From positions 1-64,000 of the forward strand of contig JAODTK010002688.1 of NCBI GenBank assembly GCA_026419785.1: a stretch of DNA of 64,000 nucleotides. Direction: 5' to 3'. A model generated the notes under the pieces. That model saw nothing but the letters and a program-made list of their open reading frames with translations. It did no database searches and was not told the origin of the DNA. Position 1 is the first letter of the stretch; every line of letters starts with the position of its first letter. The DNA is from Sclerodactyla briareus. Lineage: Eukaryota; Echinodermata; Holothuroidea; Dendrochirotida; Sclerodactylidae. The translations under genes and the position numbers were made by a program. Below, one piece after another: positions 1 through 64,000 of this stretch.

Positions 1-3000
1 CTCACTGCATCATTGAAACATCTAATTGCAAGTCAGAAACGCATCTTCTTGCGTTATAACTTCCTCTCATTAGTGTTATATTTTGGACCACCAAAATGTT
101 GTGTTGCCCTCTTCATTAAAATCTGGTTGTCCACTCCCCTCTCACCTTTCCCCCCAATAAAGTATTCCCCAGTGAAGACAGTACAAATTCTCAATGTCAT
201 TTTATTATTATTCCTGATGTGTCCTGAAATATGGAATAGCACCAGTGACCAGCATATATATGTAGTAGGTACCTCTGATCAGTAGTGGGTTGTACGGGTG
301 GGGTGGAATGGCAAGGCAGATACCACCTCTCTTTCTCCATGCACCACCCCCCCCCCCCAGGTTTCAAAGGCAGCCTATGGAAAATTGAAAAATGTAGCCC
401 CATTGAAGCCTGCATCACTGCATTATTGACAAATTCTAATGCCAAGGCAGTACGTATCTCTTGCGTATACTTCCTCTCATTAGTATATATTCTTACATTA
501 ATCCCAGTGGAAATTTTCCAGGAAGGCTTACAAAATTTGGGATTAGTAACCACGGTACGATGGGAGGGTGGGGGGGTAGACAAACTGGCAATTTTTCCAT
601 AGGCCTATTTATATTTTACTGAGGGGAGAATGTTCAAGTGTGTTGCTTTACAGTAATGAAAACGGGTGTGATATGATCTACAATTTCCCACTTAATAGTA
701 TTACAGCAGAATGAAGCAACAGGAATGTCCTGCTGAATTCAATTAGAACACCTATGTGGCCAGCCATTATCCTCTTAAACCACTGTCTGCATTGTGTGTG
801 TATACAGATAATAAGCCTCAGTTGGACGGGTCAACTTCCCAAACTAAAAGGAGTGAGTTTAGTCTCTCAAGTGTGTGTGGGAGACTGCAAAAGAAGTGAG
901 AAGTAAAACAAACACATAATAAACTTAGACTGCCTGTCAGCATTCAGTGTGACTGGTTAACCGGCATGGCAATGCCTCAGAGGATTGAGAGGGGTATCCA
1001 ATATTCTATTGTGTGCACTCAGTCTACTGATTATCTGATTGTTTAAATTTCCCTATTGGGAATGCAAAAAAGCACACCGTCCAGGTTGTGAATTTACCTG
1101 ACAGGCGGGACTGACCATTGGGTATTATTAACGGTGATTCATAGACAAGCCCTAATGGGAGATCAATGTGGTGTGTGTAGGAAGCAGTGAGAGGGTAGTT
1201 AGTGAGTTGGGAGGAAGAAGAAAAGAAGAAAGCAAGGGTCAAGGAAGCTTCTGAAAGTGGGAAGGCACAACATTTGTAGCATTTTTTGCTATTGAGCTAA
1301 AAGTGAGGGCATTACCCGGTACCCCAGGCAGGAAATGGTCAGGGGTTTGAGTGATAAAGTATCTCTTTCCTTCCAGGGCCTTCTCTATTGGTAGTGACTG
1401 TCACATGATGTATGACTATTTGGGAAAAGTGATTGCCGGATAATAACATGTTTTAACAATTGCCAGAAGTCATTATGGACAACATAACTGCGCCCACATA
1501 ATTCGGAAGTCTCAACATGGGCTATATATGATATATATATATATATATAGACCATTTGGTGGAAACATCGGAAGACCTTCCTCGCAAAAGGAGGATAAAG
1601 GGTCAACCCACTCGGCACCCCCTCCATATTTTGGCTAGTGTCAATCACTGGGCGCAAATTGCATCCCCAGTATAATCCCCACAAGGTTTATCTCCTGTCA
1701 ATCAGTGAAACAATAATTAGCCTCCCCCCACCATTGTTCCTAGGCCATAAGCCCTCACCGTATTATCTTCAGAGTTTCACTTCTGTGGTCACGACACTGA
1801 CGAAGGACTAGTATTGTCCGAAAGCTCTGTTATATATATATATATATAATAATTACAAGATCTGTCTGTTCATCTATGTTTGTATCATATCATGCAAGCC
1901 AGATCTATTTGTTATGGAGGGGCTGGGGTGGGCCCTATAGAGAGACATTCCAACCCCACCAATGTAGGAGGGAGAATATGTGATTGAAAGCCTTGTGAAA
2001 AGTTTGACCCTAAAAAATGGCAATAAGACATTTGATGAGAATGGTAAAATGGCTATTGCACGAGTATTCCGAAATATGCAATTGTCAATTGCATGACCCC
2101 CCCCCCCCCCCCCCCTGGCTTGTACCACGGACAAGGTGAGCATGGCACTAAGGTGGGTCAACAAAATGATGCACCCTCAATCACTTTTGTGCCTGACAAA
2201 TGAATGAAAATTGATACACCCACAGTCACTTTGAAAGACCACAGGCTACTCCGATGTACAAATGAAACGATTTGACTGCATGACTACCACTCCGGCACAT
2301 TAGTGGGAATACAACATATGGTACAATGACAACATGTGAGACACCATTCTATTGGGTAATTGGACACTGACTGTACTTACAATTCACTCACTTGTCCAGG
2401 GTAGTGGAGGGATGCAAATTGATAATATAGAGGCCTGTATGCACGTCTCTTTCCCCACACATATCCCCTACAAAAGAGATTTTTTCACATTTGTTGAATA
2501 TATCTGCTTTGAACACACCAGTTACTTATGAGTGAGAATTTCACTAAAGTGATTCCCTCATCATTAGCCTGCCTGCAGTTGCTGACTCAGTGTTACGGTC
2601 GCTGGGGCTTCCCAAACTGAATGGAAACGTTGGACCTCGCTGGTTATGGACTCGTGACTACCTTACTCTTCAAGATACACGTACTTACCAGGTTTAATTT
2701 TTCAGTTTTCACGTCAGTTGCCATCACATGACTTTTTGACCTTGGCAAAAGCAACAAGCATCTCTTGCGGGTAGTAAATATTGCAGGTGATCGTCTTCTG
2801 TCAAGTTGTGGTTTGAGTGGGAAACACACATCTTGCAGGGTTTGATATAGATGAGTAAGGGGCACATGTCAGGAAAAAAGCAAAGAATCACTATGCAGAG
2901 ATTGCATTATGTTATCTTGAGGTTGTGTTGTGATTTGCTTGTATTATGCCAATTAGGCATCGACGTAAGTCAGCCTGCAGTTTAATTAGGGCTTGTGATA

Positions 3001-4400
3001 GGCTCCTTGTACCTGCAGTGAATGATGTGTTCATGTTGAGAGTTGTAATTACCGGAAAGGGAGGGGGGGGGGGGGGCTACCATGCCGAAAAAAACGTTGT
3101 AGCTTGTTACGTACAAACTACAAACATTGTTTCAGAATCAGCATACACAATATTAGCAATCGTGTCGGTCAAGTTTGAGCAGTAATTGCTTCCAGTTTAG
3201 GTCAAATAAGTTGCAATAAATCTGTATGTTATAATAGGAAAACTCTATCCGGATCGGCAATTTACCGATCCGATCATGCTATACTTTGTAGCTTCAACTT
3301 CACTGAATAGAACATTGGCCTACCATCTCCCCCAGATTATGTGTAAGGGAGCTTCACAGTTCCCGACTCGCAGCCTTGCTGACAGTTCTCTTTCAAAGTA
3401 TTGTTGCACCAATTTTGAAGATTTTTTTTCACTTCGCTATTGTAGAAAATGAAAACAATGCCTGTTGTACAATGGTGATTTAGGGGAGAGATACATGCAA
3501 AGCAAATATGCACAAAACTTGCCACCATTTGGCCATCGAGCCCACTTTTTTGAGGGGACAAAAATGCAAGGGGAGGGGACACCCGTCGTCCCTCCCCCAG
3601 GACGGCAATCACAACCCGGACAGAATTTGACCTGTGGAGAACACTGAGGGCCACTTGTGTTAGCAGTCAATTGAGCAAGCCAGTAAAATCTTGATATTTC
3701 ACTCATTTGGGTATATATCACCAAATCCTGATAGTTTGTTCTTGTTCTTCTACTTCACATGAACTTGACAAAAATCTGATTGAAAATTCCATTTTCCAAC
3801 TTAAATCAACGATTGTTTCGGTTTTTGCCCATTAGCGGTCCATGGAGGGCCCTAGCCTTCACTGTTTATCATGGTAGGCTGAATGATGGCATCGAAAACA
3901 TGCCTCATTGAGTCCCGAAAAACAGATTTCAATCGGAATTTCTGCAATTTTATGTGAAAGCCCGGCCCTGCACAGTACAAACAGATCGCTTATGCAATTA
4001 CCAGTAAGCCCAAAGTATAACTAATTTTTAGCAAGAAAACGAAAAGCGAGGCAACAACCTAAAATTGGCCCGTTAAAATCCACCAATCAATGCTAAACAT
4101 TTATGTATATATATTTGTTAATCCATCCAATTTCTCATTATCACGTTCATTCATTCATAGAATTGTAGGCCCACGCTAAAGTATATGCAGGATCAGGGAT
4201 GACATCGTGAAAAAATTCAGTCGATCATTAATAACAGAGTCAATGTAGAATTCCTGTGAGTAGTTAAGTGTCTGCGGTGGGGGTAAAATTGGTTTGATTG
4301 TCGTCGGTCTGTCACAAATTCCATAGGAGCGCTGGGAGACGCACTGTATAGTCAGTGCGGAATAAGGACCACGTGTTCCCAAGCAGTATGCTCTGTTTAG
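1..4400. other. Non-coding stretch before the NXT-like gene
   Basis: No exon recognised. It holds a degenerate direct repeat (about 1-90 and 410-500, sharing CTTCCTCTCATTAGT), (TA)n tracts near 1530-1550 and 1830-1850, and poly(C)/poly(G) runs at 347-358, 2097-2115 and 3063-3076. A ribozyme-like fold near 1795 is listed separately. ORFs here are short and show no conserved motif. Confidence 0.6.
1763..1835 (+). ncRNA. Hammerhead-ribozyme-like core (weak candidate)
   Basis: CTGACGA at 1797-1803, then a hairpin GGAC-TAGTATT-GTCC, then GAAA and GCTCTG resemble the hammerhead core CUGANGA/stem II/GAAA. An upstream CAGAG could pair with CTCTG as stem III, and TGTGG with CGACA as stem I. The gap between stems is too long for a clean fold, so this may be a decayed remnant of the kind found in Penelope-like retroelements. 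Confidence 0.3.
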
Positions 4401-4424
4401 AGGTCTCTGAACGTAGGGGTACGA

Positions 4425-4434
4425 TATATAAAAG
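4425..4434 (+). promoter_or_regulatory. Possible TATA box upstream of the NXT-like gene
   Basis: TATATAAAAG on the plus strand, followed by a CpG-bearing stretch to about 4640 and lying about 580 bp before the first recognised exon. It could drive the NXT-like gene, whose first exon was not found. AT-rich chance matches are common, so this is weak. Confidence 0.25.
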
Positions 4435-5009
4435 CTGGCGATGTCCAGGGGCGGCGGCTGGGCCTGAGGATATTCAGAACAATGTACAACGGACTAATAC
4501 TCATGACGCTCATTCCGAGGCGAGTTCATGCACGCGAGAGCTTTGTGAATACGGGCCTTGCGGCGATAACTGATAATATTTCAAATCTTTCAGGCTCTGT
4601 GCCGTCCGTCGCAGTGCCGCGGGCGTGGCCCAGATTTTTTATTTTTTAAGACTCGGTTTTGTCCGCGGATTATTAACGGATGACTCAGTTTTTTCGGTTA
4701 GTCGGTTATCTGTAAATTACGTAACCAAGTCCAACGGAGGCTGGGTCAAACCGGTTTTCACAGTTTAACCGAGAAACCGTGCAGCTTTAGGTGGAAGGCC
4801 ATTTAGGGTTTTTAGTTTATTTGTAGAAATTATATATCAAATCCCAAATCAAAACAGAAGCTTACCAAATTCACCAGAACTTCAGAAGTGTACTTCAGGT
4901 GGATATCTTTGTAAAAGAATGGTTTATATATGCTAGGAAAGTTCTATTTACCCATGCTGTATAGTGTTTGCTATTGACTTTGGATTGCAACATTTCCAAT
5001 TTTGTACAG

Positions 5010-5095
5010 GAAGCAGCGATCAAGAACGACAGGCATCTGCTGCTGGTGAAGAGTTCCAGAAGTTGTTCTATGAATCGTACGACAAGAGGAGAGCA
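5010..5095 (+). CDS. NXT-like gene, first recognised exon
   Basis: Between TTTGTACAG and GTGAGT. Phase-2 start, then 28 intact codons reading SSDQERQASAAGEEF and QKLFYESYDKRRA. The DKRR motif ends helix 2 of the NTF2 fold. No start codon is present, so an upstream exon must supply it. Confidence 0.85.
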
Positions 5096-8000
5096 GTGAG
5101 TTGATCAGATAATGACGTGTAGTTCTTAAGGAGCACTATATCACAGCATGATGATTCCCTGGGCATTTTACAGATACACACCCTGAATCCCTGATCATGG
5201 CAATGGGGCAATGGCTTTCTGGCAATCCCAGAGGGTAGGCTGCTGCCATTCTAGTACATACTGTACAGACCCCAATTAGATCTGGGTAGGGTGGATAGAA
5301 CTTCTGTCATACATGTATGCATTCATTCGGAAAAAGAGCATGGAGCTCAGTTGGCCGATTGGGGATGCTTTTATTCGCTGATCATATTGAGGGGATCGGG
5401 ATTCTCTTCCCTCCATTACACTGCTTTCCTACAAGGCATTATCTAGACATGTAGACTTATATGCATTCTATATTAACACTTAACCAGTTTTGTGAAGAGT
5501 CACCCCCACAAGGCTGAGCAATAACATGCTGCTTTCCCCAAAAAATTCTTTAAAGCAACTTATGTGAGTGAGGATGCGATAGACAGGAGTGGTCATGAGT
5601 CATTGTGCTTCCACTGAAGCAAAACAGTCAAAGAGTCAGAGTTTTTGTATAGGTTTAGGTCTCAGCCTGTTTATCATCCATCGCTTCAATGTTTTCCCTC
5701 TCATGCCACATCATAGGTTTGCCTGTCAGACTGTCTGTATTCGCAGTTGCGTCAACATACTTCTGTTTGTACTAAAATCGCAATCCTCGCCATGTACACT
5801 TTGTTGACAAAAGGGCCGAGTGGAGAGCAGGCACTGCTGGCAATACCAGGCACTGCTGGCAATACCAGGCACTGCTGGCAATACCAGGCACCGCTGGCAA
5901 TACCAGGCACTGCTGGCAATACCAGGCACCGCTGGCAATACCAGGCACCGCTGGCAATACAGGCGGGCTGAGGGTGTGGAAGAAGTAACTACATGCTGAC
6001 AGACCGATTCGGAAAACTCTGCTCGCACCTGTCTGCATGCCCCGCCTGGTGTCCTGGAAAGTGGAACAGCTGAAAAAATAATTTGGATCAATTCTGCCCA
6101 ACCATGCCTGCTCTATCTCATGAAAACTAGCTTTAGCCAACCATAATCCAGATAAGTATCTGATAACACATAATATTTCTCATCCATTCAAAACTGTTTA
6201 AACTTGCCACAACCTAGTGACATCATTTCCCATTTGGCTTTAACATAAACCCTGAGAACCCAGCCTATCACCCATGTGTGCTCTAATATGAATCTTCCTA
6301 CTTGATCGCCAAAAAATGAACGCCCCCCCAATTATAAACCAACCTCTATACGCCGTCGGTGGATGGGTTTTTTCTACCAACCTTCTGCAGGGGTCTAAAT
6401 AGTCAATATGTCAACTCGGCTCCCAGGTACTGGTGAAGCTCTAGGAGACAGCCACACCGGTCTGAATGGCAACACCCCTTCAGGTGCTACAGATTGTGAA
6501 GTACATAGAGAATCTACCAAGCAGCCACACTACATTGACATCCTGGACTGTCATCCAATCATCGGTGGTTGAAATGCCAGATATTTCCAGAACTTATCCA
6601 TCGTTCAGAGCAGAAGCTTAGTTGGCTTAAGCTACGTGTGAAGTGACATCCAAGGAAAGCCTGGCCTGCAATTTTTTGTATTTGTTGTCCGCATTGTGGA
6701 GTCCTTGTTCTGAGTCCGGTCCTTGTTGGGACCGGTCTCGAGACCGATTTTGGATGACTCGGTTCCGAACCAGGTTTAAGATGGCACAGAAAAAATCTCC
6801 AGGAAAATCCCCAAACTTAGGTGGAAGAATTCTGCAGTAATTTCCTGACATTGATTAATCCTAAATATACAATGTGTTTGTCAATGTCTCCAGAATTCAC
6901 TCAATTCAATTTGAAATCGGCCAATGTGTTTTGACGACTAACTGCGCTTGTCGATGCTTTACATCCGGTGTCATCCTCATGAGACTACATCATGCATGCC
7001 GTTTGCAGACTGGAGGAAGGGGGGCGGTGTTTTTGGAATGCAATGAAAAAAACGACCAACAGGATAACTGCTTTCCGAAGATTATTTTGCCTAGAGTCTT
7101 AATCCTTCACACGGTGGGAGTTGGGGATCAGGTGGGGTTATTACCTGTGGTTATTTTGTGCCTCATTCTATTAGTTCTGACACTGCTACAATGCAATTTT
7201 CATTTACTTGGCTATTGGCTATAAGGGTTTCTGAACTTCCTCAAGGATAACTCCAACTCCGAACATGTGAGTGGGCAACTCATGGGATTGAATCTGCAAC
7301 ATAACTTCACCTGTTTTGTGGGGTGGATGCAACCACTATAACTGCAATGACTTGCTTCTTTGAACCTAAATACATACCTCATGCCTGAATGCTAGTTGTG
7401 GTTTTCAGGAACTTGGACACAAGGACTTCGTCCAGGGTTTTTAGCCAAAGTTCCAATAGGGCGTCCACCTTGTGGCTGATGAAATGCTCTGACAAAAACC
7501 GGCCCTTCCAATGACCTTTCGGGCCGTCTAACAGACATGAGACCCTCTTTGGGTAAAACCCGACTCGGACTCGGATGTTTATATTCGGTCTCCGACTTGG
7601 ATGGTAGGTCTCGGACTTTGTTACTACTTCTCCTAATGACTCATCCACTGTTGACTACTGGACCTCCTCCACTCCTGCTCCTCCTCGGAAGTTCTCTATC
7701 GTATATTGACCACAAGATGACAGTTGGTTGATGTTCAAGTCCCATGCAATTAGCTGAGATGGAAATATGTCAGGGAAGTAATATTTTCGCCAAAATTTGC
7801 GCTGGGCCAAATGTCTTAGTGGTATCAATTGCATAGGGGAATTGTGTCTCAAGGCTGGGCGCGGAGTTTGATGAGCAACAGAGCAAGGACAAAATCTGCT
7901 CCACAGGAGTGTAAAAAGCTATTCAGCAGCAATAATTGAATGAGAAGGTCAAGAATTAGGGCAGAGACATGCAAGGCTTCTTCAGAACCATTGTTCATTA

Positions 8001-10216
8001 TCATAAGGAGCCTGTTTGTGGTTGTGAGTGAACATGCTACACAAGCTCAGTTCGGGGTATAGATGAGGTTCCATTCAGCCTTTATTTCATGTCCTCCTTT
8101 CCAGCCACAAAGCTACCCATACTGTCTATTGGAATTGACTGATATAAAGACTGCAATCGGAGAAAAATATGTTGAAACGATAGTATTAGTATTAGGTCAA
8201 ATTTGTAATTTTGTGGAATAGGTCCCTGTGGCGGACCATATACATTGTTGCGGCCAGCCGGCTTTTCCGCAGACTAATCACTATTTTCTGCAGAGTAGAA
8301 TCATTTGAGTGCTGTTAATCTGACTGAAATATTCTGTTAGATGAGGTATCGAATAATGGCATTCATTTTCAATATCAGTGATGCTTATTTTCTTGAATAT
8401 TTCAAGGCTAAATGAAGCTTGTAAATGAGAGGTGTAAAAAAAATTAGGCACAGAGAAATGAAAGGGACGTCAGGACCTCGTTTATTATCATAATAGGCAC
8501 TGGCGTAGCCAGGAATTTTGATTGGGGGTGGCCATGGGGGAGGGGTCTAAGGGGAGGCCCTCCCCTTTGGAAAATTTTTGCATTTTTAGGAGCCCTCAGA
8601 TGAAATCTGGTTCAACATTTGTCATCATTTGGAGACATTCTTTCCTATACAAAAAATCTTGTTCTTGTTCTTGAGAAGTGGTCAAATTTTCTATTTCCAC
8701 GTGGATTCAGATCATAGGCGTACAGGACTATTCCATTTTTTGGGGGGGGGCAGAACAATTTTCCCCAAATCTTGAAAGCCGCATGATGGAAAAGTATTAC
8801 CGCGCGCGGAACGCGCGAAAAAAATAGCTTGTTTTGATTGAAATTTCCTCCTGATTTCGCCGAATGCGCCTTTCGTCTGCATTTTGATCATTTTCTGCCT
8901 GTATATTCAGTCCCAATTTTTTTATCCTTTTCGGCTCCCTCATTTTGGACGAATGAATCAACTGTCTTGGTATGAATTTGAGGGAGTGTCCAGGCTCCCT
9001 CCTCTTGAGGCCATGCCTTCAGCTAGCCAGGGATGTACCAGGATGCTAATAGCCACAGGATCAACGATTGCTAAAATCTGAAAAACCTAACTAATTTGCC
9101 CGAATCTCAAATAGTTATTATCGTTTGTATTAAAAGCATACCACAAAACCACGGCTTCTACTGTGCAGGGAGCACGCATTTTTTTTTTTGCGCATTGCTT
9201 GGATCTCAGCTATGATATCCCCCTATAGGCGTACGGGGTCAATATTTCTGGGAGGGGCTCTTCATAATTTTGCCACTGTTTTTGCCGAACTGGGAGGGCT
9301 AGCTAGTGCCCTCCCCCCTTGCACCCCGCCTATGCATGTTGGGATATTACCAACAATTGAACTATTCAGCAATCGACTGGGAGATGAGAGAGCGGGAACA
9401 ACATAAGTGACAAATGCTGTTGTAGGGGTATCTACGCACCCCCTCGTATCCAATGTCTTCTATGATTAAGAAACTTGCCGCAACTGCAAATGGGCAAAAC
9501 AAAAAATCGTGTATATAACGGGTACTACTGCGCGCGAAGCGCGCAAAAATTTTGCACACTGTTTGGATATTGACCAAAAAATTGGGCTGTCAGAGGAGAA
9601 TTCGAGCAATCTAACTAGCAAATGAGGAAAGAGAGAGCCGCATAAGTGCCAAATGTTGTTGTCATTAAGTGAAAAATTAAAAAAAAATTGGGGGGAATTT
9701 CGATTGGGGGGAGGCCATGGCCCCCCCTCTGGCTACGCCAATGATAATAGGCCTGTTGATGGTTGTAAGTGCACATACTCAACCCCAAGCTCAGTTCAGG
9801 TGTGTAGACGAGATTCTCCCCACAGCTCTATCATCACAGCTATTTTCAAAGTGTCACCAATTCATCCCATGTTTCACTGTGTTATTGTATAATTATAGGG
9901 ACACAAATATCTGTGAAGTTCGTGCAGGTAGATGTGTAAGTTTTCATCAAGGGGTTGTTTAGAAGATCAATTTGCACACTGTTTGTGCAACGTCAAGCGG
10001 CCCGTGTATTATCATCTCATCAACCGTAACCTTGAACAGGCTTATTTCCATCTTTTCAGATGCGGTGACCAATGGACAGACCACCATCATGGTTGTCGCG
10101 GGAGGGAAGGTCAAGTTTGAGGCAACAAGACGTTCCCCTTCAGCGAGAACTTTGTACTGACCTCTCAGCAGGGCAAGTGGAAGATCATCTCTAATACCTT
10201 CAGATACTTTGAATGA
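5010..10216 (+). CDS. NXT1/NXT2-like (p15) mRNA export cofactor, multi-exon
   Basis: An NTF2-fold protein of the NXT (p15) family, which heterodimerises with NXF1/TAP at the nuclear pore in mRNA export. Three exons were placed. Exon at 5010 gives AAGEEFQKLFYESYDKRRA (compare AAEEFVNVYYTTMDKRR in NXT1); exon at 6427 gives VLVKLY, an NGN box, KYIENLPSSHTT and ILDCHP; the last exon gives TTIMVVAGGKVKFE, FPFSENFVLTSQQGKWK and NTFRYFE, then a stop. Splice phases agree (0, then 1). The total of about 125 residues is close to the family's 140; the missing part is the N-terminal exon, not found. Exons 2 and 3 carry 1-nt deletions. The last intron (3.5 kb) holds a complete hAT element. NTF2 itself is a less likely match, because the KFEGNK and WKI motifs are NXT-like. 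Confidence 0.82.
5830..5962 (+). repeat. 19-bp tandem repeat, about 7 copies
   Basis: Unit GGCACTGCTGGCAATACCA repeated about seven times with T/C variation at one position (CACTGC or CACCGC). It lies in an intron of the NXT-like gene. It creates repetitive ORFs on both strands that are artefacts. Confidence 0.9.
6427..6564 (+). CDS. NXT-like gene, second recognised exon
   Basis: Acceptor CTCCCAG; donor G|GTGGTT splits an Asp codon. Reads VLVKL, ETATPV, NGN, QIVKYIENLPSSHTT, ILDCHPII in two or three frames. Losses in GTCTGAATGG (the Trp of the WNGN motif) and ATTGACATCC break the frame. The Trp-Asn-Gly-Asn box is diagnostic of NXT proteins. Confidence 0.8.
7955..8080 (+). repeat. Dispersed repeat, uninterrupted copy
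   Basis: Shares TTATCATAA, CCTGTT.TGGTTGT, ACAAGCTCAGTTC and TAGA.GAG with the sequence flanking the hAT element (8460-8497 plus 9752-9825). This copy shows the pre-insertion arrangement of the target. Confidence 0.6.
8498..9743. mobile_element. Non-autonomous hAT element with 8-bp target duplication
   Basis: Terminal inverted repeats CACTGGCGTAGCCAG (left) and CTGGCTACGCCAATG (right) are flanked by identical ATAATAGG at 8490-8497 and 9744-9751. An 8-bp duplication and CA..TG ends are hallmarks of the hAT superfamily. It is 1246 bp with no transposase, with internal G-runs and GC palindromes such as CGCGCGGAACGCGCG. It sits in the last intron of the NXT-like gene and splits an older repeat whose intact relative lies at 7955-8080. 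Confidence 0.85.
10060..10216 (+). CDS. NXT-like gene, last exon
   Basis: Acceptor TCTTTTCAG; starts with AT completing the Asp codon. Encodes AVTNGQTTIMVVAGGKVKFE, then after one lost G (GAGGCAAC) NKTFPFSENFVLTSQQGKWK and IISNTFRYFE with a TGA stop at 10214. These are the last beta strands of the NTF2 fold. Confidence 0.9.
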
Positions 10217-12359
10217 GATCAAACGAGTGAGGGCGCTATTCTTATGATAGCAGGAGGCATGACCGAGAGAGATTTCCTGGTAGTGAGGAGGTTCTTAGAA
10301 TCGCTAAGGTGATGTCATTGCAGAGGTGGTATTGAAGTGGAGATGAGATGGAGATCTTCCCTGATTGCTACCTCCTGCCAGCCGTTCGGCATCATGCTCT
10401 GTATACGCCGGGTTTATTGAGATCCTGCTCCCCAGACAGCTAAAAAAAATGCTAACTTTCTGAGGATGTGAAGTAAAAACAACAAGGAGCGCATTTCTCC
10501 AGAATAGTAGAGAGAAGACCTCATCTGGTCATGCCAGTGAGCGATGGTTAAGTGTACCACCACCATACTTCATAAGGTGGAGTTTCAACTGGAGTCGTGG
10601 AGGAAGTGGCGCCCTCCAAAATATCAGAAACTTAATACAATCATTAGTGACACTTTCTGCATTTTAGCATGGTGCATGAGTTACATTCAACTCATAAAAA
10701 GAACTTGAATTAGGTGGCATCTGCTCTGCTCTGGATGAGTTGGAATTGGTTATTTGGCTCCTGGGTATACTGTAAGGGTTCTTTCTGGTGTCCAACTGCT
10801 AATTCCAGATCTGTACAGTGGTGTGCCAGGATTTCCTCGACAAGGGGGTCCGAGTTCCGGATGGTGGTTATATTTTGTGTTCATCTGCAGAAACATACAA
10901 GCTTGTAACTGCGATGTTAATCAATAAACATACAAGCCACTTGGTTTTACAGGAGTGACTGAGGCCAGAAGTTTTGTTCGTCCTGGTGTACTGGGATGCT
11001 AGCCTGGAGGAAGCAGGTTAAGCTTTTAAAGGACAACTGCAGAGGTTATATCATGGAGAAAGAAAAGAGTTATTGCCTACCAATCCACTACAGCAATCCT
11101 CTACCCTAGACTAAATGCTTTCAAAAGTGAAAATAATGTGTGAATTTCAATAGGAACGAAGATTGTGGCAGGGTTGTTGTGCCAAGGATGACATGATTTA
11201 TTATTGCATGATGGATGCTTTTCGATCTGCACAAACTTCAAAGGACTAATTCATGACGGAAAGTCTTTAAGTTTTTCATCCTGCAGTAACTGGCCTAAGG
11301 TTCAGTGATAACTTTTTTCAATATTCCACACAAATTTTTCTCGAGTATAGCTTGCGGTCCATGTCAACTAGCAGTGGCTCAAACTATTATTTTAGACACA
11401 GAAGATGAACAGGGATAACCCCAAAAAGGTTGTCTGTCCAGAAAACCTCTACAAATTAATTATTGAGGGTAGTTTGTTCGTTTATTGAAATATTATTTGC
11501 CCTATAATACTGTGTGGGCCTTGTGGAATTCCTGAATGACTTGGCAATCACACTTCTTCTGCATGTGTATGCGTATGTCACACTCTCTCGTCAGCAGGAT
11601 TTCTCTGAAACGCAGATTTTAAAAGCTTACCGGATTTTCATGAAACTTGGTAGATATGGCTTACCATCACTCTCCAACATTTTCCTCCAGTGTGTCTATT
11701 TGCAAGGTTTGTTCCATGGGTATGGTCTACCTTTGAACCCAAAAATGTGTTAAACTGACCACAACTGCCTGGGGGTTCTGCAGTGTGTATAATTGCTCCA
11801 TTCATGCAAATGTTCAAGTTAACGTTATAGTGTGGTCCACTATTGGTCCTGAATAATTAAAGTGAGAAAATGGGTCATGGAAGTTGAATATTGTGTCTAA
11901 TTTGCATAATTTAGTCACATTTCCACATGGTAGTAGACATGGTCAATGATCAGTCCTTACAAATTTGAATAGGCCATTTCTGTTAAATGCAACACATGAT
12001 TCTGCCTTGTAAATTGTTTGCATGGTGACTAATAGAACGAAACCACTGATTGTGCAAACTGAGGGCGATTGATTGCCTTGTTTCAGCTATGCTCTGGAAA
12101 TCTGTGAAGGGCGCACTGGTGAATAGTATGGCACAGCGACTGTTGAAACCTCTGGCAGAAAGTGGGGCAACGATAGGAACAACGTCCGACAAAATTTCCA
12201 CTGATTACAAAATCGGGTGAGACCACTGCACAAAACTGCAACAAATGAAGTTTCATTGTACATTTGCAAACAGAGAGCAGCACACATGGCATTCTTCAAC
12301 TAGTGCTGGACCTGGAATAAGATTACAAAATGCACCTGGTGAATAATGGACGGATCCGT

Positions 12360-13020
12360 TTGCGAGGCCTTTTGGCCAAAATGACCCCTAGATGACCTCA
12401 AATTCCCGATTTATACTGGCCAAGTTTCATGAACTTCCGATTTGAACTGGAGAAGCGCTTATTTTGCAGTTTTTCGCAAAAGGGCCAGCTAGAATGACCT
12501 TTGACGTCAAATTGCTGAGCCCACCCTGTCAATGATAATAATGACCAATGTTCATCAATTCAATCTTTGAGAGAAGCATTTTGCCCATTTGACCCCCATA
12601 AATGACCCCCTCAATTCCTGAAACACACTGGTCACGAAGAATGTCATGAACCATTTAGCATTTGAACTATCGAAAAAAAAAAAAAAAAACATTGGCATTT
12701 CTTGCAAAATGTCCAAAACTGACCCCTGAATGACCTTGACCTGAAAACCCTGTATGTACTGGTCATTGATAATGACCAACTATCATGATCATCCAATTCA
12801 ATCTGTGGAGAAAATGCATTTTGACCCCAAAAATGACCTTTTGGCCAAAACGACCCTAGATGACTGATAAAGTTTTGTGAACATCCGATCTGAACTGTAG
12901 AAGCATTTTGCAGTTTTCCGCGAAAAAAAGCCGAAATTGACCCTAGACTGACCTTTGAACTTAATTCCTGAGCACCCCAGATGCCTCTTCACTCAGTGAT
13001 CATTGTGACCAAGTTTCAAG
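12360..13020 (+). repeat. Degenerate tandem family (TGACCTTTGACCTC type), block 1
   Basis: About four diverged units, each with GACCCCTAGATGACC, AATTCCTGA and a CAATGATAATGACCAA..TTCATGA segment. Related blocks lie at 14040-14420, 40600-41830 and 60110-60366. Confidence 0.7.
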
Positions 13021-13249
13021 ATTGACCATGCACTGCACGAGAGTAGCCTGCCATAGCTGTGGTGAGAATAAAAATGTTTTGCCGCAGACAATTTTGGTAA
13101 TTCTGGCTTGAATGCACAAAGGTCCATTTTGAGACCTGTTAGGACCACCAAGCAGCACCCATGGAATGCTTCTTGAATAAAGAATTTCTCCCATAATCAT
13201 TGCTATGGGATTTGATTTGTATCAGTTCAGGAAACTATTTAAGGCTCAT

Positions 13250-13580
13250 TCAGGAACCCTGGCAGTATTGATCCTGGGTGAGCACCGGGGAGTAGTCCCT
13301 ATCTTGTAAGGGGAACCAATCCCACCCAACCTGCTCCGGGACCGCATGTTACATCCCCATCTGGAAGGACTATCAGTGAACTTCATGACCCGACCACTTA
13401 TTGGAACCCAGCCGGAGGAGCAGAAGTTTTATGTGACTGCTCACAGCCGACAGACGATACTTAACGCAGAACCATGAAGTGTAGACGGCAACTGGATGTA
13501 CAGCCACCCAGGGTAAAATGATGCTTGACTGCTGGAATTCAAACCTGGAGCATTTGGGTTGTTAAAGGCCAATGGCTGTG
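13250..13580 (+). repeat. Dispersed repeat, copy 1
   Basis: Shares ATCAGTGAACT, TGTGACTGC..ACAGCCGAC, GCAGAACCATGA, GACGGCAACT and CACCCAGGG-like blocks with 30885-31180, same orientation. Probably a SINE or short element; ends not defined. Confidence 0.6.
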
Positions 13581-14039
13581 TAACAGATTTGCTTCAAATA
13601 GCTCAGGTGGATAGAGACATAAGAAAACCCCACACCCTAAATTTAGAGGTTCGGGCATGTTCACGTTGAGTTATATCAATTTACTTTTGGGAAGTTCACA
13701 GGGGGAACGATGCAAAGGCTACCCATAGATCCTACACAGTAATGCTGCTTTTTTGCACCATGATAACTGGAAAACAAAAGAGGGTATTCCCTTATAATGG
13801 ATGAGATTATTCTCTAGTATATCGTGAATGAAATTGAAGGTTTCCATCTCGATCCCATCTATAGTTTGTTCGGTACAAGATTTGCGAATGTACCTGTTTT
13901 ACATGACTTTGTATTTTAGGGGATTCTGCGGTTCTCCCATGATGTCACAAGGCAAATTTTGCAATAGCTGATTGTGCCTTAATAGTACACTCGAATCGGC
14001 TGAAATTTGGTCTGGGGTTTCTACTGTCATAATGTGATA

Positions 14040-14420
14040 AATAGAAAGTAACATGACCATTGGCCCAGGATGGATGAGAGATAATTATCCAAATCAATCT
14101 GTAGGAAAAACATTTCGATCATCCCAATGATGCACTAATAGTGAGTGACAACCCTTGGTAAAAATAACCTTGGAACTAATATTACATAACACTGGTCAAT
14201 GATAACTATGAAGAAAATTATTTTCTAGATGGCCTTCGAGGCCCGAAATCCTAAACATCCCATCATCAACCCGAACCAATCTGTAAAAAATTGTATGCTT
14301 GACTCCAAATGACCCTTTTGGGTGAAAATGACCATTGACACACTAGACCAAACTGGAGATGACCTGGTGACAAGCCTTCCATTAAGCGTGCCAATGACCA
14401 GGAGACAGTACATTACACTT
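14040..14420 (+). repeat. Degenerate tandem family, block 2
   Basis: Two or three poorly conserved units recognisable by GGATGA, GATAATGACC-like and GACTCCAAATGACCCTTTTGG segments. Confidence 0.5.
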
Positions 14421-17400
14421 TAGCTGCCTTGTGCCCGGTGGATTTTGGTGGAACCAGGAGCTGTTTTCCCAGGACCAGGAGCATTTGTTAAAATTATGTT
14501 ATGAATTGAGATTTTATTGATGCGTTTGATAGTACGAGTATGTATGTCAAAATTGACATTCACATTGCTCAAGTGTTATTGTTAATATAATGACAGTAAT
14601 CCAGATGAATAAGCACTGAGCAGTAGGCCCACCAGTGTACCACCATCTATGTCTCTCACTGACATTAGCTCAATGTGCCACTCTATTTTTCTGCAGAGCA
14701 GTTGTAGTTGCATCACTTGATGAATAGATGAATGAAAAAGTGTTTTGTTTCTCTCTTCTGATTTACTCACTGTGCATTTGTTTAGTGTTCTGGGATTGAT
14801 CATTGCCCCCCCCCCCCCCCCCCCCCCCCTCCCTCAGCTCCCTCCAAAGTAACATCACCTAGTAATCATGCCTATCAATAACCAAACGATTTAACGTAGA
14901 AGAAATTCCCCAAACCCCAAAGAGCCAAAATATTATTGACCGTCTTGCGATCCTAGCCAGTATTTGCTATATTATGTTCAACTCTTTTTGTGGTGCAGTA
15001 TATGCACGGCTCATTGAATATTTCCCCCAAATAAACCTGATCACCTGTTGAAAAACCCTAAGTGATTGGTGGATGATTTTACTACGAAACTTTTTCTCAA
15101 TGAAACAGGTTCACCACATGCGCAGTGACAACTAACAAGAAGTACATGTATCCATTGCCATGTGTGACTCACATCCCCAACACACTGTATTTAGTACTGT
15201 TATTGTTGCAAATGTGGCACTGGCACATGTTGGTTCAAATAAAACCAAAAATATAATCATGTATTTGCTGACTGGAAAGGAGGAAATCTACTTTCTCTCT
15301 TCACAGGCATGATGCATGGTCAATTTATTCTTGTTTCTAAAGTTTCAGTAATCTTGTCCATGAGCTTAATGTCATATTACACATGTATTGAAGCTTAGGA
15401 GTGAAAGGATTTATAGCTACGATCGCAAATTTGAGGTTGAAAAAACGTATCCTAATTACACACTGTAGCATAAGCAAACGTAACATTAGGCTATACATAG
15501 CGATCTTCCGAAATTTGTGCTCATAATTTCCTTTGATTCCAGTGGTTTTAGTATTTGGTTTGGTACAAAACACCTTCAATCTTGCCCTCATACCTTATTT
15601 TTGAAGACTTCCAATTAATTGTATGTGTTTCGGCATTATTATACTTCAATTCTTTATGCTAAAATTTACTACTATATCTGAAAAAATCCACCGAAATTCT
15701 GGTTTTGCTGTCAATCGCCGTGCGCACCGCATACACATACAGGTTCGCCATGCAGTAGTTTTGGGAAATTTGGTGGTTGCTGGGGCCTGACGGCACTGGC
15801 GATGAACGAATTATTCTTTTGCCACCCAACTGGAAGATAATCGACTTGTATTTGGAATATTATCAAAAACACATATAATGCAACCTTCCTCCGTGCGCAT
15901 GCAACTTTTCCTGTGAACTATCATCAGAGGTATTCATGTTTTCAATTAGCGAAAAGCAATGAGTTTCAGTTGTACAGTCTAGTCCGCAACATCGTTTACA
16001 ATCAACTAAACTAGACTCTCGTACGATCGTGCATGCAACAGCTTTGAAGCCATGCCAGCTTCATAGTCGGTACTAGATTCTGCACCGTATTAACCACGTG
16101 TGCCAGGCCTATAGTTTTTGCAATATCGTGAGTAGAACGATACAGTATAATGGTATGATCGCAAACATTGCATGATTGTTCATGTGCTACGAGTACGATC
16201 GATGTCGGCATTCTGTATGCAGTGGACGCTCGGTATCAATGAAAAAAAAACTTCAGGCTGCCTGATTACGGAACTCCGAGAAGTAGATTATTAACCATGA
16301 GAGTAATTTATCAGTTTGCTATTCCGATCATTCTAAAATTCGACCGGGCGCTGTTGACGAAAATAAGGTGTCGCCTGGGCATGCAAGAAAGGAGCACACC
16401 AGGCGCAAAATTACCAGAACATGGGGTAAAAATCGCCTGGCGCCCGGTTATGGGAAGCCTTGCCTGGTGATCATTGAACGTAGTTTCACCATAATACATT
16501 AAAAGGGTCAAACAGAATAGAAGAAACGAAACATGTCAAGTATTGAATTTTGTATTTATTTAATATCATACAAGTTTGTTTTTTTGTTGCATGTTTTTAC
16601 AATCTATTACCAACACCAAGTAAATACAGCGATGGAATCGGTGCAAGGATCTAGTAATGTACAATGATACCAAAGAAAATGCACTTTGAGTGCATGCTAT
16701 ATATCCAAAACACAACACATAATCCTACAATAGTCACAAAAAAAAAAACTACCATAATCCATAATTTTGTTGGAAATGTTACCAAATGGTCATTTAAATT
16801 GCCAAAAACTGACTTCGAAGTCAGTACAAATTGGATTTTTTACCTGTACAGAGGGCCCCTAATGACGTCATGAGGGACCTTTCTGCTAGATTGTGCTGTG
16901 AACTGTTCCCCAACATGTCGCGTCCAAAGGATTGTTGAACATAGCACTGATGTGAAAAGTATGCGTTTTCTGATTTTTGTGCGTGCGTCTTAAGTAGCTA
17001 CAGAGAATCTGTTCAGAAACAACGGACACTGCCTGCCATTCGATGCCTTTTCTAGAATATTTCATGTGCGTGTTTCTAGACAATGCCCCCCCAGCATGTA
17101 TAAACTACTTTAGCCAAAAAACGCAGACACACCATAAATCAAATTAGTTTTTTGGTGGATGCATTGATGTAACGTACAGAAACAGTCAATGAATTTTAAA
17201 TCGTGAACAATTATCACAAAGCATGCACACATGTTCAAATTGTGCAACGAATTCACTATCGTGCTTTATGGTTTGAGCAATGAGCACAGTGTACACTTGT
17301 AAGGATGCAACTGGTTTCCAAGTCTATATGCAATTTTCATACATACACCAGATCGGATCACATAATACATCGCACTTACCAACAGTCCGTACCTGTGTAT

Positions 17401-17578
17401 TACCAAAGTTATCACTCGGTCAGGAGAGGACGAGCACACCTGCAATGAAACCCTAGACAAAAACAGACATGCAGACAGACAGATCGTCAAAATTTTGTCC
17501 CATACTTCATCTTTCTGATAATACTAGTACATTATTATTCACATGCACACTTCCATCGAACATTTGCTACTCTGTCAA

Positions 17579-17851
17579 CAGGTTTCTGCAGATTTGGGCA
17601 ATCAAATTTCCATGACTTTTTCACGACCAAATAAAGGATTTCCATGACCTTCCCATGACACCTCGCACAGAGTTCTCAACTGAACATCCAAAAGAGAGCC
17701 AAAGCAGCAAGAGGAAACAGCTGTGAGAAAGTGACAACATCACTTCAGGAAAATTCCCATGACTTTTCCATGACAACTTTTCACTGGATTTCAAAACTTA
17801 TCCAGGCCTGGATTTTTACTGATGAAATTCCATGACTTTTCCAGGAACCCT
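17579..17851. mobile_element. hAT-like MITE, copy 1
   Basis: Shares ACCAAATAAAGGATTT, CATGACCTT, CCAAAGCA, and TTTACTGATGAAATTCCATGACTTTTCC with 25916-26161. It begins CAGGTTTCTG and ends CAGGAACCCTG, consistent with CAGGG-type hAT ends. It lies just downstream of the RRM1 stop, so the transcript could read into it. Confidence 0.55.
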
Positions 17852-17912
17852 GTCTATAGAACCACCACATCCCATCGCTGTCCTGTTCTTGTATGCATTC
17901 ACCGATCACAAG

Positions 17913-18096
17913 CTATCCACTGCAGCTGAGACATGCTTCTTTGTTCTCCAGGGAGCATACCATTGCCTCCTCATTTGTTGTCTTCTCTGCCTCCCTAGCT
18001 GCAGCAGACTGCTTCATCTTCTCTTTGTCCAGGGTGAACTTGATCGGGTCGGCTGCAGGCCGGGTCCGGATGGTAGTCATACGGTCTTTCAGGGCC
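17913..18096 (-). CDS. RRM1: RRM1 exon 19 (C-terminal, stop)
   Basis: Encodes [17 protein letters not shown], a charged linker, [17 protein letters not shown] and a stop. The terminal CxxC is the swinging-arm redox pair. The first dozen codons should read GLKTGMYYLRT (with the radical-transfer tyrosine pair) but appear as [11 protein letters not shown]. Two gained and two lost bases within about 25 nt explain this and leave the total length unchanged. The expected acceptor AG is also blurred (CCATGGCCC), so the 5' edge is approximate. Confidence 0.9.
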
Positions 18097-21000
18097 ATGG
18101 AGGACACAAACAGGACAATTATTCAAACTTATCTGGCTCAGGTGCCTGGGCATCACAGGACAATGGAATTTCACAACATTTTTAACAAGATTCCTCTAAT
18201 CTTCACATTATTATATATCATACTTCAGCCACATCAGTGGCCGCAAATGACCCTCAGAGTTCCATATCGCCTCATCATATGCTAACCTTCTTAAAAGTTC
18301 CATTCCTGCTCCAGCTGTTCCAAGAAGGCACACAATTGTTCACAAATTTGTTCTGATATCAAGTAAATGCTGCAAAATGCAGCATTTCTGATATGTATCC
18401 ACAGCATTCGCATGGTCTCCCCTGTGATGTCATAAATTCGGGGGTTGTGTGGGCTTTAGATATGACCTCTTTCCACCTGTGCTAGTTCAAAAGGGAACCT
18501 TAGATGACCGCTGAGCTCCAATTGGGGCTCGCCCGGAAGTAACAACTGGAATGCAAACCATTGAATCCCTAAGTTCCGATCCATATTGGTATAATAAGTT
18601 CAAATTAGCAATAATGACCACATTATGTTCAGCATTGTTGAGACAAATAGACACATGGTCACAGAACAATCACCCCAGAATGACAGACTCACCGTTTTCC
18701 AGGCGAAGAAGTGCATGGACGTCAGCTTGCCGTAGTTCGGTTCTGCAATGTGGATGTTGAGTGACTGGCTCTGGTCGATGTAGGCCCCTCGGTCCGCCGC
18801 CATCTTGATCACCGTCTTCTGGGATATCTCCCATCACAGTCTTGTACAGGGCCTTCAGATCATCTGGGATGCCCTCGATGTTCTATAGAAATGAGCAAAA
18901 TTGTGAATAGGGTATTAATCCTTTTCTCGATTCCATATTCGACAATGCAAATTTCACCACGTCAATGACCCTATGACACCCCATAGTTTCTATTCATGGC
19001 AATGCTTCCAAAAACTGGTTAAGTTACCCTCCCTCCTACAAATATTTTGTGGAATATATTAAAAAAAACACCACCACCTGTCGCCACAGCCAAATGTGTC
19101 TACGAAGCAAGGGTGGTTTTAGCTGGGAGCCAGGCTCCGTTTGGTGCCCACAACCTTGACTCGTACATGTGGAAAAAATTGTACACTGAATTTTAATGAA
19201 GTGGAGTTCTCCATTCTCGCCAAAATCACCCTGCTACAAAGGGAAGGATATCCATCAAAAGGATCACTAGGAAAATCTTTCACACGGTTTCAATGACTGA
19301 TCACTTCTTGAGAGGAGAAACTGTCGGTCAAGATGCCCATGCAGTTAATGTCAGAGCATATCAAGATTTGTAGAACTCTGGGATGACATTAGGTAGCTTT
19401 AAATTTCAAGACGGTGACGGCAACGTATGGCGCAATGCTAAACCTGCTGCGCATGCGACAACCTCACCAACTGCCATACTACATGGATTCACAACAGGAG
19501 TCACTCACTTTTCACTTTGTCCATACGACTTGGAACTTGAACCCAGCGCGTGTTATCATTCAACAGGCTAAACAATGGAACTCGGTCGTAACTTTGACGT
19601 CAATTACTGGAACGCGCAATCTAACGTGCGCATCGACGACGAGTGTTCTCCAAAGTGAAAAACATTACGTCATACGTTGCCGTCATGAAATCTAAAGCTC
19701 CCTATTAACAAGACTGAACATACCTGGATGGAGCCGTTGTTAGCGATCAGCTGGCTCTTCATATCATCTGACCAAGACCACTCTCTGTGAGATCCTTCAG
19801 CAAATGATGGTTAACGACCTACCGAAAGGAACAACAACAACAGCATTAAGTCGTATTTTTCTATTGATACCTGATCTCTGAAATGATCTCTGAAGCAGCA
19901 CGGAAACTTTGAAGTTAGTTCCATCACAGACAACAGTGATACAATGTGGCCAAGTGCAATGATTTGGTTTTGTGCAGTAGAATTTGGGTCTACCTTGATC
20001 TAACACACCAGTCATGTGTAATTTGACTGTTCGCATTTCATATGCGTTTTGCATCTGACCATGTATACAGACTGCACATTGCTTGATTTCAAAGTCATTC
20101 ACCCAACAAAACAGGTAACTATTTGATTGGTGAGTTACCCTGACTGCCTGTCACTGTGAAATGACGGACTGTGATTGCAACCGAAAGCCGAAAGCTCAGT
20201 GATACCTTGCCCGATCCTCAAAATTATGGCTTGTGTCCGAAATGTTTTTCAGACTAAACTCACTTGGCCTTAAATGACCCGACTGCAAAACAATAGGGGT
20301 AATGTGAGAGACCTACATAATACTAAGTATGAGCTTGATCCATTCGATTGGCTCAAGTTGTCGTGATTAACAGGGAAGGGGGGGGAGTAAATTGGCCCAA
20401 ATTCTGATTTTGACATTTCACTTTTTTCTCACAGAAAATGACCCTCCAGTCTACACCAGAATGATAGGGCTCCTGCACTTCCCAGAAGAGAGCTACGTAC
20501 CAATTTCAGCTTTGATCAGACTGGACATTCTGGACTTATCAGGTTCACAAGGTTTTTCAGACTGACCTCCACTGACCTGACCGAAACCAAAACAATAGGG
20601 TTGTGTACTACTCATTCAGGGTTCTTGCCACATGCGCATTTCGCAAATGATATAGCCATCTGAAGGCAATATGCCAGTGACACTCGACGGATTGTCTCAC
20701 CTGGAATTCCCGGAGAGCACTCTCCTTGTGTATATGTTACTGGTGTAGGGCTCGATGGACTCATTGTTGCCGAGGATCTGTGCCGTGGAGGCGGTGGGCA
20801 TGGGGGCCAGCAGGAGGCTGTTCCGTAGGCCGTGCTGGGCTATCCTCGCCTTGAGGTCCTTCCAGTCCCAGAGGTCAGTCGGGGTCACGCCCCACATGTC
20901 GTACTGGAGGATCTAAGACAAAGCAGAGGGTAGTTGTTCGGAGAGAGATTCAAGGAGACACCACACTAATAACCTCTTCCAAGACACGTTTTTCTGTTAT

Positions 21001-24000
21001 CCTGCAAAGTCAGTCTGGCCTACCTAAAAAGCACCCTCCTCCAGGGAAAGCTTGTAATATTTCTTTTCCTATTTTGGAGCAAACTTTTCTGGCCCAGAGG
21101 AAGGCATACCAAAATTCAGGACTTCAGCTGAAAGAGATGTGTATGTGGAGAAGCATGGATGGAGATCACGATCACTAATAGTCAAAGACTGACCTCAAAT
21201 TACTTTTGAACAACACACGCAATGAAAAGGAACCAAACCCATCTAAAACCGCAGAACAGTTCCTTCGAAAAAGTCGGACCTGAGCAGGAACGCCCAAGCA
21301 ATGTGATCGGATATCGCTGTTGCAGCTACTCCCTAATTACAGAACATGTAGGTGCCATTTGAATGCGATGGTAAGTCCACGTAGGGAACCGTGGAAAACC
21401 GCACCCTGTATGGAGCCGAGACAAATTCAAGATTGATTTGATTCAGGTTTTTTAAAATGTTCATGGATTCGAGGGCCTTTACTTCTACTATTTCTTTGAG
21501 TTTTCGAAAGTTGACCATCAATAGGGGTCATGCTGTGGTAAACCTGTAGATCGGACATTCTGAAATATTTCTTCTCGCAGAGTTATGAAGTTTGAAAAGC
21601 CCTTACTGAAGATGTTGTTCTGTCTAAGAGTGTGAATACGTTCAGACCGTTTTGATTTTATTCTCAAGAATTGTTGGGCGAATGCTTCAGGCATCTGGGA
21701 TGTTCTTCCTCGTTTGGGTTGTTGTGGCTTCAGGGTCTCTCATGAAGATTTTGTCCTTCCGACCCTTTTCCCTAAACAAAACTAACTAAACTAAACTGTA
21801 TGTAAGTTGTCTCTGCAACTCTCAACTGTGTGTTGACTACCTATTCCCTAATGTCTCCAGTCAAATTTCAGACCATGCAGAGCCTGCCACCAGATGTCAT
21901 TTCATACAATTATTACTCACAGCGTTGCTGTTCCTAGCCTTTAATTCTTTAGTCACTATTTTAGCAACTTGATAATTTTTGTTCCAATTCATGTTGTCCA
22001 AAAGCAGTTGCATGGGCAAACTTGGTGAATAGCATGCATAATAATAAATAGACCTCTGATATTATCTTTTCTGTTAGCCACTTTATTATTTTTGGTGGAA
22101 ATCGCATGCATGTACGAAGGAAACCCCACTGGAAGTGACAGTGGAGAAACAATTTCTAGTATCATGTGCAAAAATTTATTAAAAATCTAAAAATGTCTTC
22201 TCGGGTATCAAGTACTTCTTGCATCCGAGACTTCTTCCACGTGCGTGGGCGGGTATTGCACAATAACGAATAATCCTAGGCCTGTAGGTTATTGACAGGT
22301 GTTATATAGCAGACCACTTCCAAAACCTGTAGTGGTTGTTGCATTTAGGTTCAATCTGAAAAGGACCAAAAATGGAAGATTTACAAGACACTCACTCCTT
22401 CACTGGCCGGGCTTCCCTTATACGTCTCATACGGCCCATCTCTCTCTGCTAGTTCACAGCTGGCCTCCAGGGAAGCATAGTAGATCGTCTCAAAGATCTG
22501 GATGTTGAGCTTCTGTGCCTCGGGACTCTCGAAGGGATACCTCATGAGGATAAAGGCGTCGGCCAGGCCCTGGACGCCAATACCGATTGGGCGATGCCTC
22601 ATGTTCGAGTTTTTAGCCTGCAAAATTAGTGAACCTCATTTTTAGAGAAAGAAAGCACATGACAACAAAATCCGAGATAACAGAAGATCACCGACTGCAT
22701 GGATCAATCAATAGTCTATTGGTGGAAGCTACCAGGAATCTTAAGAATCCTCATATCTTGCAAAAATAAAGAATTCAACTTTATAAGAAGTCCTTTATCT
22801 ACCGTGCTGCAATATACACTATACAATTTGGAACCTCTCATACGATTTTACCAATCGTTTCACCTAGTTCTAGTATTAGTAATGTAAATAGTCTTGACGT
22901 TTTCTCTACGTGCAATCTTTCGAACATTTGATCTTTAATGGCTGATTGGCGTTCTTATTTTCCTTATAGTTTGATGATTGTACTCTTATAAATATGCGAT
23001 ATTTATACTGGCCAATAAACGAACAAGTAAATAAACAAATGAACATTACATCATGTCCATTTGACCTCTATTGCTGAAATGCCTACGTTTGTTCAGGTAC
23101 AACTGTAGACCACAGCCTGCAAGTTTTGTTCAAATACGAAAAAGTTAGAAAAATCGGCCGAAAATAAATACAATTTTGACCTCCAGTGACCTAGTAAGTT
23201 TTGGGACTAACTTTGTCTCCGCCCACCAAGTTTAGTGTTATGGACGGACTTGGTATTTGCGCATAGAACCTGCAAAATTAGTACACTAGACATGCAGGTA
23301 ATGCCTGTTTTCAAATTCTTCCAAGATTTTGGGCGAATATGTATACCAAGTTTCAGTTAGTGGGTTGTTGTGCTAATGCCTAAATGTTCCGGTGGGGAGA
23401 CAGCCCCAATAATATCCCCGAACACTGTGTTAGGTACCCAACACTCTTGACATGCGCTCTAGAAGTGTGTTTCAATATAGGTCTTGGCGTAATGGGAATT
23501 GACCTTCAGGAATACCACCTGCAAGTCAGAGGCTCTTAACCCCAAGATTCTCAATTTTTGTCTATCCACAGACAACTTGTAATAACCAGAACATGTTTTG
23601 ATGTACCTTGAACAGTGGTTATTGCCATGAGGTGAGGAGGGGGAGGATTGGGCATGAGGATGATAGGGGATGTGGCCCTTAACATATTTAGTACATGATG
23701 TACATAGTACATGATGACATGGTGATGGAAGGCAACCGTCTAGTGATTAACGTACCTCTGGGATTGGGTAGTAGTTGATGTCGATGATTTTGTTGAGGTT
23801 CTTTGTGATGACCTTTGTGACCTCGGCCAGCCTCTTGAAGTCGAAGGTCTTGTCGGCTTTGACGTACATTGGCAGTGCCAGGGAGGCTAGGTTGCAGACC
23901 GCCACCTGAATCGTTCAAATTGAGAAGTTGAATGGGAATGAGAAGTCTCTGTGTACATTCCACCATCTAACAGACCAGAGAAAGGAATCCCCAGTTTTCC

Positions 24001-27000
24001 TCTCGTAATCTGTTATTCAAGTTTTACCACTGTAGGAGTAGGACTGGAACAGTCCATAATCATTAAAGCACAACTGCAGGATCAATAAAAAATATTGAAT
24101 GCCATACTTGCACAACTCACAATCAAAATTTAGGTGTTAATTTCGCCATATACTCATATCCGACAGTTGTCCTTCCCACATTTCTGAAGGTTTTGGGAAG
24201 CCAAAGAGGCTAATTACTGCACAGGTCAATCGCAATTTTCACCTCACCCCCTCAAGACTCACCCCACTCAAGATTTGGCATCGTTAGCACAGCTTCGAGG
24301 GTACCTCTGGGAGTTGAGGGGGATGGGCCAGGAGGGGGTGTTTGCCCGGAGGAGCGGCTATAGAGATGCCTTCCTGGCATGTGCAACCATGATTGATGAG
24401 TGAATGGTACACATTCAAGATACATAAATTTATTAGGTTCTTGGACTGGAGGGTGGGGGTGTAGATTGCAATTGTACTTGCATAAAGAATTGTTCGTGGA
24501 TAAGCACTAGCAATAACTCTCCGCTCTTTCACTGGTGCTCAGATGATATTCGGACAGTGGGGTAGCCAATCCTCGAACCTGCTCCTGGACCGCTAATTTA
24601 CAATCTTATTTGCAATAATTGCAAGGACGATGAGTGAGGTCCAGGATCTGATCTGGAAACCCTCTGCATTACAGTGAAGCAAGTGCAAACAAGGGCAGTC
24701 ACCAAGGAAAACGTCAGGTGTGCTGAAAAAACTTGAATGCATCACTTATACCACCCTTCCTTTAATCAACCTTAGATTATGGAATATGTCTCTGTCTGCA
24801 GTAATGCATAAGTTTCGAATGGGCAACAAGGAAGGAGGGTTCCTCGAAGAAAATTCATCGTAGGTTTGATCTCCATCTACCCTACTAAACACCAACGCCA
24901 CAATAAACCCACCTCGTCAGGAGCAGTATATTCCACGATCTCTGTACACAGATTACTACATTTGATGGTGCCAAGGTTCTTTTGATTGCTCTTCTTGTTA
25001 CAAGCGTCCTTGTACAGCATGTAGGGCGTGCCCGTCTCTGTCTGCGACTCCAGGATGTGGTACCACAACTGCTGGGCCTTTATCGTCTTCCGGCCACGCC
25101 CTTCCTTCTCGTAGCTGTCGAGGAACAAATCATAATCAGAACGTGTCAGGCTAACTAAAATTGATTGGATTAGCTAGCACAGTTGGTGAAGCTCAGAATG
25201 GTGTCAGTTCTTTATCCTGTAAAAAGATTGATGAGGGACAATTTGCCTCGCTTGGAGGCCAATAGTCATGAATACACCAAATACGTACCAGTACATAAGA
25301 AAATGAGACGTCTTATCATGCATTATACTAAGTAATGCACATTCTCTCTGGACAATGTGCACATGCACTGAACCCATTTTAATTTTCACTAACTTACGAC
25401 ATGTACAGTTCCTCAACTCGTCCCCCCAGACGTCTGGAGGCCCGGGCACTCATTTGGGCACATGAGGGTCCAGTCACCATTCTCTTCCACCCTCTTCATG
25501 AAGAGGTCTGGTATCCAAAGGGCATAGAACAGGTCCCCGCGCCCGCTGCTCCTCCTTCCCGTGATTCTTCTTACAGTCGAGGAAGTCGAAGATGTCCGCG
25601 TGCCACGGCTCCAGGTAGATTGCAAAGGCACCGGTCTCTGTAGAAAAAAGGAAAGATGGTTACCGAGGTCAATTCTGCCCAGTTTGGAAGTCTGGACCCT
25701 GAATTGGTGGTGCCTGCATTGTTTATGGAGGGAGACTGCATCTTCATGCTGGAAGACACTTGCTTGAAAACCTAGGTAATCACTGGGCATTTCCATGACA
25801 CACCCCAAAAAGTGGGTTGGTCATACAATATTGTACATCGAGGCACCCCTTAGATGACTTATGAATCCTTTAAAATGACCCACCAGTGAGCCGGCTTCTC
25901 CCGATCATTTTCTCAGGGCTCAAATTCTGAGCCATCAACTTCCATTACTTTTTCATGGCCAAATAAAGGATTTTTTCATGACCTTGCGCTATGACATATC
26001 GTGTAGAATTACCAACTGAATATCTATAAAAGGCCAAAGCAACAACAACAAACGGCTCCATGAAAATTTCCATGACTTCCCATGACTCAACTACTTTTCA
26101 CCAAATTTCACACTTTTATTGATGAAATTCCATGACTTTTCCATGATGGGTGAACCCTGTTCTCAACATAACCATCACATTTGACTGAACATGCCAAGGG
26201 CATTGGGGGTGCATCATGCAATTGGCATGTGATGTGCATTATGAGCCATGCTTGGGTGAAGACTGGGATTGTCAATGCAGGATAGTGACCTTGCACTGGA
26301 CATTTTTCTGATGCCTATGCACTTGTCAAATGTGGATCACGGTCAAATCACATCCACTTCACTAACCATATATGGTCAGTCACAAATCTGACATGGAAGG
26401 GGGGGGGGGGGGGGCTTGTGTCATTTTATTCAAATTGTGAGGAAAAAGAAGGAAAACTGACCCAGCAGAGGGAGATTTTCAGGAAATTATGAGTCGCCTA
26501 ATGACTGAGGGGTGCAACGAGGTGAAATTTTATGACATACCTTTGACAATGACCCACCGTGTCTGGGGTATAGGGTGTGCATCATACAACTGACAAAACA
26601 CAATGATACGAATATTATTCAATGGTGCAGCCACTTGCTGGAAATTGAGGGGCAGTAAATAGCAGCAGTAGCGTGTTCAAACGACATTACATGTAGAGGC
26701 ACTGATAAAAGTGATCGAAACCTACACCCTACTCCCTTTGTGGCTGGCACCTTGCGATGATATCCAGAACCAGTACTGAGTACACAGTAAAAAATCTCAT
26801 GTGCTGGAGATACTGGAGCAAATCTATCAGGAGTCCAAACAAAGAAAGAATATTTTACCTTATTACCCCCCTGGTCGACATATCTTGCTGTGTTGTGGTA
26901 CACTATCAGCTCGCAGAAGACCTTCCTAGAATTACCATTAGTCTGATGAAGAAGTATGGAGAAAAATAAGACCTTGGCGTATAAGATAAATATGCTCCAT

Positions 27001-30000
27001 AGTGCTCCATAGTGGGAGTTTTAGCACAAGTATTAGACTGGCATATAGCATGAACAATGACCTGGCTCGTGCTAGGGTCAGGCTCTCTTGTCAACTTCCC
27101 GTCTACTGTTCAAACTTCTGGCCTGCACATATAAATACAACCAGTTCCTAGATGCTAATTATCACTAGGGGTCCTCACATAACTTTAGTACACTTTTAGA
27201 GGGACAGTTTTTTCCTGCCAAAATTCCCTGGCATTTTCTCATTGACAGTAGGAGGGATCAGCTTTGGGAGGGGAGAGGAGCGTGGAGAAGCAGCCTCCCC
27301 GTTGCCTTACACCTCCCCTCCCCATACACTGTAGCAACCTTTTACTTCACATAGTTAATAGCTCATGGGTCTAAGAACATGTAGTTCCACTGTTAAGTGT
27401 TGACACCACACAGGGAGGGAGTAGAGACATGGTAGACATTGTTAGCTTATGTTGGACCTATCGTTAGCCTACTGTGGAATGTTCCCGTATAAAAATTGTA
27501 AATATCGGGCCTGATTTGGTTTGCATCTTATCAGGTCATTTTCAAGCCCTTCGACGGCTGGGTTGAGATGGAATCAGATAACTCACCTCCTCTGCGTATA
27601 GCTGCCAGAAGCACGAATACAGTGCACATTGAGCCCGATACCGCAGCAGTCTTTGAAATGAGGGCGCACTGCTTCAATGTCTCGTAGATGCCGTCAATAA
27701 AATAAATGCGTCGGCCATTGTGAGAGGAAAACAAACCCTGCGCAGGAGAAAAAATATTAACGATAAGCCAACAAATTAATGATGATCGAGCAGGCTTGGA
27801 ACAATAAAGGGTATATTTAGGTTCAAAACCCCATTATGCGAGAAATCGGGGGATAATACCTAGTGCATAATTACACAAACCTCAGTGGTATTCCATCTTC
27901 CCTTCGTGTTAATAAATTCTGCCTGCCACAGAAAGTCCGGTTGTCTTATTTAACTAACTTGTTGACCAAATTTGTGCATAAATTTCAATATTCGCAAGGT
28001 TATGCAACGTAAAAAACCACTTGGTTTATTGCATGATGGGGATGCTTTTTGTTTTGCGCAAACACAAGCACAAAATACCAAAAGGCTTCCAATAGTGTTA
28101 GCACTAAGCTACCCAAGCTAGGAGGGGGAAGTTATGAGGATTGTTCAGAAGTGAAAAGAGGGACTTGAATATGCAGTAACACTAAACAATCCCAAATCCC
28201 CAGACATTTTTGGGAGGGATTTCATCAATTAGCAGGATAATCCTCTTCCGTCCCCTTAGCGCCACCGCCCATCCAACTCTGTAACTGTAATAGTAGAATG
28301 TCGTTTTTTGACTGGTTATTTATCAGCTTTTCCCCAGCAATTTATATTACCTTCTCTGAAATTTATCCTGCTGATCTGGAACATAAATGCCAAGAACAGA
28401 TTATCCTCAGAGAAAGGGCTCATTGTTTTAATCCACTCCTCCATAGGGTTCTTCATTAAGGCTAAGAGCACCTGACAGCAGAAAAATGCTGAACATTGTC
28501 TTCAGACCCCAGCACAAAAGGAGCAGCCGCAAAAGGCAGGACCCTGAATCGGGTTTCAATGGGCGCGGGCCCTTTCGTTGTTCTGGGTGGTTATTAGGTA
28601 AAAAAGTCCTAGCGAAACTACAAATGATTCGCGAACCGGGCATGGTCGATTCCATGATTTTTTTTCCCTGTGTAACCGTTTTTGTTTTTGTCCAACGTGC
28701 AAATAAATGTATCCCAAAAGTGCCAGAACAGCGGAGATACAAGTCCTCCCTACCTGGAGAGCTGTGGTCTGTTGGTGCCGGCATGAACCAATGTCGGTTG
28801 AGCATGAGTGAACCATTCTCGGAGAGCAAGTTGAGGTCTGCAACACAAGGTAGAAGTTTGGCAAAGTTAAGGCTCACTAATAGAGTATAACTAGTATGAC
28901 AGATTTGATGATGGTTTATGCACAAAACTAATGTGGATTATTAAGTGGAATCACATGTGTCGGTGTTTGCAATGACATTTTACATTTTTGTTAAGGCAAT
29001 ACTATAGGCCAGTAGTGACGTGGGGGGGGCCAACTGTAGTAACAAACATTTGTATATATATGATAAATCCGTCAGGGTCAAAACACACAAACGCTTCACT
29101 TACAACTGTCACAAACTGACAAAGAGGGTATTTGACATTCATGTAAATGCCGCATTATTCGTGCCATAATAACAGGAAGCAAAAATGGGTAGTAGGTTTG
29201 TTAACTTTCCATTAGGATCCCACCTATATTCGTTTGGTTTTGACGTTTTTAATAAGTACCATGTTAACATGTCCTGTGTATTTAAAGGGGGATAATGGTT
29301 AAATGGATCACTCACCTCGATACAGAAATCTATGGTCGTTGCGTGGATGCCGACTGCTACTGCATCAGCATGTGTGGGGGCGATTCAGCGCTGTGGAGAG
29401 AGCGAACATCATTGCAAGTTGCTCCCTCCCGCCAACACCCAAAATCAGGAAGTGACCCACCGGACACTCCCCCTAACGAAATGTTTTTTGTGGTCAGAAA
29501 TAGGGTTAGGACTAAAGTAGGGTCACGTTTGGGTGAACTTGGTCTGGTGGGAGTTGCCGTTAACCAAATCAGGAGGCTAGGTCAGCGGATGAGCCGATAT
29601 GCATTAGGACAACACTGGAGGCTGTGGCCAAATTGAAGACGTCAACCTCACAAGCTCAGTGGTTGTGGTTGCACCTCTGTACGTTACGTTTCGTTTTTTA
29701 TGCATCTCCATTGCCTCACTCTACCGCAGGTTGGATCGGTATCCCTTTGAGGTGCTTCATTGTGTTGCGCTGTATGTGACTGAATGAACACAATGTGCAT
29801 TGCTGTTTCCTTGCCAGGTGTGAACAGCATCAAAAGTGCACCACATAAATGTGGCCATGAAGCAAGGGTAATTTATTATGAGTGACAAGATTTGGATTTC
29901 TACATTCTTGCGGGCTATACAAATTTAAACTATTGAAACATTTTACGCCTTGTTGGCCTCCCCATATCCCCCTGAATGGCATTGTAATTGGCAAACAAAT

Positions 30001-33000
30001 AGACAACAATCAGTTAATACTTACTCTTGCCATCGATCTTTAGAAGATAGGACCTTTCCAGGTCTGAAACAAGATAAACATTTGAACTCAGCGTTGGAAG
30101 CCTTCGGTACACATTTGTAATAGCATATTAATGTCGTATAGAAATTTAAGTCAGTGTTTCTCCGATCTCCACATCAATCTTATGTTCATGAGGGCGGTTT
30201 GACTATTCTCATTTCTCACGCATAACAATCACATCTAGGTAGAGTGTAAGGGACATAGTACCAATTTCTCTCCAATTCAGAGATTTTTTTTTTTTTCATT
30301 AAGATGAGTTGCATGCAAACCGTGGCTACGTGCATTGGTATTTGACATTAATTTGATTCCGTCAGACATCCATCAGTTCTCCTTTTTATGCTTCTTTTCT
30401 TGCAATTCTTGTCCGGGCTGGTGCAAGATTTTTGTTTTGCCCAGGTGGGCAATCGTGATTTTCACATGTTGTCCGGGTGGTTCAAACAAAACTGCAATTG
30501 AAGAACACTGCTCACTGCAACAAATATGATGTTTCAGATTGCTGTCTAACTTGGTTCCGATCATATTTTCTGACGGATTTGCATCGTGACACGAATAGCC
30601 TGTTCTTTGTGGGTTTGTAGTGTTCGCAAAAGTTTCCTGCAACGGCTGACAGACCATGGAAGTGATTTCAGTCAATATGCATCACATTTTGCGATACAAT
30701 TTGATAAATCGCATCACAAGTCACACTAAGAGGGGTTGCAATTTGCAATAATAACCAGTTTGAATCAATGGCTGCTTCTGTTCAATTTCTGTGCACTCAT
30801 GTTTACTTTTCTTGCTATTGATTATGATTTCCCAACATGGATGAGCCCTGCGAAAACTCGCATTTCTCTCGACTACACTCCCGGAATGTCATTTTACGTC
30901 CCCTCCCAAGAGATTATCAGTGAACTCCAGGGGGATCCGACCACTCCCAAACTTGAGTAGCGGAAGATCATGTCCAATGTGACTGCCTACAGCCGACCGA
31001 CGACACTGTTCAAATTCCTGAAACAAACCCCAGAAACCTGTCCACAAATCCACTGCATTTACAGCAGAACCATGAGTTGGAGACCCAGATGGCAACTGCC
31101 ATGCACAAGTACAACCACCTACGGTGGGAACCACCAGTGGCTGCTGTAATTCGCGACCCGGACTGTTTGCTTTAAAGCCATCACTTGATACCATTGCCAC
31201 TCTTCCGCCAAAAAAATCACATGCTTCATGACACGGTTTTCTCGATGGTCCATACTGCAGGAAACGAGCTCCCTGACAGTCCTCAAAACCGACCTACTTG
31301 ACATGGAATTGGTCATTACCTTGAATCCAAAGAACGGGTAGTTGTAGTCCACGTCATCGATGATAGCAGAATTAGCTCTGTGGAGAGAAAGAAATTGGCA
31401 CCTGCTTTAGTGGGGACAATGATTTATTATTACATACTATGTAAATACTGTTTCAAAGTCATCCCACAGCTCCCGCCGATCAATAATTAGGACAACACAA
31501 ACGATGAACCAGAAAGCCAGGTGGCTTAGTGATTCTTGACATGTCACTTAAGTTTTTTTATGGATCGTGTACTCATTATGGGGGACACACACCAAGTATG
31601 AGCTACATCCACTACTGCAGTTCCGTATGAGCTTCATCCATCCCGGTGGGTCGAGTTATGTGCTTCATCACTCTGAATCGCCCAAAATATCAATGTTTCA
31701 CATTTCCTTCTTCACCAAAAATTACCCCTGTCCGGCTGCACAAAAACAAAGGGGATGTTTTAAGAAAGCTCACACAAATTTCAACCTTGATTGGACCAAG
31801 CATTCTTGAGTTTCCTCTCACAAGATTCAGACTTTGACTTCTAATGACCTTTGACCTGACCCCAGACAATAGGGATCATGTATACTTCATGGGGAACCCA
31901 CAGAACCCAAGTATGATCTTCATCCTCCAGGTGGGTCAAAGTTTATGCTCTTTACAAGTGATGCCCCCTTGCATCGCATTCCCCAGGCATTGTTTCCTTT
32001 CCATTGGGGCCTCTTCGAAACCCTGTTGTGACCGTCTTCTGAAGTCTTGTAGCAGTCACCCTCTGGTGCCACTCTCAGCAATCCCTGTTGGTATCACCAC
32101 AAACCGGGTCCCCCAGTCCCCTGCAAGTCCGATGGCCTCGACGAAACTCCGAGATCGTTGTTGGAATGCCGAAGGTTGCGGCTCCGTGGGATGTTGGCCG
32201 TCTTTTGCGCGCTACGGTGATGGTGTAGTACCTCTCCCCCCATCTGTCTCCATCTGTGCCCTCAGAACGCCGGCCACGTCCATGTTAGCCAGGGCGCCGA
32301 CTCCCGCCTGGCCAACACCAGCGCGATGACGGTAGTTTCCCATACGTGGTCTATACTCTGGTGGTCGCAGGGGAGGCTGTCATCCCAGGAGACTAGGTGC
32401 GGTTAGTACTTATCAATGGTCATTAGAGCAGATGGTTCCACGGTTGAGTCGCCGATACCCGTTCCGGAAAAGGTGGCTGACTCGGGGTTCCATGTCTTCA
32501 TCCTCAGTGGAGCTCTTGGAAGGGACTTTAGGCTCTCCTGTTCCTCCGGGGGTTACCTCCAGGTCCCCCTCATCCTTTCGGGTCGACACCCAGTTATGTC
32601 GCAGAGCTCCTTTCCTGGAGGGCATCTAGATGTACAGTCATCCAAGTCATCGCTGCTTGACGCCACGTGTGGGCGTAACGCCTCTCGATGAGGGGACACC
32701 AGGGGGCATTAGACCCTCCGAGAGTCCAGGTCCATCAAGAATCGAATATCGTTTGGGACCCTCAGAGGGTCTGACTGGTGCGGGCACATCCTCCTCCCAC
32801 AGGGCGCAAGTCCGGGGGGGGCTGCGTCTTTATGGGCCTCAGCACTCCGGAGGTCATTGTAGGAGGCCTTGGGGAGGGCAAGGTGGCTGCCCTGTTGGAT
32901 GCGACCGTCTTGTGGCACGCCATAGTGACGTTGTAGTACCCTCCCGGCTGACTCCATCAGCTGCGCCCTCAGACTTTCCATAGCAGGTGCCGCCCGCCCT

Positions 33001-36000
33001 CTGCCTGGGTGGCTGTCCAACACCAGCGCGATGAGGTAGTTTCATACTTCTTTATAAATCAGGTTGTCGACGGTGGTCGACGGTGGTCCGTGGTGGATGG
33101 CCGCTCCAGGGTGTTCCCTATGCTTCTAGCGAAGGCGTTCTCGAGAAACCATGATTTTTTCCGGGCCTTTGCTTGTGCTCTCTCCTGCCGGTGTCTTAGT
33201 CAGACCCTCGTATCTCCAGCACGGTGTTCCCTCCTAGCTACAACGCCTGCACCAGCCCCAGCAAACTCTATGCCCCCTCTGGCCGCGTGAATGTAGGATA
33301 CGACGGTCCCCGGGGCGTAACCCTTCGTCCTGGGCATTCCTGTTGCCCCGAGGGATTTTCATGGTCCGTAGACCAGTCCCGCTGTAGTACTCATAGATGA
33401 CTTCGTAGAGCAGATGGAGTTCCACGTTGGTCTCCGTGTCTCCTTCTCGGTCCCCGGTGGAGCTCTCGGGGAGGGAATTGAGGCTTGAAGTTTTCACTGT
33501 TTACCCAAATTGACCACTACACCTACAAAAATAAATAGCATTCATGTACTCATCATGGGAAGCACACCCACCAAGTTTGAACTTGATCCCACCTGGCAGC
33601 TGCCCTCATTACAAGGAAAATACCAAAAAACACAGAATCTTTCACTTTCCCCACTTTGACCCCCACACATTAATAGTGTTCCTCTACGTCTCGTTAGGAA
33701 CCCACACACCAAATTTCAGCTTGTTCCGTACGTCAGGCTGGACACAACATCACATCCATCCAGCCATATGCCAACCCAACTGCAAAAATTCCTTGATTTC
33801 CATTACAGGCATCAAAGTCAAAGTCTCTGCAAAGGTCTTGGTGTCTCAACTTTACGTCAGCATTGCCATGATGATTTCGTAGGTTTCCTCCTTGGACAGC
33901 ATGGGCGATGGTTTCCTTGTTGCTGGGGTTCACGTATTTGTAGATGGTTCTTCATCACAACTGCCGATGACAAAAATTATGTATATTGAACCATTTACCT
34001 ATATTCTTCTGCAGTGTTGTAGTATCGATTCACTAAATTCATGACTCGAGTCATTGACTTTAGGTACTCAGTCGAGTCAAACCGTACTGTTGTTTTCAAT
34101 GGCGAAATTTTCCACAAAGTTGCTCGAGTGACCGTCTTTGAAAAATAGTGACTCCTATCATAAATTTGTTACACACGCTATACATCACAGTAACCCACGA
34201 GAACCAACTTTCGAAGAACCTGTTGTTACAGATTTGGAGATGGTGGAATATTCCTCCAGTACGTATGTACCATTCCCACAATGCATTTTGCATTTGGAAA
34301 CTAACGGCCGGAATAATCTTGTGAGGAAACACCGGCAGTCATTAAATTTGCCGACCATGAAAAACCCGTAACCAACTTTAGAGAGATGGCAGTTGGATTC
34401 CGGAATGCAAATTCATCTAGGACCTTACTTTTGAAAAACCTATGATGAGAAAACTTAACCGTATGGGAATCCAATATTCTTCATAGTTAAATCTAATACC
34501 TAACATTCAAGCTGAACCACTCCAAATTTGAGGTGCTGGGCTTTGTAATCCGTAATACTGTACTAAACGCCCCGGGGGCGTTACATTTTCAAAGAGGGGT
34601 TGATTATTTGAGGTAATTTTCTAGGCAAAATTAATTTTGTGGTATAGGCTCCCAAAATTTCCTCTACTACACTGTGTTAGGCTCTTCCCAAATACTATGC
34701 ATTGGTGTACAGCCTGTTCAAGGACTTATTTTCATTGTTACTTGGTGGAATCTGCTTCCTACCTCATTGGAATGTCCCCAAAGAGGGGATGGGGGCTTCT
34801 ATTATGGGGGGGGCGGCTTTTCTAATTACAGATTTACGGTATGTTCCACCTTTGGTAGTTATTTGGATCTGTTACATGCCCGTGACCTTCAAAACAATGA
34901 CCGCCTTTTAGAAATATTCCAACTCTCACACACCCACTTGAGGTTTTCTTTGTCTCTTTAGGGAGGTCGATACAGCCTTTCTGGCTGCGAGTAGTGCATA
35001 ATCGGGGTGCCTGGTCGTCAAGGTAGCGCCGTCTCTGCAGCAAGGGTGGTCAGTTTCGACGGTCGTGACCCCGGGGTAGATGCCATTAATCACCTTTCCA
35101 TGTGATTATAGCCTGTTTGAACAAACCAGGACATTATGAGGGGGGGGGGGGCCTCTTAAATTCCCAACTCTATGAATTTGTAGTACCTGTCTTCATTCCA
35201 ATGTAAGCACACTGCGGGAATGCAACAGTGAGCATGTCGTTGACTAACAAGACAAATGATCAAGGTTAATTCCTTAATTGATCTCTCATGCTGTAGAGAC
35301 CCTCCTAGGACACTAATTAATCACTTGGCCTGTTTAAAATTCCACCATAGTACTTAAATGACATCATTCTACCACATGGAGATTGTGTTTACCGAAACTG
35401 TGAAAAACCCTTGTGAAAATGATGCGAATCATTTTACACATTTATAATGTGCATGTGGCAGCCCATTGAGAGGGTCCACTGATTGCTTCTTTACTGGCGC
35501 CAATTACGATAGAAGGTTTGCTGTGGTTTATACCTCCACGGATCAACAAAGTTGACGTTGAGCCCTAGACCAGCTTTTGATACGGGATGTGATCTTGTCG
35601 AAACAGAACCTTCTCGTGTAGCGGCCATCTTTGGGGGATGAGAGAAAGGGTATAAAACATTTCTTCTGCACAAATCACCAACGATAGTTTACCAATTAAA
35701 CGCTGGTTTTGAAGCAAGGGTAGAGTCTGAGAGGTTTATTAATAACCCCCTTCGTGGATATTATGGTTTTGGCATTTGGCACCTTCCGCCCCCCTCCTCT
35801 GCCGCATCGGCCAGAGAATTTTTGTGTTTAACGTAATAACTCTCTAATGGTCAATTGACCCAAAACTTTGCACCTTGCAATTTCCCCAAAAACTGAATTG
35901 AAAGTGTTTGTACAATAACCCTCTAGTGCCTTGTCGAATCCATATGAAACTTTGCACACATCTCGTCTGATGAAAATCTGGAGTCAAAAAGTGGGCGTCA

Positions 36001-39000
36001 CCCGACGGTGACCGACGGCCGGCCATGTTTGATTTTTGCGAAACTGATTTTTTTTTTACGGATTTGCGCATTTTGAGCAATGGTTTTTACCGCAAGCTTT
36101 TGTTTGCCCATAACCGACCCCAACCGGCGGCCATTGAATTTTTGCGAACATCATTTTCCCACAGATTCGACATTGTTTTAGTTTTTAACTTGCACTTTGA
36201 ATCGTGCAATGAAAATTTGTGAATGGGTGAAACTGCGTAAGCCGACCACTCTGATGGCGGCCATTTTATATTTTTTGTGAAAAGGTACTTTTTCACTTAT
36301 TACATGCGAGCAGTTTGAGACCGAACTTTTGTTTTCGCCCATACAACCCACCCGGCAGCCATTTTGAATTTTAGCGAAAATGATTTCCTTTGCATTATTC
36401 GCATTGACTTTTCAAACTTTGCACACTTAATCATCTAATGAAAATCTGTAATGCGTCAAATAGTGTGCGTCGCTCGACAGCATCATTTGGATTTATTTGC
36501 AAACCTTTGGTGCCATAATCCCTTCTGATAAAAAACAAGGTGGACAATGTCACCCTCTGATTGAATGAAAGTGGGGATATCTGCACGTTGGCAGTTTTTA
36601 CCCGCCAGGCGATGTCTAGTTTTAATAAGTCCACGCCCAAAAATTTGCAGCCATAATCGTGTTTTGCCGATCAATGCTTACACGCCTGTAAGAGTTTGTT
36701 GGCTTGCTGAAGATTTGAATATTCACACATTAGGCGAGGCCCTAACATTCAATTACGCAGTAATTCAGGGTTTCCGTTAACCCGGGATTCCGGGTCCCCT
36801 GACGCCGGAGATTCCCAGGACTCACAAGATCAGACCGTGCGTCCCTTGGGACGCACGTGTTTTGAACATCGACACACACCACTATACGTTCTAAAATAGT
36901 GTTCAAACTCTTTTGCCAATATCGATGTTACCGATTCATAATTCAGCTTTAGTTACAGTCAATCTTATTCGATCCATCCTTTTTAATTGCATGCATTTTG
37001 GGCTCCCCCGCGAAGACAAAATATTTATATGCCAGCTTTCGAATGGATTGGAAGCGCCGATACTCTTGTGAATATCATAAAGTCGATCCGATATTCGCGG
37101 CCAGCTACACAAGAAGCCTGTAAATATTTTCCTGCATACACCGTAAAACCACACGTGTACTGTGTACACAAGTCTGGACATGGTGCCCTTCAGATCAACT
37201 CGATCACTCTCCGCATGACTGTTAACATCATTAGGGTTTTTTGCCCTGACCCTGTGGCCGAACACTCGAGCGGCGCGGTCGCCATTCGCCAAAATATTGC
37301 ATGTGGCCTGTGCTCGGCGTCGACCTGCAGTACTCATGCCATGAATGAATGGATTGATTCACCAATTTCCACTGGATACACATGAATATTCATTCTTTCG
37401 CTGATTTTAGCACATGTATTCTCATTCCAATGCCAGACTGTTTGCTTCGGTATTCATGAGCCATGGTTAATGTGTACATAGGGGCTATTCGTAGTTTGAG
37501 TGTGTCTTATTTCGTATGTGCAGTGTACAGCGCGATGCACAGCATTAACCTAGTTATGTTACGGCGAATGACCCAATGTTTTGTGAGTTTTATTTATCGG
37601 GGAGGGCGGGTTTCGTGAGGGGGGTGCCCAGCGCATGTGGAATTGCCCCCAGTGTATACTGGCACGACCATCAGTCGGTCACCCAACTGTCACGTGACTT
37701 CTCAGCATTTATAATGCATTATGTATGGCAATGACCGACTCATGATAAAGATCGACTTACGATACACTCACTATACTCTTTCTTATTTGCATAAAAATAA
37801 TTGTTTACGTGGACCCTCCAAAAACTGGTTGGGACCCTTGATACATTGGCTGGGACTCCTGTTTTTGTGCTGTGAGTCTCGGGACTCTTGGCATCCCAGA
37901 CCTAATGGAAACTCTGAGATTGTTATCTCTCAATGGCCATGTGCTGTATGATCAGGGCTGGAATTAAGGTTGAGGGAGGGCACCGCCATTTGGCCTTGTC
38001 TATTTAGGAATTTTGGAGGGCACCAAGGCCATTGGATAGGGCACCAAGGCCAAACATTTCCGTATGGCAGGGCACCAAGGCAAAATACCAAAATGTGAAT
38101 TGATTACAGTAAAAAGCCTCAGGACAGGGTATGCAAGCCCATATGAAGGTCCAAATAATTTTGGTCCACCTGCACATGACTTCTGGGGGGGGGGGGGGGG
38201 GGGGGGGGCGGTCCTCCATCTTAACGCACTTGCATAAACCCATCTCCCCCGCCTACCAAACACTTTGCAAACCACCACACTGACAGGAGACCATTACGGC
38301 TTACTACCACCATTCCCTACACCTTTCCCTTGCTGGTGGCTACTCCCATTTCGTGATCTACGAGGTGAGTCATTGTTACTCAAGCCCAACAAGCGATGCT
38401 ACGAATGGGAATAATATTCAAAATGAAATTGAATTCATCCCTGCATGGAAAGCACAATTTCATGAACACATGTCATACTGGCCTACTGCAGTAGAAACAG
38501 GCATGCATGAGTGGCTGACTTGATCATTATGGATTTCAAAAAAGCGTTTGACAGTGCGCCCCATCAACATCTCTTACGCAAGCTTCAAGTGCAGGTATCA
38601 AATCACCTGCTCAAAGTGGATTCAGTCATTTCTCACCAAACGTCTACAGCAAGTTTTTCTACAGGATAGACATCTCATCTGAAGTGGAAGTTACAAATCG
38701 GAGTCCCCTCAAGGAACTGTTTGGGCCCTCCTGGTTCTTGGTATATATATACATTACATGACCTTGCAGAAATATCCTCTCGAACATTAAGCTGCCTTGT
38801 GAGATCAAGTCCCATAGTGATTGTCTTCAACTCCAACGGGACATTAACACACTCAATCAATAGAATGGACTGGCAATGTCGCATAATTGCATCTAAATGC
38901 TTCTACACGTATGATGGTGATCCCACAAGGAAAATCCAATTGTATGCAGGTATCATCTTGGTGACCACATTTAGAAGAGGTGTATTCATTACCCATACTG

Positions 39001-42000
39001 GAACTATTACCACTCTAATGACCCCATTGCCACAAAAAGGATTGCTACGTTATTATCTGTACCCGAGGACATACCTGAATGGAAAGGCTACCCTGTGAAA
39101 TTCAGGAGGCCGCTGATGTTATCCTTCAATTCTGCTCTAAGTGACATAAACATTGAGTTTTAGTTACTAGTGGTCTCATTTAACTGTGACGTGCTGCTAC
39201 ACATGGCCTAATTGGTAATGACAACACCTTCGCCAGGTGTTTCGTTTTGGTACTAGACCATACAGTACATCAACAGCCCCCTCCCCCGTTTTGCCATAGT
39301 AGGCCTACTTAGTACGTCCACCGAAATTGTGCCGAAATAATTCTCAGAGGTGGATTATAGCTTCCCCATACTGTGCTCACATTGTTTTGATATATTAGGC
39401 ATAAAACCGTGGTATTGTTTCATGTTTATGATCCTGAATTCGAGAAACACATTTTTGAAAAAGAGCTATCCGCCGCACTGTTGATAGGCACAATCCGAGG
39501 CCTATACCGGCAACTTTCGGCGTTTTGGCGAAATTTGTGGATCGAATTTTCAGTGTTTTAGGATAATTTTAGGATTGTATTTAGGATCATTACAACAGGA
39601 TATCGGACCATGTTTCCTCTTCGAAAAGAGTCTCAAGTTGATCGACCCAACTTCAGAGGGCATGACGGCAAGGAATTTGGGCAGGACGGCCATCGTGGCC
39701 GTGAGCTATAGGCGCCTTTTTTAGGCACTGCGGCCATCATGAAAAACACGACGGCCATGGCCGGCACGGGCCGTCGGTTAATTCCAGCCCTGAGTGATTG
39801 ACGGCTACGTTCATCACACGGGCCTCATATAGGTGGAAGAGGACCAGGAGCAAGGAATTGCCAAATATCTTCTCTCGGGTAACTGCTGGAAGAACTGGGA
39901 GCTGTTTCGGTCAAAAGCATTCCTTTATCACTCAACCGAAAGGACCACTCTACTTTATGCTGCATGAAGTTCATGCAGTCATTGCAGTGATACAAATGTA
40001 GATGCGGTACAGTCCTCAGCCATGTCATTGTGTTGTCACAGTTGTGTACAGATCGATTGTGGCCCTCCTGCTACCGGGCCTGTTGGTGCCCCTAGGAAAC
40101 CAGCCCCTAGTATTGATGGTTTCTTAAATACAATTGGGGTAAAACTGGAAGCAGCTTGCTTGGAAAGGAATCCCTGCGAAATAGAATATTCTTCAACACC
40201 CAGGCACTTATATTTTGGCACACTGGCACCAAACACTACTGAATGAGTGGTAAAAATCACACAGCACCTACTTTTATTATAGAGCTCAACTTCACATATA
40301 TAAGGAGAGGAACTTAAAAGAGAATCCCAGATTCTGAGGATTTAAAGAACTCCTGCAGACAAAGTTTTGTGTACCAGTATCAGACAACTGAGGTATGCAG
40401 TACCAAACTAACCAAAAGGAATAGCCCCCTCCACCTCAAAGATCGCTCCTGCATATTCTCTGCTTAAGCGCTTAAGATGCCCAAGGACACCGCTCATCCG
40501 CACTTCCTATTCAATTAACGTACAGCAATGGACAATAGTTACTTTCCAATTTGTCCGAGTATCCATCAAGATCTCTTGAACATTGGAGCAGCTACCAGAG
40601 CGGACATTTACAGGCTATTGACTTCTGAACAGACTCATGGATGACCTTTGACCTCTAATTCCTCAACATCATATATCTACCAATAATCAATGTCATGATA
40701 ATACTGACCACTTTTCATGATCATCCCATCTTTCCTGTAGGAATGGAAACTACCACCATACAAACAAAACGACCCCTAGATGATCTTTTAACCTCAATTC
40801 ATGACCATCCACATTCCCATGTGTACGATCAGTCAGTGATAATGCTGACCAACTTTCATAATTATCCATTCCAATGATTCCATTATGTAGGAGTAGAAGC
40901 TGCTTGACAGATCAAGCAAAAATGGTTGAAAATTGGACCCCTAGATGACTTTGACCTCAAATTTCTGAACCCCCAGTTTTACCACAAATGGTAAATTGCC
41001 GGTCAAAGTCTTTGAGACCTCCATGCCTGAAAACTCATTTGTATCATTGGTCAATGAATAATACTCACCAACTTCTATAATTATTCCCCCTCTTCTCTGT
41101 GGAGTAGAACCTGCTTGACCGTTCCAACAAACTGGCCGGAATTGACCCCTAGATGACCTTTGACCTCTAATTCCTCAACATCATATATCTACCAATAATC
41201 AATGTCATGATAATACTGACCACTCGCATAATTTATCTGATCCTCTCTGCAATGTAGTAGTTGAAGCTGCTTGACCATTCCAACAAAATGGCCAAAGTTG
41301 ACCCCTAGATGACCTTTGACCTCATACTAGTTGTGAAGATCTATTTACCATTGTTCAATGAAAATACTGACCAAATTCCGTGATCATCCGAAGCCGCTTG
41401 ACTATTCGAAAAATGTCCAGATTTCGCCTAGATGAACTTAGACCTTCAATTCCTGAACATACCATATAACACATGTCAATATCACACTGACCAACGTTCC
41501 GATTTCTCCATCTTTTTTTTGGTAGGAGTAGAAGCCGCTTCTTGTTTCCAACAATGGCAAAAAATTACCTCTGGATGACCTCTGACCTCAAATTCCTGAA
41601 CATCCCCCTAGAGCCTTACATAACCATTGTTCATAAAATGCATTCTGACCCTCTAATAGTGACCATTCTCGCTAAAATGACACCTAGATGAACTCAATGC
41701 TATTGGTCCACGGTAATATTGACCAACTTTCATGATCCATCGACTTGAGTTGAAGTAGGAACATTTTGCATATTTCACAGAATGGCCAAATGTGACCTCC
41801 AGATGACCTTTGACCTCAATTTTTTTCCCAATCACTGTGACAAAGTTCCATCATGATCCATCAGATGTAGGTAAGTATAGCAGCAATTTGAATCAACTGA
41901 ACAGAAGACTGTACTGTACGATAGGAATTGCACTGAGACTTTTTTGGACTAGCGTCATGCAAACGATGCTGGCACTTGTCCACCAGTTGTGCCAGATGTC

Positions 42001-43604
42001 GTCCCTCTTTTAATTATCCACCATTCTTCTTGCTGGAGTAGAATGTCCTCTGCTGAGAGTGGAACTCACCATGTTCCATGGGCCCCCAAACTGATGACAG
42101 GCAATGCTTTTCAAGCAAACATTGAACAAACCATACTGAAAAGTAGGCCTACACCCTTTCACAAAGATCTTTGGCGTATAAATCTAAATTTGCTGTACCG
42201 CATACATCACGGACACAGAGAAAAATTGGTGTGGCATTCCGCTTAGACAGTGTGGCATACAAATTTATACGGAACAGGACCCCTTTGGCGTATTTCTTTG
42301 GCATAGTACTTCCTCGTATGGTATTGGTATTGGGGTAAACCAATTAGAAACGACGAAAAAGTTCCACCACTCCAGTCTAAACAAACATGACAAGATGACA
42401 GGAATGGCTGATGCCATAATGGTTGTGTACAAGTTAAGCTGCGTTTCCATGCACGCGGGCAGGCGGGCGGGCGTTTTGGAAGACTCGTTTCCATGCACGC
42501 GGGCGGCGTTTCTCGAGTCACGACCCTTCGCACTTTTAGTGTGGTATATGTGCTATATAAGAACCGATGTAGCCTACTTATTATTATTATTGTTATTATT
42601 ATTATTGTTATTGTTGTCGTCGTCGTCGTTGTCAACACCAGACGCAACTACTTGTGTTTAAACCTACACACTGGTGTTCATTTTCTGAAAACCATTGTTC
42701 CTGATTGTCAACGATTACGGCCCACCATTAAAACTTCACAATTGAACATGTTTGTGGAGATTTAATTAGCAAATACTTAACAAATCAATGGTTTAAATGT
42801 AAAATGTGTATCATAGGGTCTGGCCGTTAAGTATAGACACAATCTGTATAAATCTCATCCTTAGTGTTGAAACAGTTATGACTGTGGTTTGGAACATTAT
42901 TCGACCTAGAATTGTCCTCTACTCTCCATTATCCAGCTTCAAGCAGGTAAGATCGCAGGGAAATCCCCGGGAATTGATGCGAAATACCACGCGGACATGC
43001 GAAAAAAATCGCTACATGAACCCGATTCGAGAAAACGCCCGCTCGCCCGCCCGCGTGAATGGAAACGGCTCCATTGAAATAACGATGAGCGATTTTAGAC
43101 GCCCGCCCGCCCGTCATGGAAACGCAGCTTTATGCTTCATGCTACAAAGGTTACAATTTGCCATGATTAGCGAATTCAGCAGTCGGACTAAATTTTTGTG
43201 TTGGTACTAGTATTTTGACATTATATTACATTACTATTATTAGGTCTCACTCAGTTCTGATTTGAATAATTCAAGCTCGAGTAAGCCAAGGCCTAGGCTA
43301 TGCGTACGGTATATATGGCTAATTTGCTCAAATGTTCTAATTTAACATTCCTAAATTCCAGGTAAATAGGTTTAAACTTACTTTAGGCTCAGCAACTCTT
43401 CACTTGCTGAATACTTCACAAAATCAATAAACCTATATGACAGTAGGCTAATCCAGCACATCAGTTCGGCCTAATTAATGTGGCCGTTCATTGTTGAAAT
43501 CTAAGTAGGCCTAGGGGCCTAGGCTAGGGCTAAGTTGAACTCAAAAGTATTCTTATTAATCATACGGAAAAATTACCTCTTTTTACAACGTGAATTCCGT
43601 GCAT
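17913..43604 (-). CDS. RRM1: Ribonucleotide reductase large subunit (RRM1), multi-exon gene
   Basis: Encodes the alpha subunit of class I ribonucleotide reductase, which reduces ribonucleoside diphosphates to deoxyribonucleotides in the cytosol together with the R2 radical subunit. Eighteen exons were placed by conserved peptides and splice sites, in order: N-terminal ATP cone (exons 1-3), catalytic barrel (exons 4-18) and the C-terminal tail. Visible landmarks are CSNLCTEI and VAVCNLASL (active-site cysteine regions), the specificity-loop [24 protein letters not shown], and a tail ending KEACLSCSG with the CxxC redox pair. Summed exons give about 780 residues, close to the animal length of about 792. 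At least a dozen exons carry 1-nt indels, so no long ORF exists; exons 1, 11, 13, 14 and 15 are clean. About 13 residues between exons 9 and 11 are missing. Introns contain many transposons. A non-processed pseudogene is the alternative, but compensating indels and intact splice sites favour read error. Confidence 0.93.
18693..18882 (-). CDS. RRM1: RRM1 exon 18
   Basis: Acceptor TCTATAG, donor GTGAGT. It encodes [50 protein letters not shown] and [12 protein letters not shown]. It has 190 nt against 189, with an extra A in GTGATGGGAG. It is followed directly by the radical-transfer exon. Confidence 0.95.
19724..19818 (-). CDS. RRM1: RRM1 exon 17
   Basis: Acceptor CGGTAG, donor GTATGT. It reads [15 protein letters not shown] then [16 protein letters not shown], matching [17 protein letters not shown] of RRM1. 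It has 95 nt against 96 expected, with one T lost from the Trp codon at CTTGGTCAG. Confidence 0.92.
20255..20610 (+). repeat. GACC-rich dispersed family in an RRM1 intron
   Basis: Contains ATGACC, ACTGCAAAACAATAGGG and ACCCATGA-like blocks twice (about 20265 and 20560). Related stretches occur at 31545-31960 (GACCCCAGACAATAGGG, CCAAGTATGA.CTTCATCC) and 33480-33740. Confidence 0.5.
20701..20912 (-). CDS. RRM1: RRM1 exon 16
   Basis: Acceptor GTCTTAG, donor GTGAGA. It encodes [49 protein letters not shown] and TRRVLSG. It is 212 nt where 213 are expected: one G is missing from TCCGGGAATTC, so the raw frame ends SGNSR instead of SGEFQ. Confidence 0.95.
22396..22617 (-). CDS. RRM1: RRM1 exon 15
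   Basis: An exact 74-codon exon between TTTTGCAG and GTGAGT. It encodes [40 protein letters not shown] and [14 protein letters not shown], very close to vertebrate RRM1. This is the longest intact coding stretch in the window. Confidence 0.97.
23756..23905 (-). CDS. RRM1: RRM1 exon 14 (active-site cysteine 2)
   Basis: An exact 50-codon exon between TTCAG and GTACGT. It reads [29 protein letters not shown] and [15 protein letters not shown]. The Cys of VAVC is the second active-site cysteine (human C444). No indels. Confidence 0.96.
24913..25114 (-). CDS. RRM1: RRM1 exon 13 (catalytic cysteine and glutamate)
   Basis: A clean 202-nt exon with CGACAG acceptor and GTGGGT donor. It encodes [38 protein letters not shown] and [21 protein letters not shown] holds the catalytic Asn, thiyl-radical Cys and Glu (human N427, C429, E431). 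No indels, which shows the gene is under normal constraint. Confidence 0.96.
25398..25637 (-). CDS. RRM1: RRM1 exon 12
   Basis: Runs from CTACAG|AGACC to TC|GTAAGT. Peptides in successive frames: [70 protein letters not shown]. Four 1-nt indels are evident: a lost G at ACCGGTG, a gained G at GCGCGGGGAC, a lost base at CTCCAGACG and a lost T at GAGTTGAG. Confidence 0.93.
25916..26161. mobile_element. hAT-like MITE, copy 2 (RRM1 intron)
   Basis: Same family and orientation as 17579-17851, with CAGGGCTCAAATTCT at the left and GGGTGAACCCTG at the right, and the shared TTGATGAAATTCCATGAC segment. No convincing target duplication. Confidence 0.55.
26859..26902 (-). CDS. RRM1: RRM1 exon 11 (specificity loop)
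   Basis: A clean 44-nt exon between GATAG and GTAAAA. It encodes (V)[14 protein letters not shown], the segment leading into loop 2 of the specificity site. Phase 2 at its start needs a preceding exon ending in one base of a Val codon; that exon (ending MLR) was not found. Confidence 0.92.
27587..27737 (-). CDS. RRM1: RRM1 exon 9 (active-site cysteine 1)
   Basis: The acceptor CTGCGCAG follows a pyrimidine tract; the donor is GTGAGT. Clean codons give [17 protein letters not shown], followed after a lost G by [15 protein letters not shown]. The start corresponds to the CFLLTMADD segment carrying the first catalytic-site cysteine (human C218) but is scrambled by indels. The last codons after GSY (raw frame TQRR) fit poorly with the expected IAG or IRG. 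Confidence 0.85.
28754..28837 (-). CDS. RRM1: RRM1 exon 8
   Basis: Acceptor TTGCAG, donor GTAGGG. The conserved reading is [26 protein letters not shown], directly upstream of the active-site SSCFLL segment. The exon is 84 nt against an expected 86 and contains several compensating indels in quick succession (GAGAATGG, CATGCTCA, TTGGTTCATG). Confidence 0.87.
29316..29390 (-). CDS. RRM1: RRM1 exon 7
   Basis: Acceptor TCCACAG, donor GTGAGT. It encodes the ERPQHMLMRVAVGIH region of RRM1. CAC ATG CTG ATG and GTCGGCATCCACGC are clean, while the RPQ and MRV codons have each lost a base, producing PPHMLMQ in the raw frame. Confidence 0.85.
30025..30063 (-). CDS. RRM1: RRM1 exon 6 (short)
   Basis: A 39-nt exon between GTTTCAG and GTAAGT. 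The codons read (T)[12 protein letters not shown] once a missing C in ACCTGG is allowed for. This is the [10 protein letters not shown] motif following FGFK in all eukaryotic RRM1 proteins. Confidence 0.88.
30885..31180 (+). repeat. Dispersed repeat, copy 2 (RRM1 intron)
   Basis: Counterpart of 13250-13580, with TATCAGTGAACTCC, GTGACTGCCTACAGCCGAC, AGCAGAACCATGAG and GATGGCAACTG in the same order. It lies in the intron between RRM1 exons 5 and 6. Confidence 0.6.
31320..31377 (-). CDS. RRM1: RRM1 exon 5
   Basis: Bounded by a TCCACAG acceptor and a GTAATG donor. It reads NSAII then YNY..FFGFK, matching LNSAIIYDRDF..YNYFGFK of RRM1. The start is ambiguous by two bases and one A appears lost in CTAATTCT. 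The middle, [10 protein letters not shown], is more divergent than neighbouring exons and may also reflect indels. Confidence 0.8.
31545..31960 (+). repeat. GACC-rich dispersed family, two partial units
   Basis: Two units share CACACCAAGTATGAGCT..ATCC and CCAAGTATGATCTTCATCC, with TAATGACCTTTGACCTGACC between them. The second unit includes a perfect TGACCTTTGACCT direct repeat. Confidence 0.55.
32100..33500 (-). other. GC-rich, coding-like block with an internal tandem duplication
   Basis: Unlike its AT-rich surroundings, this stretch is GC-rich and reads like degraded coding sequence on the minus strand. Peptides such as [40 protein letters not shown] and [14 protein letters not shown] appear in separate frames. 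Two related copies follow each other: GTGGAACTCCATCTGCTC (near 33410) with GTGGAACCATCTGCTC (near 32440), and TCATCGCGCTGGTGTTGG at both 33035 and 32330. No family recognised; a decayed retroelement ORF or an exonic duplication are both possible. It lies in the RRM1 intron between exons 4 and 5. Confidence 0.4.
33856..33960 (-). CDS. RRM1: RRM1 exon 4
   Basis: Follows a CGGCAG acceptor and ends at GAC|GTAAAG. Readable segments are [25 protein letters not shown] and NAD, corresponding to the DLYNYINPHNGKHSPMV region of human RRM1 with substitutions. An extra A near AAGAACC and lost bases near GCCCATG and GGCAATG break the frame. Confidence 0.85.
34938..35112 (-). CDS. RRM1: RRM1 exon 3 (ATP cone, activity site)
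   Basis: The acceptor is AAACAG and the donor GTGGGT. Across several 1-nt indels the codons give [35 protein letters not shown] and HKETKK, the second half of the ATP cone, including the region of the overall-activity-site aspartate (human D57, in ELDTLAAE). No frame is open across it. Confidence 0.87.
35534..35628 (-). CDS. RRM1: RRM1 exon 2 (ATP cone)
   Basis: The acceptor CCCAAAG precedes AT GGC CGC. Conserved codons read FDKITSRI and GLNVNFVDP, matching the ATP-cone helix region of RRM1. The donor is GTATAA. The exon is about 3 nt shorter than the conserved reading needs, with breaks near CTACACGAG and CTGGTCTAG, so several frames must be joined. Confidence 0.85.
35740..36582. mobile_element. 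MITE-like element with GGATATTATGG/AAAGTGGGGATA ends, copy 1
   Basis: Starts CCCCCTTCGTGGATATTATGG and ends CTTCTGATAAAA...GAAAGTGGGGATA. Inside are two to three rough repeats of a module: ACTTTGCACAC, TCGTCTGATGAAAATCTG, GTGGGCGTC.CCCGACGG, GGCGGCCATTTTG and TTTTGCGAA. It matches 53756-54453 in the same order and orientation. It lies in RRM1 intron 1, just upstream of exon 2. Confidence 0.7.
36766..37916. mobile_element. hAT-like element with CAGGGTTTCCGTTA ends
   Basis: Left end CAGGGTTTCCGTTAACCCGG; right end CCTAATGGAAACTCTG, which is an inverted match to the left. Next to the ends are GGGACGCACG and GGGACCC/GGGACTC motifs. No clear 8-bp target duplication and no transposase. Interior ORFs at about 36940-37385 are not recognised. 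Confidence 0.55.
37953..39792. mobile_element. hAT-like element with CAGGGCTGGAATTAA ends, carrying a LINE fragment
   Basis: Left end CAGGGCTGGAATTAAGG and right end TTAATTCCAGCCCTG are near-perfect inverted repeats. Sub-terminal GGAGGGCACC and GGCCATGGCC motifs flank a 24-base poly(G) (38185-38208) and a LINE reverse-transcriptase fragment, so it is probably a host for nested insertions. Confidence 0.6.
38517..38770 (+). pseudogene. LINE (L2/CR1/jockey-like) reverse transcriptase fragment
   Basis: Reads [20 protein letters not shown], the RT motif A region with its catalytic Asp and F-x-KAFD signature. Across frameshifts there follow [16 protein letters not shown] and a degraded GVPQGT..LGP (motif B) with VYI. 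Non-LTR retrotransposon pseudogene with several frameshifts and no intact ORF. Confidence 0.8.
40600..41830 (+). repeat. Tandem family with repeated TGACCTTTGACCTC, main block
   Basis: Eight or nine diverged units averaging about 145 bp: GACCCCTAGATGACC, TTTGACCTCAAATTCCTGAAC, then CAATGATAATACTGACCA, CATGATCATCC, and GTAGGAGTAGAAGCTGCTTG. Perfect or near-perfect TGACCTTTGACCT cores occur near 40642, 41156, 41305 and 41799. It lies in RRM1 intron 1. Confidence 0.85.
42437..43129. mobile_element. PIF/Harbinger-like MITE with TTA target duplication
   Basis: The ends AGCTGCGTTTCCATG and CATGGAAACGCAGCT are inverted repeats flanked by TTA at 42434-42436 and 43130-43132, the TWA duplication typical of PIF/Harbinger elements. 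Sub-terminal GCGGGCGGGCG modules repeat on both sides. An interior (TTA/TTG)n microsatellite spans about 42580-42625. No transposase. It sits 450 bp inside RRM1 intron 1. Confidence 0.75.
43577..43604 (-). CDS. RRM1: RRM1 exon 1 (start codon)
   Basis: The ATG at 43604 opens MHGIHVVKR followed by one base and a GTAATT donor. The codon split (G|AT) joins in phase to exon 2, giving KR-DGR, which matches the conserved N-terminal ATP-cone start of animal RRM1 (KRDGR). The 8-kb intron that follows is long, but phase, peptide and donor all agree. An E2F-like site lies about 185 bp upstream. Confidence 0.72.
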
Positions 43605-43860
43605 ATCGGTAGGTTTTTCGGCAGCGGACTGAAGGAGACTAGAAACAGAATAGTTTTGCGCAGGAAACGAACTAAAGGGGAATCAAAGAACAGAGAGGGG
43701 ACCTAGGGACATCTATCTCTCTCGATGCCGGGAACAGTTGTGATTTGCCGCCGGCTAGGCTGCTGCCGCGAAAATTCATCAAAACTCGCGCCAAATCTGC
43801 AGTAGGTGAAAAACCATTGACTTTGCGCAGGCACGTCCCCCTGCTAACAAAGAACGTACA
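43605..43860 (-). promoter_or_regulatory. Putative RRM1 promoter with E2F-type site
   Basis: The stretch just upstream of the RRM1 start is richer in CpG than its surroundings. It contains GCGCCAAA at 43788-43795 (TTTGGCGC on the minus strand), which fits the E2F consensus, and CCGCGAAAA at 43766-43774. E2F control of ribonucleotide reductase genes at G1/S is well established; occupancy here is inference. Confidence 0.45.
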
Positions 43861-44606
43861 CCAATCGGTTAGCGAATCGCGATGACGTTTTAGTGAGAAC
43901 AGGGCTAGGGGTCAAGGGTATTTCGGAAGTGGCATGAAACATTACACACCTAGCAATACACCCCTATCCTGAAACGAGAGTCGGAAGTGGGACTATGAGG
44001 GTCAGCTAGAGACCAGAAAGCGGCAGAACTGAGGGCCAAGTGGCGTACCTGGGGTAATCATCAGTCGGGTAGATTCCTGACACAATATTTCCCGATGACT
44101 TGCACGATTTTTCCTCACATCCGGCCCCCCTGGCCGCAACACATTTTGCGGGCGGTCCTGCATGGCAGTGGCTTCGCCAAGAAATTTATGTACCCCGGCC
44201 CTGTGCCCCAAAGAATGAAATGTGAGTTTGATAAGCTAGTGGATGTTTTCATATTTTTTCGAAAAATGTTTTCAAATTTTACTGCGAAAAATAATATCAG
44301 CTAGATTGCATATGCTATTGGACTCTTAAAAAATCGGTGGGAGGAGACCTAGGCCCTCGGCAATCACAAACTGGTTCCCCGGACGGCCGGCCCGATGCCC
44401 CGCCCTCGTGGGTGTCACTCACTTCCGCCCCATCCATCCCACACCTGTAGATGTTGGCATGGCAGTAGCCTCACTGGGGTGATGAAAGTGAGGGGGAAAG
44501 GGATGACAAAATCTAAATCAGTACCGCTAACTTTGGCAAGGTCTGGTGGCATGCAGTGGTTGGCCGCTGATCTGTGACGGAGAAGCGTAGGGAATCAGTT
44601 TGGCAA

Positions 44607-45679
44607 GGGGCGTAGCGAAGGTTTTTGGGTTGGGTGGGGGTTCTGATTTACCGACAGATCTGTAAATTGGGTGACTGATTGGGGAGTGGTCTAAGGGCGG
44701 AGTTCCCCCTCCTCCTCTGCAAATGTTGGTTTTAAAGCGTCTTCAGATGCAATCTGGTGCATACTTTTAAGTACAATTCGGCATAGTGAGACTTTCTTTG
44801 TTGATATTATTTTCATGGCATTCGGCAGAAAAGGAATCGATCGGATACGAAGGAAATGGCATGCCGGTACCCTATATTGGAAAGTAGATTTACACTCGGA
44901 ATTTGGACTGAGGAATTCACATTTGGTATCCGAACATTGTGAATGTAGGCTTTGCCCGCTGGCACATGCTTGACGACATGAGAGCCGCTTGGGCTCAACC
45001 TGTGTGCAATCATTGGTTAGGCAGATTAGGTGACAGGGACTGGTTGTTGATCGAAATCCAGGGGGAGGGTCTAAGGGGAGAGTTAAGGTTGAATAAATGG
45101 AGTTAGCTTAATGTGTACTTTATGGATAAATCAGATATATTGAAGATGAGCCAAATGATGATTAGTACAGAAAATAGGTTTCAGCGAGTATAAGTAATTC
45201 TTGCAGCCATGCCTTGAAACGTGTACAAACATGTAACAAGTTAATCATTGACAAAAATCAAGCTGCATTCCCTGGGCCTGCGCGCACCCTCTGACTCGTC
45301 GGCTTCGGTCTAACGGAAGGGCTTCAATTCCAGTACTTTCACTGAGTTGCTGCGAGTCGGACCCATCTAGCTGATGCGTTAACCTATCTGGGTGGTCCGT
45401 GATCGATGATCGGTTATTTGCCGACATGTTTTCAATTTTCACCTCAGGCAGGCATCGGTGATCGGATTGGTGAATGAGTGAATGAATAACTGGACTCGGA
45501 AGAACCGATGAAGAAGCCTGCCATTTTCCTTTTCTCCTATTCGCCTTCCACCTTTCTTCCTCATCCACTCTCTCCTGCTTTTGCCCTCTTTTGCCGCCAG
45601 CCCAAAATTTCCAAGAAGCACAATGGGGGGGGGGAGGGGTGAGACCCCCCCCCACACATCCCGGCCTTGCTACGCCCTG
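44607..45679. mobile_element. hAT-like element (GGGCGTAGC ends)
   Basis: CAAGGGGCGTAGCGAAGG at the left and CCGGCCTTGCTACGCCCTG at the right are imperfect inverted repeats like those of the hAT at 8498. TCAGTTTGG and TCAGTCGGG flank it as a degraded target duplication. The interior includes GTCTAAGGG..CTCCCCCTC blocks shared with 8540-8600. Confidence 0.5.
45250..45400 (-). repeat. Possible tRNA-derived SINE fragment
   Basis: On the minus strand, GATAGGTTAACGCATCAG then TGGGTCCGACTCGCAGC and GGAATTGAAGCCC resemble degraded A-box and B-box promoter elements with a SINE body. No cloverleaf can be drawn, so it is not a tRNA gene. It lies inside the hAT-like element. Confidence 0.3.
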
Positions 45680-45681
45680 TC

Positions 45682-47755
45682 AGTCGGGAGGGAGATATAT
45701 TTTTTAACGATGACAACATGATTTTCCTCGAATTCAGATTTGCAAAAGATACATTTTTCAAATGTTACCCGATATTTTGTCCCCAGCCCCACTGGCTGTT
45801 CCGAATGTCCTGGCAATTGTCGGTCATCGAGTTGTGTACAGGCAGCCTTCATGTATCATCGGCAATATTACAGCACACCTGAACATCCACTCGGGAGAAG
45901 TCTCAACCTAGCGGGTCACAAAAGGCGTTCAATCTCGCCTGATTTGTAGCCTGCTAACAGCAGTCGATATTAGGGAGCAAAGCCCGTTCCTAGAATTAGA
46001 GGGACATCACTCTTGGTATATGTGTTTAATATTACCAACATATTGTTAGGCAAATCACCGATTGGGCATATGAAGGTGGTACAGAATGGGAGTACTGGTT
46101 TCACTAGTGTAGGGTTCAGTCAAGTGTTACATCATCACACCTCACTGAACCCCATATATACGGTACCTAACACTGTGCCATCGTCAAACTCATTGGTTAA
46201 AGCGTAATCCTGCTCATGCAGGTGAATGAGGGCGGCTTACGAGTGTGAACAAAGTCAAATGCCTGTTTCAACAGTACCGAGTGGGACCGTTATTTTTTCG
46301 AAAGGTTCGATATGACTATTGATTAGAGGGGACTGACTCCTCTAGACCCCGTGCAAAACCACGGAACGACTAGCTGAAAATGGAAGAAGGGAGGGAGCCT
46401 TTCTCTTCTGGTGGGGGGGGGGGGAAGGATACATATCGTTTTGCCCCCCCTCCACTTTCCAGACAGTAATAAAAAATAAAGGCCATGCCTATTTTGTAAT
46501 CACCAAACTGATCAATTTTTGTCTAACCAAACAATAACCGCGTTGGAAATTGTCTTAAAAGGTCCACTAATTCCAGTGCGGACCCCCAGGGTGAAATCTG
46601 GACACGACTATGGCCGACCAGTCGAAGGATTAACCATGTTTCATACGAGTTCTCGAATTTTAAATGAATAGCTAAGTGCATGAATTTAAATGTTTTGCGC
46701 GCAATGGCGTTTTTCTTCCAGGCCGTTGTAATAGGCGATTTGGAATGCTTCGATTTTTTCGATAAAAATGCCCGGAAAAAACATGCACATTTTTCGCGCA
46801 CTTCGCGACGCGACTGGGTAGTTTCAACTACTGGCGTGTTCAAATTGGGCACAAATTGTCTCCTCCCAAATTGGAATGGTTCCGTGCGCTTATGGCTTTT
46901 CTCTTCGATCCCACCAGGGACCGTTCGTAGACAAACAAAGCCAGAGTAGGAAGGGTTATTTAAAAAATACCATTGTGTACTCGGTAAATGCACAATTCGG
47001 TAGTATGCACAATGACAACTTTTTTGTCTTTCTGTCTTTACTCAAATCACAATGTAGGTGCGTGGGTGCTATATTGAGCCTGGCCAAGGCCGTTTCCGGC
47101 GATCTGGAGGTATGTGAAAATCTGAAATTTCCGGGATACGCTTCGCGCCAAATGATAGTGGGTTTCCGACTTAGATGGCCATTGCCATTCGAGGTGCCCC
47201 CCCCCCAATTTAAAAAGGATCGCGCCCCTGGGCTACGGTCTCAGCATCAAATACCAAAATCACCCATCAAAAGGCTCTAAGGGGGGCAATGAGACCGGTG
47301 GATTACGAAAAGATTTGTGCGTCAAAATATGTTCTGCTCGCACCAAATTCGATTACATCTATAGAAGTCCGCATGAGGCGACCTATAGAAATTGATATTA
47401 GGGAGGTGGAAAGCCTCCCTTAGGGACTATGCCTAGAAACAATGTGAGAGGAGGGTGAAATACAGAAATATTTTCGAAACGGAGGGGTGTTTGGAAGTGC
47501 TATATGAACCAATTGCAACTGAGGCGACCTGAAATGTGAAAAAATGTTCAGCCTTTGATTCTATACTCAAAATTACCGGTACCTTCCTGACAGCTGTTGT
47601 CGATCTGCGGCCACCCCCCCCCCCCCCCCCATTGATACCACCTCTCCTGGCACGCTGGTATATCTACCTACCGGAGTATCTTTCCCATGAGAACTGCGGG
47701 TAGGCGTGATGTGCATAACGACATTTGAACTTTCTGGGCAAGCAGGACACACGGG
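45682..47755. other. Non-coding stretch between the hAT-like element and the inverted pair
   Basis: No gene recognised. It includes G/C runs (46413-46424; 47614-47630) and a 156-residue ORF on the minus strand (46523-46993) without family signature or nearby splice signals. Confidence 0.45.
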
Positions 47756-47756
47756 A

Positions 47757-49745
47757 CGCAAAGTTCCCCCGCAAGCCACCGTAAGGTGGCAACACCACGA
47801 AAGCTTTTGATGGAAACTTTAATTGTTTATAGCCGCCTGATCGACGGTAACTGGGTTGAAACGCCAATTTCGCTCTGTTACAAAGCCGCCTGTAGGCGTT
47901 GAAAACGCATGGAATACCTTGCTTTATTTGGTTAAGGGACTAAGAAATCCTTGAAATATTCCGGCAGGTGCGTTATTTTGCCAGAATTGGAGGATTTTCG
48001 GGCGATTACGTAATCGTTCTTACGTCATTATACCTATGCCCCGGTTTTTTTCGGGCGATTTCCCGTAATCGTTTTCTGACGTCATTATATCCTATGACCC
48101 GGTTTTTCGGGCGATTAACGTACATCTTTTGACGTCATATAACCTATTACCCATATCATATTGACAAAAAATACAACCATAACAACAACACAATAACAAT
48201 AACAACAACAATAACACCAACAACAAGTCGGACAGCACAAATTGCCCCGACTTACCACAGCGTTTAGGTGCATGCACTGACTGCGCTTGTGGTATGTACC
48301 GTGCGGGAGTCCTAAAGGCATTCAATTGAATTGAATTGAATTACCAGACATGTGGGTTACATTACCGCAGGCGTCAACACTGAGAACGAGTTCCGGACTT
48401 ATTATGAAGGGTATATTGTAAGCGTTAGATTACGGTGGTTACCCGACCCATAGTTTTCGGAACCAGAATTTAAAGCCCTCATTTGTCGGGTGGTCAATGG
48501 CGAGTTATATGCGTGATTTCATATATGACGGATAGTGTACGTTACGTAGAAGGACCTATCCGCTGTGTCCCCCTCTTCAACAGAACTACTCGTCATTGCT
48601 GGGTTGGCGAAAAGTTGCTGAATATGAATGGTGGCATACTGTCATGCTCGCCTTTGTGATGAGCATCCTTGTTATAGTAATTGTGGAACAATGTTACGAG
48701 GATCCATCCCATGCTGCTCTTACGCCAGGGATTTGATGTGGCATTTTAGAGTGACTATTAGTTGAATAGTTATTGAACGCCTTACTTAGGACTTAGAACT
48801 AAAATTTTACTGCAATCCATAATTTAATCCCCACCGAAGTTGGCCATCCCCAACTCTTCAGTGTGGTTAAAGGCCAGCCTCTTCACACGATGCCTTTTTG
48901 TCTGGAGGCAATTCAGTTTGCTTAATAAGAACAGAGAATGTGTCGCTGTAAGCTTGCCAATGTGAGACAATCTAAGATGTTTGGTGGTGAGGATGCTTAC
49001 GCCTAAGGTGAAGGCATCCTCCTCACCTAATGATAGGGTTATATTTCCATTTCATAAATTACTCATATTTTGTGATGTAGAACGAACTTAATCATCATAT
49101 CATAAATATTTTTTTAGGTGGTTAAAAGCAACCCATCAAAATTTGGGGATTTTGCTCACGGGAGCACAATGTGACGCTGACGTGACATTGTCGCCGAAAA
49201 ACTCATTGAGTTATAAAAAACAGAACGAAATCATCTTCGTGTGATTTTCTTACATAACCTGTTGGAGTAATTGAAAGACAAGCTACAATCTTTTTACTGG
49301 TGCGCCACAATGGAAATTTTGTTCACCGTTAGGTGACTCCACACCAAGATTATAGCGTAGGCATAAGACCTTGTATGTTAGGCTGTTCAACTTCGTGAAC
49401 TCCTTTGACTGACGTGCCACAGCCCCCACAGCCTGTTTTCCACAATGGCCAGTGATGAGGAACCTTAATGGCCAGTAACAACCTATGCAAGTACCGCCTA
49501 GCCTATTCATTTACTCCCAACTTCATATTCTACTACACCAATACAATAATTAGTCCTAATTCAGGCTTCGCGAATGAGATGGGGCTGGATAGTGTTTAGG
49601 CCTATTTTATCTTGCGGATCTACTGTGTAACCGTAATTTGTAGATTGTAATGTGAATTTTTAAGTCGCCTATGCTAGGCGCCAAGCTGAGGGCCTAACGT
49701 TAGGCTAACCTAAGCCTAAGGTCGGGGCCATCACTTCAGCCTACT
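47757..49745 (+). repeat. 2-kb unit, first copy (order A-B-C-D-E-F-G)
   Basis: Matches 49746-51770 in reverse complement throughout. Anchors are GCAAAGTTCCCCC, CCACCGTAAGGTGG and GGAATACCTTGCTTT (block A), a GTCGGACAGCACAA/ACAACA microsatellite and AATTGAATTGAATTACCAG (B), AGGACCTATCCGCTGT (C), GTGGTTAAAGGCC and ACCTAATGATAGGG (D), AACTCATT.AG (E), AGGTGACTCC.CACACCAA (F), GGCCTAACGTTAGGCTAACC (G). No ORF above 80 codons has a signature. It contains small palindromes, for example around 48990-49035. The element class is unknown. Confidence 0.85.
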
Positions 49746-51770
49746 TCTTCAGGTAACCGTAAAATCTAACGCCTACAAAGATACTATGACATGCTTCATA
49801 AGTCCGAGAACTTCGTTCTATTTGGACGCGTGCGGTATTGTAACCCACATGTCTGGTAATTCAATTCAATTCAATTCAATGCCTTCGGCTCCAGCCATGT
49901 ACATACCACAGGCGCAGTCATGCATGCATTGCATGCGCGCGCCCCACGTACGATGTGGTGCAAGCCTAACGACTGTGGGAAAAGTGAGGGAATTGTGCTG
50001 TCCGACTGTTGTTGTTGTTATGGTGTTGTTTTTGTTGTTATTGTTGTGTTTGGTATTGTTATTGTTATGGTTGTGTTGTTGTTGTTGTGGTTTTCGTCAA
50101 TATGACTCGGGGGTTCTAGGTTATATCTGACGTCAGAACGATTACGTAATCGCCCGTAAATCCGGTCATAGGTTATAATGACGCAGAACCAATTACGTAC
50201 TCGCCCGACCGAAAATCCTCAATTTCGGCCAAAATAATTCGCCTGCCCGAAATATTTTCAAGGATTTCTAGCTCCTCAAAAAAAAGCAAGGTATTCCATG
50301 CGTTCAACAGCCATAGAGGCGGCTTTCTTGTATTGTAACAAAGATAAGTTTACGTTTCAAACCATTACTGTCGATCAGGCTACTAAACAAATAGGAGTGT
50401 TCCATCAAGCTTTCGTCGTGTGTAGCCACCTTACGGTGGATTTCCGGGGGAACTTTTGCGGTCAAAGTAGGCTGGAGTGAATGCTCCGACCCCTTAGGCT
50501 TAGGTTAGCCTAACGTTAGGCCCTCAGCTTGCCGCCTAGCCTTAGTCGGACATAAAAATTCACATTACAAATCTACAAATTACGGGTACACAGTCGCCGC
50601 AAGAATAAAGTAGGTCTAAACACCATCCAGCCCAATCTCATTTCGCGAGCCTTTACTTAGGACTATATTATTGTAATGTTTGTAGTAGAATATGACTTTG
50701 TGAGTAAATGAATAGCTAGCTAGGCTTGTACTTGCAAAGGTTGTTACTGACCATAATGTTCTCACATCACGGCCGTTGTTGAAAACAGGATGTAGGGTGT
50801 GGCACGACAGTCAAATGAGTGACGAAGTGAAGCCTACATACAGTCTATGCCACGCATAATCTTTGGTGTGGGGAGTCACCTAAGGATGAACAATTTCAAT
50901 TGGGCGCACCAGCCTAAAATATTGATAGCTTGTCTTTCAATTACTTTACAGTACATGTAAAGAAAATCACAACAAATCTGGATATAGTGGTTTTTTCATT
51001 GTAACCTCTAATGAGTTTTCGGCTGACAAGGTCACGTCAGCGTAAAATTTACTTTCCACGTGAGAAAATTCCCCAAATTTTGATTGGTTGCCTTTTTTTT
51101 AAACACATCAGAAAGAGATTTTAATGATGTGATGATTTAGGTTCGTCTTAACATCACAAAATAAGGTATTTATGAAATGGAATAGAACCCTATCATTAGG
51201 TGAGAGGATGCATTCCCTTAGGGTAAGCATCCTCTCACCACCCAAACATCTTCAGCCATGCTACCCCATTTGCCAAGCTTCGCGACCCAAATATTCTCTG
51301 TATTATTAGGCAAAAAAATGAAGTGCCCTCAAGACAAAAAGGACCAGATCGTGTGAAGAGGCCTTTAACCACACTTGAAGAGTTGAGAGGAGCCAAACTT
51401 CGGTGGGATTAAATTATGATGCAGTTGAAAAGGCAAAAGTTATAACTATTATAACATTAGTCACTCTACAAAACATGCCAATAACTCCCTGTCGTTAGTA
51501 GCTTGGATGGAATCACTCGTCACTTCTTATTGGTTCACAACTTATTGATATAACAAGATGCTCACAAAGGCGAGTATGACATGTATGCCCAACCATTTAA
51601 TATTCGCACCTTTTCTCCAACCCAGCGATGACAGGTAGTTTTGTTGGAGACAGCGGATAGGTCCTTCCTACATAACGTACGGATATCTGTCATATATTGA
51701 ACACCATATTAACTCGCCAATTGACCCACTCGCAATGAAGGCTTTAAAATTTCTGGTGGTTCCGAAAAAA
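49746..51770 (-). repeat. 2-kb unit, second copy, inverted and circularly permuted (B'-A'-G'-F'-E'-D'-C')
   Basis: On the plus strand the blocks appear as B' (about 49748-50099), A' (50100-50475), G' (50487-50690), F' (50700-50960), E' (50990-51095), D' (51110-51400), C' (51470-51768). An ordinary inverted copy would read G'F'E'D'C'B'A'. Here the outer ends of the first copy (A and G) are joined at about 50475-50490, while its B/C junction (about 48445-48455) has become the ends. Divergence between copies looks like roughly a fifth of bases. Confidence 0.85.
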
Positions 51771-53755
51771 TCTGGATGAGACTCGATCAGCAGTGGTACA
51801 AGGATGATCGTGGTTGAGACCAAGAAACACTGCCCATGAGCGTGATGAGAATATTCATCAATAATGATGATTTTTTTTTAAGTCCTGCAATTGCCATGAC
51901 TAAACATTTTTAAATCTATGCAAGTTGTCCGATGGCAAGATATTAGTATCTTTCGTTGCCCTGTTTCTCATGAATATTACATGCAGGTCCTATTCAGACC
52001 GACGAGCCAATTATAGTTAGGTCTCACCGGGATCTACTACGTATCGGAAGCCATGTTGATCCTCACTAAGTAAGTTTGGATTGTCAAAATGCGGACGTCG
52101 ACGTGAAATTATTAATCAAGTGACATGTTCCAACTGCTTACAACTTCAGTAGTGAGTAGTGACTATAGTGAGGGAGACTGGGAGTGGAAGGGGGTTTATT
52201 TTATAGTTCTATATGAGTCACCTTTTTTCTTTTTTTTTAGGATATGTTTGCAACATTCTTTGTTGAGAGCCTAGATAACGAAAATTCAATTAAAGCTGTA
52301 CAACAAACTGCAGCGTGTGTACTGGACGTGACTATTTTTCACTATTGGCATTCAATGGAAAATGGATGATTTGGAAGACGAATTTCGTTGACACCCGTTA
52401 GTTTTTTCGTCTCAACTTATTCACCCCCCCCCCCCTCATTCTCGTAGGCCTATACGGCCCAGACCACCTGAATCAGAGGCCCTACGATGGAGGGTTCACC
52501 AACTATTGACTATATTGGGCATACATTTTTATCCGTCTGAGGGGGGAATTATAAGTCAAATAAATAAATGAAAAATAAAAGACCTGGCCCTTCTCGAGCG
52601 TTGAAATGACCATATGGCGACTTAAAGGCAACATTTTCGTTATTCTCTACACTTACCTGTTGGTATGATGCGACGGGCACTGGGGCATGAGCGTCCACCC
52701 ACCCTCTCAAACATTGGGAGGGGGCGGGGGGGGGGTGTGGCCACATTTTCTAAATTACTGTGTGAAAATGATTAAGTCAATTGGAGATTTGTCAAAAAGT
52801 GGGGGGGGGGGGCAGCGTCCCCCCGTCCCCCACGTTGACGCCCATGCTGAGGTGGAATAGGGATTGTTTTTGCGTAGCGGCTGGCACGCCACAGCATCAT
52901 GCCCCCCTCATTTTTCTACTCCCTCACCTCTCCGTCCGCTACCTTCATACACTTACCCGATATTTCTTCGGTTTTTTTCCCCCGATGAGGACCTGTCAGG
53001 GTAAGTATTAGGCAAAATGAATGTTGTGCATTATTAATTTATTGAGAAATGAAAAAGGGGTATGGCTTGCGAGTGATATTTCCGCCCCCACATTTTTCCT
53101 GGGGGTCGACGCCTTGCTTGACCAATTATCATCTATCAGTAAAGAGTGTATATGTACTAGGAACAGGATTCCATAGATGTGCGGATTGTAGCTGTGCGAG
53201 GGAGGCTATCCACGCTGAATGATCAATTTAGAAGGAATATACAACTGCATGTATTAATTAAGGGTCAGAAATATTAGTAAATCACGGATTGAGAAACGTG
53301 GAATTGCTTCAGTAGGAAGTTGTTCCATAGAAACCCTTTGCCATGACAGAAACAAAAAAAATACACGATCATTGCTGCTTCGATACCCATGGTAATTTAG
53401 TCTACTCAGTGTTCGTTCCATTTATTCAATGATATTTTGAGCTACTGAACTTGTCAACAAAATTGCAACCATGCAGATGATTTAGATGCGTCAGTTTGTA
53501 CTCGCGTCTGAAATTACGCTTTTCGGGGAGTCATGCCACATCGCACCCATGAATCACACCCAAGCTCGGATTACCAAATGCGTATCGTATTGCGTATGTA
53601 AATTGGCTCAGCCCGGACCCCATACTCATCAATGGAATCTGCCTTCGGCCTACTATCTTGCTCTATGATACCTTGCCCAATGACACTGACTGTTTGGGTT
53701 CTTCCAATCGTTTTCAGTCTTTCATTTGTCTCTAAAACTCTAGCAAGTAATCATA
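51771..53755. other. Non-coding stretch after the inverted pair
   Basis: Nothing recognised beyond G/C runs (52426-52436, 52801-52812) and simple AT-rich sequence. ORFs below 80 codons without motifs. Confidence 0.45.
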
Positions 53756-54453
53756 TCCCCACTTTGGGGATATTATGGTTTTAGCATGTCGTCTCCGCCG
53801 CCGCCGGAAGATTTTCGCAATTGTTATCGCATGTAATAACTCTCAACGCAATGTCCGATGTCACTAACTTTGCACACATGTTCGCCCTCACGAATCTCGG
53901 ATGGCCTGGTTCAAATGTGGGCGTCGCCGTCCGACGCCGCACCACTCTGGCGGCGGCCATCTAATTGAAATGTTTATACTAAAAGTAAATAACTCCCTAG
54001 TTCATTGTGGGAACCATATGAAACTTTGCTCACATGATCGTCTAATGGAAAATCATGAATGGTTGAAACTGTGGGCGTCGCCCGGACGCGCTGACGGCGG
54101 TCATTTTGGATTGTTTTGCTGCGAAACCAGTGGTTTTCGCTTTTTGCGCGTTTTGAAAGCCTGGCGATCTTTGTTGAGCAAGCACTTTTGTTTTCGCAAT
54201 TTTCGCACCCGTACTCCCCCAATCCGGCGATCATTTTAAACTTCAGGTAATGATTTCCTCCCAGTTTTGCAGCTTTCGGAACGAAAAACGATCATTTTCC
54301 AGTCTAATTCGCCGCCATAAGACTCACCCAACAGCCCGTTCGCATTTCTGAGCATGGTGTGTGCATTGTCACCAACCTCCCACTCCCCTGGGTCATGAAT
54401 CCCCTTCTGATAAAAGGCTAACACTGGCCGCACTCGATGTTCGAAAGTGGGGA
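53756..54453. mobile_element. MITE-like element, copy 2, with TA-flanked inverted ends
   Basis: The left end is TA-TCCCCACTTTGG and the right end CGAAAGTGGGGA-TA, giving a 10-bp terminal inverted repeat TCCCCACTTT with TA on both sides, as expected for a TA target duplication (Tc1/mariner-like behaviour). It is about 700 bp, has no transposase, and repeats the GGGCGTCGCC..GGCGGCCAT module seen in copy 1. Confidence 0.7.
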
Positions 54454-54885
54454 TAACACGTTGCGGTTTCACCCGCCAGCATGTTCTGGTTCCCTAGTTC
54501 CCCGCGGGGGCGTCATCGCGGCCCGATGTGCACCAAACACATAAAACCACCTATATCTTGTATTCCTCTGACTACTTTCCCATTCGGTTATTTTGCGGGT
54601 ATTTTGTTTCGTTATTTCCATGCGCTGTTATTTTGTTTTACTGTGATTTTCAGAATATGCGTCATGTATTGCTTTGCTCCTCCAACCTGTCACGTTTGGG
54701 ATGGGGGGTGGGGCGGGGGTAGTCTCTTCAAGTCGGTATAATATATCAGTTTGTTGCGATCGTCAACAGAACATACACACATCTGTACATTTCACTAGTC
54801 GGTCGATTTTCATGTTGAAAGTCATCAATCGGGCCTCACAATTTGCATGATAGTGTTTCTGGTATTCTAGACAGTAGCCTACAAC

Positions 54886-55162
54886 CAGGCGCGTACCGAG
54901 AGATGTCTTGGGGGGGGGGGGGGGTGAGGTCGATCCTGAGGAGTGCGCCCTCATAAATGGTGGCCTCACCCTATTGGCAAATAAGTACAATTTTATGGGC
55001 CCCTGGACCATTCTGTCTGCAATATTTGCTAAATAACAGCTGTCAAACCTCTACTGAACTGCAAAAAAAAGTTTCGTGTTAAACATTGATTGATCACTTG
55101 AGTCATTGGGGTTCTGACCCCAAAACACCCCCCCTCTCCCCGCCCTCGTGGGTACGCCACTG
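54886..55162. mobile_element. Short hAT-like MITE (CAGGCGCGTACC/GGTACGCCACTG)
   Basis: CAGGCGCGTACCGAG and GGGTACGCCACTG are imperfect inverted ends of the CAGTGGCGTA type. The flanks CCTACAAC and CCTACTGC agree at 6 of 8 positions as a possible target duplication. About 277 bp, with a 15-base poly(G) near the left end (54910-54924). Confidence 0.6.
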
Positions 55163-57830
55163 CCTACTGCCCTAGTTGGGTACGTGGTAGCCATATGCGA
55201 CAGCACAGTAGAGAATGCGGGGCGTAGTATGGTCGTGGGCGAGTTTGTCCTCATTGGAGGAATGTGGTAACTCAATTTTACCAAGCGCATGGTACCCATA
55301 CAAGCGGTATTTTTCAAAGCACGTCACATGTGGGAGGCCACATCTAGATGCACTTCACACCCAACACCCCCCCCACCCCCCAGCCATATTAACTTTTCAA
55401 AACCTAGTCTAGGCAGCACGTCCCAGTCTTACTGTCACACTGGACACAATTGAAACGGTTATGCCAATTTCTTGTATCCCTTAAGGGACATTCCAGCGTA
55501 TTGGTCCATAATGGTCTCTGTTGCAGAATAGGGTACCGTCCTAAAAGTATCGCCGTTCCTCTCCAGGTGTCATTCTGGTTCGCCTATACAGGCCAAACAG
55601 CATTCATGGCTCTGCCAACTTTGGCTGCCGCGAGCTGCAGAAGGAGAATCGTTACAAAGCGATGTGCAATGCGCGCGTCTGTTCTTGTAGTGCAGGATGG
55701 ATGTAGGAGCGACGCTCGCTATCCTTCGGTACTTTTCTAGAATAACAACAGTGCGGCTATTCTGGCTAGTGCATTATTCGTGAAAACTACTATGGTCAAT
55801 AAAAATGCAGAACAAATCATTAATCAACTGATTCTTGGTTGACAGGATTAATGGGACATGCAGAAACAGTATGTGACTTTGGAAAAAATCCAGTTCGTGA
55901 CATTTGGTATTCAAGAATTAGTGTGTTTATACACTTCGATTGAGAAAGGATATGTGCGATTGTGATGGTTATAACTAGTGTAATGACTTCATTACCGCAC
56001 AGGTCAGTCTCCCTTGTTAGTTAAAATTAAATAGACAGTTGTGCGGAAAAACAGTTATCGGCGACTGGAGCTATTGCTTACACGAAAATAAGACAGATCT
56101 TTAATATGTGGTGCAAGTCCTCAACAGGTTGTTCAAAACTCCTTACAGAGAACAAGGAACAAGCCAGTGAACACTTTTATTCGAGGACATTGCTTCTGGA
56201 TATAATTCCTTTTATGATAGTAGTCATATCAAAAGAGTCAATCTATAGAAGAGCTACGAAACCTCAATTGCACTCTGAGATGGCATCAAAATTTATAGTA
56301 CCAAAACAAGAAAATATACTCTCTTACCAAAAAAACAGTTGTGGGCTAATTATAAAATATTGAGCACAGCCAAATCCATAATGAAGCATTATGATTATAT
56401 CCAAAGCTATTGAAATTGTTAAAGTCCACTATGCAAGCAAGTGGCAAACAAGCACACGAACGAGGAAGAATCTGAAAATTAATGAAAAGGATTAGGGGAC
56501 TTGACCGGAATAGGAAATGAGTTTGAATGATACTGACCTAAATTAGAGTGTCTTTAAGAAACAAAGCATAGAAATAACACTATGTATTCGAACCAATGGA
56601 AGTACCATAGTCCTCCCCTTTATCCTCTTGACACAGAAAAACAGGACGAGAGGAGAACAATTCAGACACAATTGCAGTAACCAAACAGCTTGCTGATTTG
56701 GGATCCACCAGGCTTGTGTACAGAAATTTTGAGAGACAAACATCGCACCAATTGGCAAAAGATGCATGAACAGTGCCGTTCACATCCTGACAAGGCAAGA
56801 AACCGTCCATCCCACGGTATATCGTGAGTGTTATTGGCAGTGACTTACCATAGTGGACAATATACCTTAAGGTTAGTATAAGTACATTTGACTTTGCAGA
56901 GTGTGACTTCCTCCTGATTAGTATTGGAAGAAAATCCATTCCCAAAACTGACTTTCAGTTGATAAGACAGTGAACAATAAGTCAACCCAAATATATGTCT
57001 TTATGACCTGGGGGGGGGGGGGGGAGGAAAAAATACCTGATTCAATGCAAATTCCTTTTTAAATCTCTGTTACATTAGCATGGTGAACCGGAAGTGGATG
57101 TGGATGCACACATTTTTGAGAATAATCTGTGCATCGCATTAACGCTCCAAAGGAAAAAATAACTTGCACTTTTCAATTATGAAGGAGTGAAAAATCAGCA
57201 AATAACTGTGCAACTCGAAGGCGACAATCACCTGTCCTCTGTGATTTTATTAGACTCAAACATATCAGTTTGCAGATCAGATAACCACAAAATGAAACGA
57301 GTTTGAAATTTGAAAATTCCAAATATTGACATTTGGGATCTGCAATCTATATGGGATTTGCATGGTGATTCTTCGAGTTTGGAGTTATACTCAAAGCCTT
57401 AATAATTACGTCCTGAATTATCTGCCACGACGATAATGGACTGCTTCGCTATTTGCTAAAACATCCCCAATGTGGAATGGCCCTTCCTCCTGTTTTGATA
57501 ATCACATATTTCCTGTTTATTGGCTACTGTTGATCTAAACTATTTATTGTACAATTTTCTTCATTTCTTTAATATGACATGATTGAGTAAAGTCATTTGT
57601 TTCCAAGAACGTGCACTTCTAGTGTTGGGGCACCCAATAAACGCTACAATATTGAAATTTTATACTCCTAAGCATTCCGAGGAAAAGGAAATCGCTAGAT
57701 CCACAGGCTCTACCCAATCTGACGATATCGTTTGTGGAGGCAGGTATCCAATTGACATTTGCTGGACGGTGCAGGTAGATCTAGATTCCTAGCTGAGATA
57801 GCTGCCTGTGGGCCGTTTTTTCATCGAGCA
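55163..57830. other. Non-coding stretch
   Basis: No exon, RNA gene or defined element seen. It includes a poly(G) at 57010-57024. ORFs such as 56106-56363 (+) and 56580-56945 (-) have no recognisable family. Confidence 0.45.
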
Positions 57831-57834
57831 CCAC

Positions 57835-58640
57835 GCGGCCAGAAAAAATATGGCTTTGGGTCGCTCTGCCCCTGACTAACGTTATTCAGAGGCTTATGCA
57901 GAAAATTAGATTGAGTTTTCCGCCACAATACAACTTGATCATGATAAGCTCCAGATGGATATGGACAAACTGAATGAGTGGCAACACACATGGCAACGTC
58001 CACTTTAATATTGATATGTGTTTCATCGATAGGAGATTTACTCATGCCCGTGTTACCGAGGGCTTTTGTAATACAAAATTTAGTAGTTGCCTATCAAAAA
58101 CAACCTGTCTTGGCATAATCACATTCATCAGATTCTGCATCTGCCTGATAAACAACCTGATTCTATCAAAAGTAATCTTTATACTTGTACTGAAGAAATC
58201 AAACAAATTGCTCACATGTCTTTGTTTCGTCCCCACTCTGAGTATGCCTCCTCAGTTTGGGACCCCTATCAGAAAGACCTCACACACACATTGGAAATGA
58301 CTCGGCGCCGGGCTGCTCACTTTGTTTGTAGTGATTATTCCCGAACCAGCAGTGTCACTACTATGTTGTGCAATCTGACTGGCCTCTCCTTAAAGATGGA
58401 GAACTGTCAAAACAGACTTTTCACAAGGATAGTCTAGGGCCTTCCCTTGCAGATTGATGATCTTCTGCCAGTCCAGCAAATATCCGGAACCGTCATCCCA
58501 AATCATACAGTATGGCTACAAAAAAAGACTGCTACAAGTTCTCATGCTGGCCGAGACCCAACTGTAAATTGGAACAAGCTGCCTCAACTGATATTACTAA
58601 TCTAAGCAGCTTCGGAACCCAGGCCATGAATTGATGGAGA
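57835..58640 (+). pseudogene. LINE ORF2 3' fragment (L2/CR1-like)
   Basis: In order and across frameshifts: a KLNEWQHTWQ-like segment, then NLSWHNHIHQI, TCTEEIKQ, SLFRPHSEYASSVWDPYQ, HTLEMTRRRAAHFVCSDYSR, SSVTTMLCNL and NWNKLP. The HLEYASSVWDPY, RRAARFV and WNxLP signatures mark the C-terminal part of non-LTR retrotransposon ORF2 after the RT core. It is broken by stops and frameshifts. The 3' end near 58640 is approximate. Confidence 0.85.
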
Positions 58641-59259
58641 ACTCCAACTGATGTCCTTATCAGTCATCCCTGTGCGTTTGGCTCCACTTGCGAGTGTCAG
58701 GCTGTTATCCAACAAAAAAAAGGAAACAAATAGACACCCAGCAACCCCGCTTGCTCTCTCAAATAGTGTCCAGAGATCAAGAGGCTGGTGTGCGAGATTC
58801 CTGCTCTCAGGACCAGCAATTCAACGTCCCCCCCCCCAGCAGGCAGATGTGGTGGGTGCACGCCCCACAACAGCAGTCTTTGGTCTGGCAAGGCCAGGGT
58901 CGTGGTTGGGTGCATGAAACACTTGAAATACAGTCGGTTTCAAAGTGAAGAGATCCATGGGAGCTGAGATGTGATTTCACGTCATATTTTACTTCCAGTG
59001 AGCAGGAAGCAGATTGTCAGACAGAAGGGATGAAAGTGGGCAACAGATGTTAGACACCTGGTGATCCCCCCGATCTGGATGACAATAATATTGATACTAC
59101 TTTTATATAACGCCAGAAAGAAAGGAACTAAGAACGTCTTACACGTTGATAAGCGGAATCAGATCTTATATCCGGGGTAGAGGACAAATGGGAGGGGTTG
59201 GGCAAGAGGAGGTTGGGGGAGAAGGGAGACAAGAGCATGGTAGGGTGCGTACAAGCTGT

Positions 59260-59430
59260 CAAGGACCCTGCCTCTGTCAGGTTAGCCAATTGCCATACCA
59301 CCATTCTAGTTGTCCGTTGCGGGGGTCCTCGGGGTTGGTAGGTGGTCCTGGCATCCTGGTAGGGCTGAGGTACCATGATGTGGTTGGGTGGTGCAAACTG
59401 TGTGGTTGTGGCATGTTCCCCTGTAAGAAA
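59260..59430 (-). other. Possible proline-rich exon (weak)
   Basis: On the minus strand a good acceptor (TATTTTCTTACAG, ending about 59425) leads into codons reading MPQPHSLHHPTTSWYLSP or, in another frame, MVPQPYQDARTTYQPRG and PPQRTTRMVV. Proline/glutamine-rich, no family recognised, donor not defined. It could equally be chance. Confidence 0.2.
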
Positions 59431-60109
59431 ATAGATGTATCAAACATGAAGTATACCGTAACAGACATAAAATATCACTGTCGTATACGTGAGTTGATTA
59501 TTTCTCTGCAGGCGCACAAATTTTCAGGAAGGGGGAAAAAAAAAAAAAATTGCAATACATATAATATAGAGCGAAAATGGGTCGTTCAAGGTAATCAGAT
59601 AACAATATGTTTTTCATGAGGAACCATGAAAAATACACACACTAACAGTAATCCTTTTGAGAACAAAGTCTGCCAGTCACTCTCTGAAGGCCATACCCAT
59701 TAAACTTGGGGTTCTGTATGTTTTGTCAACAGCACTTTATACTAAAATACAATATGAAAACTATGGTTACTGAGAGAGAGGAGAAACAAAGTGAAGAGTA
59801 ACTATGTGTGTGCTGAAGAATAGGTTCATTGTTTAGGTTATAGCCAGCTGAATTATTCACATACTAAGGCAGAAGGTAAATTACCATAAATTAATCTGGA
59901 AAGGTATAAAATATGACAAACCTCAAACTAGACATATTGAGTGACCTCCAGTGTCCCCAAAGCTATAATTTTATGGTTATTTTTCAGAATCGAAGGTAGG
60001 TGAAATCCACCAAAAATTTGTAAAATTCTGATGTAGGTAATCTGTTGGGGATGCATTATGCGATCGTTCACATAACCAGCTCAATTTGGCCTTCATTAAT
60101 TACCTTTCA

Positions 60110-60366
60110 CTGTAAATTCCTGAACAACACATAGGAACCACTAGTCTGTGATAACACTGACCGAATATTATAACCAAAGTTAATATGTAGGAGATGCATT
60201 TTGCAATTTGTCACATTAAACATTAGGCACCTTTGATGGCCTTTGATCCTGAATTCCTGAACACCCTATGAGTACCACTAGTCACTGATAACACGGACCA
60301 GCTATCATGATAATTTAATTTAACTGTCAACTTAGATGCATTTTATAATTCATTTCACATGATAGC
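60110..60366 (+). repeat. Degenerate tandem family (TGACCT type), last block, interrupted
   Basis: Two units with AATTCCTGAACA, ACCACTAGTC.CTGATAACAC and ATGTAGGAGATGCATTTTGCA. The second is cut by the Harbinger element and resumes after it with GATCTTTGACCTTGGAATTC and CTGAACACCCCATAGG (62852-62890). Confidence 0.65.
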
Positions 60367-60579
60367 TTAAGGCCTGTGTACACTGTCAACATATTGCGAC
60401 ACTTATGTCGCAACATGTTGCCGATACATCTGACCCATCAGGACACAAGTTTTTTGGCCCTGTATGCCCTAAGACACCAGTTGCGACAACAAGTTGCGAC
60501 ACAAGTGCGACACACAAGGGCAACATTTTGCCAAAATTGCAGGGAAAAGGGTGTTTTTAAAGGAAGATTGCGGAAGTGC

Positions 60580-60725
60580 AACGATATTGGCCATTGTTGC
60601 TTATAGAAGAAAGCGACGTCGAAACCTGAAATTGAAGAGACTGTGGCCCAGGCCTGGATTAACATGAGAGACCAGCACGGGCCTACCATTGCCTCCTAAA
60701 TGAGCTCAGGTTCGAGGACAGTCCA
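60580..60725 (+). pseudogene. PIF/Harbinger transposase remnant
   Basis: Across two 1-nt losses it reads AIVAYRRKRRRNL, WINMRDQHGPYH and CLLNELRFED. This resembles the RRRR..W...R...G.Y..L..EL...D N-terminal region of animal Harbinger transposases (HARBI1-like). The downstream DDE region was not found, so this is a relic. Confidence 0.6.
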
Positions 60726-61216
60726 TTCCTATATTCCTTATTTTTTTTATTTTTCCCTCAGATACTGTGAGCGAAGTTGATCTCATCTTCCTCTTTTATT
60801 TCGGTCAGCTGGAAAATTAGGGGCAGATTACCGTACTAACTATATGCCGGTACGATTTTTAGGACAGCTGTCAATTGATGACTTTGATTAGGGATTTTCA
60901 ATGAATTGACATTTCAATGAAATATCTGTGGTGGGAATTTTATTGGTAGGCGTCTTGATTTCCCAACATGGGTCAGCAGACTTTCTCCGAAATAAACACT
61001 CCACGAGCGGGGAGAGGAGGGGCGGTCGGTTTTTTTTAATAGCCAAGGGTCATGTGAAGTTGACTTGAATTTTGATACTTTCTATTGATTACATTGAGGG
61101 TATCAAACCTTTATATCAGATTCTAGTCGATTCAAGTGCTTAAATCGGGCGCAATCCGCTGTTAAAAATCACCCTGCATGCTGACGTCAAAGGGGGGGGG
61201 GCCACTGCATACAAAG

Positions 61217-61420
61217 TCACTGCAAAACAGCCTTTTTAAAATCCTTAGAAATGAAACTATAATTGGTATCTTTTGCATAGGAACTTGCATAATTCTCAAC
61301 AGCATATAATAGATTAATCTTGTTAATTTCTCTGTGAATATCACTCTCCGTCTCTCTGTCATAAGAGTTCAAAATTGCACCTTTTACTGTTAGAGCCAAC
61401 GAGCGGCCTTCAAATCTCAA
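61217..61420 (-). other. Unrecognised ORF inside the Harbinger element
   Basis: A 67-codon open frame reading LALTVKGAILNSYDRETE, SDIHREINKINLLYAVENY. Its composition looks more coding-like than other ORFs of this size, but no family was recognised and it has no clear splice sites. It could be cargo or a remnant of the element's second protein. Confidence 0.2.
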
Positions 61421-62904
61421 AGCAAATTGGAATAACTTAACAAGGTGTCATGCTAGAACCTCCAAAATTGGGGTGTGGTTTTTTTATATGTCCGCTTTTC
61501 AACACCCTGGGCGTGTTTTAAAGAAAATCTGTTACAATGATCCTTGGCTTTAAAGAGAGAAGGGAAGGGGTCGGATTCAAACCTTCCACCCCATAACACC
61601 AACTCTTCTTCTATAGACTTTACCATTATATTTCTAAAGCTTAAAAAAGATTACAGACGTGGGTGTTCATATGGTCTGTGAGGTTATGTTATGTCTACAA
61701 GGGGCAAAGAAAAGCGAAAGGGGGGAGGGGGGTAGACAGGAAGAGGGTCGAGTTAAGCATTCCACGCCAACATGTCACCCCTGATTTTCGTACGGCTTTC
61801 CCATATATTCGGTGAAGGTGAAAAAGATTGCATCATATTCCATTCATTTCATATTTAGCGGGCGACAAACAGGTGCGACACTAGCCGCGGTTGTGGGATG
61901 GGGGGGGGGGGCTAGGCCGAAAGGCTCGGTCCTCCTTCTGGTACTTTTCTCCCTCTCCCCATTCCCTCACTAGCCCCGAAATTTAAAGAATGACAGGGAA
62001 ATAAACTGTGGTCAAAAATACTATTTTCGTCAAGGGGGCATGCTGATGTTTGCCTGTCGGGGGCCTAATATGGCCCCCACCCCCTCACGCAAACCCCAAC
62101 GTTGCCCCTGGTGGATACGGCATGTTGTCTTGTCTAAATGTTCCAAAACTGACCAAGCAATTACTTTTTGAGCGTGTCATTAAATGACTGGCAGGTCCCT
62201 CAAATATTAGGGGATACCCCCCTTCCCCCCAAAGGGCCTCCCCGTCCATCTCGCACTTTTCAATGGGTAGAGGATGAGTTAGCTCGGGTCTGGTATACTA
62301 GATCATATTGATTAGGACTACCTTATGAATGTCATTGCTGGTTTATTCTCATCACCACCACTCCAGCATTTTGGCAGGACATCTTCGAATACTGTTTGTG
62401 AATGACGGTAAAGTAACTGTTATCAAATATTTAAGCATTTAAGCAAGCCATCTCCATTGGTGAACGTCAGTACAGACATTTATAATTAAATGAGGCCCAG
62501 TATACCACTGACGTAGACCTACACCTTCCCACACTTTAATAGATCTTCTATTTTGGCGTTGTCCATTCCATGGAGGCTGCCATTTTGTCAAGTCATATGA
62601 CTAGAATCGCTAGACGATAATCAGCTGATTCAAGTATGACTCTCTGATCGGTCCAAAAGCCCATACAACCTCAGACACATGTGGCCAAATAATTGATTTT
62701 GAATTATTGGACACAAGTTGTGTCCACGGTTGTGCAACTGTGTCCTCTTGTAAATCCTCATGTTTTTGCTCTTACCACTGTCAACATTTGCGGACACAAG
62801 GCGTCGCGGACACATGTTGACAGTGTACACCGGCCTTTATTGTGCACATATACTGATCTTTGACCTTGGAATTCCTGAACACCCCATAGGTCATAAGTGA
62901 CCAT

Positions 62905-64000
62905 GTCTTAACCCATTACTGGTTAAGGAGGGTCAGGATGTCATGTGGACCATGTCTTACCATTGCTGGTTAGGAAGGGCAGGACGTCACATGACCATGT
63001 CTTACCCATTGCTGGTAGGGAGGGTCAGGATGTCATGTGACCAGGTCTTACCCATTGCTGGTTTAGGGGAGGGTCAGAATGTCATGTGACCATGTCTTAA
63101 CCATTGCTGGTTAGGGAGGGTCAGGAGGTCATGTGACCAGGTCTTACCCATTGCTGGTTAGGTAGGGGCAGGATGTCATGTGACCATGTCTTACCAATTA
63201 CTGGTTAGGGAGGTTCAGGATGTCATGGGACCATGTCTTACCCATTGCTGGTTAGGGAGGGGCAGGATGTCATGTGACATGTCTTACCCATTGGCTGGTT
63301 AGGGAGGGGCAGGATGTCATGTTACCATGTCTTACCCATTGTGGTTAGGGAGGGGCAGGATGTCATGTGACCATGTCTTACCCATTGCTGGTTGGGTAGG
63401 GGCAGGAGGTCATGTGACCATGTCTTACCCATTACTGGTTAGGGAGGGTCAGGATGTCATTTGACCATGTCTTACCCATTGCTGGTTAGGGAGGGTCAGG
63501 ATGTCATGGGACCATGTCTTACCCATGGCTGGTTAGGGAGGGGCAGGATGTCAGGTGACCATGTCTTAACCCATTACTGGTTAGGGAGAGGCAGGATGTC
63601 ATGTGGACCATGTCTTACCCATTGCTGGTTAGGGTATAGGGGGTGAGAGGGTCAGAATGTCATGTGACCATGTCTTACCCATTGCTGGTTAGGGAGAGGC
63701 AGGATGTCATGTGACCAGTCTTACCCATTACTGGTTAGGTAGGGGCAGGATGTCATGTGACCATGTCCCTCACATGCAATCTCAACCAATTTACTGTTAG
63801 GGAGGGTCAGGATGTCATGTGACCATGTCTTACCCATTGGCTGGTTAGGGAGGGGCAGGATGTCATGTGACCATGGCTTACCCATTGCTGGTTAGTGAGG
63901 GTTAGGATGTCATGTGACCATGTCTTACTCATTGCTGGTTAGGGAGGGGCAGGATGTCATGTGACCATGTCTTACCATTGCTGGTTAGGAGGGTCAGGAT
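62905..64000 (+). repeat. 47-bp minisatellite, about 23 copies, runs off the window
   Basis: The consensus of 47 bp contains GACCATGTCTTACCCATTGC, TGGTTAGGGAGGG and CAGGATGTCATGT. Units vary by 1-2 bases (GGGTCAG or GGGGCAG; ACCC or AACC). It begins directly after the interrupted TGACCT-family unit, in which a GTGACCATGTC-like sequence may have seeded it. Confidence 0.93.

Follow-up and report, generated by a model that had tools for sequence, protein, structure and literature searches.

Positions 47755-51774 of the window (the whole 64,000-nucleotide stretch of Sclerodactyla briareus DNA analysed here) are made up of a dispersed, non-coding transposon about 2.0 kb long, present twice: an outer copy on the plus strand (47755-48448 and 50465-51774) is split by a complete inner copy on the minus strand. 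Elsewhere in the genome, copies of the element appear to have been hit at the same interior spot. We are highly confident that the best explanation of the whole is reverse nesting, with duplication-free insertion into a likely interior self-target, presumably by an enzyme acting in trans. Nesting of repeats is a known process; recurrence at one self-site is an uncommon twist on it.

A preliminary description of this region had divided it into blocks running A-B-C-D-E-F-G and then B'-A'-G'-F'-E'-D'-C', an order that it held a simple inverted duplication unable to give; both the order and the argument stand. A repeat search of 46500-53000 yielded 24 pairs of inverted repeats but no family of direct repeats, and each of the 23 pairs lying within the region joins L (blocks A-B) with L' or R (blocks C-D-E-F-G) with R', so that the region reads L-R-L'-R' and not in mirror order. 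With BLASTN, L (47757-48448) matched itself and, on the minus strand, 49756-50456 at 71% identity; R (48448-49746) matched itself and, again on the minus strand, 50465-51768 at 78% identity. These inverted block matches are far beyond chance; the two window copies differ by 20-30% divergence and many indels. The limits of the region were refined from the element ends, and its features are as follows.

47755-48448, plus strand: left part of the outer copy (L; A-B), running from its left terminus GACGCAAAG up to the insertion point.
48434-48475, plus strand: left nesting junction, outer GGTGGTTACCCGACC / inner right terminus CATAGTTTTCGGAACC.
48449-50464, minus strand: inner copy, complete, with its right terminus at 48449 and its left terminus at about 50464.
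50440-50485, plus strand: right nesting junction, inner left terminus GAACTTTTGCGGTC / outer AAGTAGGCTGG.
50465-51774, plus strand: outer copy, right part (R'; G'-C'), resuming at AAGTAGGCTGG and ending in ...GGTTCCGAAAAAATCTG.

The left terminus of the outer copy is common to other copies of the element, and this copy breaks at the self-site; its right part aligns with single copies and is followed by GAT, as at other insertions. The inner copy has the block order and both termini of the 19 single copies presented below. The only ORF of at least 100 aa in the region (49786-50130, 114 aa) had no Pfam match at E 0.001; a Pfam search with 10 of the window's 34 ORFs of this size gave nothing at that threshold, and an Rfam search of the window gave no match at the gathering threshold. 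Poly-C/poly-G runs (47618-47647 and 52783-52812) flank the region as a weak inverted pair and are probably simple repeats. The window also contains a 19-bp tandem array of about seven copies (5828-5964, 96% matches) and a minisatellite with a 47-bp unit (62897-64000), which reaches the window end.

The ordinary form of the element was established by searching the 319.5-Mb assembly (3171 contigs) with the first unit of the preliminary description, 40 of 540 candidates being scored and 103 pieces returned. Among these, L and R are oppositely oriented in most places having both parts. Twenty of these loci were taken with their flanks for structure comparison, and 19 carry an unbroken L-R' (or R-L'), the sole exception being L013 (C2479), where the order is L then R. 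In the alignment, the sequence ...TTACGGTGGTTACC[CT]GACCAAGTAGGCTG... crosses the supposed unit boundary in all 19 single copies as well as in the window's inner copy, with small differences among the single copies and a gap in L019 just before that boundary; the outer window copy halts at ...GTTACCCGAC(C) and picks up at (AA)GTAGGCTGG. Both window junctions sit where single copies are continuous. Since single copies are unbroken across 48448, this position (the cut between blocks B and C) is an insertion point, not a unit boundary. This is the structure that defines a nested element: one element, itself complete, breaks into another at a single point, and the outer parts are continuous once the inner copy is disregarded.

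The second copy had been read as circularly permuted, as if a circle of the unit, cut at B/C, had been opened elsewhere and inserted in reverse; a palindrome followed by movement of B'A' and a tandem array with an inversion had been offered as alternatives. The order L-R-L'-R', taken alone, suits such readings. The ordinary element, however, is L-R' (B joined to G') and not L-R in 19 of the 20 loci, and circular permutation is therefore not needed. Head-to-tail joins, expected of a tandem or circular origin, were also sought, and none occurs among the 79 right ends with a 25-base flank. A permuted circle, a rearranged palindrome or a rearranged array now seems very improbable, and as a description of the units such readings are refuted. 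The idea that L might form long inverted repeats around R was rejected as well because single copies carry one L each. We give as little weight to an assembly mis-join of two copies: such repeats can be mis-joined, but the junctions coincide exactly with element termini and with the motif used by other insertions, and junctions of the same kind are found in five other contigs.

The element starts with GACGCAAAGTTCCCGGAAATCCACC... and finishes with ...TTTAAATTCTGGTTCCGAAAACTCTG (GACGCAAAGTTCC... / ...GGTTCCGAAAACTCTG). The genome contains 52 left ends at no more than 2 mismatches and 153 right ends at no more than 3, with none for the reversed-pattern controls in either case; the earlier view of the unit as a non-coding element was right, and it has many copies. 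Measured against the leave-one-out majority, the R parts of these single copies (19 in number) show 90-96% identity, a range biased upward because these copies are the best matches to the query. The tree of copies is star-shaped and few of its branches are supported, as expected after a single old burst. Imperfect 14-base inverted ends, CAAAGTTCCCGGAA / CAGAGTTTTCGGAA, lie at 0 and 4 bases from the element ends and agree at 11 of 14 positions, which 46 of 5000 shuffles equalled. A palindrome, CCACC-GTAA-GGTGG, lies near one end; the folding energies of four end stretches were no better than those of shuffles, with no stable hairpin at the right end. Two longer copies, in C1892 (L088; 4.8 kb between ends) and C944 (L089; 3.1 kb), were considered as possibly autonomous relatives and turned out to be ordinary copies interrupted by unrelated DNA, about 3 kb in the first and 0.5-0.7 kb in the second; the longest stop-to-stop frame in each stretch taken there has 150 codons. 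A viral origin was likewise discarded, the exact 25-base left terminus having no match in viral contigs. At L121 (C3034:169200-170800), two right termini of the family point away from each other at a distance of about 1.2 kb, an arrangement resembling a nested pair whose two left parts are gone.

Searches with junction queries gave further junction-spanning matches, for the left nesting junction of the window in C2540, C2479, C2945, and C2096, and for the right one in C2096 and C1160 and also in C2540, there at a second level of nesting. Outer L is joined to inner R both in C2479, where the inner copy is shortened, and in C2540, where a third left terminus in turn interrupts the inner copy at the same place. 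The inner copy is truncated in C2945; C2096 retains both junctions around an internally deleted inner copy, and C1160 has the right junction. With the window, this amounts to six loci and seven events. The right-terminus product could be read in five of the loci and the left-terminus product in four, and to within a base or two the place is the same. A preference for CTNGDT alone would be expected to yield 0.005-0.19 same-place events by chance, assuming copy numbers of 153 to 540. Intact self-sites number 46 at no more than 3 mismatches. Strict junction patterns (no more than 3 mismatches) recovered only the window and C2479 for the left junction and nothing in the genome for the right one; the remaining nested copies have diverged too far and contain indels. 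C2487 (L029) was tried as a seventh nested locus and set aside as ambiguous, only its left-terminus side being roughly like the self-site.

One has to keep in mind that the junction queries can detect only this one site. A flank control, covering 20 left-end and 20 right-end flanks as well as both flanks of the 19 loci, revealed one separate element fragment, in L024 and well away from its copy; its right-end flanks came from rows that do not span a junction and could show other sites only. No nesting at other element sites was seen in the flanks sampled. None of 39 right-end flanks, drawn irrespective of nesting, was nested (one, L129, has a 32-base match to the element at 84%), and nesting is thus not frequent. 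In the mostly open-access literature on nested or self-inserted elements, we found no recurrence at one base of this kind.

Target duplications at the ends of copies had been proposed as a check, and none was found at the sites compared. L021 (C2492) and L023 (C1081) are inserted at the same base of another repeat, their flanks being 78% and 81% identical. A search with the joined L021 flanks returned 29 places, including both halves at L021 itself and a single half at L023; the 14 other places examined are empty sites (L034-L047), which we compared with the two filled ones. The empty site, ATTACTG-GGTGTAAAG, becomes ATTACTG/GACG...CTCTG/GGTGTAAAG when filled, with no duplication; one shared G can be assigned to either side, leaving the exact cut uncertain by one base. 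Nor do the nested sites, where the sequence before insertion is known, show a target-site duplication. The repeat hit by L021 and L023 has many empty copies and may be a second recurrent target.

The flanks define a short asymmetric target. On the left, C stands at -3 in 32 of 39 flanks and T at -2 in 31 of 39, a few of these being nested sites; on the right, in the 39 flanks drawn irrespective of nesting, G comes first in 36, C second in only 2, and T third in 36 (an earlier right-flank set of 36 had G in 33 and T in 27). The target is about CTN^G[AGT]T, entered without target-site duplication. The interior self-site, at canonical position 718-720 of about 2022, reads CTACTT^GGTCAGG on the minus strand and is filled in at least six loci. 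Four of the five right-terminus products at nested sites read CT[ACG]TG/GGTC, which is not a copy of CTT; the junction in C2945 reads CTCTG/ATCAGG, off by a base or two.

Whether the nested loci record one insertion or several was addressed by clade tests, with groups set by structure and a quick tree inspected beforehand. The outer copies as one clade were rejected for R (p-AU 0.0149, 4 rows against 23; p-AU 0.0153, 5 against 24, when C2487 is added) and likewise for L (p-AU 0.0067, 5 against 18, leaving out L016, L022, and C2487). C2487, being ambiguous, was omitted from the last clade tests and included in earlier ones. The outer copy of the window groups with four single copies in a starred set of five (97/86). 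Because the outer copies do not form a single lineage, a self-target was likely entered repeatedly, and independent insertions are favoured.

The main rival to independent insertions is gene conversion spreading one inner copy after a single early nesting; a composite moving as a unit belongs to the same alternative, which we consider unlikely but worth weighing. It agrees with the same base and orientation in every case read, and the tests do not reject one clade of inner copies (p-AU 0.0925 and 0.18 with C2487, 0.161 without it). On the tree, the inner label needs 4 changes, the same as shuffled labels. The rejection of a single outer clade speaks against composite movement. Moreover, inner copies share derived letters about as single copies do (mean 0.059 against 0.056, counting C2487 as inner), the inner copy of C2540 has itself been hit at the same place, and the inner right termini differ (CTATG, CTGTG, CTCTG). 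We advance only tentatively, as a possibility we would not yet back, the stronger claim that the element contains a landing pad, with new copies repeatedly inserting at one base of older copies by a recombinase-type, duplication-free reaction.

Reverse nesting could have proceeded as follows. An enzyme supplied in trans would join both element ends to a single target position; the donor was probably a circle or a single-stranded copy, whose joined ends, CTCTG^GACGC, would resemble the target; movement of this sort has been put forward for Crypton (tyrosine recombinase) and Helitron2/Helentron (rolling circle) elements. The interior site would act as a preferred self-target, and its asymmetric motif would fix the orientation of insertion, hence the proposed recurrence of the L-R-L'-R' order each time. 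Insertion without target-site duplication makes a circular intermediate possible; taken together with the short asymmetric target and the target-like joined ends, it would suggest a circle or a single-stranded intermediate rather than an ordinary DDE transposase. A DDE cut-and-paste transposon with short imperfect terminal inverted repeats is, in our judgement, rather improbable. Its precedent is Spy (PHIS superfamily), which, in the excerpted text of PMC4482050, also inserts without target-site duplications, and the imperfect 14-base ends (11/14) would suit it; Spy inserts within AAATTT, however, as opposed to about CTN^G[AGT]T here, and the inverted ends of our element are short, imperfect, and offset by four bases. 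The movement of the element fits best with a Crypton-like or Helitron2-like process, which would be a likeness of movement and not family membership.

In the excerpts of Kojima and Jurka (PMC3212892), a tyrosine-recombinase site consists of 6-8 bp flanked by a pair of inverted repeats, each of 11-13 bp, and non-autonomous animal Cryptons are reported to be abundant. The hypothetical element junction GGTTCCGAAAACT-CTGGACGC-AAAGTTCCCGGAAATCC roughly fits this layout, and the joined ends could form two arms around a short core, as in Crypton sites (PMC3212892). Like the Cryptons of those excerpts, for which circle integration by a tyrosine recombinase is proposed, the element is non-coding and lacks target-site duplications, as seen at L034-L047 against L021 and L023 and at the nested sites; unlike it, animal Cryptons are described in the same text as being without any terminal repeats (PMC3212892). 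The genome contains one degraded Crypton-like tyrosine recombinase frame (L090, C1216:519173-519721; PF00589, 33.5 bits; PF12012, 26.9 bits), and the surrounding 4.6 kb gave no clear end of the element, with one weak 16-base match only. Neither a mobilising enzyme nor an autonomous partner was found among the longer copies or around this recombinase-like locus.

Helitron-like Rep (PF14214) gave three matches in two places (C2413:103101-103575 and C2926:127103-127219), so rolling-circle elements exist in this genome. FoHeli, a Helitron2-type element of Fusarium oxysporum, resembles ours, as far as the excerpts of PMC5148889 go, in self-insertion, opposite orientation included, in the lack of duplication in reconstructed pre-insertion sites, and in its asymmetric terminal inverted repeats. 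It differs in its target, TNAT^A or TNAT^T; those excerpts describe one nested example and composites rather than recurrence at one base (PMC5148889), and the element here is not linked to a Rep-helicase. Non-autonomous Helentrons (HINE / DINE-1), in the excerpts of PMC4067079, are likewise non-coding, leave the target unmodified, and carry subterminal inverted repeats and a palindrome near one end. Their target, by contrast, is T-rich with TT, as against about CTN^G[AGT]T here, and about 38-60 bp separate their 3' subterminal repeat from the end, as against 4 bp; the Helentron arrangement, repeats of 12-15 bp at 2-4 nt and about 38-60 bp from the ends, is absent from our element, whose terminal hairpin, unlike theirs, folds no better than shuffles (PMC4067079). 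The marks of a canonical Helitron1 (5'-TC, 3'-CTRR, a hairpin 10-12 nt from the 3' end, insertion at A/T) were not found: there is no TC start, the target is not A^T, and no stable right-end hairpin exists; with the shared G included, the right end could read CTGG. Autoinsertion of plant LTR retrotransposons, in the excerpts of PMC6911290, is also same-family nesting with a positional preference; that preference is regional, whereas we see one-base recurrence in a non-LTR, non-coding element.

An apparently exotic arrangement thus comes down to a nested insertion, and a repeat splitting a repeat can mimic circular permutation. Provided that the hits at this one place arose independently, the self-site offers a natural assay for an enzyme that integrates DNA without duplication, with dozens of intact copies of one target (the 46 counted above) and several filled ones in one genome. 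Single-base self-targeting, if true, would break old copies and spare the host.
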